Assembly: GCA_025059715.1 (NCBI GenBank)
Contig: JANXCE010000015.1
Location: forward strand, 1 to 45,542
Direction of reading: 5' to 3'
Origin: Caldimicrobium sp.
GTDB taxonomy: Bacteria > Desulfobacterota > Thermodesulfobacteria > Thermodesulfobacteriales > Thermodesulfobacteriaceae
Length of the DNA stretch: 45,542 nucleotides
A program made the translations under genes and the position numbers. This document shows positions 1 to 45,542 of this stretch, piece by piece. Numbering within the stretch: the stretch's first letter is position 1; each line of letters starts with the position of its first letter. The notes beneath the pieces are model-generated. The model saw only the letters and a list, made by a program, of their open reading frames with translations. It was not told the origin of the DNA and did not search any database.

Positions 1-104
1 GGAAGGAGGTCCTTTGGGAGAAACTCTTGAAGGAAGGCCTTAAGATTTTCAGGGTCTTTAAGGATTGCCTTGGCATAAAGATCATAGGCCTTAAGTTCAG
101 CCAT
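1..104 (-). CDS. Rpn-family (PD-(D/E)XK) nuclease/transposase-like protein, N-terminal part, cut by window edge
   Basis: On the minus strand an ATG at 104 opens a frame that runs off the left edge with 34 full codons. The peptide begins MAELKAYDLYAKAILKDPEN and continues with a leucine-rich helix ending near LPKDLL. This pattern (a short lead, then aspartate plus aromatic, then DPEN, then an FLQEFLP-type helix) is typical of the N-terminus of Rpn recombination-promoting nucleases (PF04754-like). The frame stays open upstream of this ATG, so the start is not certain. No clear ribosome binding site precedes it. The rest of the protein lies outside the window, so the catalytic residues cannot be checked. 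Confidence 0.5.
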   Translation of the reverse strand, partial: MAELKAYDLYAKAILKDPENLKAFLQEFLPKDLL

Positions 105-597
105 AGAGGAAGTATAAGGGAAATCTGTTGAGAAGGCAAGAGTTAATGAAAGAAATCCTTGGAACTATGTTTCTGCGCTTTGATTTATATGAGTATCTGG
201 GGGCTGTGGTAAAAAGGTTTTCCTGTTAGGTCTCCTTGACTTTGTTGCTTTTTTTCATGTAATTCCCTTTGAAGTGTGACAGGTTGCGATCCTAACCACA
301 TGTAGAATGCATCAATTAAACCTTGTGATAATTTAGGACTAATTAATTTTTTTAAATTGACACCCTAAGGGATTCTATTCATCAGAACCAACGGGTTTTG
401 GAAATTATTTATCAAAGACAAATCTATTGAAGTTTTTTCGTGGCGCGTGTTCGAATATTACTTTAAAGTTTTTAAAGAATACCCAAATTCGCTGATATAA
501 ACTTCAAAAAGCCTATAGAAGTTGCAGTAGTTTAGAGTTTCCAAAGGATTTCCCCTATCATCCAGTAGGTATAGACTAAACAGCAAAGGCTCTGCCC
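105..597. other. Non-coding or decayed DNA
   Basis: No convincing gene is seen on either strand. All frames are broken by frequent stops and the sequence is A+T rich. It may contain the upstream region of the minus-strand Rpn-like gene and remnants of older genes, but nothing could be identified. Confidence 0.5.
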
Positions 598-786
598 ATG
601 ATGAGAGACTATTTAACAGCTAAGCTTAATATTAAATATCCCATCAGCAAGTTGGGGAGAATGGAAATAAGTTATAAGGCCCAACTGGCAAATTATAATG
701 GAGATGAGATAACTTACCGTGCCGGGGGTAGCTTGCTTTTAGACTTAAAGAGGGCCTCTTCAAACTTTCCCTTTCAATTAGAGTAG
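598..786 (+). pseudogene. Short ORF, possible remnant of an outer-membrane beta-barrel protein
   Basis: An ATG-started frame of 62 codons has alternating polar and hydrophobic stretches (for example ISYKAQLANY and GGSLLLDL), which resembles beta strands at the C-terminus of an outer-membrane barrel. A stop codon (577-579) lies shortly upstream in frame, there is no ribosome binding site, and the surrounding DNA is decayed. It may be a gene relic or a chance ORF. No family was recognised. Confidence 0.22.
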
Positions 787-905
787 TCTCAACAACCTAA
801 GGAACTTTAAGGGCATGATCCTTATATTGCCTGATAACAACATTTAAGCAGAGAAGTTAGAAGTTTACAGCATAAGTTTGATTAGTATGCTATAACGGGG
901 CTATC

Positions 906-934
906 TTGACAAATATTTTAAATTTTGCTATTTT
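906..934 (+). promoter_or_regulatory. Sigma70-type promoter of the ppsA operon
   Basis: TTGACA at 906-911 is followed by a 17-nt spacer and TATTTT at 929-934. It lies just upstream of the GGAGG ribosome binding site (951-955) and the ppsA ATG at 961. The leader would be short, about 20 nt. Confidence 0.65.
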
Positions 935-960
935 TTTCAAAATGATTGTTGGAGGGGTTT

Positions 961-3402
961 ATGGCTGGGAAGCCTCTAATTCTTTGGTTTGATGAGATAG
1001 GTTATAAAGATGTGCCCCTTGTAGGGGGAAAAAATGCTTCCCTTGGGGAGATGTATTCCAAGCTTACTTCTAAGGGTATAAACATTCCCTATGGATTTGC
1101 GGTTACTGCGGAAGCATACAGATATTTTATTCAAGAGAATCATCTCGATGATCAGATCAAATCTACTTTAAAGGGGCTTGATACCCACGATGTGCACGAT
1201 TTGCAAAGAAGAGGAAAAAAGATTAGAAGTCTCATTCTTCAGGCCAAGATGCCTCCAAAATTAGCAGAAGAGATTGTAAAAGCCTATGAGAGTCTTGCTC
1301 AGAGATATGGTAAAAGGGATCTTGATGTTGCGGTGCGTTCCTCTGCAACTGCGGAGGATCTTCCAGATGCCTCCTTTGCAGGTCAGCAGGAAACCTATCT
1401 AAATGTAAGGGGTTCTCAGAATGTAGTTAATTATGTCCAGCGGTGCTTTGCTTCTCTTTTTACAGATAGGGCTATTTCCTATAGACAAGACAAGGGCTTT
1501 GATCATTTTTCCGTGTATCTCTCGGTTGCGGTTCAAAAGATGGTTCGTTCCGATAGAGCATGCTCCGGAGTTATTTTCACCTTGGATACGGAGTCAGGTT
1601 TTAGAGATGTAGTTTATATTACGGGATCATGGGGTTTAGGGGAGTATGTGGTTCAAGGAAAAGTAAATCCTGATGAGTTTTATGTCTTCAAGCCAACTCT
1701 TAGAGAGGGCTATAAACCTATACTTTCCAAAAAATTAGGAAACAAAGATATTAAATTAGTTTACGGAAATAGTCTCAGAAGACCTCTGAAAGAGGTAAAA
1801 ACAACTAAAGAAGAGAAATTATCCTATGTATTAAGTGAGGAGGAGATTCTAAAATTAGCCCAATGGGCTATTATCATTGAAGACCACTATGGAAGACCTA
1901 TGGATATTGAGTGGGCTAAGGATGGTGATGGAAAGGAGGTAGGCACTGGAGAGCTTTTCATTGTGCAAGCAAGGCCTGAGACAGTTCATGCAGTAAAGGA
2001 ACAAAAGTTTTATGAAATCTATAAGCTTAAAGGAGATGGCAGAGTTCTGTGCACTGGTAAAGCAGTAGGAAGTAAGGTAGGTCAAGGGAAAGCTCGGGTT
2101 ATTCTTGATATTTCAGGTATATCGGAGTTTCAAGCTGGAGAGGTTTTAATTACTACTATGACTGATCCCGATTGGGAACCCATTATGAAGAAGGCCTCCG
2201 CTATCGTTACTGATAAAGGTGGAAGAACCTGTCACGCAGCTATTGTTTCTCGAGAATTGGGTATACCCTGTATTGTAGGCACCGAAGTAGCAACCAAGGT
2301 GGCAAAAACTGGACAGGAAGTAACAGTAGATTGCACTCAAGGAGAAGAGGGAAGACTTTTGGAAGGTATTATTCCCTTTGAAGTGGATCGGATTGATTTA
2401 GAGAAGGTTCCAACCACTAAGACCAAAATAATGATGAATGTAGGTATACCGGAGCAGGCTTTTGCTCAGGCTCAACTTCCCAATGATGGAGTAGGGCTTG
2501 CCCGCCTTGAGTTTATTATCGGATCCCACATAGGCATTCATCCCTTAGCTCTCATTTACTTTGAAGATCTTAAAAAGAAAGCCTCTAAGGATAAAAAAAT
2601 AGCCAAATTAGTGAAACTCATTGAAGAAAAAACCTATGGGTATGAAAATAAGGCTGATTTCTTTGTAGATAAACTGGCTCAGGGAGTTGGAACTATTGGG
2701 GCTTCTTTTTATCCCAAGGAAGTTATCGTGAGATTATCGGATTTCAAAAGTAACGAGTATGCCAATCTACTTGGAGGTTATCTCTTTGAGCCTGAGGAAC
2801 ACAATCCTATGATCGGTTGGCGAGGGGCCTCCCGTTACTATGATCCCAAGTTTGAGCCTGCCTTTGCATTAGAATGTAAGGCTTTAGCTAAGGTGAGAAA
2901 TGAAATGGGGTTAACTAATGTCAAGGTTATGATACCCTTTTGTAGGACTCCAGAGGAAGGTAAAAAGGTTATAGAAATAATGGAAAAGTATGGACTTAAA
3001 AGGGGAGAAAACGGTTTAGAAGTCTATGTAATGTGTGAGATACCCAGTAATGTTATTCTTGCCGAGGAATTTGCGGAGATCTTTGACGGCTTCTCTATTG
3101 GCTCCAACGATCTAACTCAGCTAACCTTAGGATTAGATCGTGACTCTGAACTTGTGGCTCATCTTTATGATGAGAGAAATGAAGCAGTAAAGAGGATGAT
3201 TAGGCAGGTTATTGATATTGCTAAGAAAAAAGGTAAGAAAATTGGAATTTGTGGGCAAGCTCCCAGTGATTTTCCAGATTTTGCGGAATTTTTAGTTGAA
3301 TGTGGGATTGATTCCATGAGTCTAACTCCAGATACTATAGTTAAGACGAGGCTTCTTGTGGCAGAAAAGGAAAAAACTTTACAGGGTGAAAAAAAGAGCT
3401 AA
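961..3402 (+). CDS. ppsA: Phosphoenolpyruvate synthase (pyruvate, water dikinase)
   Basis: It converts pyruvate + ATP + water to PEP + AMP + phosphate, a cytoplasmic gluconeogenic step needed by organisms that grow on C1-C3 compounds. The 813-residue protein has the usual three parts. An N-terminal ATP-binding domain carries VGGKNASLGEM near residue 25. The central phosphohistidine domain has GGRTCHAAIVSRELG with the catalytic His at about 425. The C-terminal PEP-binding barrel ends with a GICGQAPSDFPDF segment carrying the conserved Cys. The ATG at 961 is chosen over an upstream TTG (946) because GGAGG at 951-955 sits correctly before it. The next gene starts 3 nt after its tandem TAA stops, so it heads an operon with ftsB, ribH, pgk and tpiA, consistent with central carbon metabolism. 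Confidence 0.95.
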   Translation: MAGKPLILWFDEIGYKDVPLVGGKNASLGEMYSKLTSKGINIPYGFAVTAEAYRYFIQENHLDDQIKSTLKGLDTHDVHDLQRRGKKIRSLILQAKMPPKLAEEIVKAYESLAQRYGKRDLDVAVRSSATAEDLPDASFAGQQETYLNVRGSQNVVNYVQRCFASLFTDRAISYRQDKGFDHFSVYLSVAVQKMVRSDRACSGVIFTLDTESGFRDVVYITGSWGLGEYVVQGKVNPDEFYVFKPTLREGYKPILSKKLGNKDIKLVYGNSLRRPLKEVKTTKEEKLSYVLSEEEILKLAQWAIIIEDHYGRPMDIEWAKDGDGKEVGTGELFIVQARPETVHAVKEQKFYEIYKLKGDGRVLCTGKAVGSKVGQGKARVILDISGISEFQAGEVLITTMTDPDWEPIMKKASAIVTDKGGRTCHAAIVSRELGIPCIVGTEVATKVAKTGQEVTVDCTQGEEGRLLEGIIPFEVDRIDLEKVPTTKTKIMMNVGIPEQAFAQAQLPNDGVGLARLEFIIGSHIGIHPLALIYFEDLKKKASKDKKIAKLVKLIEEKTYGYENKADFFVDKLAQGVGTIGASFYPKEVIVRLSDFKSNEYANLLGGYLFEPEEHNPMIGWRGASRYYDPKFEPAFALECKALAKVRNEMGLTNVKVMIPFCRTPEEGKKVIEIMEKYGLKRGENGLEVYVMCEIPSNVILAEEFAEIFDGFSIGSNDLTQLTLGLDRDSELVAHLYDERNEAVKRMIRQVIDIAKKKGKKIGICGQAPSDFPDFAEFLVECGIDSMSLTPDTIVKTRLLVAEKEKTLQGEKKS

Positions 3403-3405
3403 TAA

Positions 3406-4116
3406 GTGATAGTTCTTTTATTAAGTTTAATTTTTCTCTGGTGGGGGGAAGTGTTAGCAGTTCCCCCTCATCTTCATGGGGTTATACCCCCAGAGATCAC
3501 TCCAGAGAGAGAATATGGGTATTTAAGAAATTCGCTATATGGTTTTCTCCTTGATCGACTTAATAGAACACCACAAATAGTTTTTGTGCCAAGGGAGCAG
3601 AATCAAGTTTCTGATCTCAAAACCCTTTTAAAAAGTAAATTTTTCTTCATATCTCCTGTGCAAATAAGGATGGAGTTAGAGTTAATAGAGATACAAGGGA
3701 AACGGCCTCTTTGGCAATCCATTAAAGAAACTACTGCGGAACAATTTTGGATAGCCTTAGAGACGGAACTTGAAAAGTTAAGACAGCACTTTAAAGAGGT
3801 CCAACCTGTAACTCCTGTGCCAGTAGCTCCTCAGGCTTCAAAGCTTAAAAGGGAAGATAGTCCCTCTTTATGGTCCAGAATAAATCCCTTGAAGGCTATT
3901 TCTAAACTATTTCCTCGAAGAGAAGAACCTTTAAGAGTGAGGGTCCAGGTCCCACCTCCCTCACCTCCCCCTGGTTTTTCTATTCCGCAGTCTCAATCTC
4001 TAACTACCTCAGCGGAGGTTTTAAGTAGGCCCACCCCAGTGAACGAAAAAATACCTGTTATGGGGACTCTTCAGAAAGAACCCTTATTAGGCCCTTCACC
4101 CTGGCAATGGTTTTAA
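3406..4116 (+). CDS. Exported or membrane-anchored proline-rich protein of unknown function
   Basis: The family is not recognised. The 236-residue product starts at a GTG (3406) right after the double stop of ppsA. It opens with a hydrophobic segment (about residues 2-18, ending in VLAVPPH) that looks like a signal peptide or anchor. Residues about 25-125 form a mixed, charged region. From about 125 onward it is rich in proline and basic residues (PVTPVPVAP, VPPPSPPPGF), typical of a flexible periplasmic linker. It lies 21 nt upstream of the ftsB-like gene, so a role at the cell envelope or division site is possible but is only inferred from position. Confidence 0.7.
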   Translation: MIVLLLSLIFLWWGEVLAVPPHLHGVIPPEITPEREYGYLRNSLYGFLLDRLNRTPQIVFVPREQNQVSDLKTLLKSKFFFISPVQIRMELELIEIQGKRPLWQSIKETTAEQFWIALETELEKLRQHFKEVQPVTPVPVAPQASKLKREDSPSLWSRINPLKAISKLFPRREEPLRVRVQVPPPSPPPGFSIPQSQSLTTSAEVLSRPTPVNEKIPVMGTLQKEPLLGPSPWQWF

Positions 4117-4137
4117 ATAATAAAAAATTATTAGGAA

Positions 4138-4452
4138 ATGAAAAAACAGCCGGTTATTTATCTTAAGCCTTATTCTAAACGGAGTAAAAAAAAGAGATTA
4201 AAGAAGATTTTATTGGTAGTTTTGTCGGTGTTAGTTTTTTTTTCTCTAATGGTTTATCTTTTGCTACACTGGATGATTAAAAAAGAGGGAAGGGAATTGG
4301 AAAAATTAAGGATGGAAAATCAGATATTGCGCTCTGAAATAAAGCGCTTTCAAAGCAGTGATGAGGCTTATGAAGAGCTTTTAAGAACTAAAATGGGATA
4401 CATCAAGGAGGGTGAAAAGTTAATAATATATTCAGATCTAAAAAAGAAGTAG
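4138..4452 (+). CDS. ftsB: FtsB/DivIC-type septum formation initiator
   Basis: This is a small bitopic division protein that bridges FtsL and FtsQ at the septum in known systems. The 104-residue sequence has a Lys/Arg-rich cytoplasmic tail (residues 1-24), one membrane helix (about 25-47), and a periplasmic leucine-heptad coiled coil (about 50-75, EGRELEKLRMENQILRSEI). It then has the short ELLRTKMGYIKEGE segment typical of the FtsB/DivIC family (the usual form is ARxxLGyvkpGE). Length and layout fit the family. It lies between the unknown proline-rich gene and ribH on the same strand. Confidence 0.85.
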   Translation: MKKQPVIYLKPYSKRSKKKRLKKILLVVLSVLVFFSLMVYLLLHWMIKKEGRELEKLRMENQILRSEIKRFQSSDEAYEELLRTKMGYIKEGEKLIIYSDLKKK

Positions 4453-4476
4453 AGCTATTATGGAGGTGGGGATCAT

Positions 4477-4956
4477 ATGGATCGTTGTCGCGTAATTGAA
4501 GGTTATTTTGAGGGTGCAGATCTTCGTTTAGCTATTGTAGTGAGTAGATTCAATGTTTTTATAACCCAGAAATTATTGGAGGGAGCTTTGGATGTGCTAA
4601 GGAGGCACCGAGTGAAAGAGGAGGAGATTTCCATAGCCTGGGTTCCAGGTGCCTTTGAAATACCCCTTGTTGCTAAAAAGTTAGCTCTCACCGGAAAGTT
4701 TGATGCGATAATTTGTTTAGGGGCTATTATAAGGGGAGCAACTCCTCATTTTGAATATGTAGCCTCTGAGACCTCTAAAGGTATAGCTCAAGTGATGTTA
4801 GAAACTGGAGTGCCCGTTATCTTTGGGATTTTGACCACAGATACTATTGAACAGGCAATTGAAAGAGCAGGCACCAAAGCGGGCAACAAGGGAGCAGAGG
4901 CAGCTTTCACCGCTTTGGAGGTAGTTAATCTTATTAAAAGGATTTCCACTTTATAA
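4477..4956 (+). CDS. ribH: 6,7-dimethyl-8-ribityllumazine synthase
   Basis: It condenses 5-amino-6-ribitylaminouracil with 3,4-dihydroxy-2-butanone-4-phosphate, the penultimate step of riboflavin synthesis. The 159-residue length is standard. Diagnostic segments are IVVSRFN near residue 22, VPGAFEIPL near 55, and the active-site stretch [17 protein letters not shown] near 80-97 with the catalytic His. A GGAGGTGGGG site precedes the ATG. It is alone among riboflavin genes here and lies between ftsB and pgk in the same operon, so flavin supply is uncoupled from other rib genes. Qmo and AprA in this window need FAD. Confidence 0.96.
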
Positions 4957-4969
4957 GGAGGTTTAGGCT

Positions 4970-6130
4970 ATGAAGACCATTAGGGATTTTGATCTAAGGG
5001 GCAAAAGGGTTTTTATTAGAGTTGATTTTAATGTTCCCTTGGAGAATGGAGAGATACTTGATGATACGCGAATAGTGGAGGCCCTCCCCACTATTGAGTA
5101 TGCTCTCAAGGCGGGAGGAAAAGTAATTTTGTGTTCCCATTTAGGAAGGCCAAAGGGAAAGAGAGTTCCTGAGCTTTCTTTGAAACCTGTTTTTAACTAC
5201 TTACAAAGGAAGCTAAAAACTACAGTTAAGTTTTTGGAGGATCTGTCCTCTGAACAAGAGAGAGCTCAACTTTCTCAATTGAAGGAAGGTGAGGTGCTAC
5301 TTCTTGAGAATATACGCTATTATGATGGAGAGACCAAGAATGAGCCTGAGCTTGCCAGGCTTTTAGCAAGTTTTACTGATGTTTTTATTAATGATGCCTT
5401 TTCAGTTTGCCATCGAGCCCATGCTTCTGTGGTTGGTATTGCGGAATTGGTGAAAGAAAAGGGAATAGGTTTTTTGACTGAGAAGGAATTAAAATATCTT
5501 ACGCGAGTTATTGGAAAACCCGAGCGACCCTTTTATGCCATAATTGGCGGAAGCAAGGTCTCAACTAAGATTGGTATCTTAAAAAACTTACTTCCACGGA
5601 TTGATAAATTAATCATTGGTGGGGCCATGGCAAATACCTTCCTATACTCCTTAGGCTATAATGTGGGAGCCTCTCAGGTAGAGAGGGAATACCTTGATAT
5701 TGCCAAAGATATTCTCTATGAAGCCAAAGAACAGGAGGTAAAAATCTACTTACCTGTTGATGTAGTCGTGGAAAGAAAGGGGCAGGCATATAAAGTTTCT
5801 TTAGAGGAAGTGGAGGAGGAGGATCAGATTTTTGATATAGGTGAGGAGACAGTAAGGTATTTTAGCTTGGCTTTAGAGGGCGCTAAAACCATCATTTGGA
5901 ATGGTCCCTTAGGTTATTTTGAGAAGGAACCCTTTCAATGGGGAACAACAGGTGTGGCAAGGAGGGTTGCTGCTCTAAATGCGGTAACGGTTGCGGGAGG
6001 TGGTGATACTTTGTCTGCCCTCAAAAAAGCAGGAGTTCTTACCGCCTTTTCACATACTTCAACCGCAGGCGGAGCTTTTCTGGAGTATTTAGAAGGTAAA
6101 GAGTTACCTGGGTTAGCGGTCCTTAAATAA
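4970..6130 (+). CDS. pgk: Phosphoglycerate kinase
   Basis: It interconverts 1,3-bisphosphoglycerate + ADP and 3-phosphoglycerate + ATP in glycolysis and gluconeogenesis. The 386-residue protein has the family signature RVFIRVDFNVPLENGEI near residue 15, CSHLGRPKG near 57, and the substrate loop INDAFSVCHRAHAS near 143. The nucleotide domain includes GGSKVSTKIG and WNGPLGYFE, and the C-terminal GGGDTLSAL loop is present. GGAGG precedes the ATG. It lies 13 nt after ribH and 25 nt before tpiA, forming a gluconeogenic set with ppsA. Confidence 0.97.
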   Translation: MKTIRDFDLRGKRVFIRVDFNVPLENGEILDDTRIVEALPTIEYALKAGGKVILCSHLGRPKGKRVPELSLKPVFNYLQRKLKTTVKFLEDLSSEQERAQLSQLKEGEVLLLENIRYYDGETKNEPELARLLASFTDVFINDAFSVCHRAHASVVGIAELVKEKGIGFLTEKELKYLTRVIGKPERPFYAIIGGSKVSTKIGILKNLLPRIDKLIIGGAMANTFLYSLGYNVGASQVEREYLDIAKDILYEAKEQEVKIYLPVDVVVERKGQAYKVSLEEVEEEDQIFDIGEETVRYFSLALEGAKTIIWNGPLGYFEKEPFQWGTTGVARRVAALNAVTVAGGGDTLSALKKAGVLTAFSHTSTAGGAFLEYLEGKELPGLAVLK

Positions 6131-6155
6131 CACTTCCTTATTAGGAGTATTTTCT

Positions 6156-6926
6156 ATGAAGAAATACCTATTTGTCGGTAATTGGAAGATGAATCACACT
6201 CTTGAGGAAACAAGAAAATTTTTTGAGGTTTTTTTAGAGAAGATTGGGGAAGTAGACTTATCAGATCGATTGATAGCTATTGCTCCACCTTTTACCTCTC
6301 TATATTATGCCTCTTCCTTGGTGAAGGATAGTCCTATAAAACTTTGTGCTCAGAATGCCCATTTTGCAGACCGTGGAGCCTTTACCGGTGAAATCTCTCC
6401 CCTTATGTTAAGGGAGATAGGTGTAGAATATGTAATTATTGGCCACTCTGAAAGAAGACATATCTTTGGGGAGAAGGATAGTCTGATAGCTAAGAGGGTG
6501 GAGGGAGTTTATAAGTTTGGTCTTACTCCAATTCTTTGTGTAGGAGAAACTCTGTCCGAGAGAGAGGTAGGGCAAACATTAGAGGTAGTAGAAAGACAAA
6601 TTAAAAGAGGTTTAGAGCACATTTCCGAGCTCTTACCTGAGAGATTAGTCATTGCTTATGAACCAGTCTGGGCTATAGGGACTGGAGTTAATGCCACTCC
6701 TGAACAAGCGGAAGAGGTTCACTCCTACCTCAGAGAACTTCTTAAAGAATTATATGGAGAAAGAGCAAGAGAAATAAGGATACTCTATGGTGGGAGTGTA
6801 ACCCCTGAGAATGTAAACTCCCTGATGAGCAAGCCTAATATTGACGGTGTCTTAGTGGGAGGTGCCTCCCTTGATCCCCAAAAATTTTTAAGCATTGTCA
6901 GTATAAGAGTGGTGAAAGAGGTATAA
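6156..6926 (+). CDS. tpiA: Triosephosphate isomerase
   Basis: It interconverts dihydroxyacetone phosphate and glyceraldehyde-3-phosphate. The 256-residue TIM barrel has the N-terminal GNWKMNHT with the catalytic Lys, IIGHSERRH with the catalytic His near residue 100, YEPVWAIGTG with the catalytic Glu near 170, and ILYGGSVTPEN near the phosphate-binding loop. Length is normal. It is co-directional with pgk and followed 2 nt later by the CoA-binding protein gene. Confidence 0.97.
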   Translation: MKKYLFVGNWKMNHTLEETRKFFEVFLEKIGEVDLSDRLIAIAPPFTSLYYASSLVKDSPIKLCAQNAHFADRGAFTGEISPLMLREIGVEYVIIGHSERRHIFGEKDSLIAKRVEGVYKFGLTPILCVGETLSEREVGQTLEVVERQIKRGLEHISELLPERLVIAYEPVWAIGTGVNATPEQAEEVHSYLRELLKELYGERAREIRILYGGSVTPENVNSLMSKPNIDGVLVGGASLDPQKFLSIVSIRVVKEV

Positions 6927-6928
6927 AA

Positions 6929-7360
6929 ATGGAATGTCCACTTCCAGATTACTCTTCATTAGATCCCCTTTTGTTGGAAATAACGCGTAAGTATAAAAGG
7001 CTTGTAATAGTGGGGGCAAGTCCCAAAGAGGACCGTCCCAGTTTTAAGGTGATGAAATATCTTCTCAGTGAGGGATTTGAGATTCTTCCAGTGAATCCCA
7101 TTTATCCAGAGATATTAGGTATAAAAACCTACCCTGACTTGGAGAGTATTCCCGAAGATTTTCAACCCGAGGTAATTATAATTTTCAGAAGGAGTAGTGA
7201 GGTTCTCCCTGTGGTGGAGAGGGCACTGAGACTTAAACCTAAGGTCATTTGGATGCAGGAGGGTATTGTGAACGAAGAGGCTAAGGCTTTGGCTGAATCA
7301 CTGGGTATAAAGGTAGTTATGAATCTCTGTTTTAAAAAGGTCCATCAACTTGCAAAATGA
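6929..7360 (+). CDS. CoA-binding domain protein (YccU-like)
   Basis: The 143-residue protein is a single Rossmann-type CoA-binding domain. It shows VIVGASPKEDRPSFKVMKYL near residue 25, then ILPVNPIYPEILGIKTYPDL, and KVIWMQEGIVNEEAKALAES near 110. This is the standalone YccU-like family, whose physiological role is not established. It starts 2 nt after tpiA and its end overlaps the scpA-like start by 4 nt, so translation is probably coupled. Confidence 0.85.
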   Translation: MECPLPDYSSLDPLLLEITRKYKRLVIVGASPKEDRPSFKVMKYLLSEGFEILPVNPIYPEILGIKTYPDLESIPEDFQPEVIIIFRRSSEVLPVVERALRLKPKVIWMQEGIVNEEAKALAESLGIKVVMNLCFKKVHQLAK

Positions 7361-8037
7361 ACCTTTTAGAGGAATCTCTCTCCCTACCCGAGGCATATAA
7401 AAGTCTCCTTAAAATTATTGCCTATAGACGAGAAGACCTAATAAAAATAAGCTTAGCTCCTGTAGCAGAGAGATTTCTCTACTTTCTCTCTATTGAACAA
7501 AGATTGTTTCTAAATGAGCTTTTTTTGCAACTATTGAGTAAGTTGTCCTATGCGGTATATCTTAAGAGTGCTATTCTTTTAAATAATTCCTTAGAGAGAG
7601 AAGAGTATGAAGAGGATGAAAAACCGAGGGAACGCATCTTTTCTCTTTACGAGAAGCTCCCCTTAGGGCGCATTCTTGATGAAAGGGTATTTCTGCCTAA
7701 ACTTGAAGGCTCAAAGGAGCTAAATACATTCTCCAACAGAGGTGATCTTACTAAACTTATTTCCGCCTTTTTAAATTATTTAGAAAGAAGAGTAAGGGAG
7801 AATCCTCAAGCAATAGAATTACATCAACCTTCTATTGAAGAATACATAAATAGGTTAAAGGACCTTCTGTATAAAAGGAGAATAACTACTTGGAGTGCAA
7901 TTTTACTTAATTTCCAGGTGAAGAATCTACAAGAATTAATATGGTTTTTCCTTGCAGTGCTTTATCTTGCCTTTGAAGGGGTTTGTGGAGTTTATCAGGT
8001 TGATGGAGAGGACTTTCAGGTCTTCCTTAAGAGTTAA
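7357..8037 (+). CDS. scpA: ScpA-like segregation/condensation protein (divergent)
   Basis: The 226-residue protein has the layout of the ScpA kleisin. An N-terminal helical part precedes a leucine-rich helix ending in YAVYLKSAILL (about residues 62-75), which corresponds to the family's MAAxLxxIKSRxLLP segment. An acidic linker (EREEYEEDEKP) follows. The C-terminal winged helix (about 150-226) includes ELIWFFLAVLYLAFEGV, like the ScpA FLAlLEL helix. If correct, it binds SMC and ScpB in chromosome condensation. Similarity is weak by eye and no scpB is adjacent, so the assignment is tentative. Its ATG overlaps the previous stop (ATGA). Confidence 0.55.
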   Translation: MNLLEESLSLPEAYKSLLKIIAYRREDLIKISLAPVAERFLYFLSIEQRLFLNELFLQLLSKLSYAVYLKSAILLNNSLEREEYEEDEKPRERIFSLYEKLPLGRILDERVFLPKLEGSKELNTFSNRGDLTKLISAFLNYLERRVRENPQAIELHQPSIEEYINRLKDLLYKRRITTWSAILLNFQVKNLQELIWFFLAVLYLAFEGVCGVYQVDGEDFQVFLKS

Positions 8038-8146
8038 ACTTTTCTTAAGAAAATAAAAAGACAAATTTTAGCACAAAAAAAAGTGAAAAACTCCACATTT
8101 TTAGTAAAAATTCTCCATTATCTGTTTATGTATTAGGTGAGCATAG

Positions 8147-8175
8147 TTGACAACTAGGATTTCTTTAGCTAAAAG
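8147..8175 (+). promoter_or_regulatory. Possible promoter of the nuo operon
   Basis: TTGACA at 8147-8152 is followed 17 nt later by TAAAAG (8170-8175). The -35 is perfect but the -10 is poor. The expected start point would be only a few bases before the ATG at 8186. The 148-nt gap also holds a perfect 14-bp palindrome, TTTTCTTAAGAAAA, at 8040-8053 just after the previous operon. Confidence 0.35.
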
Positions 8176-8185
8176 ATGATGTGTT

Positions 8186-8599
8186 ATGAATTATTCAATT
8201 GTTCATATAGTAGAGAGGTGTACTGGTTGTGGGGATTGTGTGAACGCTTGTGCTGAGGGGCATCAGGGTTTAGCTAATTGTAGAGTTTTTAGGGTTGGAG
8301 ACAGGTTTGCCTTTTTTTCCTGTTTGCAATGTAAAAGGCCTCAGTGTGCTCAAGTTTGCCCAGTGTTTGCCTTAGAGCGACAGGGTGAGGTTGTAGTGTT
8401 TTATGAGGAGGTTTGTGTGGGCTGTAAAAATTGTATAGAGGCTTGCCCTTGGGGTGTACCAAGATTTAATAAAGAGGTAGGCAGGATTGGTAAATGTGAT
8501 CTATGCATAAGTCGGATTCAAAGGGATGAAAATCCCCTTTGTGTTGGGATCTGTCCTAATTCTGCTTTAGAGCTAAGAGAGCTTACAAGTAAGGCGTAA
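8186..8599 (+). CDS. Polyferredoxin (HycB/CooF-like 4Fe-4S electron-transfer protein) heading the nuo operon
   Basis: The 137-residue protein is packed with cysteine motifs for about four [4Fe-4S] clusters. These include CTGCGDCVNAC near residue 12, CLQCKRPQCAQVCP near 47, CVGCKNCIEACP near 77, and CDLCISR with a later CVGICP near 105-125. This arrangement is that of CooF/HycB/HydN electron-transfer subunits of hydrogenases and formate dehydrogenases. It ends 3 nt before nuoA, so it is surely co-transcribed with complex I. nuoE, nuoF and nuoG are absent, so I infer that it delivers electrons (from ferredoxin or another donor) to NuoB/NuoI. No partner is proven by sequence alone. Confidence 0.85.
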   Translation: MNYSIVHIVERCTGCGDCVNACAEGHQGLANCRVFRVGDRFAFFSCLQCKRPQCAQVCPVFALERQGEVVVFYEEVCVGCKNCIEACPWGVPRFNKEVGRIGKCDLCISRIQRDENPLCVGICPNSALELRELTSKA

Positions 8600-8602
8600 G
8601 CA

Positions 8603-8956
8603 ATGGGAAGTCTTTTGCCCTTTTTGATATTTGCAATTTCAGTATTGATTATAGGGCTTTCTATGTTGATAGTAAATAGAGTGCTGGCACTAAGAAAGCC
8701 CCTGCCAGAGAAACTGATACCTTACGAATGTGGGATGGATCCCTCTGGAGATACAAGGATTCCCTTTAGAGTAAAGTTTTACCTTATAGCCCTAATTTTT
8801 CTTATTTTTGATGTGGAAGTGGTATTTCTCTATCCTTGGGCAGTGGTTTTTGAGGAGTTATCCTGGTTTGGGTTTGTAGAGGTTATTATTTTTGTGTTTC
8901 TCCTTTTAGTGGCCTATGTTTATGCCTTAGTGGAAGGAGGTTTAAAGTGGGATTAG
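8603..8956 (+). CDS. nuoA: NADH-quinone oxidoreductase subunit A
   Basis: This small membrane subunit of complex I sits near the quinone channel. Its 117 residues have three predicted membrane helices (about 3-25, 59-80, 85-110). It carries the hallmark loop [21 protein letters not shown] after helix 1 and [14 protein letters not shown] in helix 2. Its 3' end overlaps the GTG start of nuoB, as expected in a tight operon. Confidence 0.95.
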
Positions 8957-9468
8957 AATCTTTAACTATAGCTATATCCTCTTCACTCAGATATATTCCT
9001 GGCACTCCTGTTTTTATTACTCCTGTAGATAAGCTTTTAAACTGGGCTCGTGCGGGTTCCATCTGGCCTATGACTTTTGGTCTTGCTTGCTGTGCCATAG
9101 AAATGATGGCTGCAGGAGCCAGTCATTACGATTTAGATCGCTTTGGCATTATCTTTAGAGCCTCTCCGAGACAAGCGGATTGTCTTATTGTGGCAGGAAC
9201 GGTCACTAAAAAGATGGCTCCTGCGATAAAGAGAGTCTATGAACAGATGCCTGAACCAAAATATGTAATTGCTATGGGAAGTTGTGCCTGCTCAGGGGGT
9301 ATTTTCAAAACTTATTCCACTGTGCAGGGAGTTGATGAATTCTTACCAGTGGACATCTATTTGCCTGGTTGTCCTCCAAGACCTGAAGCTCTACTTTATG
9401 CCTTGGTAACACTGCAAGAGAAAATCATGAATGAAGTAGGTAAGTGGGGATTTTGGAGAAAAAAGTAA
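8947..9468 (+). CDS. nuoB: NADH-quinone oxidoreductase subunit B
   Basis: This peripheral-arm subunit carries the terminal [4Fe-4S] cluster N2. The 173-residue sequence has the adjacent-Cys motif [14 protein letters not shown] near residue 50, MGSCACSGG near 115, and [10 protein letters not shown] near 145, giving the four N2 ligands. The start is GTG at 8947, preceded by GGAGG and overlapping nuoA by 10 nt. Its stop overlaps the preferred nuoC ATG (TAATG). Confidence 0.96.
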
Positions 9469-9974
9469 TGAAGGAGATGTTGGAAAAGGTTAAGGAGAAG
9501 TTCAATAAGTTTGTTCTTGCCTTTGAAAACAGGGATTTACCCTGTATTGTAGTTAAGAGAGAAGGTTTTCTTGAGTTAATGAAATTTTTAAAAGAGGAAG
9601 GTTTTAACCATCTTATTGATCTCTGTGGGGTTGATTATCTGAATTACAAACCGGAAAAGAAGCCCGAACGGTTCGAAGTTGTGTATCATCTTTTTAACAT
9701 GAACACTAAAGTGTTACTACGAGTGAAGGTTCCTATTCCAGAGGAGGATTGTTGGCAATATTCTGTAGTTACGCTTTGGAAAACAGCAAATTGGTTTGAG
9801 CGAGAATGTTTTGATATGTTCGGAATAAAATTTAAAGGGCATCCAGATCTAAGAAGGCTCCTCATGCCTGAGGACTGGGAAGGCTACCCTTTGAGAAAGG
9901 ACTATCCTTTAGAGTTGCCTGAAGAGCAAGAGTGGAAGGTTTATAAAGAATTAAAGGCCAGGGGGAGCAAGTGA
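9468..9974 (+). CDS. nuoC: NADH-quinone oxidoreductase subunit C
   Basis: This is the 30-kDa-type peripheral subunit, not fused to NuoD here. From ATG 9468 it is 168 residues. It shows [12 protein letters not shown] near residue 50 and the signature [20 protein letters not shown] near 110, followed by [21 protein letters not shown] longer frame opens at a GTG at 9444, but the ATG at 9468, overlapping the nuoB stop with a GGAG upstream, is the better start. The GTG of nuoD overlaps its stop. Confidence 0.93.
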
Positions 9975-11203
9975 GCACTCCTTTAATTGAGATAACTTCA
10001 AAGGAGGTTTCGATCAACAACTATGAAGAACCCTTCTATTTAAATTTAGGACCACAGCATCCTTCTACCCACGGAGTGCTTCGGTTGGTTCTTGAACTTG
10101 AGGGAGAAACCATTATTGGGTGTGATCCCCGAATAGGATATCTCCACAGGGGAGTAGAAAAATTAGCGGAGACCCTAAATTATAATCAGACCATAGTTTT
10201 GAGTGACCGCTTAGATTACATAGCATCTGTAGCTAACAATGTGGTTTTTTGTCTTGCCTTTGAAAAACTCTTTGGTATTGAAGTGCCAAGGAGGGCAAAA
10301 TTATTGAGAACGATCGTCGGGGAGATGGCAAGGATTTCTAGTCATCTTTTGTGGCTTGCAACTCATGCCTTAGATATCGGAGCGATGAGCGTTTTTTTGT
10401 ATTGTTTTAGGGATCGGGAACGACTTTTAAATATCTTCGAAAAGATCTGTGGGGCAAGGCTTACCCATAGCTATGTGAGAATAGGTGGGGTGCGATTAGA
10501 CTTTACTCAGGAAATAATTGAAGATTTATATCAATTTACCGAGGAATTTCCCCAATTGATAACTGAATACGAGACACTCATAGATGTTAATCGCATATGG
10601 CTTGAAAGAACAAAGGAAATAGCGATAGTTTCTGCAGAGACTGCTATAAATCTGGGGCTAACAGGTCCAGTTTTAAGGGGATCTGGGGTTGCCTATGACA
10701 TCAGAAAAGTGCGACCCTATGATGCTTACTCAGAAGTTGAATTTGAAGTGCCTGTCGGAGAAAGGGGTGATACCTATGATAGGTATAAGGTTAGGATGAG
10801 AGAGATGAGACAATCAAATTGGATTATAAAGCAATGTCTTGACAAACTTAAGGAGACAGAGGGGGAATCCATTTTAGCGGAAGATGCTCCAGATTTGCTC
10901 CTTCCTGAGAGAGTAAGAGAACCTGAACCTAAACCCCATCCGAAAAAGGGATTTGTTTTTACCGGAAAAGAAGTGCCAGTTGTGCCAGTGGGAGAGGCCT
11001 TTGCAAGTATTGAGTCTCCTAAAGGGGAACTTGCGGTATACGTTATAAGTGATGGAACTAATAAGCCCTGGCGTTTAAGAATTAGGACGCCTTCCTTTGT
11101 TCATATCTCCGCAATACCGGAATTAATTAGAGGACACATGATTGCGGATTTAATAGCGGTGATTGGAACCTTAGATATAGTATTAGGAGATTGCGATAGA
11201 TAG
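9971..11203 (+). CDS. nuoD: NADH-quinone oxidoreductase subunit D
   Basis: This is the 49-kDa-type subunit that forms the quinone pocket with NuoB. The 410-residue protein has [15 protein letters not shown] near residue 28, [12 protein letters not shown] near 55, and ends with [12 protein letters not shown]. The paired CxxC motifs that hold the NiFe site in the homologous group 4 hydrogenases are missing at both ends, so this is a true complex I subunit and not a hydrogenase. Start is GTG at 9971. Confidence 0.96.
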
Positions 11204-11240
11204 CCATTAGTCATAATCATAAAGTTTTGAGGTAGGGGGG

Positions 11241-12224
11241 ATGGGAGTAGCCCTTTGGTCTGAAATAGTTATATTGGTTGCAGTTGCCCTGTTACTCTTG
11301 CTTGTTGCCCTGTTTCATGTTGCTTATCTCACCTATGCGGAGAGAAAGATTATAGCCAGGATGCAACAGAGATTGGGACCAAATAGAGTTGGCCCAAGGG
11401 GTCTTCTTCAACCTATTGCGGATGTTTTAAAGCTCCTTCACAAGGAAGATATCATACCCTATGGAGTGGATAAACCTATTTTTCACCTTGCTCCTTTGGT
11501 ATCACTGGTGTGTGCAGCTTCTGGGCTTGCCCTCATACCTTTATGGGACACCTTTGTTTTGAGTAATCTTAATGTAGGATTGTTATTTCTTTTGGCTTTA
11601 AGTTCTCTTAGTGCTTATGGAGTTATTCTCTCTGGGTGGGCATCAAACTCTCGGTATGCCTTCCTTGGTGCACTCAGAGCAAGTGCCCAGCTTATAAGTT
11701 ATGAAATAGCCATGTCCTTAGCTTTGCTTTCGGTGGTCCTTATGGCTGGATCCTTCAATCTTCAAGATATTGTTAAGGCCCAGATGGAGAGTCCCTTCAA
11801 AGCCTATATTATTCCGCAGATCATTGCTTTTTTTATCTTTATGGTTTCCGCTATTGCGGAAACTAATAGGGTGCCCTTTGATTTGCCCGAAGCGGAAACA
11901 GAGCTTGTGGCGGGATATTTCGTAGAATATAGTGGTATTAGATTTGCTCTTTTCTATTTAGCGGAATATTTCGGTATGGTAGTAATGTGCGCTTTAGCGG
12001 TAACTTGCTTTTTAGGTGGTTATATTGGCCCCTTTAACATACCGGGGCTCCCCTTTTTTTGGTTCTTATTAAAACTTTATGTGCTCTTATTCTTTTATAT
12101 TTGGGTCCGAGCTACCCTTCCTCGGTATAGGTATGATCAACTAATGGGATTAGGTTGGAAGGTGTTAATACCCTTGGGTCTTCTTAATCTCTTTTTTACT
12201 GCCCTTTTAAAGCTATGGCTCTAA
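11241..12224 (+). CDS. nuoH: NADH-quinone oxidoreductase subunit H
   Basis: This membrane subunit joins the peripheral and membrane arms and lines the quinone channel. The 327-residue, eight-helix protein has YAERKIIARMQQRLGPNRVG near residue 33, LKLLHKEDIIP near 70, and the EtnRxPFDLPEAEtELVAGY signature near 205-225. It is preceded by GAGGTAGGGGGG and directly followed by nuoI. Confidence 0.96.
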   Translation: MGVALWSEIVILVAVALLLLLVALFHVAYLTYAERKIIARMQQRLGPNRVGPRGLLQPIADVLKLLHKEDIIPYGVDKPIFHLAPLVSLVCAASGLALIPLWDTFVLSNLNVGLLFLLALSSLSAYGVILSGWASNSRYAFLGALRASAQLISYEIAMSLALLSVVLMAGSFNLQDIVKAQMESPFKAYIIPQIIAFFIFMVSAIAETNRVPFDLPEAETELVAGYFVEYSGIRFALFYLAEYFGMVVMCALAVTCFLGGYIGPFNIPGLPFFWFLLKLYVLLFFYIWVRATLPRYRYDQLMGLGWKVLIPLGLLNLFFTALLKLWL

Positions 12225-12237
12225 GCGGGAGGGATGT

Positions 12238-12780
12238 GTGCGCCTAATCGAAAGGATATTTCTTCTGGAAATTTTTAAAGGTTTAGCCCTTACCCTGAAA
12301 AAATTTTTATTTGCTAAACCTGTCACTATTCAATATCCAGAAAAAGAGAAAGTTAAGCCAGCTCCTGGTTTTAGAGGAAGACACGCCTTAGTGAGGGATC
12401 CTGAAAGTGGCAACCCCCTCTGTATTGCCTGTATGAGGTGTGTCAAGGTATGTCCTTCAAAGTGTATTTACATTGAATATGAAGTTGAGCCTTCTCTCAA
12501 AAAAAGAAAGATAATTAGATATGACATAGAGGCTATTAGGTGTGTTTACTGTGGCTATTGTGAAGAGATCTGTCCTGTAAACGCGGTAGTTTTAACAGAG
12601 GTTTTTGAGTATCTGGGTTTCAAGAGAGAGGAACTATACTTTACTAAGGAGAAACTTCTTCAAAATTGGGATGAATTTATTATCCAGCAAAAAAGACCCT
12701 ATTTGAATCCCTTCTGGAGGCCTCGGGGTTATCCTGAAAAGATGTTACCAGTAAAGAAAAGAACCTTTACTGGAGTGTAA
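12238..12780 (+). CDS. nuoI: NADH-quinone oxidoreductase subunit I
   Basis: This peripheral Fe-S subunit carries clusters N6a and N6b. The 180-residue protein has two CxxCxxCxxxCP motifs, CIACMRCVKVCP near residue 61 and CVYCGYCEEICP near 101. They follow a GRHALVRDPESGNPLC lead, typical of NuoI. The start is a GTG at 12238, preceded by GGGAGGGATGT. In this operon it would be the natural acceptor from the leading polyferredoxin. Confidence 0.95.
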   Translation: MRLIERIFLLEIFKGLALTLKKFLFAKPVTIQYPEKEKVKPAPGFRGRHALVRDPESGNPLCIACMRCVKVCPSKCIYIEYEVEPSLKKRKIIRYDIEAIRCVYCGYCEEICPVNAVVLTEVFEYLGFKREELYFTKEKLLQNWDEFIIQQKRPYLNPFWRPRGYPEKMLPVKKRTFTGV

Positions 12781-12785
12781 GTTCT

Positions 12786-13322
12786 ATGATTTTAGAGATG
12801 ATTGTATTTATCTACTTGAGCTTAGGCATGATAATTCCAGGAATACTGGCTATAATCTCTAAGAATCCTGTTCATGCGGTTCTCTGGGTTTTGGTCTTAA
12901 TACTTCATCAGGCCTTTATGTTATTTACCCTTGGGTCAGAGTTTCTCACCGCAGTTCAGATAATTGTCTATGCAGGAGCAGTAATAGTTCTCTTTCTCTT
13001 TGTAGTTTACATGATTAATCTTAAAAGAGAGGAAATATGGAAGGTATTTGTCAAGAAAAGTCCCCTTGGTTTCGTAATTTTTTTAATCTTTATCTTTTTT
13101 TTCTTAAAATCCCTTACTTTTTTGACAGCTCTTTCCCCGCATTTTAAGGCTCATCTTCCCTATGATCTTACCCAAGGCACCAATCTATGGTGGATAGCGC
13201 GTTATCTGTTTACGCACTTTTTGTTTCAGTTTGAGTTAGTAGGGGTTTTACTCCTTGTGGTGGTGTTAGGAGCGGTTTTTTTATTGAGGAAATTGAAGGA
13301 GGTGGAGGGTGGTTCCCTTTAA
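12786..13322 (+). CDS. nuoJ: NADH-quinone oxidoreductase subunit J
   Basis: This is a five-helix membrane subunit next to NuoK and NuoA. The 178-residue protein carries NPVHAVLWVL near residue 27 and the FLTAVQIIVYAGAVIVLFLFVVYM helix near 55-78, the family hallmark. Its 3' end overlaps nuoK by 14 nt. Confidence 0.94.
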   Translation: MILEMIVFIYLSLGMIIPGILAIISKNPVHAVLWVLVLILHQAFMLFTLGSEFLTAVQIIVYAGAVIVLFLFVVYMINLKREEIWKVFVKKSPLGFVIFLIFIFFFLKSLTFLTALSPHFKAHLPYDLTQGTNLWWIARYLFTHFLFQFELVGVLLLVVVLGAVFLLRKLKEVEGGSL

Positions 13323-13611
13323 GTATTATGTGGTCCTCAGTTTGATAATTTTTAGTATTGGCCTTTTAGGGGTGCTACTTAGGAAAAATCTTATTATCGT
13401 GCTTGTCTCCTTTGAAATAATTATGAATGGTTTAATGATTTTTTTGGCAAGTGTTTCCTATTACACCAAGGATGTGCAGGGATACATTCTTGTCTTCTTT
13501 TTGCTCGCCTTGGCAGCGGTTGAGGCAGGAGTTGGGTTAACCTTGGTGGTGTTAGTATATAGGAAGCTAAAAAGGATCTATACAGATGAAGTAAATTACT
13601 ATAGAGGTTAG
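13309..13611 (+). CDS. nuoK: NADH-quinone oxidoreductase subunit K
   Basis: This is a three-helix antiporter-like membrane subunit. The 100-residue protein starts at GTG 13309 behind a GGAGG site inside the end of nuoJ. It has LLRKNLIIVLVSFEIIMNG near residue 24 (with the conserved membrane Glu) and FFLLALAAVEAGVGLTLVV near 62 (with the second conserved Glu). Both glutamates used for proton transfer are present. Confidence 0.95.
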   Translation: MVPFKYYVVLSLIIFSIGLLGVLLRKNLIIVLVSFEIIMNGLMIFLASVSYYTKDVQGYILVFFLLALAAVEAGVGLTLVVLVYRKLKRIYTDEVNYYRG

Positions 13612-13615
13612 TTCA

Positions 13616-15586
13616 ATGGTTGGCCAGTCCTTAGAGATAGTTAGAACCTTTGATTTATCTGCTGTTTTAGTTCCCCTTTTACCTTTAGTGGCAAGTGCAT
13701 TAACTCTAATTTTAGGGAGGAAATATTTTCCTCAGAGGCCCTATATTTTGCCCGTTGTCTCTCTTTTTCTCAGTTTTCTGCTTTCTCTGAAATTACTTAT
13801 CGAGGTTCTCTCAGGGAGGATTTACGAATTTGATCTCTATACCTGGTTTGTGGCAGGAAGCCTCAAGGTTGGTTTTGGCTTTTTGATAGATCCCCTCTCG
13901 GTCATGATGCTTTGCATGGTGACTTCCTTATCCCTTCTTATTCATATCTACTCCATAGGTTATATGGAGGGAGATCCCGGTTATTACCGATTTTTTGCTT
14001 ATATTTCTCTGTTTACCTTCTTTATGTTAGTGCTTGTATCTTCTAACAATCTTGTTCAATTGTATCTTGGATGGGAGGGAGTTGGTCTTTGTTCCTATTT
14101 ATTGATTGGCTTTTGGTATGAGAAAAAGAGTGCAAGTGATGCGGCTAAAAAAGCCTTTATCATCAATAGGGTGGGAGACTTTGGCTTTGCCCTTGGAATC
14201 TTTGCTGTGTTTTATTACCTTGGGACCATCTATTATCACGAAATTTTTCAGAGGCTTCCTCAGATTGCCAATAGCTATGTGGGAATTGGAGATCTTGAGA
14301 TTCATCTTCCCTTTTTGTTAGCCTTTTTGCTGTTTTGTGGAGCTATGGGGAAAAGTGCCCAGGTGCCTTTACATACCTGGCTTCCCGATGCGATGGAAGG
14401 CCCAACGCCAGTTTCCGCGCTAATTCATGCGGCAACTATGGTTACAGCTGGTGTCTTTATGGTAGCAAGACTTCATGCCCTTTTTGAACTTAGCCCTTAC
14501 GCTATGGCCATGGTGGCCTTGGTTGGGCTTATAACCTGTTTTATGGCAGCAACAATTGCTCCCACTCAATTTGACATCAAAAGGGTTATAGCCTATTCTA
14601 CTCTCTCTCAGCTTGGCTATATGTTTATGGCTTGCGGCGTAGGGGCCTTTGCTATAGGTATGTTTCATCTCTTCACCCATGCCTATTTTAAAGCTCTCCT
14701 CTTTTTAGGGGCAGGAAGCATAATTCATGCCCTTCACCATGCCCCTGATCCTAACGACATTAGAATAATGGGAGGATTAAGGAAGTTTATGCCCATTACT
14801 TTTTGGACCTTTCTTGTGGCCAGTCTCTCTATCTCCGGTATTCCCGGTTTAGCTGGTTTTTTTAGTAAGGATGAAATCCTGGTATATGCCTTTTTTTCCA
14901 AATATCCCTGGGGAAAATTAGTGTGGTTTGTAGGGCTTGTAGTTGCCTCTTTGACTGCCTTTTATACCTTTAGAATCTTCTTTAAAGCCTTTTGGGGGGA
15001 ATTTAGAGGCCTCGAAGCCCTCCACGGTCATCTTCCCAAAGAGTCACCAAAGGTGATGACAATACCCTTAATAATTCTGTCCTTTGGGGCCATTTTTTCA
15101 GGGTGGCTTGGCATCCCAGAAGCCTTAGGAGGAGGAGCTCAATTTCAAAGGTTCTTGGAGTCTGTGCTTGGTCATCCAGAGTTGCAACCAGTGGATCATA
15201 AAGTGGAATATGGGCTTATGGTTCTCTCCGTGTTAGCAGGCCTCTCTGGGATAGGATTAGCCTATTTAGTTTATGTGCAAAAGCCCGCCTTAGAGACCCT
15301 TTTTTCCTCTAAATTATGCAAACTCTATACCTTTTTATACCGAAAGTGGTACTTTGATGAACTCTATCACAGGATTTTTGTAATTCCTACCCTTTGGCTT
15401 GCAAGAACTGTAGTCAACCTCGTAATGGATGCCTTCATCATAGATTATACTGTTAACGGATCTGCTCACACCACCCATGCAATGGCAGGCCTTTTTAGAA
15501 GATTTCATGCAGGTTTAATTAATTACTACAATTGGTTTATTCTGATAGGGATAATTCTATACTTAATTTTTATTAATTTTAAATAA
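13616..15586 (+). CDS. nuoL: NADH-quinone oxidoreductase subunit L
   Basis: This is the most distal antiporter-like proton-pumping subunit. The 656-residue protein carries YLGWEGVGLCSYLLIGFWY near residue 150 and KSAQVPLHTWLPDAMEGPTP near 245 with the key Lys and His. HAATMVTAGVFM and the C-terminal lateral helix (about 560-656) are also present. Length is normal for the family. Helices continue to the end without truncation. Confidence 0.96.
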   Translation: MVGQSLEIVRTFDLSAVLVPLLPLVASALTLILGRKYFPQRPYILPVVSLFLSFLLSLKLLIEVLSGRIYEFDLYTWFVAGSLKVGFGFLIDPLSVMMLCMVTSLSLLIHIYSIGYMEGDPGYYRFFAYISLFTFFMLVLVSSNNLVQLYLGWEGVGLCSYLLIGFWYEKKSASDAAKKAFIINRVGDFGFALGIFAVFYYLGTIYYHEIFQRLPQIANSYVGIGDLEIHLPFLLAFLLFCGAMGKSAQVPLHTWLPDAMEGPTPVSALIHAATMVTAGVFMVARLHALFELSPYAMAMVALVGLITCFMAATIAPTQFDIKRVIAYSTLSQLGYMFMACGVGAFAIGMFHLFTHAYFKALLFLGAGSIIHALHHAPDPNDIRIMGGLRKFMPITFWTFLVASLSISGIPGLAGFFSKDEILVYAFFSKYPWGKLVWFVGLVVASLTAFYTFRIFFKAFWGEFRGLEALHGHLPKESPKVMTIPLIILSFGAIFSGWLGIPEALGGGAQFQRFLESVLGHPELQPVDHKVEYGLMVLSVLAGLSGIGLAYLVYVQKPALETLFSSKLCKLYTFLYRKWYFDELYHRIFVIPTLWLARTVVNLVMDAFIIDYTVNGSAHTTHAMAGLFRRFHAGLINYYNWFILIGIILYLIFINFK

Positions 15587-15596
15587 GGGAGGCAAG

Positions 15597-17057
15597 GTGG
15601 AGGGATTAGGAATTTTATCCGCTATTTTATGGCTTCCCCTATTAGGTATTCTGGCACTATTTCTTATACCCAGGGAGAAAGAGGAGTTGATTAAGTTAAT
15701 TACTTTGATAACAGTGTTATTAGATTTCATTTTATCCTTGATTTTGCTCCTCAAGTTCGATTATTCAAATCCTGCCTTTCAGTTTGTGGAGAAAAGACCT
15801 TGGTTGGATATAATTAACAGTTTTTATTTTCTTGGGGTCGATGGAATAAGTATTCTCTTTGTGCCTTTATCTACTCTGGTTACCCTGCTTTGTGTTTTGA
15901 TCTCTTGGTATTCGATAGAGGAAAAGATAAAGGAGTTCTATCTTGCCTTATTGTTTACCAACATAGCCATGGTAGGAGTCTTTATCTCCTTAGATTTACT
16001 TCTTTTTTATATCTTCTGGGAAGCCCTTCTTATTCCTATGTATTTAATTATCGGTATTTGGGGAGGACCTCGCAGAATTTACTCTACAATTAAGTTTTTT
16101 CTTTACACCTTTTTTGGTTCTATTTTCTTATTGGTGGCAATTATTTATCTTTTTTTGACCTTTGGAACCTTTGATTATACTTTTCTTGTGGGCAAAGCCC
16201 TGCCCTTTCATGTAGAAAAACTTTTATTTCTTGGGTTCCTTATAGCCTTTGCGGTGAAGGTTCCCATGTGGCCTCTTCATACTTGGTTGCCTGATGCCCA
16301 TACTGAAGCTCCCACTGCAGGTTCAGTAATCTTAGCAGGGATCTTAATAAAGCTTGGCGGATATGGGATGGTGAGATTTTTACTACCCCTATTTCCTCAG
16401 GCAACCCTTTTTTTTGCAAAACTAATCCTGATTCTTTCGGTGATTGCTATAATTTATGCGGGACTTGCTTGCCTCTGGCAGGAGGATCTCAAAAGGCTTA
16501 TTGCTTATAGCTCAGTTAGTCATATGGGTTTTATAACCTTAGGTATATTTTCTTTGAATCCTATTGGAATCAAGGGTGCCTTATTACAAATGATTAATCA
16601 TGGTATTGTCACTGGAGCACTCTTTATGTGCGTGGGAGTGATCTATGACCGGACCCACAGCAGGGCAATAAAATATTACGGTGGGTTAGCTAGCACCTTT
16701 CCTTTGTATGCCGCCTTGTTTATGGTCTTCACCTTAGCAAGCATTGGACTTCCAGGCACAAACGGGTTTATAGGAGAATTTTTAATCCTCCAAGGTGCCT
16801 TTTTAAAGGATAGATTCCTTGTGGTGTTAGCGGCAACTGGAGTAATCATAGGAGCAGCTTACATGCTTTGGCTCTACCAAAGGGTTTTTTTTGAAAAACC
16901 TAGTGCTGGGGTTTATAACTTAGCTCCTATGAGATGGAATGAGCTTACTGCCCTAATCTCTATGGTGTTCCTGGTGTTTTTGATTGGTCTATATCCCAAT
17001 CCTTTTTTGGATCTTATGAGGGTTTCAGTTACCAAATTACTTACTAATTTGCCATAA
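15597..17057 (+). CDS. nuoM: NADH-quinone oxidoreductase subunit M
   Basis: This is the second antiporter-like proton-pumping subunit. The 486-residue polytopic protein has FYIFWEALLIPMYLIIGIWG near residue 137 and VKVPMWPLHTWLPDAHTEAP near 222 with conserved Lys and His. VSHMGFITLG and GLPGTNGFIGEFLIL also match the family. It starts at a GTG behind GGGAGG. Confidence 0.96.
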   Translation: MEGLGILSAILWLPLLGILALFLIPREKEELIKLITLITVLLDFILSLILLLKFDYSNPAFQFVEKRPWLDIINSFYFLGVDGISILFVPLSTLVTLLCVLISWYSIEEKIKEFYLALLFTNIAMVGVFISLDLLLFYIFWEALLIPMYLIIGIWGGPRRIYSTIKFFLYTFFGSIFLLVAIIYLFLTFGTFDYTFLVGKALPFHVEKLLFLGFLIAFAVKVPMWPLHTWLPDAHTEAPTAGSVILAGILIKLGGYGMVRFLLPLFPQATLFFAKLILILSVIAIIYAGLACLWQEDLKRLIAYSSVSHMGFITLGIFSLNPIGIKGALLQMINHGIVTGALFMCVGVIYDRTHSRAIKYYGGLASTFPLYAALFMVFTLASIGLPGTNGFIGEFLILQGAFLKDRFLVVLAATGVIIGAAYMLWLYQRVFFEKPSAGVYNLAPMRWNELTALISMVFLVFLIGLYPNPFLDLMRVSVTKLLTNLP

Positions 17058-17069
17058 GGAGGATTATAG

Positions 17070-18524
17070 GTGGTTACCCCTAGTTTAAATTTTGGCTCCT
17101 TAGCCCTGGAGATGCTACTCCTATTCAGTGGGATTTTCCTATTCCTGGTAGATCACTTCATGAAAAATAAAAACTATGCCTTCTGGGTGTCTGTTCTTAC
17201 GGTAATAGCTTCCCTTTTTATACTTTTGTTTATCCCCTTTGGTGATTTTACAAAGGCCTTTAGAGTTGATTTCTACTCCTCTTCTATAAAATTTCTGCTC
17301 ACCATAGGCTTTTTTTTCTTGCTCTTTCTCTCCTACCCCTATTTGAAGACCTTTTCCGCTCTTAATTTTGGTGAATACTACGGGCTACTATTTTTCTCAC
17401 TGTTTGGAGCTTATGTAATGATCTCCTCTCAGGATTTCTTGACTCTGTTCTTAGGTTTAGAACTTATGAGTGTGTCTCTTTATTTTTTAATTGCCAGTCA
17501 ATTTCTTTATAAAAGGCATGCCCTGGAGGGTTCATTAAAGTATTTTATTGCTGGAGCTGTGTCCGCTACATTTTATATTCTCTTTCTTTGTATCCTTTAC
17601 TATGCCACCGGTTCTATCTATTTTGAAGAGGTTATCAAAAAATTATCTCAGGGTCATCTAAGAGGGGAACTCTTAGTTAGTTTTGTATTTTTCCTGGGGG
17701 CCTTTTCAATAAAACTTTCCTTAGTTCCCTTTCACATGTGGGCACCTGATGCCTATGAGTCTTCACCCTTGCCTATCGTTGTCTTTTTGGCAGGGATCGT
17801 TAAATTTGCCCTTTTAGCAGTGCTCATCAAGGTCCTAATCCTTGCCTTTTCTCCATTAAAATTGGAATTGGGAAAACTAATTATCCCCTTTGCCCTTTTC
17901 TCCATTCTGATAGGCTCTCTGTTGGCCATTAAGCAGGATAATTTAGTTAGACTTCTTGCCTATTCTTCTATAGCTCACATGGGTTTTGCAGTGCTTGGTT
18001 TGACAAGTGGAGAATTTTCTGGTTACGGGTTTTCCCTATTTTATATGTTCGTTTATTTATTTACTACTATTGGAACTTTTGCCCTTTTGATTTACTTTAT
18101 TAAGATAAACACTCATTTATTAAACATTAATAATTTAGCAGGGATAAGTAAAGATTTTCCCCTGTGCTCTTTTCTATTTCTTATTTTCCTTTTCTCCTTA
18201 GCTGGAATCCCTCCCACCGGTGGTTTTATGGCTAAGTTTTATATCTTTGTGATGTTAATCAAGGCTAAATATATAGCGGTAGCTCTTTTGGCGCTTCTCA
18301 TTTCAGTGATTGGTGCCTACCCCTACTTGAGAGTAATCAAAGTTTTATACATGGATGAAGGATTAATCCATTATAAGAAAAAATCTTTCTCTATTTTATT
18401 GACGCTAACTTTAATTGTAGCCACCTTTATAACCCTCCTTTTGGGTATATATCCTAAGCCCCTCTTAGATTTTATTCAACGCACCCTTTTCTTATACCTC
18501 AGTCTTCAATTCTTTCAGTTTTAG
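17070..18524 (+). CDS. nuoN: NADH-quinone oxidoreductase subunit N
   Basis: This is the third antiporter-like subunit and the last gene of the complex I operon. The 484-residue polytopic protein has FLGLELMSVSLYFLIA near residue 130, KLSLVPFHMWAPDAYESSPL near 214, AYSSIAHMGFAVLGL, and SLAGIPPTGGFMAKFYIF near 380. Start is GTG at 17070 behind AAGGAGG. No clear hairpin terminator was found after it. Confidence 0.95.
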   Translation: MVTPSLNFGSLALEMLLLFSGIFLFLVDHFMKNKNYAFWVSVLTVIASLFILLFIPFGDFTKAFRVDFYSSSIKFLLTIGFFFLLFLSYPYLKTFSALNFGEYYGLLFFSLFGAYVMISSQDFLTLFLGLELMSVSLYFLIASQFLYKRHALEGSLKYFIAGAVSATFYILFLCILYYATGSIYFEEVIKKLSQGHLRGELLVSFVFFLGAFSIKLSLVPFHMWAPDAYESSPLPIVVFLAGIVKFALLAVLIKVLILAFSPLKLELGKLIIPFALFSILIGSLLAIKQDNLVRLLAYSSIAHMGFAVLGLTSGEFSGYGFSLFYMFVYLFTTIGTFALLIYFIKINTHLLNINNLAGISKDFPLCSFLFLIFLFSLAGIPPTGGFMAKFYIFVMLIKAKYIAVALLALLISVIGAYPYLRVIKVLYMDEGLIHYKKKSFSILLTLTLIVATFITLLLGIYPKPLLDFIQRTLFLYLSLQFFQF

Positions 18525-18933
18525 TCTCTGCTTTTAGGTGTAATCTTTAAAGGTATGTATGGTTTTTCCGTTGTAGGTGATGTTTAGAAATTTTTCCCGT
18601 TTGAAAAAATGGCCTTTGAAGTGAGAATTAAGTGTAGGTGGAGTCTTGAAAAGTTAGGCCCTTTGGTTCTTAAGAGGGATCAGCCCAAGTATAAGGAGAG
18701 TAATTTGTTAAGGTCGCGGTGGTAGATGAAAAGGGCGGGACTTCTTGAGCTTTTAGAGATCTTTCGAGGGATACTAAGTGGGCCCTGATTTGGGCAACTT
18801 AAGAATATACATACCTTGATCTCTTTGATTGGATAATGGTTATTGAGAAAGGATTAAATGAGCAATGAAAAATAAAAAATTAAAAAAATGGCAAAAAATT
18901 TGGTTATTTGCCTGAGAGTTTCCTTTATGGAAT
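18525..18933. other. Gap between the nuo and sat operons with no recognisable gene
   Basis: Both strands have frequent stops. Short open stretches on the plus strand (around 18620-18720) look like worn-down coding sequence but match no family I recognise. The last third is very A+T rich and leads into the sat promoter. Confidence 0.5.
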
Positions 18934-18960
18934 TTGACTTTCTTAAAAAAATCCTAAAAT
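18934..18960 (+). promoter_or_regulatory. Probable promoter of the sat-aprBA operon
   Basis: TTGACT (18934-18939) and TAAAAT (18955-18960) are separated by 15 nt, slightly short, in an A+T-rich tract. A very strong AAAGGAGGTG ribosome binding site sits just before the sat ATG at 19006. Confidence 0.45.
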
Positions 18961-19005
18961 TCTGGTAAAGAAAAATGATAATTTTTTAGGGAAAGGAGGT
19001 GTAGG

Positions 19006-20382
19006 ATGTCAGAACTTTATTTTAAAAGGCCAATGCCTCATGGAGGTAAACTTGTTGAAAGGGTGATTACTGATAAGAAGATTGCTAAGAAGTATGTAGA
19101 TGTTTGTAAGAAATCTTGTCCAGTTTACGAAATTAAGCCTACGCTCCATTATAAAAGAGGGGTTCCTGTAAGAAATGTTTACCGTGAGATAATGTCTGTT
19201 TGTTATGGTTTTTTTAGTCCTGTTGAGGGTTCAATGACCTCAGCGGAGCTTGAGAGTGTTCTCTCCAAAAGAAGGCTCCTTTCTGGATGGGTGTTTCCCT
19301 ATCCTATTCTTTTTGATATCTCCAGGGAGGATTATCAGAGGCTTGGGGTTAGTGAGGGAGATCGTTTGCTTATAACTCTCAAAGGTAAGCCCTTTGCAAT
19401 TCTTGACATTGAAGAAATTTATGAGATTGATCCTGAGGAGTTAGCTAACAGGACCTTTGGTTCACCAGAGACAAATCCTGAGGTTGTGCGGGAGAAATTT
19501 GATGATAAGCATCCTGGCTGGGTAATCTATAGGTCCCATCAGCCCATAATACTTGCTGGTAAATACACCATAATAAATGAGCCTGTTTTCAAACCTCCCT
19601 TTGATAGATTCTGGTGTCCTCCTCGTAAGTGCAGAGAGGAGTTTGAAAAGAGAGGGTGGAGAACGGCTATTGCTCATCAGACAAGAAATGTTCCCCATGT
19701 GGGTCACGAGCATCTTATGAAAAATGCTGCTTATACTGGAGATGTGGAGCCCTGCCACGGTATTCTTGTGAATGCCATTATAGGCGTGAAGAGAAGGGGG
19801 GATTACCCAGATGAGGCAATTTTGGAGGCTCATGAAGCAGTTAATAAATACGGTTATATAAAACCAGAGAGACATATGGTTACCTTTACTCTTTGGGATA
19901 TGAGATATGGCAATCCCTTAGAGAGTTTACTCCATGGTATTATTCGTCAAAACATGGGTTGCACTCATCACATGTTTGGTAGGGATCATGCAGCGGTAGG
20001 TGAATACTATGATCCCTTTGCAACTCAGATTCTTTGGTTAAAGGGTATACCAAGTTATGGTTTTGACAAGCCCGTTAACTTGGTGGAAGGAGGTTTAGTG
20101 ATACGGCCTCAAAACATGAGGGAGTTTTGGTATTGTCCTGTTTGTAAAGAAATGGTTTATAGCGAAACCTGTGGGCATACTAAGGAAAAACAAAAGCTTT
20201 CTGGAAGTTTAATAAGGGGGCTTATAGCGGAAGGTGTTCAACCTCCCACAATAATTATGAGACCGGAGGTATTTAGAGTAGTAGTGAAATGGTGGAAAAA
20301 ATTTAATTATCCCTTTGTAAACGAAAAATACGTGATGATGAAGGAAGAGGAACTTGAGGTGGATGTTCCAGATTTAGATTAA
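19006..20382 (+). CDS. sat: Dissimilatory sulfate adenylyltransferase (ATP sulfurylase)
   Basis: It activates sulfate with ATP to APS, the first step of dissimilatory sulfate reduction, and runs in reverse to make ATP in sulfur oxidation or disproportionation. The 458-residue protein has an N-terminal PUA-like domain and a catalytic domain with QTRNVPHVGHEHL at residues 225-237 (HxxH at His231 and His234). GRDHAAVGEYYDPF lies near 325. A zinc-binding site is visible as Cys377, Cys380, Cys389 and His391 (CPVCKEMVYSETCGH). This fits the homo-oligomeric Sat of sulfate reducers. The order sat, small gene, aprB, aprA, qmoABC points to one energy-metabolism module. Confidence 0.97.
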   Translation: MSELYFKRPMPHGGKLVERVITDKKIAKKYVDVCKKSCPVYEIKPTLHYKRGVPVRNVYREIMSVCYGFFSPVEGSMTSAELESVLSKRRLLSGWVFPYPILFDISREDYQRLGVSEGDRLLITLKGKPFAILDIEEIYEIDPEELANRTFGSPETNPEVVREKFDDKHPGWVIYRSHQPIILAGKYTIINEPVFKPPFDRFWCPPRKCREEFEKRGWRTAIAHQTRNVPHVGHEHLMKNAAYTGDVEPCHGILVNAIIGVKRRGDYPDEAILEAHEAVNKYGYIKPERHMVTFTLWDMRYGNPLESLLHGIIRQNMGCTHHMFGRDHAAVGEYYDPFATQILWLKGIPSYGFDKPVNLVEGGLVIRPQNMREFWYCPVCKEMVYSETCGHTKEKQKLSGSLIRGLIAEGVQPPTIIMRPEVFRVVVKWWKKFNYPFVNEKYVMMKEEELEVDVPDLD

Positions 20383-20414
20383 TATTGTATAATTAATATA
20401 GAGGAGGTGTAAAA

Positions 20415-20774
20415 ATGGAATATACTATTGAAGTTTTTTTAGATGATTATCGGATTGGGAAGTTGAAGGGAACACCTGTTGAGTCTCAAATTGATGCAGT
20501 TTTTGGAGGTGAGCTTAAGGTAGTCCGAGTGAAGGTAGGGGAAGAGATAAAGGGAGAGGTTTTGAAGGCTTTTGAAAGTGCGCGTATTGATTCCCGTGCT
20601 TGTATAACTGATACCCCAGTTGCCTTTAAGAGGGCGGTTTTTGATGAAATTGTGAAGCAAAAATCCTTAGGTGAGGAGGTAGTAAAGGCGGTTTTAGCAA
20701 GAATTGATGAAATTAAGGAGCTTGCAGCCAAAGAATCGGAGTATTTGCCAGCCCCAGAGATAGAGACCGAATAA
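20415..20774 (+). CDS. Conserved-looking small protein between sat and aprB, unknown function
   Basis: I do not recognise a family. The 119-residue product begins with a beta-rich part (MEYTIEVFLDDYRIGKLKGT) and then becomes helical and charged, with FESARIDSRACITDTPVAF near 54-72 and a Glu/Lys-rich helical C-terminus. It has one cysteine and no membrane segment, so it should be cytoplasmic. GAGGAGGTG precedes the ATG, as strong as the sites of sat, aprB and aprA, which suggests high co-expression. A TATAAT (20388-20393) upstream could be an extra promoter, though no good -35 is seen. A role with Sat or APS reductase (assembly, regulation, partner) is inferred from position only. Confidence 0.8.
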   Translation: MEYTIEVFLDDYRIGKLKGTPVESQIDAVFGGELKVVRVKVGEEIKGEVLKAFESARIDSRACITDTPVAFKRAVFDEIVKQKSLGEEVVKAVLARIDEIKELAAKESEYLPAPEIETE

Positions 20775-20805
20775 AATAAAATTAAGAAAGAGGAGGAGGT
20801 GTGCT

Positions 20806-21291
20806 ATGCCCAGTTATGTAAACCCAGAAAAGTGTGATGGATGCAAGGGTGGTGATAGGACAGTATGTATGTATATTTGTCCTAATGACTTAATGATTCT
20901 TGATTCTGAGGCTATGAAGGCTTACAATCAGGAACCAGATCAGTGCTGGGAGTGTTATAGTTGTGTGAAGAGTTGTCCTCAAGGAGCTATTTCTGTCAGG
21001 CACTATGCAGATTTTGCTCCCCTTCATGGAACCTGTCAGCCCATGAGAGGGACCACAGATATTATGTGGACTATTAAGTTTAGAAATGGTGTGGTTCTAA
21101 GATTTAAATTCCCCATCAGAACTACGCCTGAGGGCTCTGCCGATCCTACATTAGGTGGAAAAGAACCTGATCCAGCAAAGCTTTCTACTAATCAACTTTT
21201 TACTCAGGCAGTGGATGGAATTGAGCCTAAGAAGCCTGAGGCGGTTTTAAATAAGGTATTTCCATGTAGTGACAAAAAGATGGTTATCTAA
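20806..21291 (+). CDS. aprB: Adenylylsulfate (APS) reductase beta subunit
   Basis: This Fe-S subunit passes electrons to the FAD of AprA for reduction of APS to sulfite. The 161-residue protein has the modified first cluster motif CDGCKGGDRTVCMYICP near residue 10 and the second motif CWECYSCVKSCP near 47. The C-terminal tail (about 90-161, with FPIRTTPEGSADPTLGG) wraps AprA in known structures. It is cytoplasmic. It is preceded by GGAGGAGGTG and followed 27 nt later by aprA. Confidence 0.97.
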   Translation: MPSYVNPEKCDGCKGGDRTVCMYICPNDLMILDSEAMKAYNQEPDQCWECYSCVKSCPQGAISVRHYADFAPLHGTCQPMRGTTDIMWTIKFRNGVVLRFKFPIRTTPEGSADPTLGGKEPDPAKLSTNQLFTQAVDGIEPKKPEAVLNKVFPCSDKKMVI

Positions 21292-21318
21292 GTAAAAAAA
21301 TGAAAAATAAAAGGAGGT

Positions 21319-23322
21319 GTGGCTATGCCTAAGATTCATAGCTATAACTTTGGCTTGCCTTTAGCGGAACCGGAGATAGTTGAAAAAGAAACTGATATTT
21401 TGATTGTTGGTGGAGGAATGGCTGCTTGTGGGGCAGCGGTTGAAGCGGTGCGTTGGGCTAAGCCCCACGGCTTGAGAATTCTTCTCTGTGATAAGGCTGC
21501 TATGGAGAGATCAGGTGCGGTTGCCATGGGGCTTTCCGCAATTAATACCTATATTGGGGAAAATAAACCCGATGATTATGTTAGAATGGTTAGATGCGAC
21601 CTCATGGGTATAATTCGTGAGGATCTATCTTTTGATGTGGGAAGGCATGTTGATGATACTGTGCATGCCTTTGAAGAGTGGGGATTACCAATTTGGAAGC
21701 AGGATCCTAATACTGGTAAAACCCTTGATGGAGCAGAAGCTAAGGCGAGAGGCTTGTTATTGAAGAATGGTGCTAAGCCTGTGCGTTCTGGGCGCTGGCA
21801 GATCATGATTAATGGAGAGTCCTACAAGGTCATTGTTGCGGAAGCTGCTAAAAATGCCCTCGCAGGGTATGACAAGGCAGAAATCATTGAGAGATGTTTC
21901 ATTGTAAGGCCCCTTCTTGATGCTAATGAGCCGAATAGATGTGCAGGTGCGGTAGGTTTTTCTGTTAGAGAAAACAAGATTTATATAATAAAGGCGAATG
22001 CTACTTTGCTTGCCACTGGTGGAGCAGTTAATATTTATCGTCCCAGATCTATTGATGAGGGTAAGGGAAGGACCTGGTATCCGGTATGGAATCCAGGGTC
22101 TGGCTATGCGATGTGCGCCATGAGTGGAGCTAAGCTCGTGCTAATGGAAAATAGGTTTGTTCCCGCAAGGTTTAAAGATGGATATGGACCAGTAGGCGCA
22201 TGGTTCTTACTCTTTAAGGCTCGGGCAACTAATGCCTTTGATGAGGACTATGTAGCAAAGCACAAAGACGAATTGAAAAAGTTTGCTCCATATAGTGAGG
22301 CTTCAGTTGTGGGGACCTGTTTGAGAAACCATGCCATGCTAATTGAGATGAAGGAAGGGCGCGGTCCAATCCTTATGCATACGGAGTGGGCTCTTCAAGA
22401 GGCAGAAAAGACCATGGATAAGAAGGAATTTAAACACCTTATAGCGGAGGCCTGGGAGGACTTTTTAGATATGTGTGTAGGTCAGGCTGGTCTTTGGGCA
22501 TGCCTCAATATTGAGCCAGAAAAGAAGCCCTCTGAAATAATGCCCACAGAGCCTTACTTCCTCGGATCTCATGCGGGATGTGCTGGGGCCTGGTGCGCTG
22601 GTCCTAATGAGGATTGGGTTCCTGAGGAATATAAGGCTCCATGGAAGGGAATGCACTATAACAGGATGACTACAGTTAAAGGTCTTTTCTGTGCGGGTGA
22701 CACAGTCGGAGCCTGTGGACATAAATTTTCCTCTGGATCTCATGTGGAGGGAAGAATAGCCGCTAAGGCTATGGTTCAATTCTGTTTGGATCACAAAGAT
22801 TATAAACCTGCTATAAAAGAGACTGTGGAGGAACTCAAAAAAGAGATATATGGTCCTTGGTATAGGTTTGAACAGTACAAAAATGCAACTACTGCCTATG
22901 AGGTCAACCCCAACTATCTAATACCCCGTCACATACAAGCAAGACTTATGAAGTTGATGGATGAATATGTTGCAGGAACATCCACTTACTATATGACCAA
23001 CAATAAGATGTTAGAAAGAGGCCTTGAGCTTCTCAGGATGTTAAAGGAAGATATGGAACTTGCTGCAGCAAGAGACCTTCACGAACTTATGAGGGCATGG
23101 GAAAATAGGCATAGAGTATGGACTGCGGAGGCACACTTGTTACATATTCTTTTCAGAGAAGACTCTCGTTATCCCGGATATTATTACAAGGCGGAAAACC
23201 TCACTATTGACGATGAGAAGTGGAGATGTTTCACCATTTCAAGATACAACCCTGAGACTAAGCAGTGGGAGTTAGAAACCTATCCATATGTTCAGATAAT
23301 CCCTGATCCTTTGGGACCATAA
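21319..23322 (+). CDS. aprA: Adenylylsulfate (APS) reductase alpha subunit
   Basis: This FAD-containing catalytic subunit converts APS to AMP + sulfite. The 667-residue length fits the family. An N-terminal dinucleotide fold (ILIVGGGMAACGAAVEA near residue 27) is followed by the fumarate-reductase-like domain (GRWQIMINGESYK, ATGGAVNIYRPRS). A central AprA-specific region follows (GSHAGCAGAWCAGPNEDW), then GLFCAGDTVGACGHKFSSGS near 452. The gene ends just before a strong intrinsic terminator, so sat, the small gene, aprB and aprA make up one unit separate from qmoABC. Confidence 0.97.
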   Translation: MAMPKIHSYNFGLPLAEPEIVEKETDILIVGGGMAACGAAVEAVRWAKPHGLRILLCDKAAMERSGAVAMGLSAINTYIGENKPDDYVRMVRCDLMGIIREDLSFDVGRHVDDTVHAFEEWGLPIWKQDPNTGKTLDGAEAKARGLLLKNGAKPVRSGRWQIMINGESYKVIVAEAAKNALAGYDKAEIIERCFIVRPLLDANEPNRCAGAVGFSVRENKIYIIKANATLLATGGAVNIYRPRSIDEGKGRTWYPVWNPGSGYAMCAMSGAKLVLMENRFVPARFKDGYGPVGAWFLLFKARATNAFDEDYVAKHKDELKKFAPYSEASVVGTCLRNHAMLIEMKEGRGPILMHTEWALQEAEKTMDKKEFKHLIAEAWEDFLDMCVGQAGLWACLNIEPEKKPSEIMPTEPYFLGSHAGCAGAWCAGPNEDWVPEEYKAPWKGMHYNRMTTVKGLFCAGDTVGACGHKFSSGSHVEGRIAAKAMVQFCLDHKDYKPAIKETVEELKKEIYGPWYRFEQYKNATTAYEVNPNYLIPRHIQARLMKLMDEYVAGTSTYYMTNNKMLERGLELLRMLKEDMELAAARDLHELMRAWENRHRVWTAEAHLLHILFREDSRYPGYYYKAENLTIDDEKWRCFTISRYNPETKQWELETYPYVQIIPDPLGP

Positions 23323-23340
23323 GAATTAAATGAAGCTGAT

Positions 23341-23370
23341 GAGGGGGCCAGGGCCCCCTCTTTTTTTTAT
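23341..23370 (+). terminator. Rho-independent terminator after aprA
   Basis: Perfect 8-bp G+C stem: GAGGGGGC (23341-23348), loop CAGG, GCCCCCTC (23353-23360). A run of eight T follows at once. It is the strongest intrinsic terminator in the window and separates sat-aprBA from qmoABC. Confidence 0.93.
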
Positions 23371-23378
23371 TTTTTTCG

Positions 23379-23419
23379 GTATAGGGTTTTCACAGAATTA
23401 TGTAGTGGAAACTCTATAC
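23379..23419 (+). promoter_or_regulatory. qmo promoter region inside an inverted repeat (candidate operator)
   Basis: TTCACA (23389-23394) and TCTATA (23413-23418), 18 nt apart, form a plausible promoter. The two elements fall within the arms of an imperfect inverted repeat, GTATAGGGTTTTC (23379-23391) and GAAACTCTATAC (23408-23419). This arrangement would let a dimeric regulator control qmo. No regulator gene is adjacent, so the operator reading is inference. Confidence 0.45.
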
Positions 23420-23451
23420 GGAAAAAAATGAGGTAGCAGAAGGAGGTTATC

Positions 23452-24693
23452 ATGGCAAATTCCAGTATATTAGTTGTAGGTGGAGGCATTAGTGGAGTTA
23501 CTTCCGCAATTGAAGCGGCGGAGATGGAAGTTGAAGTGCATTTAGTCGAGAGTGAGGCTACTCTTGGGGGAAGGGTTAGTCAATTGAGATATTATTTTCC
23601 GAAACTATGTCCGCCAACCTGTGGTTTAGAAATAAATTATAAGCGAATAAAGGCTAATCCTTATCTTAAAATATACACTTTGACTGAGGTGACAGAGATT
23701 AGCGGTGCACCAGGAGCCTATAGGGTGAAGTTAAGAAAGAAACCGCGATATGTGAATGATAACTGCACTTGTTGTGGGGAATGTGAAAGGGTTTGTCAGG
23801 GAGAAAGGGTTAGCGACTATGATTTTGGGCTTGGCAAGACAAAGGCTATATATTTACCTTCTCCCATGGCCTTTCCACCTAAGTATGTTTTAGATAAGTC
23901 CGCCTTAGCTCCTGGAGATTTGGATAGAATAATTGCTGCCTGTATCTATGAGGCTATAGATCCCGAAATGAAGGAGGAGGAATTTGAGCTTGAGGTTGGG
24001 GCAATTATTTGGGCAACAGGGTGGCGTCCCTATGATGGCACAAGGTTAGATAACTTAGGTTATGGCAAGTTTAGTAATGTGGTTTCAAACATGCAGATTG
24101 AGAGAATGGCTTCTCCTTGGGGGCCAACAAAGGGGGAGATATTAAGGCTTTCTGATGGAGTTGTGCCAAGTAAAGTTGCCTTTGTTCAATGTGCCGGATC
24201 AAGGGATGAAAACCATCTTCCCTATTGTTCCTACATTTGCTGTTTAGCCAGTTTAAAACACTCCCTCTATTTTGCGGAGAAGTATCCCGACACAAGATGC
24301 ACCATGTTTTACATTGACATAAGGACACCCGGGAGATATGAAAAATTTCTCCTAAGAGCCCAAAGGGAGGCTAAAATAGACTTTATTAAAGGAAAGGTGG
24401 CCAAAATTGAAGAAGATCCTGAGACAAAGGATTTAATAGTCACGGCGGAGGATACCCTATCAGGTAAAAGAATTAATGAGAGATTTAACATGGTAGTATT
24501 AGCCTTAGGTATGCAACCAAGTATGGCAGGAAAGTCCATACCTGGTCTTCCTGTTGACGAACATGGTTTTGTTTTGGAGACAGAAGGGATAATTCCCGTG
24601 GGTTGTGCAAAAAAACCCCTAGATGTTATGACTTCTAATGAGACAGCAACAGGTGCGGTCATTAAAGCCTTGCAAGTTATTAAAAGAGCATAA
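23452..24693 (+). CDS. qmoA: Quinone-modifying oxidoreductase subunit QmoA (HdrA-like flavoprotein)
   Basis: Qmo links the menaquinone pool to APS reductase. The 413-residue soluble flavoprotein resembles HdrA. The FAD-binding SILVVGGGISGVTSAIEAAE lies at the N-terminus, and GGRVSQLRYYFPKLCPPTCG near residue 41 has clustered cysteines. One Fe-S motif, CTCCGECERVCQGE, lies near 105. The conserved CAGSRDENHLPYCSYICC is near 248 and LGMQPS near the C-terminus. It begins behind AAGGAGG, 130 nt after the aprA stop, and is followed 14 nt later by qmoB. Confidence 0.95.
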   Translation: MANSSILVVGGGISGVTSAIEAAEMEVEVHLVESEATLGGRVSQLRYYFPKLCPPTCGLEINYKRIKANPYLKIYTLTEVTEISGAPGAYRVKLRKKPRYVNDNCTCCGECERVCQGERVSDYDFGLGKTKAIYLPSPMAFPPKYVLDKSALAPGDLDRIIAACIYEAIDPEMKEEEFELEVGAIIWATGWRPYDGTRLDNLGYGKFSNVVSNMQIERMASPWGPTKGEILRLSDGVVPSKVAFVQCAGSRDENHLPYCSYICCLASLKHSLYFAEKYPDTRCTMFYIDIRTPGRYEKFLLRAQREAKIDFIKGKVAKIEEDPETKDLIVTAEDTLSGKRINERFNMVVLALGMQPSMAGKSIPGLPVDEHGFVLETEGIIPVGCAKKPLDVMTSNETATGAVIKALQVIKRA

Positions 24694-24707
24694 AGGGGAG
24701 GTAAAGG

Positions 24708-26909
24708 ATGGATAGGATCGGTGTATTTATATGTAAAAGTTGTGATATAGGGAGAAGGCTTAACATTGAGGAGCTTGAGGCAGTAGCTCGGGAGCAAGGT
24801 GTTGCTTCTGTATATAGTAAGGATTTTCTCTGTTCTAAGGAAGGTAGAGAATTTATTAACTCCAAGATTCAAGAGGAAGGGTTAGATGCAGTCTCCATTG
24901 GGGCTTGTTCTTTTAGGGTTAATTATGATGTTTTTAATTTTGGAAAGGTAGCGGTAGATAGGGTTAATTTAAGAGAGGGGGTGGTGTGGAGTAGATTTCC
25001 TCTTGGACAGAATGGAGAGATTTTAGATGATAGTGTTGAGGTAGTAAGTGGTGTTAGTTTCAAAGATGAATTGATGGCTTTGGCAAAGGACTATGTGAGA
25101 ATGAGTATTGCCAAACTTAGAACTTATAAATTGCCTGAGCCATTTAAAGCAGAAGAAGAAATGAGTAAGACTATTTTAGTAATTGGAGGAGGAGTGGCAG
25201 GATTAACTGCGGCCTTAGAGTTAGCCAAGGCGGGATATGAGGTAGTCTTAGTGGAAAAGGAGAAGGAATTAGGTGGTTTTGTGGCAAAGATGAAGGCTCA
25301 TTGCGAGACAAGGGCTCCTTACAGAAATTTAGTTGAGCCGGTGGTAAAAAGGTTAATTGGGGAGGTAGAGGCGCAAGATAAAATTAAGGTTTATAAAGGT
25401 GCTATAGTAAGTAATATTGCAGGGGGGCCAGGATTTTTTAAAGTAAAAATTAATCAGGGAGGAAAAGAAGAGGAACTGACAATTGGTGCTATAGTGCTTG
25501 CGGTGGGATTTAAACCCTATGATCCAAGTAAGTTAGCGCATTTAGGTTATGGAGTTATTCCCAATGTTATGACCAATGTGGAATTTGAGATGAAGGCTGC
25601 CCAAGGAAGGCTTGTTCGGCCATCGGATGGGACTCCCATTAAAAGTGTTTTATTTATCCAGTGTGCTGGTCAAAGGGATGAAAATCATTTACCCTATTGC
25701 TCCTCTTTTTGTTGTCTTGCCAGTTTAAAGCAGGCTAAATACATAAGGGAAGCGGATCCTGAATCGAAGGCTTATATAGTATATAGCGATATTAGAACCA
25801 TGGGTATATATGAGAATTTTTACAAGACCTTACAAGATGATCCTGGAGTATTTTTGACTAAGGGTAAAGTTACTGGAGTAAAGGAGGGAGAAAATGGTAA
25901 GGTCAGGGTTTTAGTTGATGAGACTCTATTTGGTGAACCCTTAGAGATTGAGGTTGATGTAGTTGTTTTGGCCACAGGAATGGTTCCGGTAACTGCAGAG
26001 GAAGCGGTGCTCAATCTCGATTATAGACAAGGGCCTGCTTTGCCAGAGCTTGAACTTTTTTATGGTTATGCGGATTCCAACTATATTTGTTTCCCCTATG
26101 AGACAAGAAGGACAGGGATTTATGCCGCAGGTGCAGTGCATCAACCTATGACCATAGATCAGGCTATTGAAGATGCCCGTGGGGCTGCTCTAAAGGCTAT
26201 CCAATGTTTAAAAGCTATAGAAGTAGGCCATGCAGTCCATCCGCGGACCTGGGATTATGCCTATCCAGAGTGGGATCTAAAGATGTGCACACAATGTAAG
26301 AGGTGCACCGAGGAATGTCCCTTTGGAGCGCTTAATGAAGATGAAAAGGCCTTTCCTATACCCTTTATCACCCGTTGTAGAAGATGTGGAACCTGTTTTG
26401 GGGCTTGCCCTCAGAGAATTATCAATTTTAAGGATTATTCCATAGAGATGATTGGAAGTATGATTAAAGCCACAGAGATGCCTGAACAGGGTTACGAGCA
26501 ATATAGGTTTGTGGCCTTCGTATGTGAGAACGATGCCTATCCAGCTTTGGACATGCTTGCTTATAGGAGGATGAGTATACCAGTATCCATCAGGATTATT
26601 CCTGTGAGGTGTTTAGGAGCAGTAAATGTCTCTTTTATAAAGGATGCAATGAGTAAAGGATATGATGGAATTTTACTCCTTGGATGTAAATATGGAGAAA
26701 ATTATCAGTGTCACTTTATAAAGGGAAGTGAATTAGCTAATAAAAGAATGGAAAATGTGCAAGAAACCTTACAACAACTTGCCTTGGAAATGGAGAGGGT
26801 TACTATAGATACGGTAGCTATAGATGAGTTAGAAAAGATTGTTCATAAATGCAATGAATTTGCGGAATTAATTAAAAGCTATGGTGAAAATCCCTTTAAG
26901 GGATGGTAA
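24708..26909 (+). CDS. qmoB: Quinone-modifying oxidoreductase subunit QmoB (HdrA-MvhD-like)
   Basis: This is the second flavoprotein of Qmo, 733 residues. The N-terminal approximately 150 residues are a QmoB-specific lead (GVFICKSCDIGRRLN). The HdrA-like FAD domain begins at ILVIGGGVAGLTAALELAKAG near 157, with CAGQRDENHLPYCSSFCC near 320. Two 4Fe-4S motifs follow (CTQCKRCTEECP near 525, CRRCGTCFGACP near 560). The C-terminal domain (about 600-733, VAFVCENDAYPALDMLA, LLLGCKYGENYQCHFIKG) is MvhD/FrhD-like, the module that receives electrons in heterodisulfide reductase complexes. It lies 12 nt before qmoC. Confidence 0.95.
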   Translation: MDRIGVFICKSCDIGRRLNIEELEAVAREQGVASVYSKDFLCSKEGREFINSKIQEEGLDAVSIGACSFRVNYDVFNFGKVAVDRVNLREGVVWSRFPLGQNGEILDDSVEVVSGVSFKDELMALAKDYVRMSIAKLRTYKLPEPFKAEEEMSKTILVIGGGVAGLTAALELAKAGYEVVLVEKEKELGGFVAKMKAHCETRAPYRNLVEPVVKRLIGEVEAQDKIKVYKGAIVSNIAGGPGFFKVKINQGGKEEELTIGAIVLAVGFKPYDPSKLAHLGYGVIPNVMTNVEFEMKAAQGRLVRPSDGTPIKSVLFIQCAGQRDENHLPYCSSFCCLASLKQAKYIREADPESKAYIVYSDIRTMGIYENFYKTLQDDPGVFLTKGKVTGVKEGENGKVRVLVDETLFGEPLEIEVDVVVLATGMVPVTAEEAVLNLDYRQGPALPELELFYGYADSNYICFPYETRRTGIYAAGAVHQPMTIDQAIEDARGAALKAIQCLKAIEVGHAVHPRTWDYAYPEWDLKMCTQCKRCTEECPFGALNEDEKAFPIPFITRCRRCGTCFGACPQRIINFKDYSIEMIGSMIKATEMPEQGYEQYRFVAFVCENDAYPALDMLAYRRMSIPVSIRIIPVRCLGAVNVSFIKDAMSKGYDGILLLGCKYGENYQCHFIKGSELANKRMENVQETLQQLALEMERVTIDTVAIDELEKIVHKCNEFAELIKSYGENPFKGW

Positions 26910-26921
26910 GGAGGAGGGTTT

Positions 26922-28121
26922 ATGGCAGATAATAGACTAAAAATTGATGGAGATTTAGCTGCGGTTCAGGAGATAAAGTCAGTAGGTGGGGACACACTAA
27001 AAAAATGCTATCAGTGTGCTACTTGTGCCAGTGTGTGTCCCTTAGCCCCTGATGAAGCCCCCTTTCCCCGAAAGCAGATGTTACTTGCTCAATGGGGCGC
27101 GAAAGAAAAATTACTATCAGATCCAAGTATTTGGCTTTGTCATCAATGTGGAGATTGCACTAAATACTGTCCCAGAAATGCTAGACCTGGGGATGTCCTT
27201 GCCTCACTTAGAATATTGGTAACTAAGGAGCTTGTTCCCTTTAAATTTTTAAATACTTTTTACAACAATTTATGGGGTTTACCTATACTTGTTCTTATAG
27301 CCTTTGTTTATATTTTGTTAGTGACCATATTTGCCTTCAAGGGTATGCCTAATTTCTTTGATGCTACCTCCTTTCCCTACAATCCCAACCTTTATTATAA
27401 GCTCGGTTTTATGAAATTGCCAGCAAGAGTAGTTATGATAGATGTAGTATTTTTGTCATTAGCTGGCTTAGTGGTTATTTTGATGGTTAACGCTGTTAGT
27501 AAGATGTGGAAAACCTATCTTGACTACTATAACGTGCCGCAAGCATATCGGTATGGAGTAGGAACTATACTTGCTAACTATTTAATTCCGGCATTAAAGG
27601 AGATATTAGATCACAGTAGGTTTGAAAAGTGTGGTGCTAACTCGTGGAGAGCAACTCCTCATAAGATGTTACTTTTTGGTTTCATAATTCTATTTATCAC
27701 TACGGGCACGGTGTTTATTTTGGCAGATTTTCTCGGAATGCATACGCCTTGGAATCCCCTTACTCATCCAGTCAAATGGTTGGGATATATTGGAGGTTTA
27801 CTCCTGTTATATGGTGTAATAGGACTAATGACTGGGAGAAACAGGGCGGTGTTAGAAAATTCGCTAAAGACCTCTTATTCTGATAGTTTTCTCCTTTGGT
27901 TGATATTGCTCGTTGGAGTCACAGGTTTTGCTATTGTTGTTTTTCGCAGTATTCCTTCCTTATACAATTTGACTGGCTTAGTTTATTTGATCCATTTGAT
28001 TACTGTGTTTTTGCTTTTCTTAGCTATTCCCTATTCTAAATTTTCCCATCTGGTCTTTAGAACTACGGCAGTGGTCTTTGATCTATACTATAGAGATGTT
28101 CTTAAGAAGATGGGTTCATAG
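26922..28121 (+). CDS. qmoC: Quinone-modifying oxidoreductase subunit QmoC (HdrC-cytochrome b fusion)
   Basis: This membrane subunit connects Qmo to menaquinone. The 399-residue protein has an N-terminal HdrC-like domain with two 4Fe-4S motifs, CYQCATCASVCP near residue 27 and CHQCGDCTKYCP near 70. A membrane domain with about six helices (about 110-385) follows and resembles HdrE/NarI-type cytochrome b. Histidines within or near helices (for example LVYLIHLITVFLLFL near 355) could hold hemes. It is the last gene of the operon and is followed by a perfect hairpin. Confidence 0.94.
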   Translation: MADNRLKIDGDLAAVQEIKSVGGDTLKKCYQCATCASVCPLAPDEAPFPRKQMLLAQWGAKEKLLSDPSIWLCHQCGDCTKYCPRNARPGDVLASLRILVTKELVPFKFLNTFYNNLWGLPILVLIAFVYILLVTIFAFKGMPNFFDATSFPYNPNLYYKLGFMKLPARVVMIDVVFLSLAGLVVILMVNAVSKMWKTYLDYYNVPQAYRYGVGTILANYLIPALKEILDHSRFEKCGANSWRATPHKMLLFGFIILFITTGTVFILADFLGMHTPWNPLTHPVKWLGYIGGLLLLYGVIGLMTGRNRAVLENSLKTSYSDSFLLWLILLVGVTGFAIVVFRSIPSLYNLTGLVYLIHLITVFLLFLAIPYSKFSHLVFRTTAVVFDLYYRDVLKKMGS

Positions 28122-28134
28122 TTATGTATACTAA

Positions 28135-28168
28135 TTTAGAGGGAGGAGATATATATCCTCCCTCTAAA
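28135..28168. terminator. Perfect hairpin between convergent genes (probable bidirectional terminator)
   Basis: Arms TTTAGAGGGAGGA (28135-28147) and TCCTCCCTCTAAA (28156-28168) pair perfectly over 13 bp, with the loop GATATATA. It lies between the ends of qmoC (+) and the rhodanese gene (-). There is no long T tract on either side, so termination strength is uncertain, but location and symmetry fit a shared terminator. Confidence 0.7.
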
Positions 28169-28180
28169 TCTCTTCAATCC

Positions 28181-29539
28181 TTAGTTTTCAGTGATAGAAA
28201 ACTTACCGCCCTTAAATTCTACCTTCGCATCTAAGTATTCAGACTTAATGCCCAAATTCTTTAGAGCTGTATAACCCATTTCCGCACGAATACCTGTTTC
28301 ACAATAGAGGATAATTCGTTTATCTTTTGGAATTTCAGGAGCCTTTTCTGTCAATAGATCTACAGGGATATTAACTGCTCCTTTAAAATGGCCTTTACGA
28401 AATTCCTCCGGTGTTCTAACATCAATTAGGTAAACATCCTTGGGCAGGGGTCCCTTTACGATTTTTTCAAATTCTTCAACGGGAATTGTTCCAGGTTTTG
28501 GCTTTGGTATAAATACGATCTGCTTAGCAGGAGTTCCCTTATCGACGGGGAGGCCTCTTTTAATCCATTCTTCAAAGGGGATAGGAAGATAAGCGGTGCG
28601 TCTATATCCAAAGCCGTGAATGATCTCTGCAGCGCTTTTGACCTCTTCCATATTATCTCCGTAGACTATGATAAAGGCGGTTTTCTTTTCTGGAAACAGA
28701 GCTTTAGATTGGGGAAGATCCTTTAAGGGGATGTTTACTGCGGTAGGTATAAAGCCATCTTTTAATTTTTCTGGACTTCTTATGTCAATGAGAACATAGC
28801 CTATTTTTTCTTGCACCGCCTTACTCAAAAATTCCACAGTGGTTGAAGCGGGTTTAGCCTGAATCCAATCAGGCAGTCCCGCTACATAAATTTTTACATT
28901 TTTGTATCCCTGGGCTTTGGTGTTCATATAATTTATAGGGCTAAGACATCCGCCAATATCATAATATATGATAGTTGTTTCCTTGTCTTGGGGTAGTATT
29001 TTTGGAGCTACTTTATCAAAGGCAGGAGCAGGTAAGTTCTTAGCTAAGGGGATGTGAAGTTCTTGATATACATGGGGTGGACGGGAATCTAACAGTAAAA
29101 CCCTTTTGTCCTCTCTGAGTATCTTTTCTAAGGCCTCTCTACTTAATTGATCATCCTTGGGAATTATCTTCATTACGTCAAATCTTGTGATACTCTTAGC
29201 AATCTTTTCCCCTTTCTTTTCCTCGTATTCTATGCTGAATCCTCTACCTCTATAGAGCTTTATTTCTTCAAGATCTTTAAGGCCTGCTAATTTCACTTTA
29301 TCGGTAAATTTAACTAATTCTTTGGTAGCCCCTATATCGATTTGAATCACCTTATTTTTGTAAGAAATACTATCAAGAAAACCCATCATGACATTTGGTT
29401 GTGGTTGATGACAGCTTTTGCAGAGCGGATGCATAGGACCACCCTTAGGTTCAACTTTGCCCGTTTGACTATGTAAAGAAGAAAAGGTTAGAAATAAAAC
29501 TGGTGCTCCAAACAGTAAGTACAGCCTTTTTTTTGACAT
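28181..29539 (-). CDS. Exported protein with CXXCH motif and three rhodanese-like domains
   Basis: The 452-residue protein has a signal peptide (KKRLYLLFGAPVLFLTFSS, residues 3-21). CKSCH at residues 40-44 could bind one c-type heme or metal. A small beta-rich segment (about 50-125) is followed by three rhodanese folds (about 130-225, 226-330, 350-445). Only the third keeps a rhodanese active loop, CETGIRA with Cys413. The second has YGDNMEE in that place, and the first has a displaced Cys (YYDIGGCLSP). Export to the periplasm is expected. Location next to qmoABC suggests handling of periplasmic sulfane sulfur or polysulfide, but no reaction can be assigned. It has its own strong promoter and a GGAGGG site. 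Confidence 0.85.
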   Translation of the reverse strand: MSKKRLYLLFGAPVLFLTFSSLHSQTGKVEPKGGPMHPLCKSCHQPQPNVMMGFLDSISYKNKVIQIDIGATKELVKFTDKVKLAGLKDLEEIKLYRGRGFSIEYEEKKGEKIAKSITRFDVMKIIPKDDQLSREALEKILREDKRVLLLDSRPPHVYQELHIPLAKNLPAPAFDKVAPKILPQDKETTIIYYDIGGCLSPINYMNTKAQGYKNVKIYVAGLPDWIQAKPASTTVEFLSKAVQEKIGYVLIDIRSPEKLKDGFIPTAVNIPLKDLPQSKALFPEKKTAFIIVYGDNMEEVKSAAEIIHGFGYRRTAYLPIPFEEWIKRGLPVDKGTPAKQIVFIPKPKPGTIPVEEFEKIVKGPLPKDVYLIDVRTPEEFRKGHFKGAVNIPVDLLTEKAPEIPKDKRIILYCETGIRAEMGYTALKNLGIKSEYLDAKVEFKGGKFSITEN

Positions 29540-29579
29540 GTTCTGCCCTCCTTCATTTTTATATTTTATTAGTAATTAT

Positions 29580-29608
29580 ATTATAACTAAATTCAATATT
29601 AAAGTCAA
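29580..29608 (-). promoter_or_regulatory. Strong sigma70-type promoter of the triple-rhodanese gene
   Basis: On the minus strand TTGACT (29608-29603) and a perfect TATAAT (29585-29580) are 17 nt apart. The GGAGGG ribosome binding site and ATG at 29539 follow. It is one of the best promoter matches in the window. Confidence 0.8.
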
Positions 29609-29652
29609 TATGCCATTTTAGTTAAGATAATCAAGTTCCCCTCCATGCTCTC

Positions 29653-30208
29653 TGCATGGGTTCAAGGTCTTTTTAGCTTCTCAATAACCACATATCCCAT
29701 TAAAGACTTAGAAAGCTACAAAGACTTGAAGCAATCAAAGAGGCATCCCAAAGAAAAGAGATCACTCTTAGACTAAAGGTCATCGAATTTCACAATTCTT
29801 TTGGCACAAAGGCCCACAGATTGACCAAAGAGGAGATGCTCAAAGAGGTGGCGAATGAGGTAATAGCGTTTATCCTGAGTTACAGGAGAGAACCCTTTGG
29901 CAAGGAGAAGCTTAAGCTCTTGATGGATTGACTTTTATCGAGCAGTAGGGGGAGGGATATTTGGGATAAGTTTAAAGTGGTAGCTCCTATTGATCTAAGG
30001 GGCGTGAGAAATGAGCTTGAGAGTGAGGGAGTGGGTATGTAGAAGGTTTAACAGGATATAGGAGGAGGAGTTTATCCAGTATTGGGAGCTGATACGAAAT
30101 TTGATTTAGATATGGATAACACGGAGTTGATGCAAAATGGGCTTGTGAGATGTATTGCCTGAAAGTAGATTTATTACAAATTCTACGAGAATGCACCTCA
30201 GTCTGAGA
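29653..30208 (+). mobile_element. Relic A of an internally deleted IS481-like transposase element
   Basis: The left end starts TGCATGGGTTCAAGGTC. Decayed frames follow that match copies B and C: RLEAIKEASQRKEITLRLK, IEFHNSFGTKA, then TKEEMLKEVANEVIAFILSY. Near the right end a remnant of the transposase C-terminus (YYKFYENAPQSEI-like) is visible. The helix-turn-helix and most of the catalytic core are missing, and many stops interrupt it. The right terminal repeat is absent or degraded. It lies between two minus-strand genes, the rhodanese gene and tadA. Confidence 0.7.
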
Positions 30209-30214
30209 TTTTAT

Positions 30215-30694
30215 TTATTTCTGTCTTCTCATCTGAAAGAATTTTTTTAGAAGCTCCATTGCTTCTTTTTCAAGAATGCCCTGTCGAATTTTAATTTGAT
30301 GATTAAATCGCTGATCTAATGGAATTTGATACAAACTTTGGCAAGCTCCGGTTTTAGGATCAGAAGTTGCGTAAATAATCTCTTCGAGGCGAGCAAGAAC
30401 GCAAGCATAAGCACACATGGCACAGGGTTCAAGAGTCACATATAGCCTGCAGCCTAATAGACGATAGTTACCTAACTTTTGGGCTCCCTTTCGTAAGGCT
30501 AATATCTCCGCATGAGCAGTAGGATCACCAAGCTTCAAGATTTGGTTACGGGTCTCTGCAAGGATCTCTCCTTTAGGCGATACCAATACTGCACCCACTG
30601 GAACTTCCTCCTCCTCAAAGGCAAGTTGTGCCTGCGCTAAGGCTTTCTCCATAAAGTATAGGTCTTCTTCCTCAATGAAGTGAAGAGGATTCAT
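30215..30694 (-). CDS. tadA: tRNA-specific adenosine deaminase
   Basis: It deaminates A34 to inosine in tRNA-Arg(ACG). The 159-residue cytidine-deaminase-fold protein has the zinc and catalytic motif TAHAEILAL near residue 59 (HAE) and the second zinc motif LEPCAMCAYA near 89 (PCxxC). Then comes the expected DPKTGACQSLYQ loop. Its ATG overlaps the stop of the ispH fusion gene (ATGA), so it is the last gene of the kdsA operon. An internal Met at 15 is an alternative start. Confidence 0.93.
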   Translation of the reverse strand: MNPLHFIEEEDLYFMEKALAQAQLAFEEEEVPVGAVLVSPKGEILAETRNQILKLGDPTAHAEILALRKGAQKLGNYRLLGCRLYVTLEPCAMCAYACVLARLEEIIYATSDPKTGACQSLYQIPLDQRFNHQIKIRQGILEKEAMELLKKFFQMRRQK

Positions 30695-32355
30695 TTTTTG
30701 AGTAAATAAAGTGCCAAACTAAGCAAGAAGGCCCCAATTTGAGGAAGCAGAATAAGGCTTTCCAAATAGAGAATTTGCCCTAAGGGTCTCTGTTTTAAAA
30801 GATAAACTAAAACTCCCCAAAGGGGAATTAGAAGTAGAAAGAGTAAAAAAGCTGGATCCCCCTTGTGTATAACAAGTCCAAAGAAAGGTAATGCAAGAAG
30901 GGCTAGACCCAATAAAAGAATTTGGTGTCCCTTTTTTTCCTCCATACCTAAAGTTAATATTAAGAAGTTTTTTGGCAAAAAACCATCACTTTGAAGGTAG
31001 ATTAATTCCTTATAGAGATGAAACCAGATAATACTAATAAGGGTATATCCTGCCAGCCAAAAAAAAGTCTCATTCCAATAGGGAAAGAGATAACCCATTA
31101 TTCCCACAAAAAGTAACAGATCCCCCAAGACGAAAAGAGGTTTTTTCATCGAGAGCAAATCAAAAGCTAATATTGATAGGGAAAAGATTGCCAACCAAGG
31201 ATTTAAGAGAAATCCAGTAGTAAAGGCAATAAAACCTGATCCCAGAATTAGGTTTTTTACTAAAAGTTTGTGTCTCTCGATAGTCTTGCCTTTTAGGGGA
31301 TAGTAGGTCGAATAGGAATCTCTTAGAAGATATTGGTAGAGGTTTTTTCTAAGGAGTTGCAGGAAAAAAAGGAAAAGCAGAAGTGTATAGAGTATTTCCT
31401 TGGGAATATTAGTTAGCCAGAGTGAGGTAGCCAGGACTAAAAAAAGGAAAGCAAAGGCTTCATGAAAGGCAAGGATATGAAAAGCTTTGAAGGCACGATA
31501 AAAAGGATTGGTTGCACTTCTTAGTCTATCTACTACTTCGTTTATGAGCCAGTTAGGAGTTGAGGCACCCGCTGTGATTCCCACTTTGGGATAATTTTTA
31601 AGGGTATTCAGGGGGAGCTCTTCTACCTTCTCAATCAGATAAACATCTCTGCTCTCGTTTTGGGCAATTTGAGCTAATCTTACTGTGTTTGCGCTAAATT
31701 TCCCTCCAATCACCACAATTGCTGGACACTCCCTACTGAGCCTTCTCACTTCATTTTGCCTTACTTCAGTAGCATTACAGATTGTATTTATTACCTTCCC
31801 ACCAGGAAAACGAGAGAGTATTTCCTCTGCTAAAAATTTGAAAATTTCCTCATCTTGAGTTGTCTGAGAAAGGATGAGGTAATTATCTAAGGGAGGTAGT
31901 TTTTCAATATCTTGAAAGGAGCTAACCACATATCCCACTCCCTCACAATACCCTAAGATGCCCTTCACCTCTGCATGATCTTTATCTCCAATAATAACTA
32001 CCTTTTTCTGTGCCTCTTTTGCACCTTTAGCTAAAGCCTGCACCTTTAGGACTCTTGGACAGGTTCCATCAATGATGGTATGCCTTTTTTCTAAAGCCTC
32101 CCTCTCCTTAGGCGGGACCCCATGGGCTCTTATTATGCAGGTGCCCTTAGGAAGCTCCTCATTAACATCTTTGATGACCTTTACTCCCAAGCTACTTAAA
32201 AGTTCTAAGGTTTGGGGATTATGAATGAGAGGGCCATAGGTGTAAATAGGAGTCATACCAGAATTTAAGGCCTTTAGAACTAAATTTACCGCTCTTCTTA
32301 CTCCCATGCAAAAGCCTGCCTTTTTTGCTATCTTGATTTCCACCACTCTTTCCAC
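30691..32355 (-). CDS. ispH: HMBPP reductase (IspH) fused to a nine-helix membrane domain
   Basis: Residues 1-285 are IspH/LytB, the [4Fe-4S] enzyme that makes IPP and DMAPP at the end of the MEP pathway. Cluster cysteines are visible at Cys16 (AGFCMGVRRA), Cys99 (IDGTCPRV) and Cys193 (NTICNATEV), with active-site His45, His78 and His127. Normal IspH ends here. This protein continues for about 265 residues with nine predicted membrane helices. That count and the general pattern resemble UbiA-type prenyltransferases, but the Asp-rich NDxxDxxxD motifs are not seen. The frame runs without a stop or shift, so the fusion appears real. Start is a GTG overlapping radC by 28 nt; another GTG three codons in is possible. 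Confidence 0.88.
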   Translation of the reverse strand: MERVVEIKIAKKAGFCMGVRRAVNLVLKALNSGMTPIYTYGPLIHNPQTLELLSSLGVKVIKDVNEELPKGTCIIRAHGVPPKEREALEKRHTIIDGTCPRVLKVQALAKGAKEAQKKVVIIGDKDHAEVKGILGYCEGVGYVVSSFQDIEKLPPLDNYLILSQTTQDEEIFKFLAEEILSRFPGGKVINTICNATEVRQNEVRRLSRECPAIVVIGGKFSANTVRLAQIAQNESRDVYLIEKVEELPLNTLKNYPKVGITAGASTPNWLINEVVDRLRSATNPFYRAFKAFHILAFHEAFAFLFLVLATSLWLTNIPKEILYTLLLFLFFLQLLRKNLYQYLLRDSYSTYYPLKGKTIERHKLLVKNLILGSGFIAFTTGFLLNPWLAIFSLSILAFDLLSMKKPLFVLGDLLLFVGIMGYLFPYWNETFFWLAGYTLISIIWFHLYKELIYLQSDGFLPKNFLILTLGMEEKKGHQILLLGLALLALPFFGLVIHKGDPAFLLFLLLIPLWGVLVYLLKQRPLGQILYLESLILLPQIGAFLLSLALYLLKK

Positions 32356-33110
32356 TCCCTTTCAAGTTCTTCCATAATACCCCTTTCTGCAAAACTCAAA
32401 TAACCTTGGGGACCAATAATAAGGTGATCTAAGACTTTGAGATTCAGCAGAAATCCCGCAAAGGAGAGCATTTTGGTGAGCTTTAAATCCTCCCTTGAAG
32501 GATTGAGATTACCCGAGGGATGATTGTGAGCTAATATCAGAAAAGTTGCCCCATACTTGTAGGCCCTACCAAAGACCTCTCGGGGATAGACTACACTCTC
32601 GTTAATGGTCCCCTCAAATAGCCTCTCCAAGCCTAATATACGATAATCCTGGGCAAGATATACAACAACAAATATTTCGCGCCTTTCTCCCTTAAGCTCA
32701 TACATCAAATATTGGTAAACCTCCTGCGGAGACTTGAGATAATTTGCCTGAAAGCTCCTGCTTTTCAAGTATCGCTTTGCTACCTCATGGACTACTTTAA
32801 GAGGAAGGATTGAATTTAGCCCCAGCCCTGGAATTTGACTTAACTCGCCAGGGCTTGCATCAAGAGCTCTGTCTAATCTCCCTTCGTAAGCATTTAAAAT
32901 CGCTCTGGCTAATCCCCGTGTATCCCTTCGAGGAACGCCAAAAAAAAGAAGTAACTCCAAAAGGTCTTCGTCAGTAAAGCTCTCCGGCCCCTCCTTCCAA
33001 AACCTCTCCTTTACCCTTTGTCGGTGTCCTCGAGCTTTTTCCTCAAATCTCTGGAGCCTTCTCTTAAGAATTTGTATATTATCTTTTTCGTTCATTAAAT
33101 ACTCTTCCAT
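32328..33110 (-). CDS. radC: RadC-family JAB-domain protein
   Basis: The 260-residue protein has an N-terminal helix-hairpin-helix-like UPF0758 region (SFTDEDLLELLLFFGVPRRDT near residue 45, SQIPGLGLNSILPLK near 90). A C-terminal JAB/MPN domain has LAHNHPSGNLNPSREDLKLT near 190, the metal-binding JAMM motif. The biochemical role of RadC is unsettled; it is not a proven repair protein. The ATG at 33110 overlaps the lptC stop (TGATG) and is preferred over the TTG one codon upstream. It lies in an operon with kdsA, kdsC, lptC, ispH and tadA. Confidence 0.93.
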   Translation of the reverse strand: MEEYLMNEKDNIQILKRRLQRFEEKARGHRQRVKERFWKEGPESFTDEDLLELLLFFGVPRRDTRGLARAILNAYEGRLDRALDASPGELSQIPGLGLNSILPLKVVHEVAKRYLKSRSFQANYLKSPQEVYQYLMYELKGERREIFVVVYLAQDYRILGLERLFEGTINESVVYPREVFGRAYKYGATFLILAHNHPSGNLNPSREDLKLTKMLSFAGFLLNLKVLDHLIIGPQGYLSFAERGIMEELEREWKEWWKSR

Positions 33111-33561
33111 CAAAATTTAAATTGAGCTCTGGCCCTTTTGTGGAGCTTAAAGTCTCCTGCAGATACCTGATAGGTCAAACCTTCACCAATAATTTCCATG
33201 GCACCCTTCTTAATGATAACCACTCCCGGAGCTTCGATTAAATCCCTTTCAGGATAAAAATAAAGTTCCTCTGTAAAGACCTCACCCTCTTTTTCTGTCC
33301 TAAGTTGGATCTTACCCTTGAGCAAAAATTTTTTATCCCTTGCGGAGTATTGTCCCAGATGGGCGCTAATCCTTATCCCTTTGGAAACATTTTCTAAATA
33401 GAGGTTTTTGGCTTCAAAAAACTCTTCTCCCTTCTTTAAGAATTCACTTGCAAATAGTTTCCAGCTAAGTTGGGCTCCCATGTAGCGTTGATAAGTGAGC
33501 TGAATAGCCCTAACCTCCCTTATACTCTGAGAAAGGAGATTTTGGGAATAAAGAAGTATAA

Positions 33562-34909
<1,348 letters not shown>

Positions 34910-34919
34910 CTAAAAGGTT

Positions 34920-34947
34920 ATTATAAAAAAGTTTATCCTCTTTTCAA
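34920..34947 (-). promoter_or_regulatory. Promoter of the kdsA-kdsC-lptC-radC-ispH-tadA operon
   Basis: On the minus strand TTGAAA (34947-34942) and a perfect TATAAT (34925-34920) are 16 nt apart, 35 nt before the kdsA ATG. Relic B begins only 20 bp further upstream. Confidence 0.7.
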
Positions 34948-34966
34948 GACAAAAGGGAGAATCCCC

Positions 34967-35717
34967 TGCATAAGTTCAAGGTCTTTTTTAGCCTCTCACT
35001 AACCCCTTCTCCCATCAAAGACTTAAAAATGCTGCCAAGACTTGAAGCAATTAAGGATGCCTTCAAAAGAAAAGAAGTCGCCTTTAGACTAAAGGTCGTC
35101 GAATTTCACCACTCCTTTGGCATCGAAGCCCCAGTTGATCAAAGAGGAAATGCTCAAAGAGGTGGCGAATGAGTTAATAGCGTTTATCCTGAGTTACAGG
35201 AAAGAACCCTTTCGCAGGGAGAAGCTTAAGCTTTTAGTGGATAGATTTTGTGAAAGGGAGGGGCATAGCTTTAGTGTTTGTCTCTACGGTTGGAAGGAAT
35301 ATAAAATATTGGCCTTAGTTATTGTGAGAAGAGGGTTGGTTTATTGAAGGCGAGAGGAGGTTAGTAAGTTTGGAATTGGTAATAAAGAGTAGTACATTAT
35401 CGAGTAGCATTGGGAGGGACTTTTGGAGTAAGTTTAAGGCAGTAGCTCCTTTTGAGATAAGGGGCTTGCAGACTGATTATAGGAGTGAGTTTTTAGGGGG
35501 TTTGCGAAGGAGCTTGAGGGGGAGGGAGTGGATATGTAGAGAGGTTAAACAGTAAGTTGGAGAAGGAGTTTAATGAGTAGGGAGCTTATGAGGTATTTTG
35601 ATATGGTGCGATACGGAGAAGGCACATGGTGGTCTTGGGAATGTATCGCCTTTGGAGTAGCTTTGTTATAAATTTAACGAGAATTCCCTTCAGTCTAAAA
35701 TCCGATAGACTCATACA
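34967..35717 (+). mobile_element. Relic B of an internally deleted IS481-like transposase element (longest copy)
   Basis: Ends are TGCATAAGTTCAAGG (left, from 34967) and the complement of TGTATGAGTC (right, to 35717), which form a short imperfect terminal inverted repeat. Decayed frames give RLEAIKDAFKRKEVAFRLKV, EFHHSFG, MLKEVANELIAFILSYRKEP and LKLLVDRFCEREG. Downstream come a fragment like IRGLQTDYRSEFLGG (resembling the QTDNGSEF motif of rve/DDE transposases) and a C-terminal SKI-type end. A 76-codon frame at 35117-35347 is part of this relic, not a gene. It keeps about 145 bp that copies A and C have lost. Confidence 0.72.
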
Positions 35718-35722
35718 AGATC

Positions 35723-35750
35723 TTGACAAAATTAAAAATTAAGTTATAAA
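35723..35750 (+). promoter_or_regulatory. Promoter of the cysM operon, at the edge of relic B
   Basis: TTGACA (35723-35728) and TATAAA (35745-35750) are 16 nt apart. The -35 begins 5 nt beyond the right end of relic B. A leader of about 145 nt precedes the cysM ATG at 35903. Confidence 0.6.
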
Positions 35751-35818
35751 CTAAAATTACCATGTTAGTAAAAAATATTTTAAGGCTTACAAATCTTTTA
35801 GTAGTTTGTTCTTGTTGT

Positions 35819-35838
35819 CCCAGGCGAATGTGCCTGGG
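35819..35838 (+). promoter_or_regulatory. Hairpin in the leader of the cysM operon
   Basis: CCCAGGC (35819-35825), loop GAATGT, GCCTGGG (35832-35838) form a perfect 7-bp G+C-rich stem in A+T-rich surroundings. No T tract follows, so it is not a simple terminator. It could be a regulatory leader structure or an RNA-stabilising element. No known riboswitch consensus was recognised. Confidence 0.4.
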
Positions 35839-35902
35839 GCTGTCAATTAAGTAAAATTTCAAGTTCCCTTTCTTTATCTACCTTTCTAAAGGAGGAAGAC
35901 CT

Positions 35903-36820
35903 ATGCCCCTTAAAATATATCCACCTGTAATGGATATATATGAATTAGTTGGCAATACACCCCTTATTAACCTAAGTGATTACTTGCAGAATACCAGGAT
36001 CCAGCTATTCGCCAAAGCGGAATGGTTTAATCCGGGAGGGTCAATTAAGGATAGACCCGCTCGAGAAATAATTTTAGCCGCGGAAAAAGAGGGCAAATTA
36101 AATCATAAAAAGAGAATTCTTGATGCTACCTCAGGCAACATGGGTATAGCCTATACACTTTTAGGAAGGGCAAGGGGTTACAAGGTGACCCTTTGTCTTC
36201 CTGAAAATGTCAGCCCTGAAAGAAAGAGATTGTTAAAGATCTTTGGAGCAGAGATTATCTTAACAGATCCACTGGAGAGTATTGACGGTGCTATCATGCT
36301 TGCCAGAAGGCTCTATCAAAGCGATCCAGAAAAATTCTTTTATGCGGATCAATATAGTAATCCCGCCAATGTTTTAGCTCATTACAAAACAACTGGCCCT
36401 GAGATTTGGGAGCAAACCTCAGGAAAGATTACTCATTTCATTGCTGGATTAGGAACCAGTGGAACCCTCATGGGGGTCGGTAAATTTCTAAAGGAAAAGA
36501 ATCCCCACATAAAGTTAATAGGGATTCAGCCTGATGCTCCCTTGCATGGAATTGAAGGCTTGAAACACATGTTAAGCGCCCTTAGACCAAGTATATACCA
36601 AGAGGATTTTTTAGATGAAATTATCTATGTCTCCACTGAAGAGGCCTACCACATGGTTAAGAGGCTCCTCCAAGAGAAGAGTCTTTTTGTAGGAGTATCC
36701 TCAGGAGCAGCGCTGGCAGGAGCTCTTAAGTTAGCTCAAACCCTTTCTGAGGGAGTTATCGTAACAGTTTTTCCCGATAGCGGGCATAAATACCTCAGTG
36801 AAGCCTTCTGGGAGGATTAA
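35903..36820 (+). CDS. cysM: Cysteine synthase, CysK/CysM family
   Basis: This PLP enzyme makes cysteine from an activated serine (O-acetyl- or O-phosphoserine) and a sulfur donor. The 305-residue protein has the PLP-lysine loop FNPGGSIKDRPAR near residue 48, TSGNMGIAYTLLG near 82, GLGTSGTLMGVGKFLKEKNP near 190, and VSSGAALAGALKLA near 268. The family usually has a longer C-terminus; this one is compact, like CysM. The neighbouring JAMM peptidase and ThiS-like carrier match the actinobacterial CysM-CysO-Mec set, so a protein thiocarboxylate may be the sulfur donor. GGAGG precedes the ATG. Confidence 0.92.
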   Translation: MPLKIYPPVMDIYELVGNTPLINLSDYLQNTRIQLFAKAEWFNPGGSIKDRPAREIILAAEKEGKLNHKKRILDATSGNMGIAYTLLGRARGYKVTLCLPENVSPERKRLLKIFGAEIILTDPLESIDGAIMLARRLYQSDPEKFFYADQYSNPANVLAHYKTTGPEIWEQTSGKITHFIAGLGTSGTLMGVGKFLKEKNPHIKLIGIQPDAPLHGIEGLKHMLSALRPSIYQEDFLDEIIYVSTEEAYHMVKRLLQEKSLFVGVSSGAALAGALKLAQTLSEGVIVTVFPDSGHKYLSEAFWED

Positions 36821-36821
36821 A

Positions 36822-37262
36822 ATGCCTCTTTTGTTGCCCAAGCACCTAATGCAAAAGATAAATGCATACTTAGAAGAGACGTATCCTGAAGAGGGATGTG
36901 GCTTCCTCCTTGGTTACCTGGAGAATAACGCATACATCCTCAAGGGAATTTATCCAGTCCCTAATGTCTGGGAGAAAAAAGAGGAAAGGAAAAGAAGATA
37001 TAGTGTTGCTCCGGAAGACTTTCTCAAGGCAGAGAAAGAAGCTCAGAGGCAAAACCTACTTCTCATTGGTATTTATCATTCTCATCCTGATTATCCCCCC
37101 TCTCTCTCGGAGTTTGACAAGGCTAATTCTTGGCCTGATTTTATCTACCTAATAGTTAGCCTTTACAGGGGTAAGGCTCAGGAGGCAAAGGCCTATCTTT
37201 TTAATAGTCATGGAGAATTCAGAGAGATTGCTATTCAAATAACTGAGGAGGTGAAGCAATGA
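36822..37262 (+). CDS. JAMM/MPN+ metallopeptidase (Mec/HcyD/QbsD-like)
   Basis: The 146-residue Zn peptidase has EEGCGFLLGYLEN near residue 18 (catalytic Glu) and the full JAMM motif YHSHPDYPPSLSEFDKA near 85-101 (HxHPx(n)SxxD). Bacterial members next to ThiS-like genes either free cysteine from a carrier (Mec) or trim residues after its GG end (QbsD, HcyD). The ATG at 36822 is 2 nt after cysM with GGAGG correctly spaced; an upstream in-frame start at 36798 lies inside cysM and is less likely. The stop overlaps thrC by 4 nt. Confidence 0.9.
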   Translation: MPLLLPKHLMQKINAYLEETYPEEGCGFLLGYLENNAYILKGIYPVPNVWEKKEERKRRYSVAPEDFLKAEKEAQRQNLLLIGIYHSHPDYPPSLSEFDKANSWPDFIYLIVSLYRGKAQEAKAYLFNSHGEFREIAIQITEEVKQ

Positions 37263-38491
37263 GCTTTATAAAAGGTTTAAAGTGTAGGGAATGTGGAAGA
37301 GCCTATCCTAAAGACCCCCTCTTTGTATGTGAATGGTGTTTTGGACCTTTGGAGGTTGACTATGATTATGAGGCTATCGGAAGGGTTTTAACCCGAAAGG
37401 TCATAGAAGGACGAAATCCCCACATGTGGAGGTATAAAGAGCTTTTACCTATAGAGGGAGAGCCTGTTTGTGGTTTACACACGGGGTTTACACCTCTCTT
37501 TGAAGCTAAGAATTTAGCTCAGGCCTTAGGGATTAAAAGATGCTATGTAAAGGATGACTCGGTTAATCATCCCACTCTCTCTTTCAAGGATAGGGTAGTG
37601 GCGGTAGCACTTTCTCGAGCTAAGGAATTTAACTTTAATACTGTGGCCTGCGCTTCCACAGGTAACTTAGCAAATGCAGTTGCTTCCCATTCCCGTGCCA
37701 GTGGATTTGAGTGCTATGTCTTTGTGCCCTATGATCTTGAGCTATCTAAAATAGTTTCCTCTCTTATATACGGGGTAAACTTAGTTGCGGTGGAAGGTAA
37801 TTATGACGATGTGAACCGGCTATGTGCGGAGATTGCTATGAATCTTCGCTGGGCCTTTGTAAATGTAAACTTAAGGCCCTATTATGCGGAAGGGTCTAAA
37901 ACTTACGGTTTTGAGATCGCGGAACAACTGGGTTTCAGAGCCCCTCAAAACATCGTTATACCTGCTGCCTCAGGCTCTCTGGTGACAAAGATTTATAAGG
38001 GCTTACAGGAATTTTATCAACTGGGTTTAATCCCAGAATTCAAGACTCGCTTTTTCTTAGCTCAAGCAGAGGGTTGCTCTCCCATTGTTCAAGCTTTTAA
38101 AGAGGGGTCTCCTATTATTAAACCGGTGAAACCTAAAACTATTGCCAAATCTATTGCCATAGGTAATCCTGCCGACGGGATTTATGCCCTGGATATCCTA
38201 AGAAAGACCAAGGGCTATGGGGAAGCGGTTTCCGATGAGGAGGTGGTCGAAGGTATTAAACTCTTAGCAGAAACAGAGGGTATTTTTACTGAAACCGCAG
38301 GAGGAGTAACTGTTGCGGTCACTAAGAAACTCATCGCTAAGGGTATCATAAAGAGAGACGAAGAGGTAGTAATTTGTATCACTGGAAATGGGCTTAAGAC
38401 CCAAGAGGCGGTGCAAAATCATCTAAAGGAGGTGATTAGGATAAAACCCTCTTTGGAAGAATTTAAAAAACACTTAAAAGGAGGTGCATAG
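37259..38491 (+). CDS. thrC: Threonine synthase or threonine-synthase-like PLP enzyme
   Basis: The 410-residue protein has an N-terminal zinc ribbon with Cys9, Cys12, Cys24 and Cys27 (CRECGRAYPKDPLFVCEWC) and a PLP fold. DDSVNHPTLSFKDRVV near residue 100 carries the PLP Lys. ACASTGNLANAVASHSRA lies near 130 and VIPAASGSLV near 235. The standard reaction makes threonine from O-phosphohomoserine. It sits inside a sulfur-carrier operon, between the JAMM peptidase and ThiS-like genes. I therefore consider an additional or alternative role in homocysteine formation from the same substrate; this is inference. Confidence 0.88.
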   Translation: MSFIKGLKCRECGRAYPKDPLFVCEWCFGPLEVDYDYEAIGRVLTRKVIEGRNPHMWRYKELLPIEGEPVCGLHTGFTPLFEAKNLAQALGIKRCYVKDDSVNHPTLSFKDRVVAVALSRAKEFNFNTVACASTGNLANAVASHSRASGFECYVFVPYDLELSKIVSSLIYGVNLVAVEGNYDDVNRLCAEIAMNLRWAFVNVNLRPYYAEGSKTYGFEIAEQLGFRAPQNIVIPAASGSLVTKIYKGLQEFYQLGLIPEFKTRFFLAQAEGCSPIVQAFKEGSPIIKPVKPKTIAKSIAIGNPADGIYALDILRKTKGYGEAVSDEEVVEGIKLLAETEGIFTETAGGVTVAVTKKLIAKGIIKRDEEVVICITGNGLKTQEAVQNHLKEVIRIKPSLEEFKKHLKGGA

Positions 38492-38493
38492 CT

Positions 38494-38778
38494 ATGGCAG
38501 TAATAGTTAGGATTCCTACTCCACTACTCTCTTTGACTGGTGGTCAGAGAGAGGTGCAAGCAGAGGGCTCTACTTTAATGGATCTTATTGAGGATCTGGA
38601 AAGGAGATACCCTGGGATGAAGGAGAGATTATGCGATGAAGAGGGTAATCTGAGGCGCTTTGTGAATTTTTTTGTGAACGATGAAGATGTGCGTTTTCTC
38701 GAGGGTGCTAAGACTTCCCTAAAGGATGGAGATGTGGTCTCCATCGTGCCTGCCATTGCAGGTGGATTAAATCCTTAA
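38494..38778 (+). CDS. ThiS/MoaD-like sulfur carrier with capped C-terminus (GG-LNP)
   Basis: The 94-residue beta-grasp protein has the MoaD/CysO pattern: VIVRIPTPLLSLTGGQREVQ at the start, DLIEDLERRYPGMKERLCD near residue 30, VRFLEGAKTSLKDGDVVSIV near 68, and the end VPAIAGGLNP. Active carriers end in free GG, which is adenylated and converted to a thiocarboxylate. Here three residues (Leu-Asn-Pro) follow the GG, so processing is needed. The JAMM peptidase two genes upstream is the obvious candidate. GGAGG precedes the ATG, 2 nt after thrC. Confidence 0.92.
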   Translation: MAVIVRIPTPLLSLTGGQREVQAEGSTLMDLIEDLERRYPGMKERLCDEEGNLRRFVNFFVNDEDVRFLEGAKTSLKDGDVVSIVPAIAGGLNP

Positions 38779-38792
38779 AAAGGAGGGAGAAT

Positions 38793-39032
38793 ATGCCTAA
38801 GATGTGGTTACATCTCATTTTTCCTGAAGAGCAAATTAAAAAACCGGTAATCTATAGGATGGCAGTAAAATATGGGGTTATTCCCAATATACGCCGGGCT
38901 AATGTTACCGAAACAACGGGAGAAGTGGTCTTGGAGCTCAGTGGCAAAAAGGAGGCCTTAGAAAAGGCAATTAAGTATTTGAAGAGGCTCAAAATCAAGG
39001 TTGAACCTATTACCGGAGACATTATAGAGTGA
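38793..39032 (+). CDS. NIL-domain protein
   Basis: The 79-residue protein consists almost wholly of a NIL domain (KMWLHLIFPEEQIKKPVIYR, then IPNIRRANVTETTGEVVLEL). The domain occurs at the end of the MetN methionine transporter and in proteins tied to homocysteine synthesis in anaerobes. It has no Fe-S motif of its own. Its position between the ThiS-like carrier and the ThiF-like enzyme supports a link to sulfur amino acids, perhaps as a sensor or binding partner. GGAGG precedes the ATG. Confidence 0.88.
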   Translation: MPKMWLHLIFPEEQIKKPVIYRMAVKYGVIPNIRRANVTETTGEVVLELSGKKEALEKAIKYLKRLKIKVEPITGDIIE

Positions 39033-39042
39033 GGTGTTATTT

Positions 39043-40182
39043 ATGAGTGAGGTCACCCTTAGTAAAGAGGAAATCTACAGATATAGCAGGCATCTCTTGA
39101 TTCCTGAGGTAGGAATAAAGGGGCAAAGGAGACTTAAGGCTTCAAAGGTTCTTATAATTGGCACTGGAGGACTTGGCTCTCCAGTTGCCCTCTACTTAGC
39201 GGCAGCAGGTGTGGGAAAGATAGGATTAGTGGACTATGATACCGTAGATGAAAGTAATCTCCAGAGACAGATACTTCATTCCCAACACACCATTGGCGTT
39301 CCCAAAGTAGAGTCCGCTAAAGAGAGACTCTTAGAGATAAACCCCTACATAGAGATCGAAACCTATCCAGTGCTTCTAAATAGAGATAATGTTTGGGATA
39401 TTTTAAAGGATTACGATCTGGTGATAGATGGCACTGATAATTTTCCTACAAGATATCTCTTAAATGATGCCCTTTACTTTTTGAACAAGCCTTTGATTTA
39501 TGGAAGTATTTTTCGTTTTGAGGGTCAGGTGACTGTCTTTTATGCCCAGAGGGGTCCCTGTTATAGGTGTCTTTATCCAGAGCCCCCACCTCCTGGAACT
39601 GTGCCTTCCTGTGCGGAAGGAGGAGTTTTTGGAGTGTTACCAGGGGTAATTGGAGCCCTTCAGGCAACTGAGGCCATAAAAATCCTTTTGGGTATAGGCA
39701 AACCCCTGATTGGCAAGCTTCTACTCTACGATGCCCTACACATGGAATTTAGACAACTTAACCTCAGGAAGGATCCCCATTGTCCTCTCTGCGGAGAAAG
39801 GCCCACCATTAGAGAACTCGTAGATTACGAAAATTTCTGTGGCGTGGAGCTACAACCGTCAAGCCCTGAGTACGAAATCTCGCCCCAAGAGCTTAAAGAG
39901 AAATTGAGCAGGGCTACTTCTCTGCAGATAATAGATGTTAGAGAACCCCATGAATGGGAAATTTGCAATCTTCCAGGGAGTTTATTTATTTCCTTAGAGG
40001 AGCTACCTTCAAGGATAGCGGAGCTTGATCCCACTAAGGAATACATAGTGGTATGCAAGGTGGGTAAACGCAGTTATAATGCCTTAGAGCTTTTGCTCGG
40101 AGCAGGCTTGAAAGCCTATCACTTAAAAGGAGGTTTGAATGCCTATGCTAAGGAAGTAGATCCAGAGATGCCCCTGTATTAA
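39043..40182 (+). CDS. moeB: ThiF/MoeB-like E1 adenylyltransferase fused to rhodanese
   Basis: It adenylates the C-terminal Gly of the sulfur carrier and supplies sulfur. The 379-residue protein has RYSRHLLIPEVGIKGQRRL near residue 10, the nucleotide-binding GTGGLGSPVALYLAAAGVG near 38, and DNLQR-like ESNLQRQILH. Zinc pairs are CYRC and CPLC, and the VPSCAEGGVFGVLPG loop lies near 188. The C-terminal rhodanese (about 280-379) has the active loop CKVGKRS. This is MoeBR/MOCS3-like architecture. The ATG at 39043 is preferred over a TTG at 39034 because GAGGTG is well placed. Confidence 0.92.
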   Translation: MSEVTLSKEEIYRYSRHLLIPEVGIKGQRRLKASKVLIIGTGGLGSPVALYLAAAGVGKIGLVDYDTVDESNLQRQILHSQHTIGVPKVESAKERLLEINPYIEIETYPVLLNRDNVWDILKDYDLVIDGTDNFPTRYLLNDALYFLNKPLIYGSIFRFEGQVTVFYAQRGPCYRCLYPEPPPPGTVPSCAEGGVFGVLPGVIGALQATEAIKILLGIGKPLIGKLLLYDALHMEFRQLNLRKDPHCPLCGERPTIRELVDYENFCGVELQPSSPEYEISPQELKEKLSRATSLQIIDVREPHEWEICNLPGSLFISLEELPSRIAELDPTKEYIVVCKVGKRSYNALELLLGAGLKAYHLKGGLNAYAKEVDPEMPLY

Positions 40183-40330
40183 AGGGATATAAGGCAAAAT
40201 GGCAATTACCTAAGTAGAATACTTAAAATGGCAACTTTGGGGCGATGGAGATGCTTAGTAAGCCCTTTCCTCCTTTGCCCTTCTCCTGCGTTAGTGCTTT
40301 GGTTTTTTTTATAGTTGATATGTGCGTGGA

Positions 40331-41188
40331 TTAGAAGATGTAGTCAAATAAGAGGCCACCAAGTAGAGCCAAAATAAACCAGGATGTTACATAGTAAATA
40401 ACTAATTTTAAAGGGAGAAATTTGAGAACGGCAGTGACAGTGGGAAGACAGATTCCGCTTCCAGCCAAGACAAAGACCATAGCTTGGCCTGAGGTTAAGC
40501 CTACCTCCATTAGGGCCTTAGCTATGGGCACTTCTTCACCAGAACATACATATATAGGTATAGATATTATAGCAATTAAAAAATAGGCCCAGGGATGACC
40601 TGCTAAACCCTTAAGGCTTTCCGGATTTAAAAAGGTTACCATAAGGGAGGCTATAATTAAGCCTATCAGGAGATACTTTCCTATACTTAGAGCCTCCCCT
40701 TTAAACTCTATAAAGATCATTTTAAAAGATCCTTTCTCCCTTGGAGCATACTCTACCTCAAGAGAAGGAGAGTTCTTTTTAAATAGACCCAGGCTCAAAT
40801 AGGCAATAACAAAGGAGAGGATAAAGGTGAAAAGGAGTCTAAAGAGTGTAAATTTAATGCCCAAAAGTCCAAGGGTTAAAAAAATTGAGACTGGAGAGAT
40901 CACCGGTCCAATCATCAAAAAAGATAACACCGGAGCATAATTTCGGGAAAGGTTATTTATAAAGTAGGCTAAGGGGACGACAGAGCAGGAACACACTGGC
41001 AAAAGCCCAGCTAATAAACCTGTTAGTAGTGGAGCGGATTTAGGAGAAGCTAAGGCTCTTTTTAAGTGATTGGGACCAAGATAGACCTTTAAAACACTGG
41101 TTACAAATACCGCAAGTAAAAAATAGGGTATTATCTCAACACTATATTCCCAAAAATTGGAAAAAAATTTATACAAAAGTTCCTTCAA
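40331..41188 (-). CDS. ArsP/UPF0718-type membrane permease
   Basis: The 285-residue polytopic protein has about eight helices. It has the family hallmarks LLPVCSCSVVPLAYFI near residue 59, MIGPVISPVSIFLTLGLLGI near 92, and IPIYVCSGEEVPIAKALMEVG near 210, ending with LAGSGICLPTVTAVL. Relatives export organoarsenicals or thiol-reactive metals; the substrate here is unknown. The only available start is TTG at 41188, without a clear ribosome binding site. It lies 44 nt after the selenoprotein stop on the same strand, so the two are probably in one operon. Confidence 0.88.
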   Translation of the reverse strand: MKELLYKFFSNFWEYSVEIIPYFLLAVFVTSVLKVYLGPNHLKRALASPKSAPLLTGLLAGLLPVCSCSVVPLAYFINNLSRNYAPVLSFLMIGPVISPVSIFLTLGLLGIKFTLFRLLFTFILSFVIAYLSLGLFKKNSPSLEVEYAPREKGSFKMIFIEFKGEALSIGKYLLIGLIIASLMVTFLNPESLKGLAGHPWAYFLIAIISIPIYVCSGEEVPIAKALMEVGLTSGQAMVFVLAGSGICLPTVTAVLKFLPLKLVIYYVTSWFILALLGGLLFDYIF

Positions 41189-41232
41189 TGTTAAACTAAA
41201 TTAGTCAATTTGTGTTTAATAGCGCATATTTT

Positions 41233-41691
41233 TTAATAGCGTATTTTTTGGGGATCCATACCGCCACAGCCGTTTTTAGCAAAGGGCATTTCACACCTTC
41301 CTTTATAACATCCATCTCCAGAAAACCCAGAGGGATTAATGAAAGCAAACCATTTTTGAACTCCGGCCCTTACTTCCTCGGCACTATATCCCTCTTTAAT
41401 CATCCATTTTGCCAGACCCATCCAGGATCTGTACATGTTGCATTCGCATCAGCAGGTTAGCGCGGTATGATCGGCACAACAAGGAGCAGGAATCTTAGAA
41501 AGGGCTCTTTCCAACACCTTTTGCTCCTTGGCAGTGAGTTTTAATTGAAAATAATAACCCATAAACCTCTCAGTCTCTCCTTTAACTTGACGAAATTCCG
41601 GAAGTGCTCGGGAGGAACCAATTAACGGCAAAGATAAAATGGCCAGGGCAAGGAAAAAAAGCAGAGTCTTTAAACCTAATAATTTAGTCAT
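41233..41691 (-). CDS. Candidate exported selenoprotein with in-frame TGA (Sec81)
   Basis: Two minus-strand ORFs in the same frame are separated only by a TGA at 41451-41449. Read through, they give 152 residues. AGGAGGTG sits right before the ATG at 41691. Residues 5-28 form a signal peptide or anchor, a helical part follows (35-67), then PCCADHTALTC, Sec81, then CECNMYRSW. After that comes a helical domain (86-120) and a Cys-rich end (GDGCYKGRCEMPF, NGCGGMD). Both halves have the same style and the TGA sits between cysteines. A SECIS-like stem-loop lies 24 nt downstream. The family is not named by me; a thiol/selenol redox or metal-binding role outside the cytoplasm is inferred. It lies between iscU and a permease. 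A nonsense mutation of a Cys codon is the alternative. Confidence 0.8.
41413..41431 (-). promoter_or_regulatory. SECIS-like stem-loop downstream of the in-frame TGA
   Basis: On the minus strand, CAGATCC (41431-41425), loop TGGAT (41424-41420), GGGTCTG (41419-41413) form a 7-bp stem with one G-U pair. The loop begins 25 nt after the TGA and has G as its second base. This matches the published bacterial SECIS pattern: a small apical loop with an early G, about 16-37 nt from UGA. The element lies in the coding sequence, as in bacteria. Confidence 0.68.
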
Positions 41692-41722
41692 AAAACACCT
41701 CCTAAAGAAGTAATCTTTTTGC

Positions 41723-42097
41723 TTATTTAGCCCCCTTTTTAGCTTTAAAATCATCTATGGCCTTTCTTAAGGCCTCTATTCCAAGCACGGAGCAGTGAAC
41801 TTTTTGCGAGGGAAGCCCCCCTATCTCCCTTAATATATCCTCTTTCGTTAAGGACAGAGCCTCTTGAAGCGATTTTCCCTTAACCATCTCCGTTAAGATA
41901 CTTGATACCGCAATAGCCGCCGCACAGCCAAAGGTCTTAAATTTAATATCCTCTATTCTATCATCCTTGACCTTAATAAAAAGATACATCATATCCCCAC
42001 ATACAGGATTTCCCTCTATACCAATTCCATCGGCATCTGGGATTTCTCCCACGTTTTTAGGATTCATAAAATGTTCCATTACCTTTTGGCTATACAT
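41723..42097 (-). CDS. iscU: Iron-sulfur cluster scaffold protein (IscU/NifU N-terminal type)
   Basis: This is a cytoplasmic scaffold on which Fe-S clusters are assembled. The 124-residue protein has YSQKVMEHFMNPKNVGEIPD at its start and the three ligand cysteines in EGNPVCGDMM (near 33), FKTFGCAAAIA (near 58) and KVHCSVLG (near 101). It lies 30 nt after iscS on the same strand and just before the selenoprotein gene. The many Fe-S enzymes in this window (Apr, Qmo, Nuo, IspH) would be clients. Confidence 0.95.
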   Translation of the reverse strand: MYSQKVMEHFMNPKNVGEIPDADGIGIEGNPVCGDMMYLFIKVKDDRIEDIKFKTFGCAAAIAVSSILTEMVKGKSLQEALSLTKEDILREIGGLPSQKVHCSVLGIEALRKAIDDFKAKKGAK

Positions 42098-42127
42098 AGG
42101 GTTTCCTCCTTTAGGGTATTTAAGAAC

Positions 42128-43327
42128 TTAATGAGGTGCACAGGCTCCCCATTTGTCCATATCTTTCCAGCCCTCTTTAAAAGGAGAGAGCTCTCTAAGT
42201 CTACTTACCACTTGCGGGAATTCAGAAACAACATAGTCAATATCTTCTTCGTTGTTATACTTGCTTAAGGCCATAAGGATTGAGCCCTGAATCAAGTGAG
42301 CAGGATACCCCATCGCACTAAGAACAGGAGAAGCCTTAAGGGCCTTTGAAGTGCAGGTTGATCCGCTGGATACGTAGATTCCCCTGTGAGCTAACATAAG
42401 TAACAGGGCTTCACCTTCGATAAATTCCACTATGAAACTTGCATGCCCTGGAAGCCTCTTCTCTGGATGCCCTGTTAAGTGAAGATGCTCAACCTTTTCT
42501 TGAAGGTTTTTAATTAGCTTCATTGAAAGATCACTCAAGTGGCTCTTCCATTGGGGTAGATTTTCTCTCACCAAGCGAGCGGCTTCTCCTAAACCCACAA
42601 TAGCGGGCACATTTTCCGTTCCTCCTCTGCGGCCTCCCTCTTGTATGCCTCCATAGATGAGGGGTTGTATTCTTACTCCCCTTTTAACATAGAGGGCTCC
42701 TGCTCCCTTAGGACCATAGAAGATATGGGCCGATAGAGAGAGACTGTGAACCCCGAGTTTATCCACCTTTACCTCCATTCTGCCTATAGCTGCCACACAA
42801 TCGGTATGCACAACTGCTCCTACCTTGGAAGCCAGTTTGACTACCTCTTCAATAGGCTGAATAGTACCCACCTCAGGATTAGCAAGTTGAATGGAGATCA
42901 AAATTGTCTCCTCCCGCAGGGCTCTTTCAAGAAAATTTAAGTCAATCACTCCATATCTATCTACAGGCACAAAGGTTACCTCAAAACCCTCCTTTTCTAA
43001 GGCTCTTGCAGGGTTGGTGATGGAGTGATGTTCCACAGCAGACACAATTATATGGTTCCCCTTTTTCCTATTAGCATAAGCTAAACCTCTTAGGGCAAAG
43101 TTGTTTGCCTCAGTTCCTCCAGAGGTAAAGATTAACTCGGAAGGCGAGGCTCCAATTAGTTTGGCCACCTCCTCGCGAGCCAACTCCACTGCCTCTCGGG
43201 CTTTGACTCCCATTGGATAGGGACTTAGGGCATTTGCAAAATTCTCCCTAAAATAGGGCCACATCTTTTCCAGCACCCTTTCATCCAGCAAGGTGGTTGC
43301 CATGTTATCTAAATAGACCTCTCTCAC
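42128..43327 (-). CDS. iscS: Cysteine desulfurase (IscS/NifS)
   Basis: This PLP enzyme takes sulfur from cysteine as a persulfide for Fe-S assembly and sulfur trafficking; NifS-like enzymes can also deliver selenium. The 399-residue protein has YLDNMATTLLDERVLEKM at the start, SAVEHHSITNPA near 98, and the PLP-lysine segment FYGPKGAGALYVKRG near 200. The active Cys loop SSGSTCTSKALKASPVL lies near 320. It has a C-terminal extension ending WGACAPH. The GTG start overlaps the tusA-like stop (GTGA) behind GGAGG. Confidence 0.95.
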   Translation of the reverse strand: MREVYLDNMATTLLDERVLEKMWPYFRENFANALSPYPMGVKAREAVELAREEVAKLIGASPSELIFTSGGTEANNFALRGLAYANRKKGNHIIVSAVEHHSITNPARALEKEGFEVTFVPVDRYGVIDLNFLERALREETILISIQLANPEVGTIQPIEEVVKLASKVGAVVHTDCVAAIGRMEVKVDKLGVHSLSLSAHIFYGPKGAGALYVKRGVRIQPLIYGGIQEGGRRGGTENVPAIVGLGEAARLVRENLPQWKSHLSDLSMKLIKNLQEKVEHLHLTGHPEKRLPGHASFIVEFIEGEALLLMLAHRGIYVSSGSTCTSKALKASPVLSAMGYPAHLIQGSILMALSKYNNEEDIDYVVSEFPQVVSRLRELSPFKEGWKDMDKWGACAPH

Positions 43328-43575
43328 TTTAGCCTCCTTATATACATTTTGTATACCTCTCCATCTTCAATAACACCTACAAATTCCTGCTCAAAGATCT
43401 CGCACCAGCGAGGCACATCCTCTAAAGCCCGATCATAGTCCGTTATCAGTTCCAGAATCTCCCCGGGGTTGATTTTCTTTATAGCGTCATTTAATTCCAA
43501 TAGATGTATGGGACACATGAGATGGACTATGTCTACAGTATGATGAACTTGGGGAGGTTCCTTTAAAAAACGCAT
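43324..43575 (-). CDS. tusA: TusA/SirA-family sulfur-carrier protein (CPxH variant)
   Basis: The 83-residue protein has the small TusA fold. The active-site stretch VHLMCPIHLLELNDAIKKI near residue 20 is followed by INPGEILELITDYDRALEDV, then a C-terminal strand. The canonical motif is CPxP; here the second Pro is His (CPIH), while the reactive Cys remains. It begins the operon tusA-iscS-iscU-selenoprotein-permease, fitting transfer of sulfur from IscS. The ATG at 43575 is preferred over a GTG at 43602 because AAAAGGAG is 8 nt upstream. Confidence 0.87.
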   Translation of the reverse strand: MRFLKEPPQVHHTVDIVHLMCPIHLLELNDAIKKINPGEILELITDYDRALEDVPRWCEIFEQEFVGVIEDGEVYKMYIRRLK

Positions 43576-43627
43576 CTTCTCTGCTCCTTTTAAAAGTGGC
43601 ACTCATTAGCTCAACTTATTTACTTAA

Positions 43628-43656
43628 TTTATATTTAATTTAAAAATTTAAATCAA
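43628..43656 (-). promoter_or_regulatory. Promoter of the tusA-iscS-iscU operon
   Basis: On the minus strand TTGATT (43656-43651) and TATAAA (43633-43628) are 17 nt apart in a very A+T-rich stretch upstream of the tusA-like gene. No IscR-type site was recognised. Confidence 0.55.
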
Positions 43657-43723
43657 TTTTCTAAAATTGCCAGAGATTGAGCCTAATTTTAAAAAATGCA
43701 TAAGTTTAAGGTTTCTCCTCCCC

Positions 43724-44316
43724 TGCATACATTCAAGGTCTTTTTAGCTTCTTACTAACCCCATCTCCCATCAAAAACTTTAAGATAAGATTTAGAAATG
43801 CTACAAGGACTTGAAGCCATTAAAGATGCATCCCAAAGAAAAGAAGTCGCCTTTAGACTAAAGGGCATAGAATTTCACCACTCTTTTGGCACAAAGGCCC
43901 ACAGATTGACCAAAGAGGAAATGCTCAAAGAGGTGGCGAATGAGGTAATAGCGTTTATCCTGAGTTAAAGGAGAGAACCTTTTCGCAAGGAGAAGCTTAA
44001 GCTCTTGGTGGATTGACTTTTATCGAATAGCATTGGGAGGGACTTTTGGAGTTTTGGAGTAAGTTTAAGGCAGAAGTTTCTTTTGAGCTAAGGGGTGTGC
44101 AAACTGAGCTTGAGAGGGAGGGAGTGGGTATATAGAAGGTTTAACAGGACCTTGGAAGAGGAGTTTATTGAGTATAAGGAGCTTATGAGGAATTTGATAT
44201 GGTAGAATACGGACGAGAGGGGGCAAAGTGGGTGTGGGAATGTATCGCCTTTGGAGTGGATTTGTTATAAATTTTATGAGAATTCCCCTCAGTCTAAAAT
44301 CATATGGACTTATACA
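43724..44316 (+). mobile_element. Relic C of an internally deleted IS481-like transposase element
   Basis: The left end is TGCATACATTCAAGGTC at 43724, with a second partial left end, TGCATAAGTTTAAGG, at 43697. The right end is the complement of TGTATAAGTCC, ending at 44316. Decayed frames give GLEAIKDASQRKEVAFRLK, IEFHHSFGTKA, TKEEMLKEVANEVIAFILS. The C-terminus reads SPLEWICYKFYENSPQSKI and then IWTYT, which resembles the end of rve-type transposases. Stops and a short duplication (ttttggagttttggag) break it. It lies between tusA-like (-) and aroC (+). Confidence 0.72.
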
Positions 44317-44321
44317 TTTTA

Positions 44322-44350
44322 TTGACTGATTATTGAAAGGTGCTTAAATT
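44322..44350 (+). promoter_or_regulatory. Possible aroC promoter at the edge of relic C
   Basis: TTGACT (44322-44327) starts 5 nt beyond the right end of relic C. The -10 is weak: TAAATT (44345-44350) after 17 nt, only 6 nt before the aroC ATG. AAAGGTG at 44336-44342 could be a distant ribosome binding site, which conflicts with a start point after 44350. The true promoter may therefore lie elsewhere. Confidence 0.3.
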
Positions 44351-44356
44351 AATGAT

Positions 44357-45451
44357 ATGGCGGGAAACACCATAGGAACCCTTTTTAAGGTTACCACCTT
44401 TGGGGAATCCCACGGTAAAGCTTTAGGAGCTATAGTTGATGGTTGTCCTCCCGGGTTAACTCTAACTGAGGACTACATTCAAGAGGAATTAGACAAGAGA
44501 AGGCCGGGGAAAGCCAAAGGTGAAACTCCTCGAAAGGAGAAGGATCGTGTGGAGATACTCTCGGGAGTTTTTGAGGGTTTAACCACGGGAACTCCCATTG
44601 CCCTCATAATCTATAATGTAGATCCTCAAAGCTCCGCTTATGAACCCTTAAGAGAGGTATTTCGCCCGGGACATGCGGATTTTACCTACTTTATGAAGTA
44701 TGGTTTAAGGGATCATAGAGGAGGAGGTAGAGCCAGTGGGAGAGAGACCGTGGCAAGGGTGGCAGCCGGAGCGGTAGCTAAAAGGGTTCTTCAAGAATAT
44801 CATGTAGAGGTCTATTCCTATACCATCAATCTTGGAGGTGTAGAGGCTAAGGAGCGGGACTTGGGTTTTGTGGAAAAGAACCATCTCTTTTGTCCGGATC
44901 CCACCGTCTATGAAAGGATGCTTGCGAAAATTGAAGAGGCGGGAAAAGCTGGAGATACCTTGGGTGGTATAGTGGAGATTCTGGTCAAGAATCTTCCTGC
45001 AGGATTGGGAGAGCCTGTTTTTGATAAGCTCTCTGCGGATCTAGCTAAAGCCCTTTGTTCTGTCGGAGCGGTAAAAGGGTTAGAGATAGGAGCAGGCTTT
45101 AAAGTGGCTCAAATGAAGGGTTCAGAAAATAACGATCCTATTTGCGCTCAAGGTTTTTTAAAAAATGATGCCGGAGGATTGCTGGGAGGAATCTCTACCG
45201 GACAGGACTTAATCTTGAGAGTGGCGGTAAAGCCTATCCCAAGTCACAGACTTCTTCAAAAGACTGTCAACTTACGGAAAGAAGAAGTTGAAATCCAAGT
45301 AGGAGGAAGGCATGATCTTTCCGCCATACCTCGTATTGTTCCCGTTCTTTCTGCCATGACCAGAATAGTTCTTGCGGACCACCTTTTGAGGCAACTTGCT
45401 ATCCTTGCCTTTAGAGCCAGACTTCCCTTTCCCGATTTTTTCAAAGGGTAG
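44357..45451 (+). CDS. aroC: Chorismate synthase
   Basis: It converts EPSP to chorismate with reduced FMN, the last step of the shikimate pathway. The 364-residue protein has GTLFKVTTFGESHGKALGAI near residue 6 and VDGCPPGL, KRRPGKAKGETPRKEKDRVE near 47, and RDHRGGGRASGRETVARVAA near 117. GGISTGQDLILRVAVKPIPS lies near 275 and GRHDLSAIPRIVPVLSAMT near 315. All family signatures and the normal length are present. It stands alone between relic C and a minus-strand gene end. Confidence 0.97.
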   Translation: MAGNTIGTLFKVTTFGESHGKALGAIVDGCPPGLTLTEDYIQEELDKRRPGKAKGETPRKEKDRVEILSGVFEGLTTGTPIALIIYNVDPQSSAYEPLREVFRPGHADFTYFMKYGLRDHRGGGRASGRETVARVAAGAVAKRVLQEYHVEVYSYTINLGGVEAKERDLGFVEKNHLFCPDPTVYERMLAKIEEAGKAGDTLGGIVEILVKNLPAGLGEPVFDKLSADLAKALCSVGAVKGLEIGAGFKVAQMKGSENNDPICAQGFLKNDAGGLLGGISTGQDLILRVAVKPIPSHRLLQKTVNLRKEEVEIQVGGRHDLSAIPRIVPVLSAMTRIVLADHLLRQLAILAFRARLPFPDFFKG

Positions 45452-45470
45452 TTGTAGCCACCACCTATAA

Positions 45471-45542
45471 TTATCCCAAAAATCTTCTCAGCAAGCCCGC
45501 TTCTACAATCAAATTGGAAAGATTGTTAAACCTCTCATTTTT
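45471..45542 (-). CDS. C-terminal end of an unidentified minus-strand gene, cut by window edge
   Basis: A minus-strand frame is open from the right edge to a TAA at 45473-45471. It gives 23 residues ending NLIVEAGLLRRFLG, an ordinary helical C-terminus. It would converge with aroC, whose stop is 19 nt away. It is too short to identify and could be a chance frame. Confidence 0.4.
   Translation of the reverse strand, partial: KNERFNNLSNLIVEAGLLRRFLG

Follow-up and report, generated by a model that had tools for sequence, protein, structure and literature searches.

Selenoprotein genes are systematically mis-annotated, and the locus described here raises the question of whether two small minus-strand open reading frames that share a frame and are separated by a TGA codon represent two genes or a single selenoprotein gene. 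An earlier note on this DNA had argued for one exported selenoprotein. The window, i.e. the whole stretch of DNA that was analysed, comprises 45,542 nucleotides of Caldimicrobium sp. contig JANXCE010000015.1. Read directly and in read-through translation, its minus strand from 41691 to 41233 forms a single gene of 152 codons plus a TAA, with 80 codons starting from the ATG at 41691-41689, the TGA at 41451-41449, 71 further codons and the TAA at 41235-41233. The translated junction reads A-L-T-C-[TGA]-C-E-C-N. All the elements that had been described are present in the sequence, including a strong ribosome-binding site, AGGAGG, at 41703-41698. The proposed signal peptide corresponds to a signal-like N-terminus, whose layout, but not its letters, is common to the four homologs described below. 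The plus-strand ORF at 41212-41460, which the note considered a wrong call, has no Pfam match. In its present form, the Caldimicrobium gene appears as two ORFs too small to draw notice. The features of the locus are as follows.

41233..41691, minus strand: exported protein predicted to contain selenocysteine (Sec), 152 codons plus TAA (read-through frame; four further genomes with this layout; purifying selection before and after the TGA)
41449..41451, minus strand: TGA very probably decoded as Sec81 within C80-U81-C82-E83-C84 (this codon is TGA in 5/5 genomes; opposite Cys in a rhizobial family)
41698..41703, minus strand: ribosome-binding site AGGAGG, 6 nt 5' of the ATG (read directly)
41605..41691, minus strand: signal-peptide-like N-terminus with basic start, hydrophobic core and SSRA/LPEF (translation)
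41413..41431, minus strand: candidate bacterial SECIS element, a hairpin with stem CAGATCC/GGGTCTG and loop TGGAT (distance from TGA to loop 24 nt; kept in the genus; in agreement with the published model)

With U81 included, the 152-residue protein starts with the signal-like stretch and continues as ...IPAPCCADHTALTC-U-CECNMYRSWMGLAKWMIKEGYSAEEV...GCYKGRCEMPFAKNGCGGMDP. The mature form would have approximately 120 residues, with the C-U-C-x-C centre and PCC, CY.G.C and GCGG motifs that are conserved in the alignment.

A homolog search covering 198 genomes recovered the same gene from four further members of the genus, with identities of 98% (G003, Caldimicrobium sp. SKYB93, JANXDB010000026.1), 62% (G005), 62% (G002) and 60% (G001); a contig-level scan with the gene matched the 98% relative only. 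Each homolog has exactly one internal stop, which is always a TGA and always at the same codon. As five genomes have this TGA in common, it is genuine and not a sequencing error. Identity across the junction is approximately 60%, and downstream of the TGA dN is ~0.19-0.27 against a dS of 1.0-2.2 between the distant species, dS being saturated upstream of it. The codons beyond the TGA are thus under strong purifying selection, and the lack of conservation that the earlier note had named as grounds for abandoning its reading is not what the four genomes show. Furthermore, the Met that follows the TGA here (CNMY) is a Leu in the other species (CNLY), which makes a separate downstream gene unlikely. 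As for the remaining genomes of the genus that were searched, a decayed remnant, with TGA, TAG and TAA inside, persists in the same neighbourhood in G004 (L016:1501-1641), and the gene was not found in G006. SelA, tRNA-Sec and SelD are all kept in both.

The host genome (1.84 Mb, 80 contigs, 99.6% complete, Caldimicrobium-like) holds all four components of the Sec machinery for which the earlier note had called: SelA (E 1e-160), SelB, identified by its winged-helix domain, a tRNA-Sec with a UCA anticodon, the selC product, and SelD. The selD gene has an in-frame TGA of its own near the N-terminus of its product, as it does in 6/7 genomes of the genus, and it is an internal control for UGA being read as Sec.

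L091 (G000:C44:53272-54204): SelD, itself a selenoprotein in the genus (TASG-U-ASKLPQEF)

The hairpin that had been claimed downstream of the TGA, with a 7-bp stem, a 5-nt loop with G in second position and a distance typical of bacterial SECIS elements, is indeed there, and it is conserved in the five genomes. The bSECIS model given in PMC13188914 specifies a spacing of 16-37 nt, a loop of 3-9 nt with G in one of its first two positions and a free energy of at most -7.5 kcal/mol. CAGATCC-TGGAT-GGGTCTG agrees with it, with -9.2 kcal/mol for the hairpin alone, which holds for only 23 of the 1440 TGA triplets in the window (~1.6%, perfect-stem scan). The 54-nt stretch that contains it folds at -14.2 kcal/mol, with a modest z of -1.96. 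All five genomes have a 6-7 bp stem and a UGGAU/C loop that starts 24 nt after the TGA, and one pair changes from A-U to G-C between genomes, a compensatory replacement that is silent on both sides. Three of the four homologous hairpins pass the -7.5 kcal/mol threshold of that model, and the bare stem of G002, at -6.6, falls below it. The covariation score was reached by 54/500 shuffles, five sequences being too few for this statistic. For this reason, and because the fold energy is modest, the hairpin supports the selenocysteine reading without carrying it.

The earlier note could match the product with no named selenoprotein, and our searches agree. The protein has no family match in Pfam (E<=10), NCBIfam (E<=1: 0 families) or the PDB, no counterpart among the entries compared in the 119-family selenoprotein table of PMC13188914, and no homolog in the viral contigs searched. 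No literature joining 'selenoprotein' and 'Caldimicrobium' was found. The family, in which Sec is unusually flanked by Cys on both sides, is therefore absent from current catalogues as far as these were compared, having no NCBIfam model and no entry in the compared part of the 2026 catalogue. A single-sequence AlphaFold2 model was poor (pLDDT 54), and a fold search with it gave no matches.

Distant relatives were first reached through weak tblastn matches (E 0.04-0.2). On plasmids, the Caldimicrobium protein matched an unannotated rhizobial family (E 0.2), and two further Caldimicrobium members matched the same family, i.e. three separately in all. This family comprises WP_115422038.1 of Sinorhizobium sp. 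M14 pSinB and its relatives, with the motif PCCCQCWRW.VYGGLAKYLI, and it sits in copper/ScsC-CcdA loci of Alphaproteobacteria.

L038:3650-4228; L070:3007-3540; L071:3992-4561; L073:3911-4492; L074:3950-4531: unannotated family of Cys-rich proteins that look exported, with GSCC[SA]PMD.H.Y and GPCCCQCWRW as its two CC motifs, mostly rhizobial plasmid loci with SCO, DsbA and CcdA genes
L075:about 3990-4230, plus strand: unannotated fragment of this family in Burkholderia vietnamiensis pBVIE02, with an upstream stop, SPCCCHCWRWKVHGELAKFL

Profile comparison by hhalign of the Caldimicrobium and rhizobial families gave a probability of 96.2 and an E of 2.3e-9, with Sec81 opposite a Cys. The score, 60.9, compares with a maximum of 25.6 among 200 column-shuffled controls; with every Cys masked it was still 40.7, the controls then reaching 24.5 at most. 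Over ~65 residues, the two families have in common L[TS]..EQ, C-C/U-C-x-C, GL.K..I and GCGG, together with a signal-like N-terminal stretch. The rhizobial proteins have Cys for Sec and lack the PCC insertion and the CY.G.C loop; at the N-terminus they carry an additional domain, in which there is a second CC motif. In the ungapped block, C-U-C-E-C is paired with C-C-C-Q-C, which leaves the PCC of the Sec protein without a counterpart. The alternative, pairing PCC with PCC, needs a gap inside the motif, and hence the Sec/Cys pairing appears to be the simplest reading of the alignment, although not the only one. The position that the note had proposed to compare is TGA in all five genomes with the intact gene and would be Cys in the rhizobial family. 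A Sec form would in this way be linked to a hitherto unnamed Cys family of rhizobial copper-resistance loci, so that what the residue does could be tested directly on the two versions side by side.

Other likenesses are more distant. A profile comparison with the CYCXC family (seleno)protein OS_HP4 (NF041379 / PF13798, PCYCGC), some members of which are selenoproteins, gave 77% and an E of 2e-5 (score 34.5, where 150 shuffles reached no more than 22). This similarity is suggestive, and the two have in common a C-x-C-x-C motif followed by a ...G...eIR... helix. In OS_HP4, however, Sec is in a downstream UxxC motif according to the table in PMC13188914, rather than inside C-U-C-x-C, and Tyr, Phe or Trp lies opposite Sec81. 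HMMER gave no match of the protein to NF041379 or PF13798, and none to NF041379 in G000, G001, G003 or G006. A CcmH-like origin, considered on account of the pattern LxCxCxCN...G.S.EEV, was discarded, with no Pfam match to CcmH/NrfF (PF03918) and no CcmH in the genus. Weak matches in genomes G194, G304, G131, G394, G114, G019 and G031 fall in other frames of unrelated genes and look like chance; those to Streptomyces and Acinetobacter plasmids or phages correspond to no matching gene or lie within acnB.

Could the TGA nevertheless be a real stop, between two separate small genes or within a pseudogene created by a nonsense mutation? UGA does terminate translation in this genus. In the window, the IspH-like gene at 30691-32355 (minus strand) ends with a TGA at 30691, which the ATG of the next gene overlaps, and the frame beyond it is closed; the G002 homolog of the Sec gene itself ends with a TGA. 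Against a stop at codon 81 stand the recurrence of this in-frame TGA in five genomes, the purifying selection on what lies beyond it, the absence of a conserved start codon after it, and the full Sec machinery of the genome, which together make this explanation highly improbable. Read-through by Trp suppression, general reassignment of UGA or frameshifting would equally account for an open frame, which is the one observation in its favour. As UGA is a true stop nearby, it is not generally reassigned: it is rare but genuine, ending one of the 27 long ORFs of the window, with 19 TAA and 7 TAG for the others. The Sec genes, the Cys found at this site in the distant family and the SECIS-like hairpin 3' of the UGA also argue against such a mechanism, which we regard as barely credible. 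We consider it very probable, judging from the sequence comparisons, both that Sec is inserted at UGA81 and that the protein represents a new family. UGA81 would be decoded by SelB and tRNA-Sec, aided by the hairpin just downstream. None of the observations that the earlier note held capable of overturning its proposal of one selenoprotein was made, and the comparison across five genomes supports it.

What might this selenoprotein do? Its surroundings in the window are the following.

43324..43602, minus strand: TusA-type sulfurtransferase, upstream (PF01206 E 3e-17)
42128..43327, minus strand: NifS/IscS-type cysteine desulfurase (PF00266; best NCBIfam model TIGR03402, below its cut-off)
41723..42097, minus strand: IscU/NifU-type Fe-S scaffold, directly upstream of the Sec gene (PF01592 E 9e-48; TIGR03419 185.4 bits)
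40331..41188, minus strand: ArsP_1-type permease, directly downstream of the Sec gene (PF03773 E 1e-41)

The iscS-iscU-permease operon of the earlier note is thus correct for this genome, but it holds only for this species pair: where flanks were read, the order tusA-iscS-iscU-Sec gene-permease recurs in the 98%-identical genome alone, and other neighbourhoods occur elsewhere. Upstream of the Sec gene in G001 and G005 are genes for small secreted proteins, one of which matches Metal_resist (above the cut-off in G005), and downstream of it is one for a small exported protein, OB-fold-like in G001. A two-component system, with a sigma-54 response regulator and a histidine kinase, lies opposite the Sec gene in G001, and an ACR3-like transporter, below the family cut-off, faces it in G002. 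As for the Cys family, the rhizobial genes adjoin those for multicopper oxidase, DUF411, SCO, DsbA-, CcdA- and RND-type efflux proteins, and the Burkholderia pBVIE02 fragment adjoins multicopper oxidase, heavy-metal transport and MerR genes; Microvirga is an exception to this metal/thiol-redox setting. The Sao system (SaoC/SaoE) and the SO_0444 Cu/Zn efflux selenoproteins (PMC13188914) likewise combine a small Sec protein with an adjacent ArsP_1-type permease and have a metal or organometal theme. Unlike in those systems, the permease here is far below the cut-offs of both nearest NCBIfam models (SO_0444 Cu/Zn efflux, 128.8 bits for a cut-off of 300; SaoE, 98.3 for 325), and the Sec protein matches no Sao model. 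The theme common to these neighbourhoods, we infer, is the handling of soft metals and thiols in the cell envelope.

Most likely, the mature protein acts in the periplasm through its thiols and selenol, binding soft metal or metalloid ions, e.g. Cu(I), or processing them by redox reactions; its Cys relatives, encoded in copper-resistance and ScsC-CcdA loci, presumably work in the same way. The C-U-C-x-C motif would then be an envelope centre for soft metals and/or thiol redox chemistry. We lean slightly towards metal handling as the role on the basis of gene neighbourhoods, which vary by species and, for plasmids, may be enriched for metal resistance. The more specific proposal that Sec81 is a copper or soft-metal ligand, with a selenolate between two thiolates where a copper-handling CCCxC site has its middle Cys, is tentative and rather unlikely as it stands. 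Alternatively, Sec81 of the same selenoprotein may be not a metal ligand but a redox catalyst, engaged in disulfide/selenenylsulfide exchange with a thioredoxin-like partner in the envelope. According to PMC13188914, selenoproteins that await characterisation are for the most part believed to have redox roles; the Cys family adjoins DsbA- and CcdA-type genes, and Sec is placed between two Cys. Conversely, neither a thioredoxin-like fold nor a known redox domain was found with Pfam, NCBIfam or the poor AlphaFold2 model, the Cys family also has multicopper oxidase, SCO, DUF411 and RND efflux genes as neighbours, and the neighbours in Caldimicrobium are metal-stress-like rather than Dsb-like. Pure redox catalysis is plausible, with a likelihood that we place somewhat short of even.

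Two further observations made by eye concern other genes of the window. The IspH-like protein encoded at 30691-32355 (minus strand) appears to be fused to a long C-terminal membrane domain. On the plus strand, positions 35903-40182 hold a cluster that resembles those for sulfur-carrier-dependent amino acid synthesis, with cysteine synthase-like, JAMM-like, threonine synthase-like, MoaD/ThiS-like and ThiF-rhodanese members.
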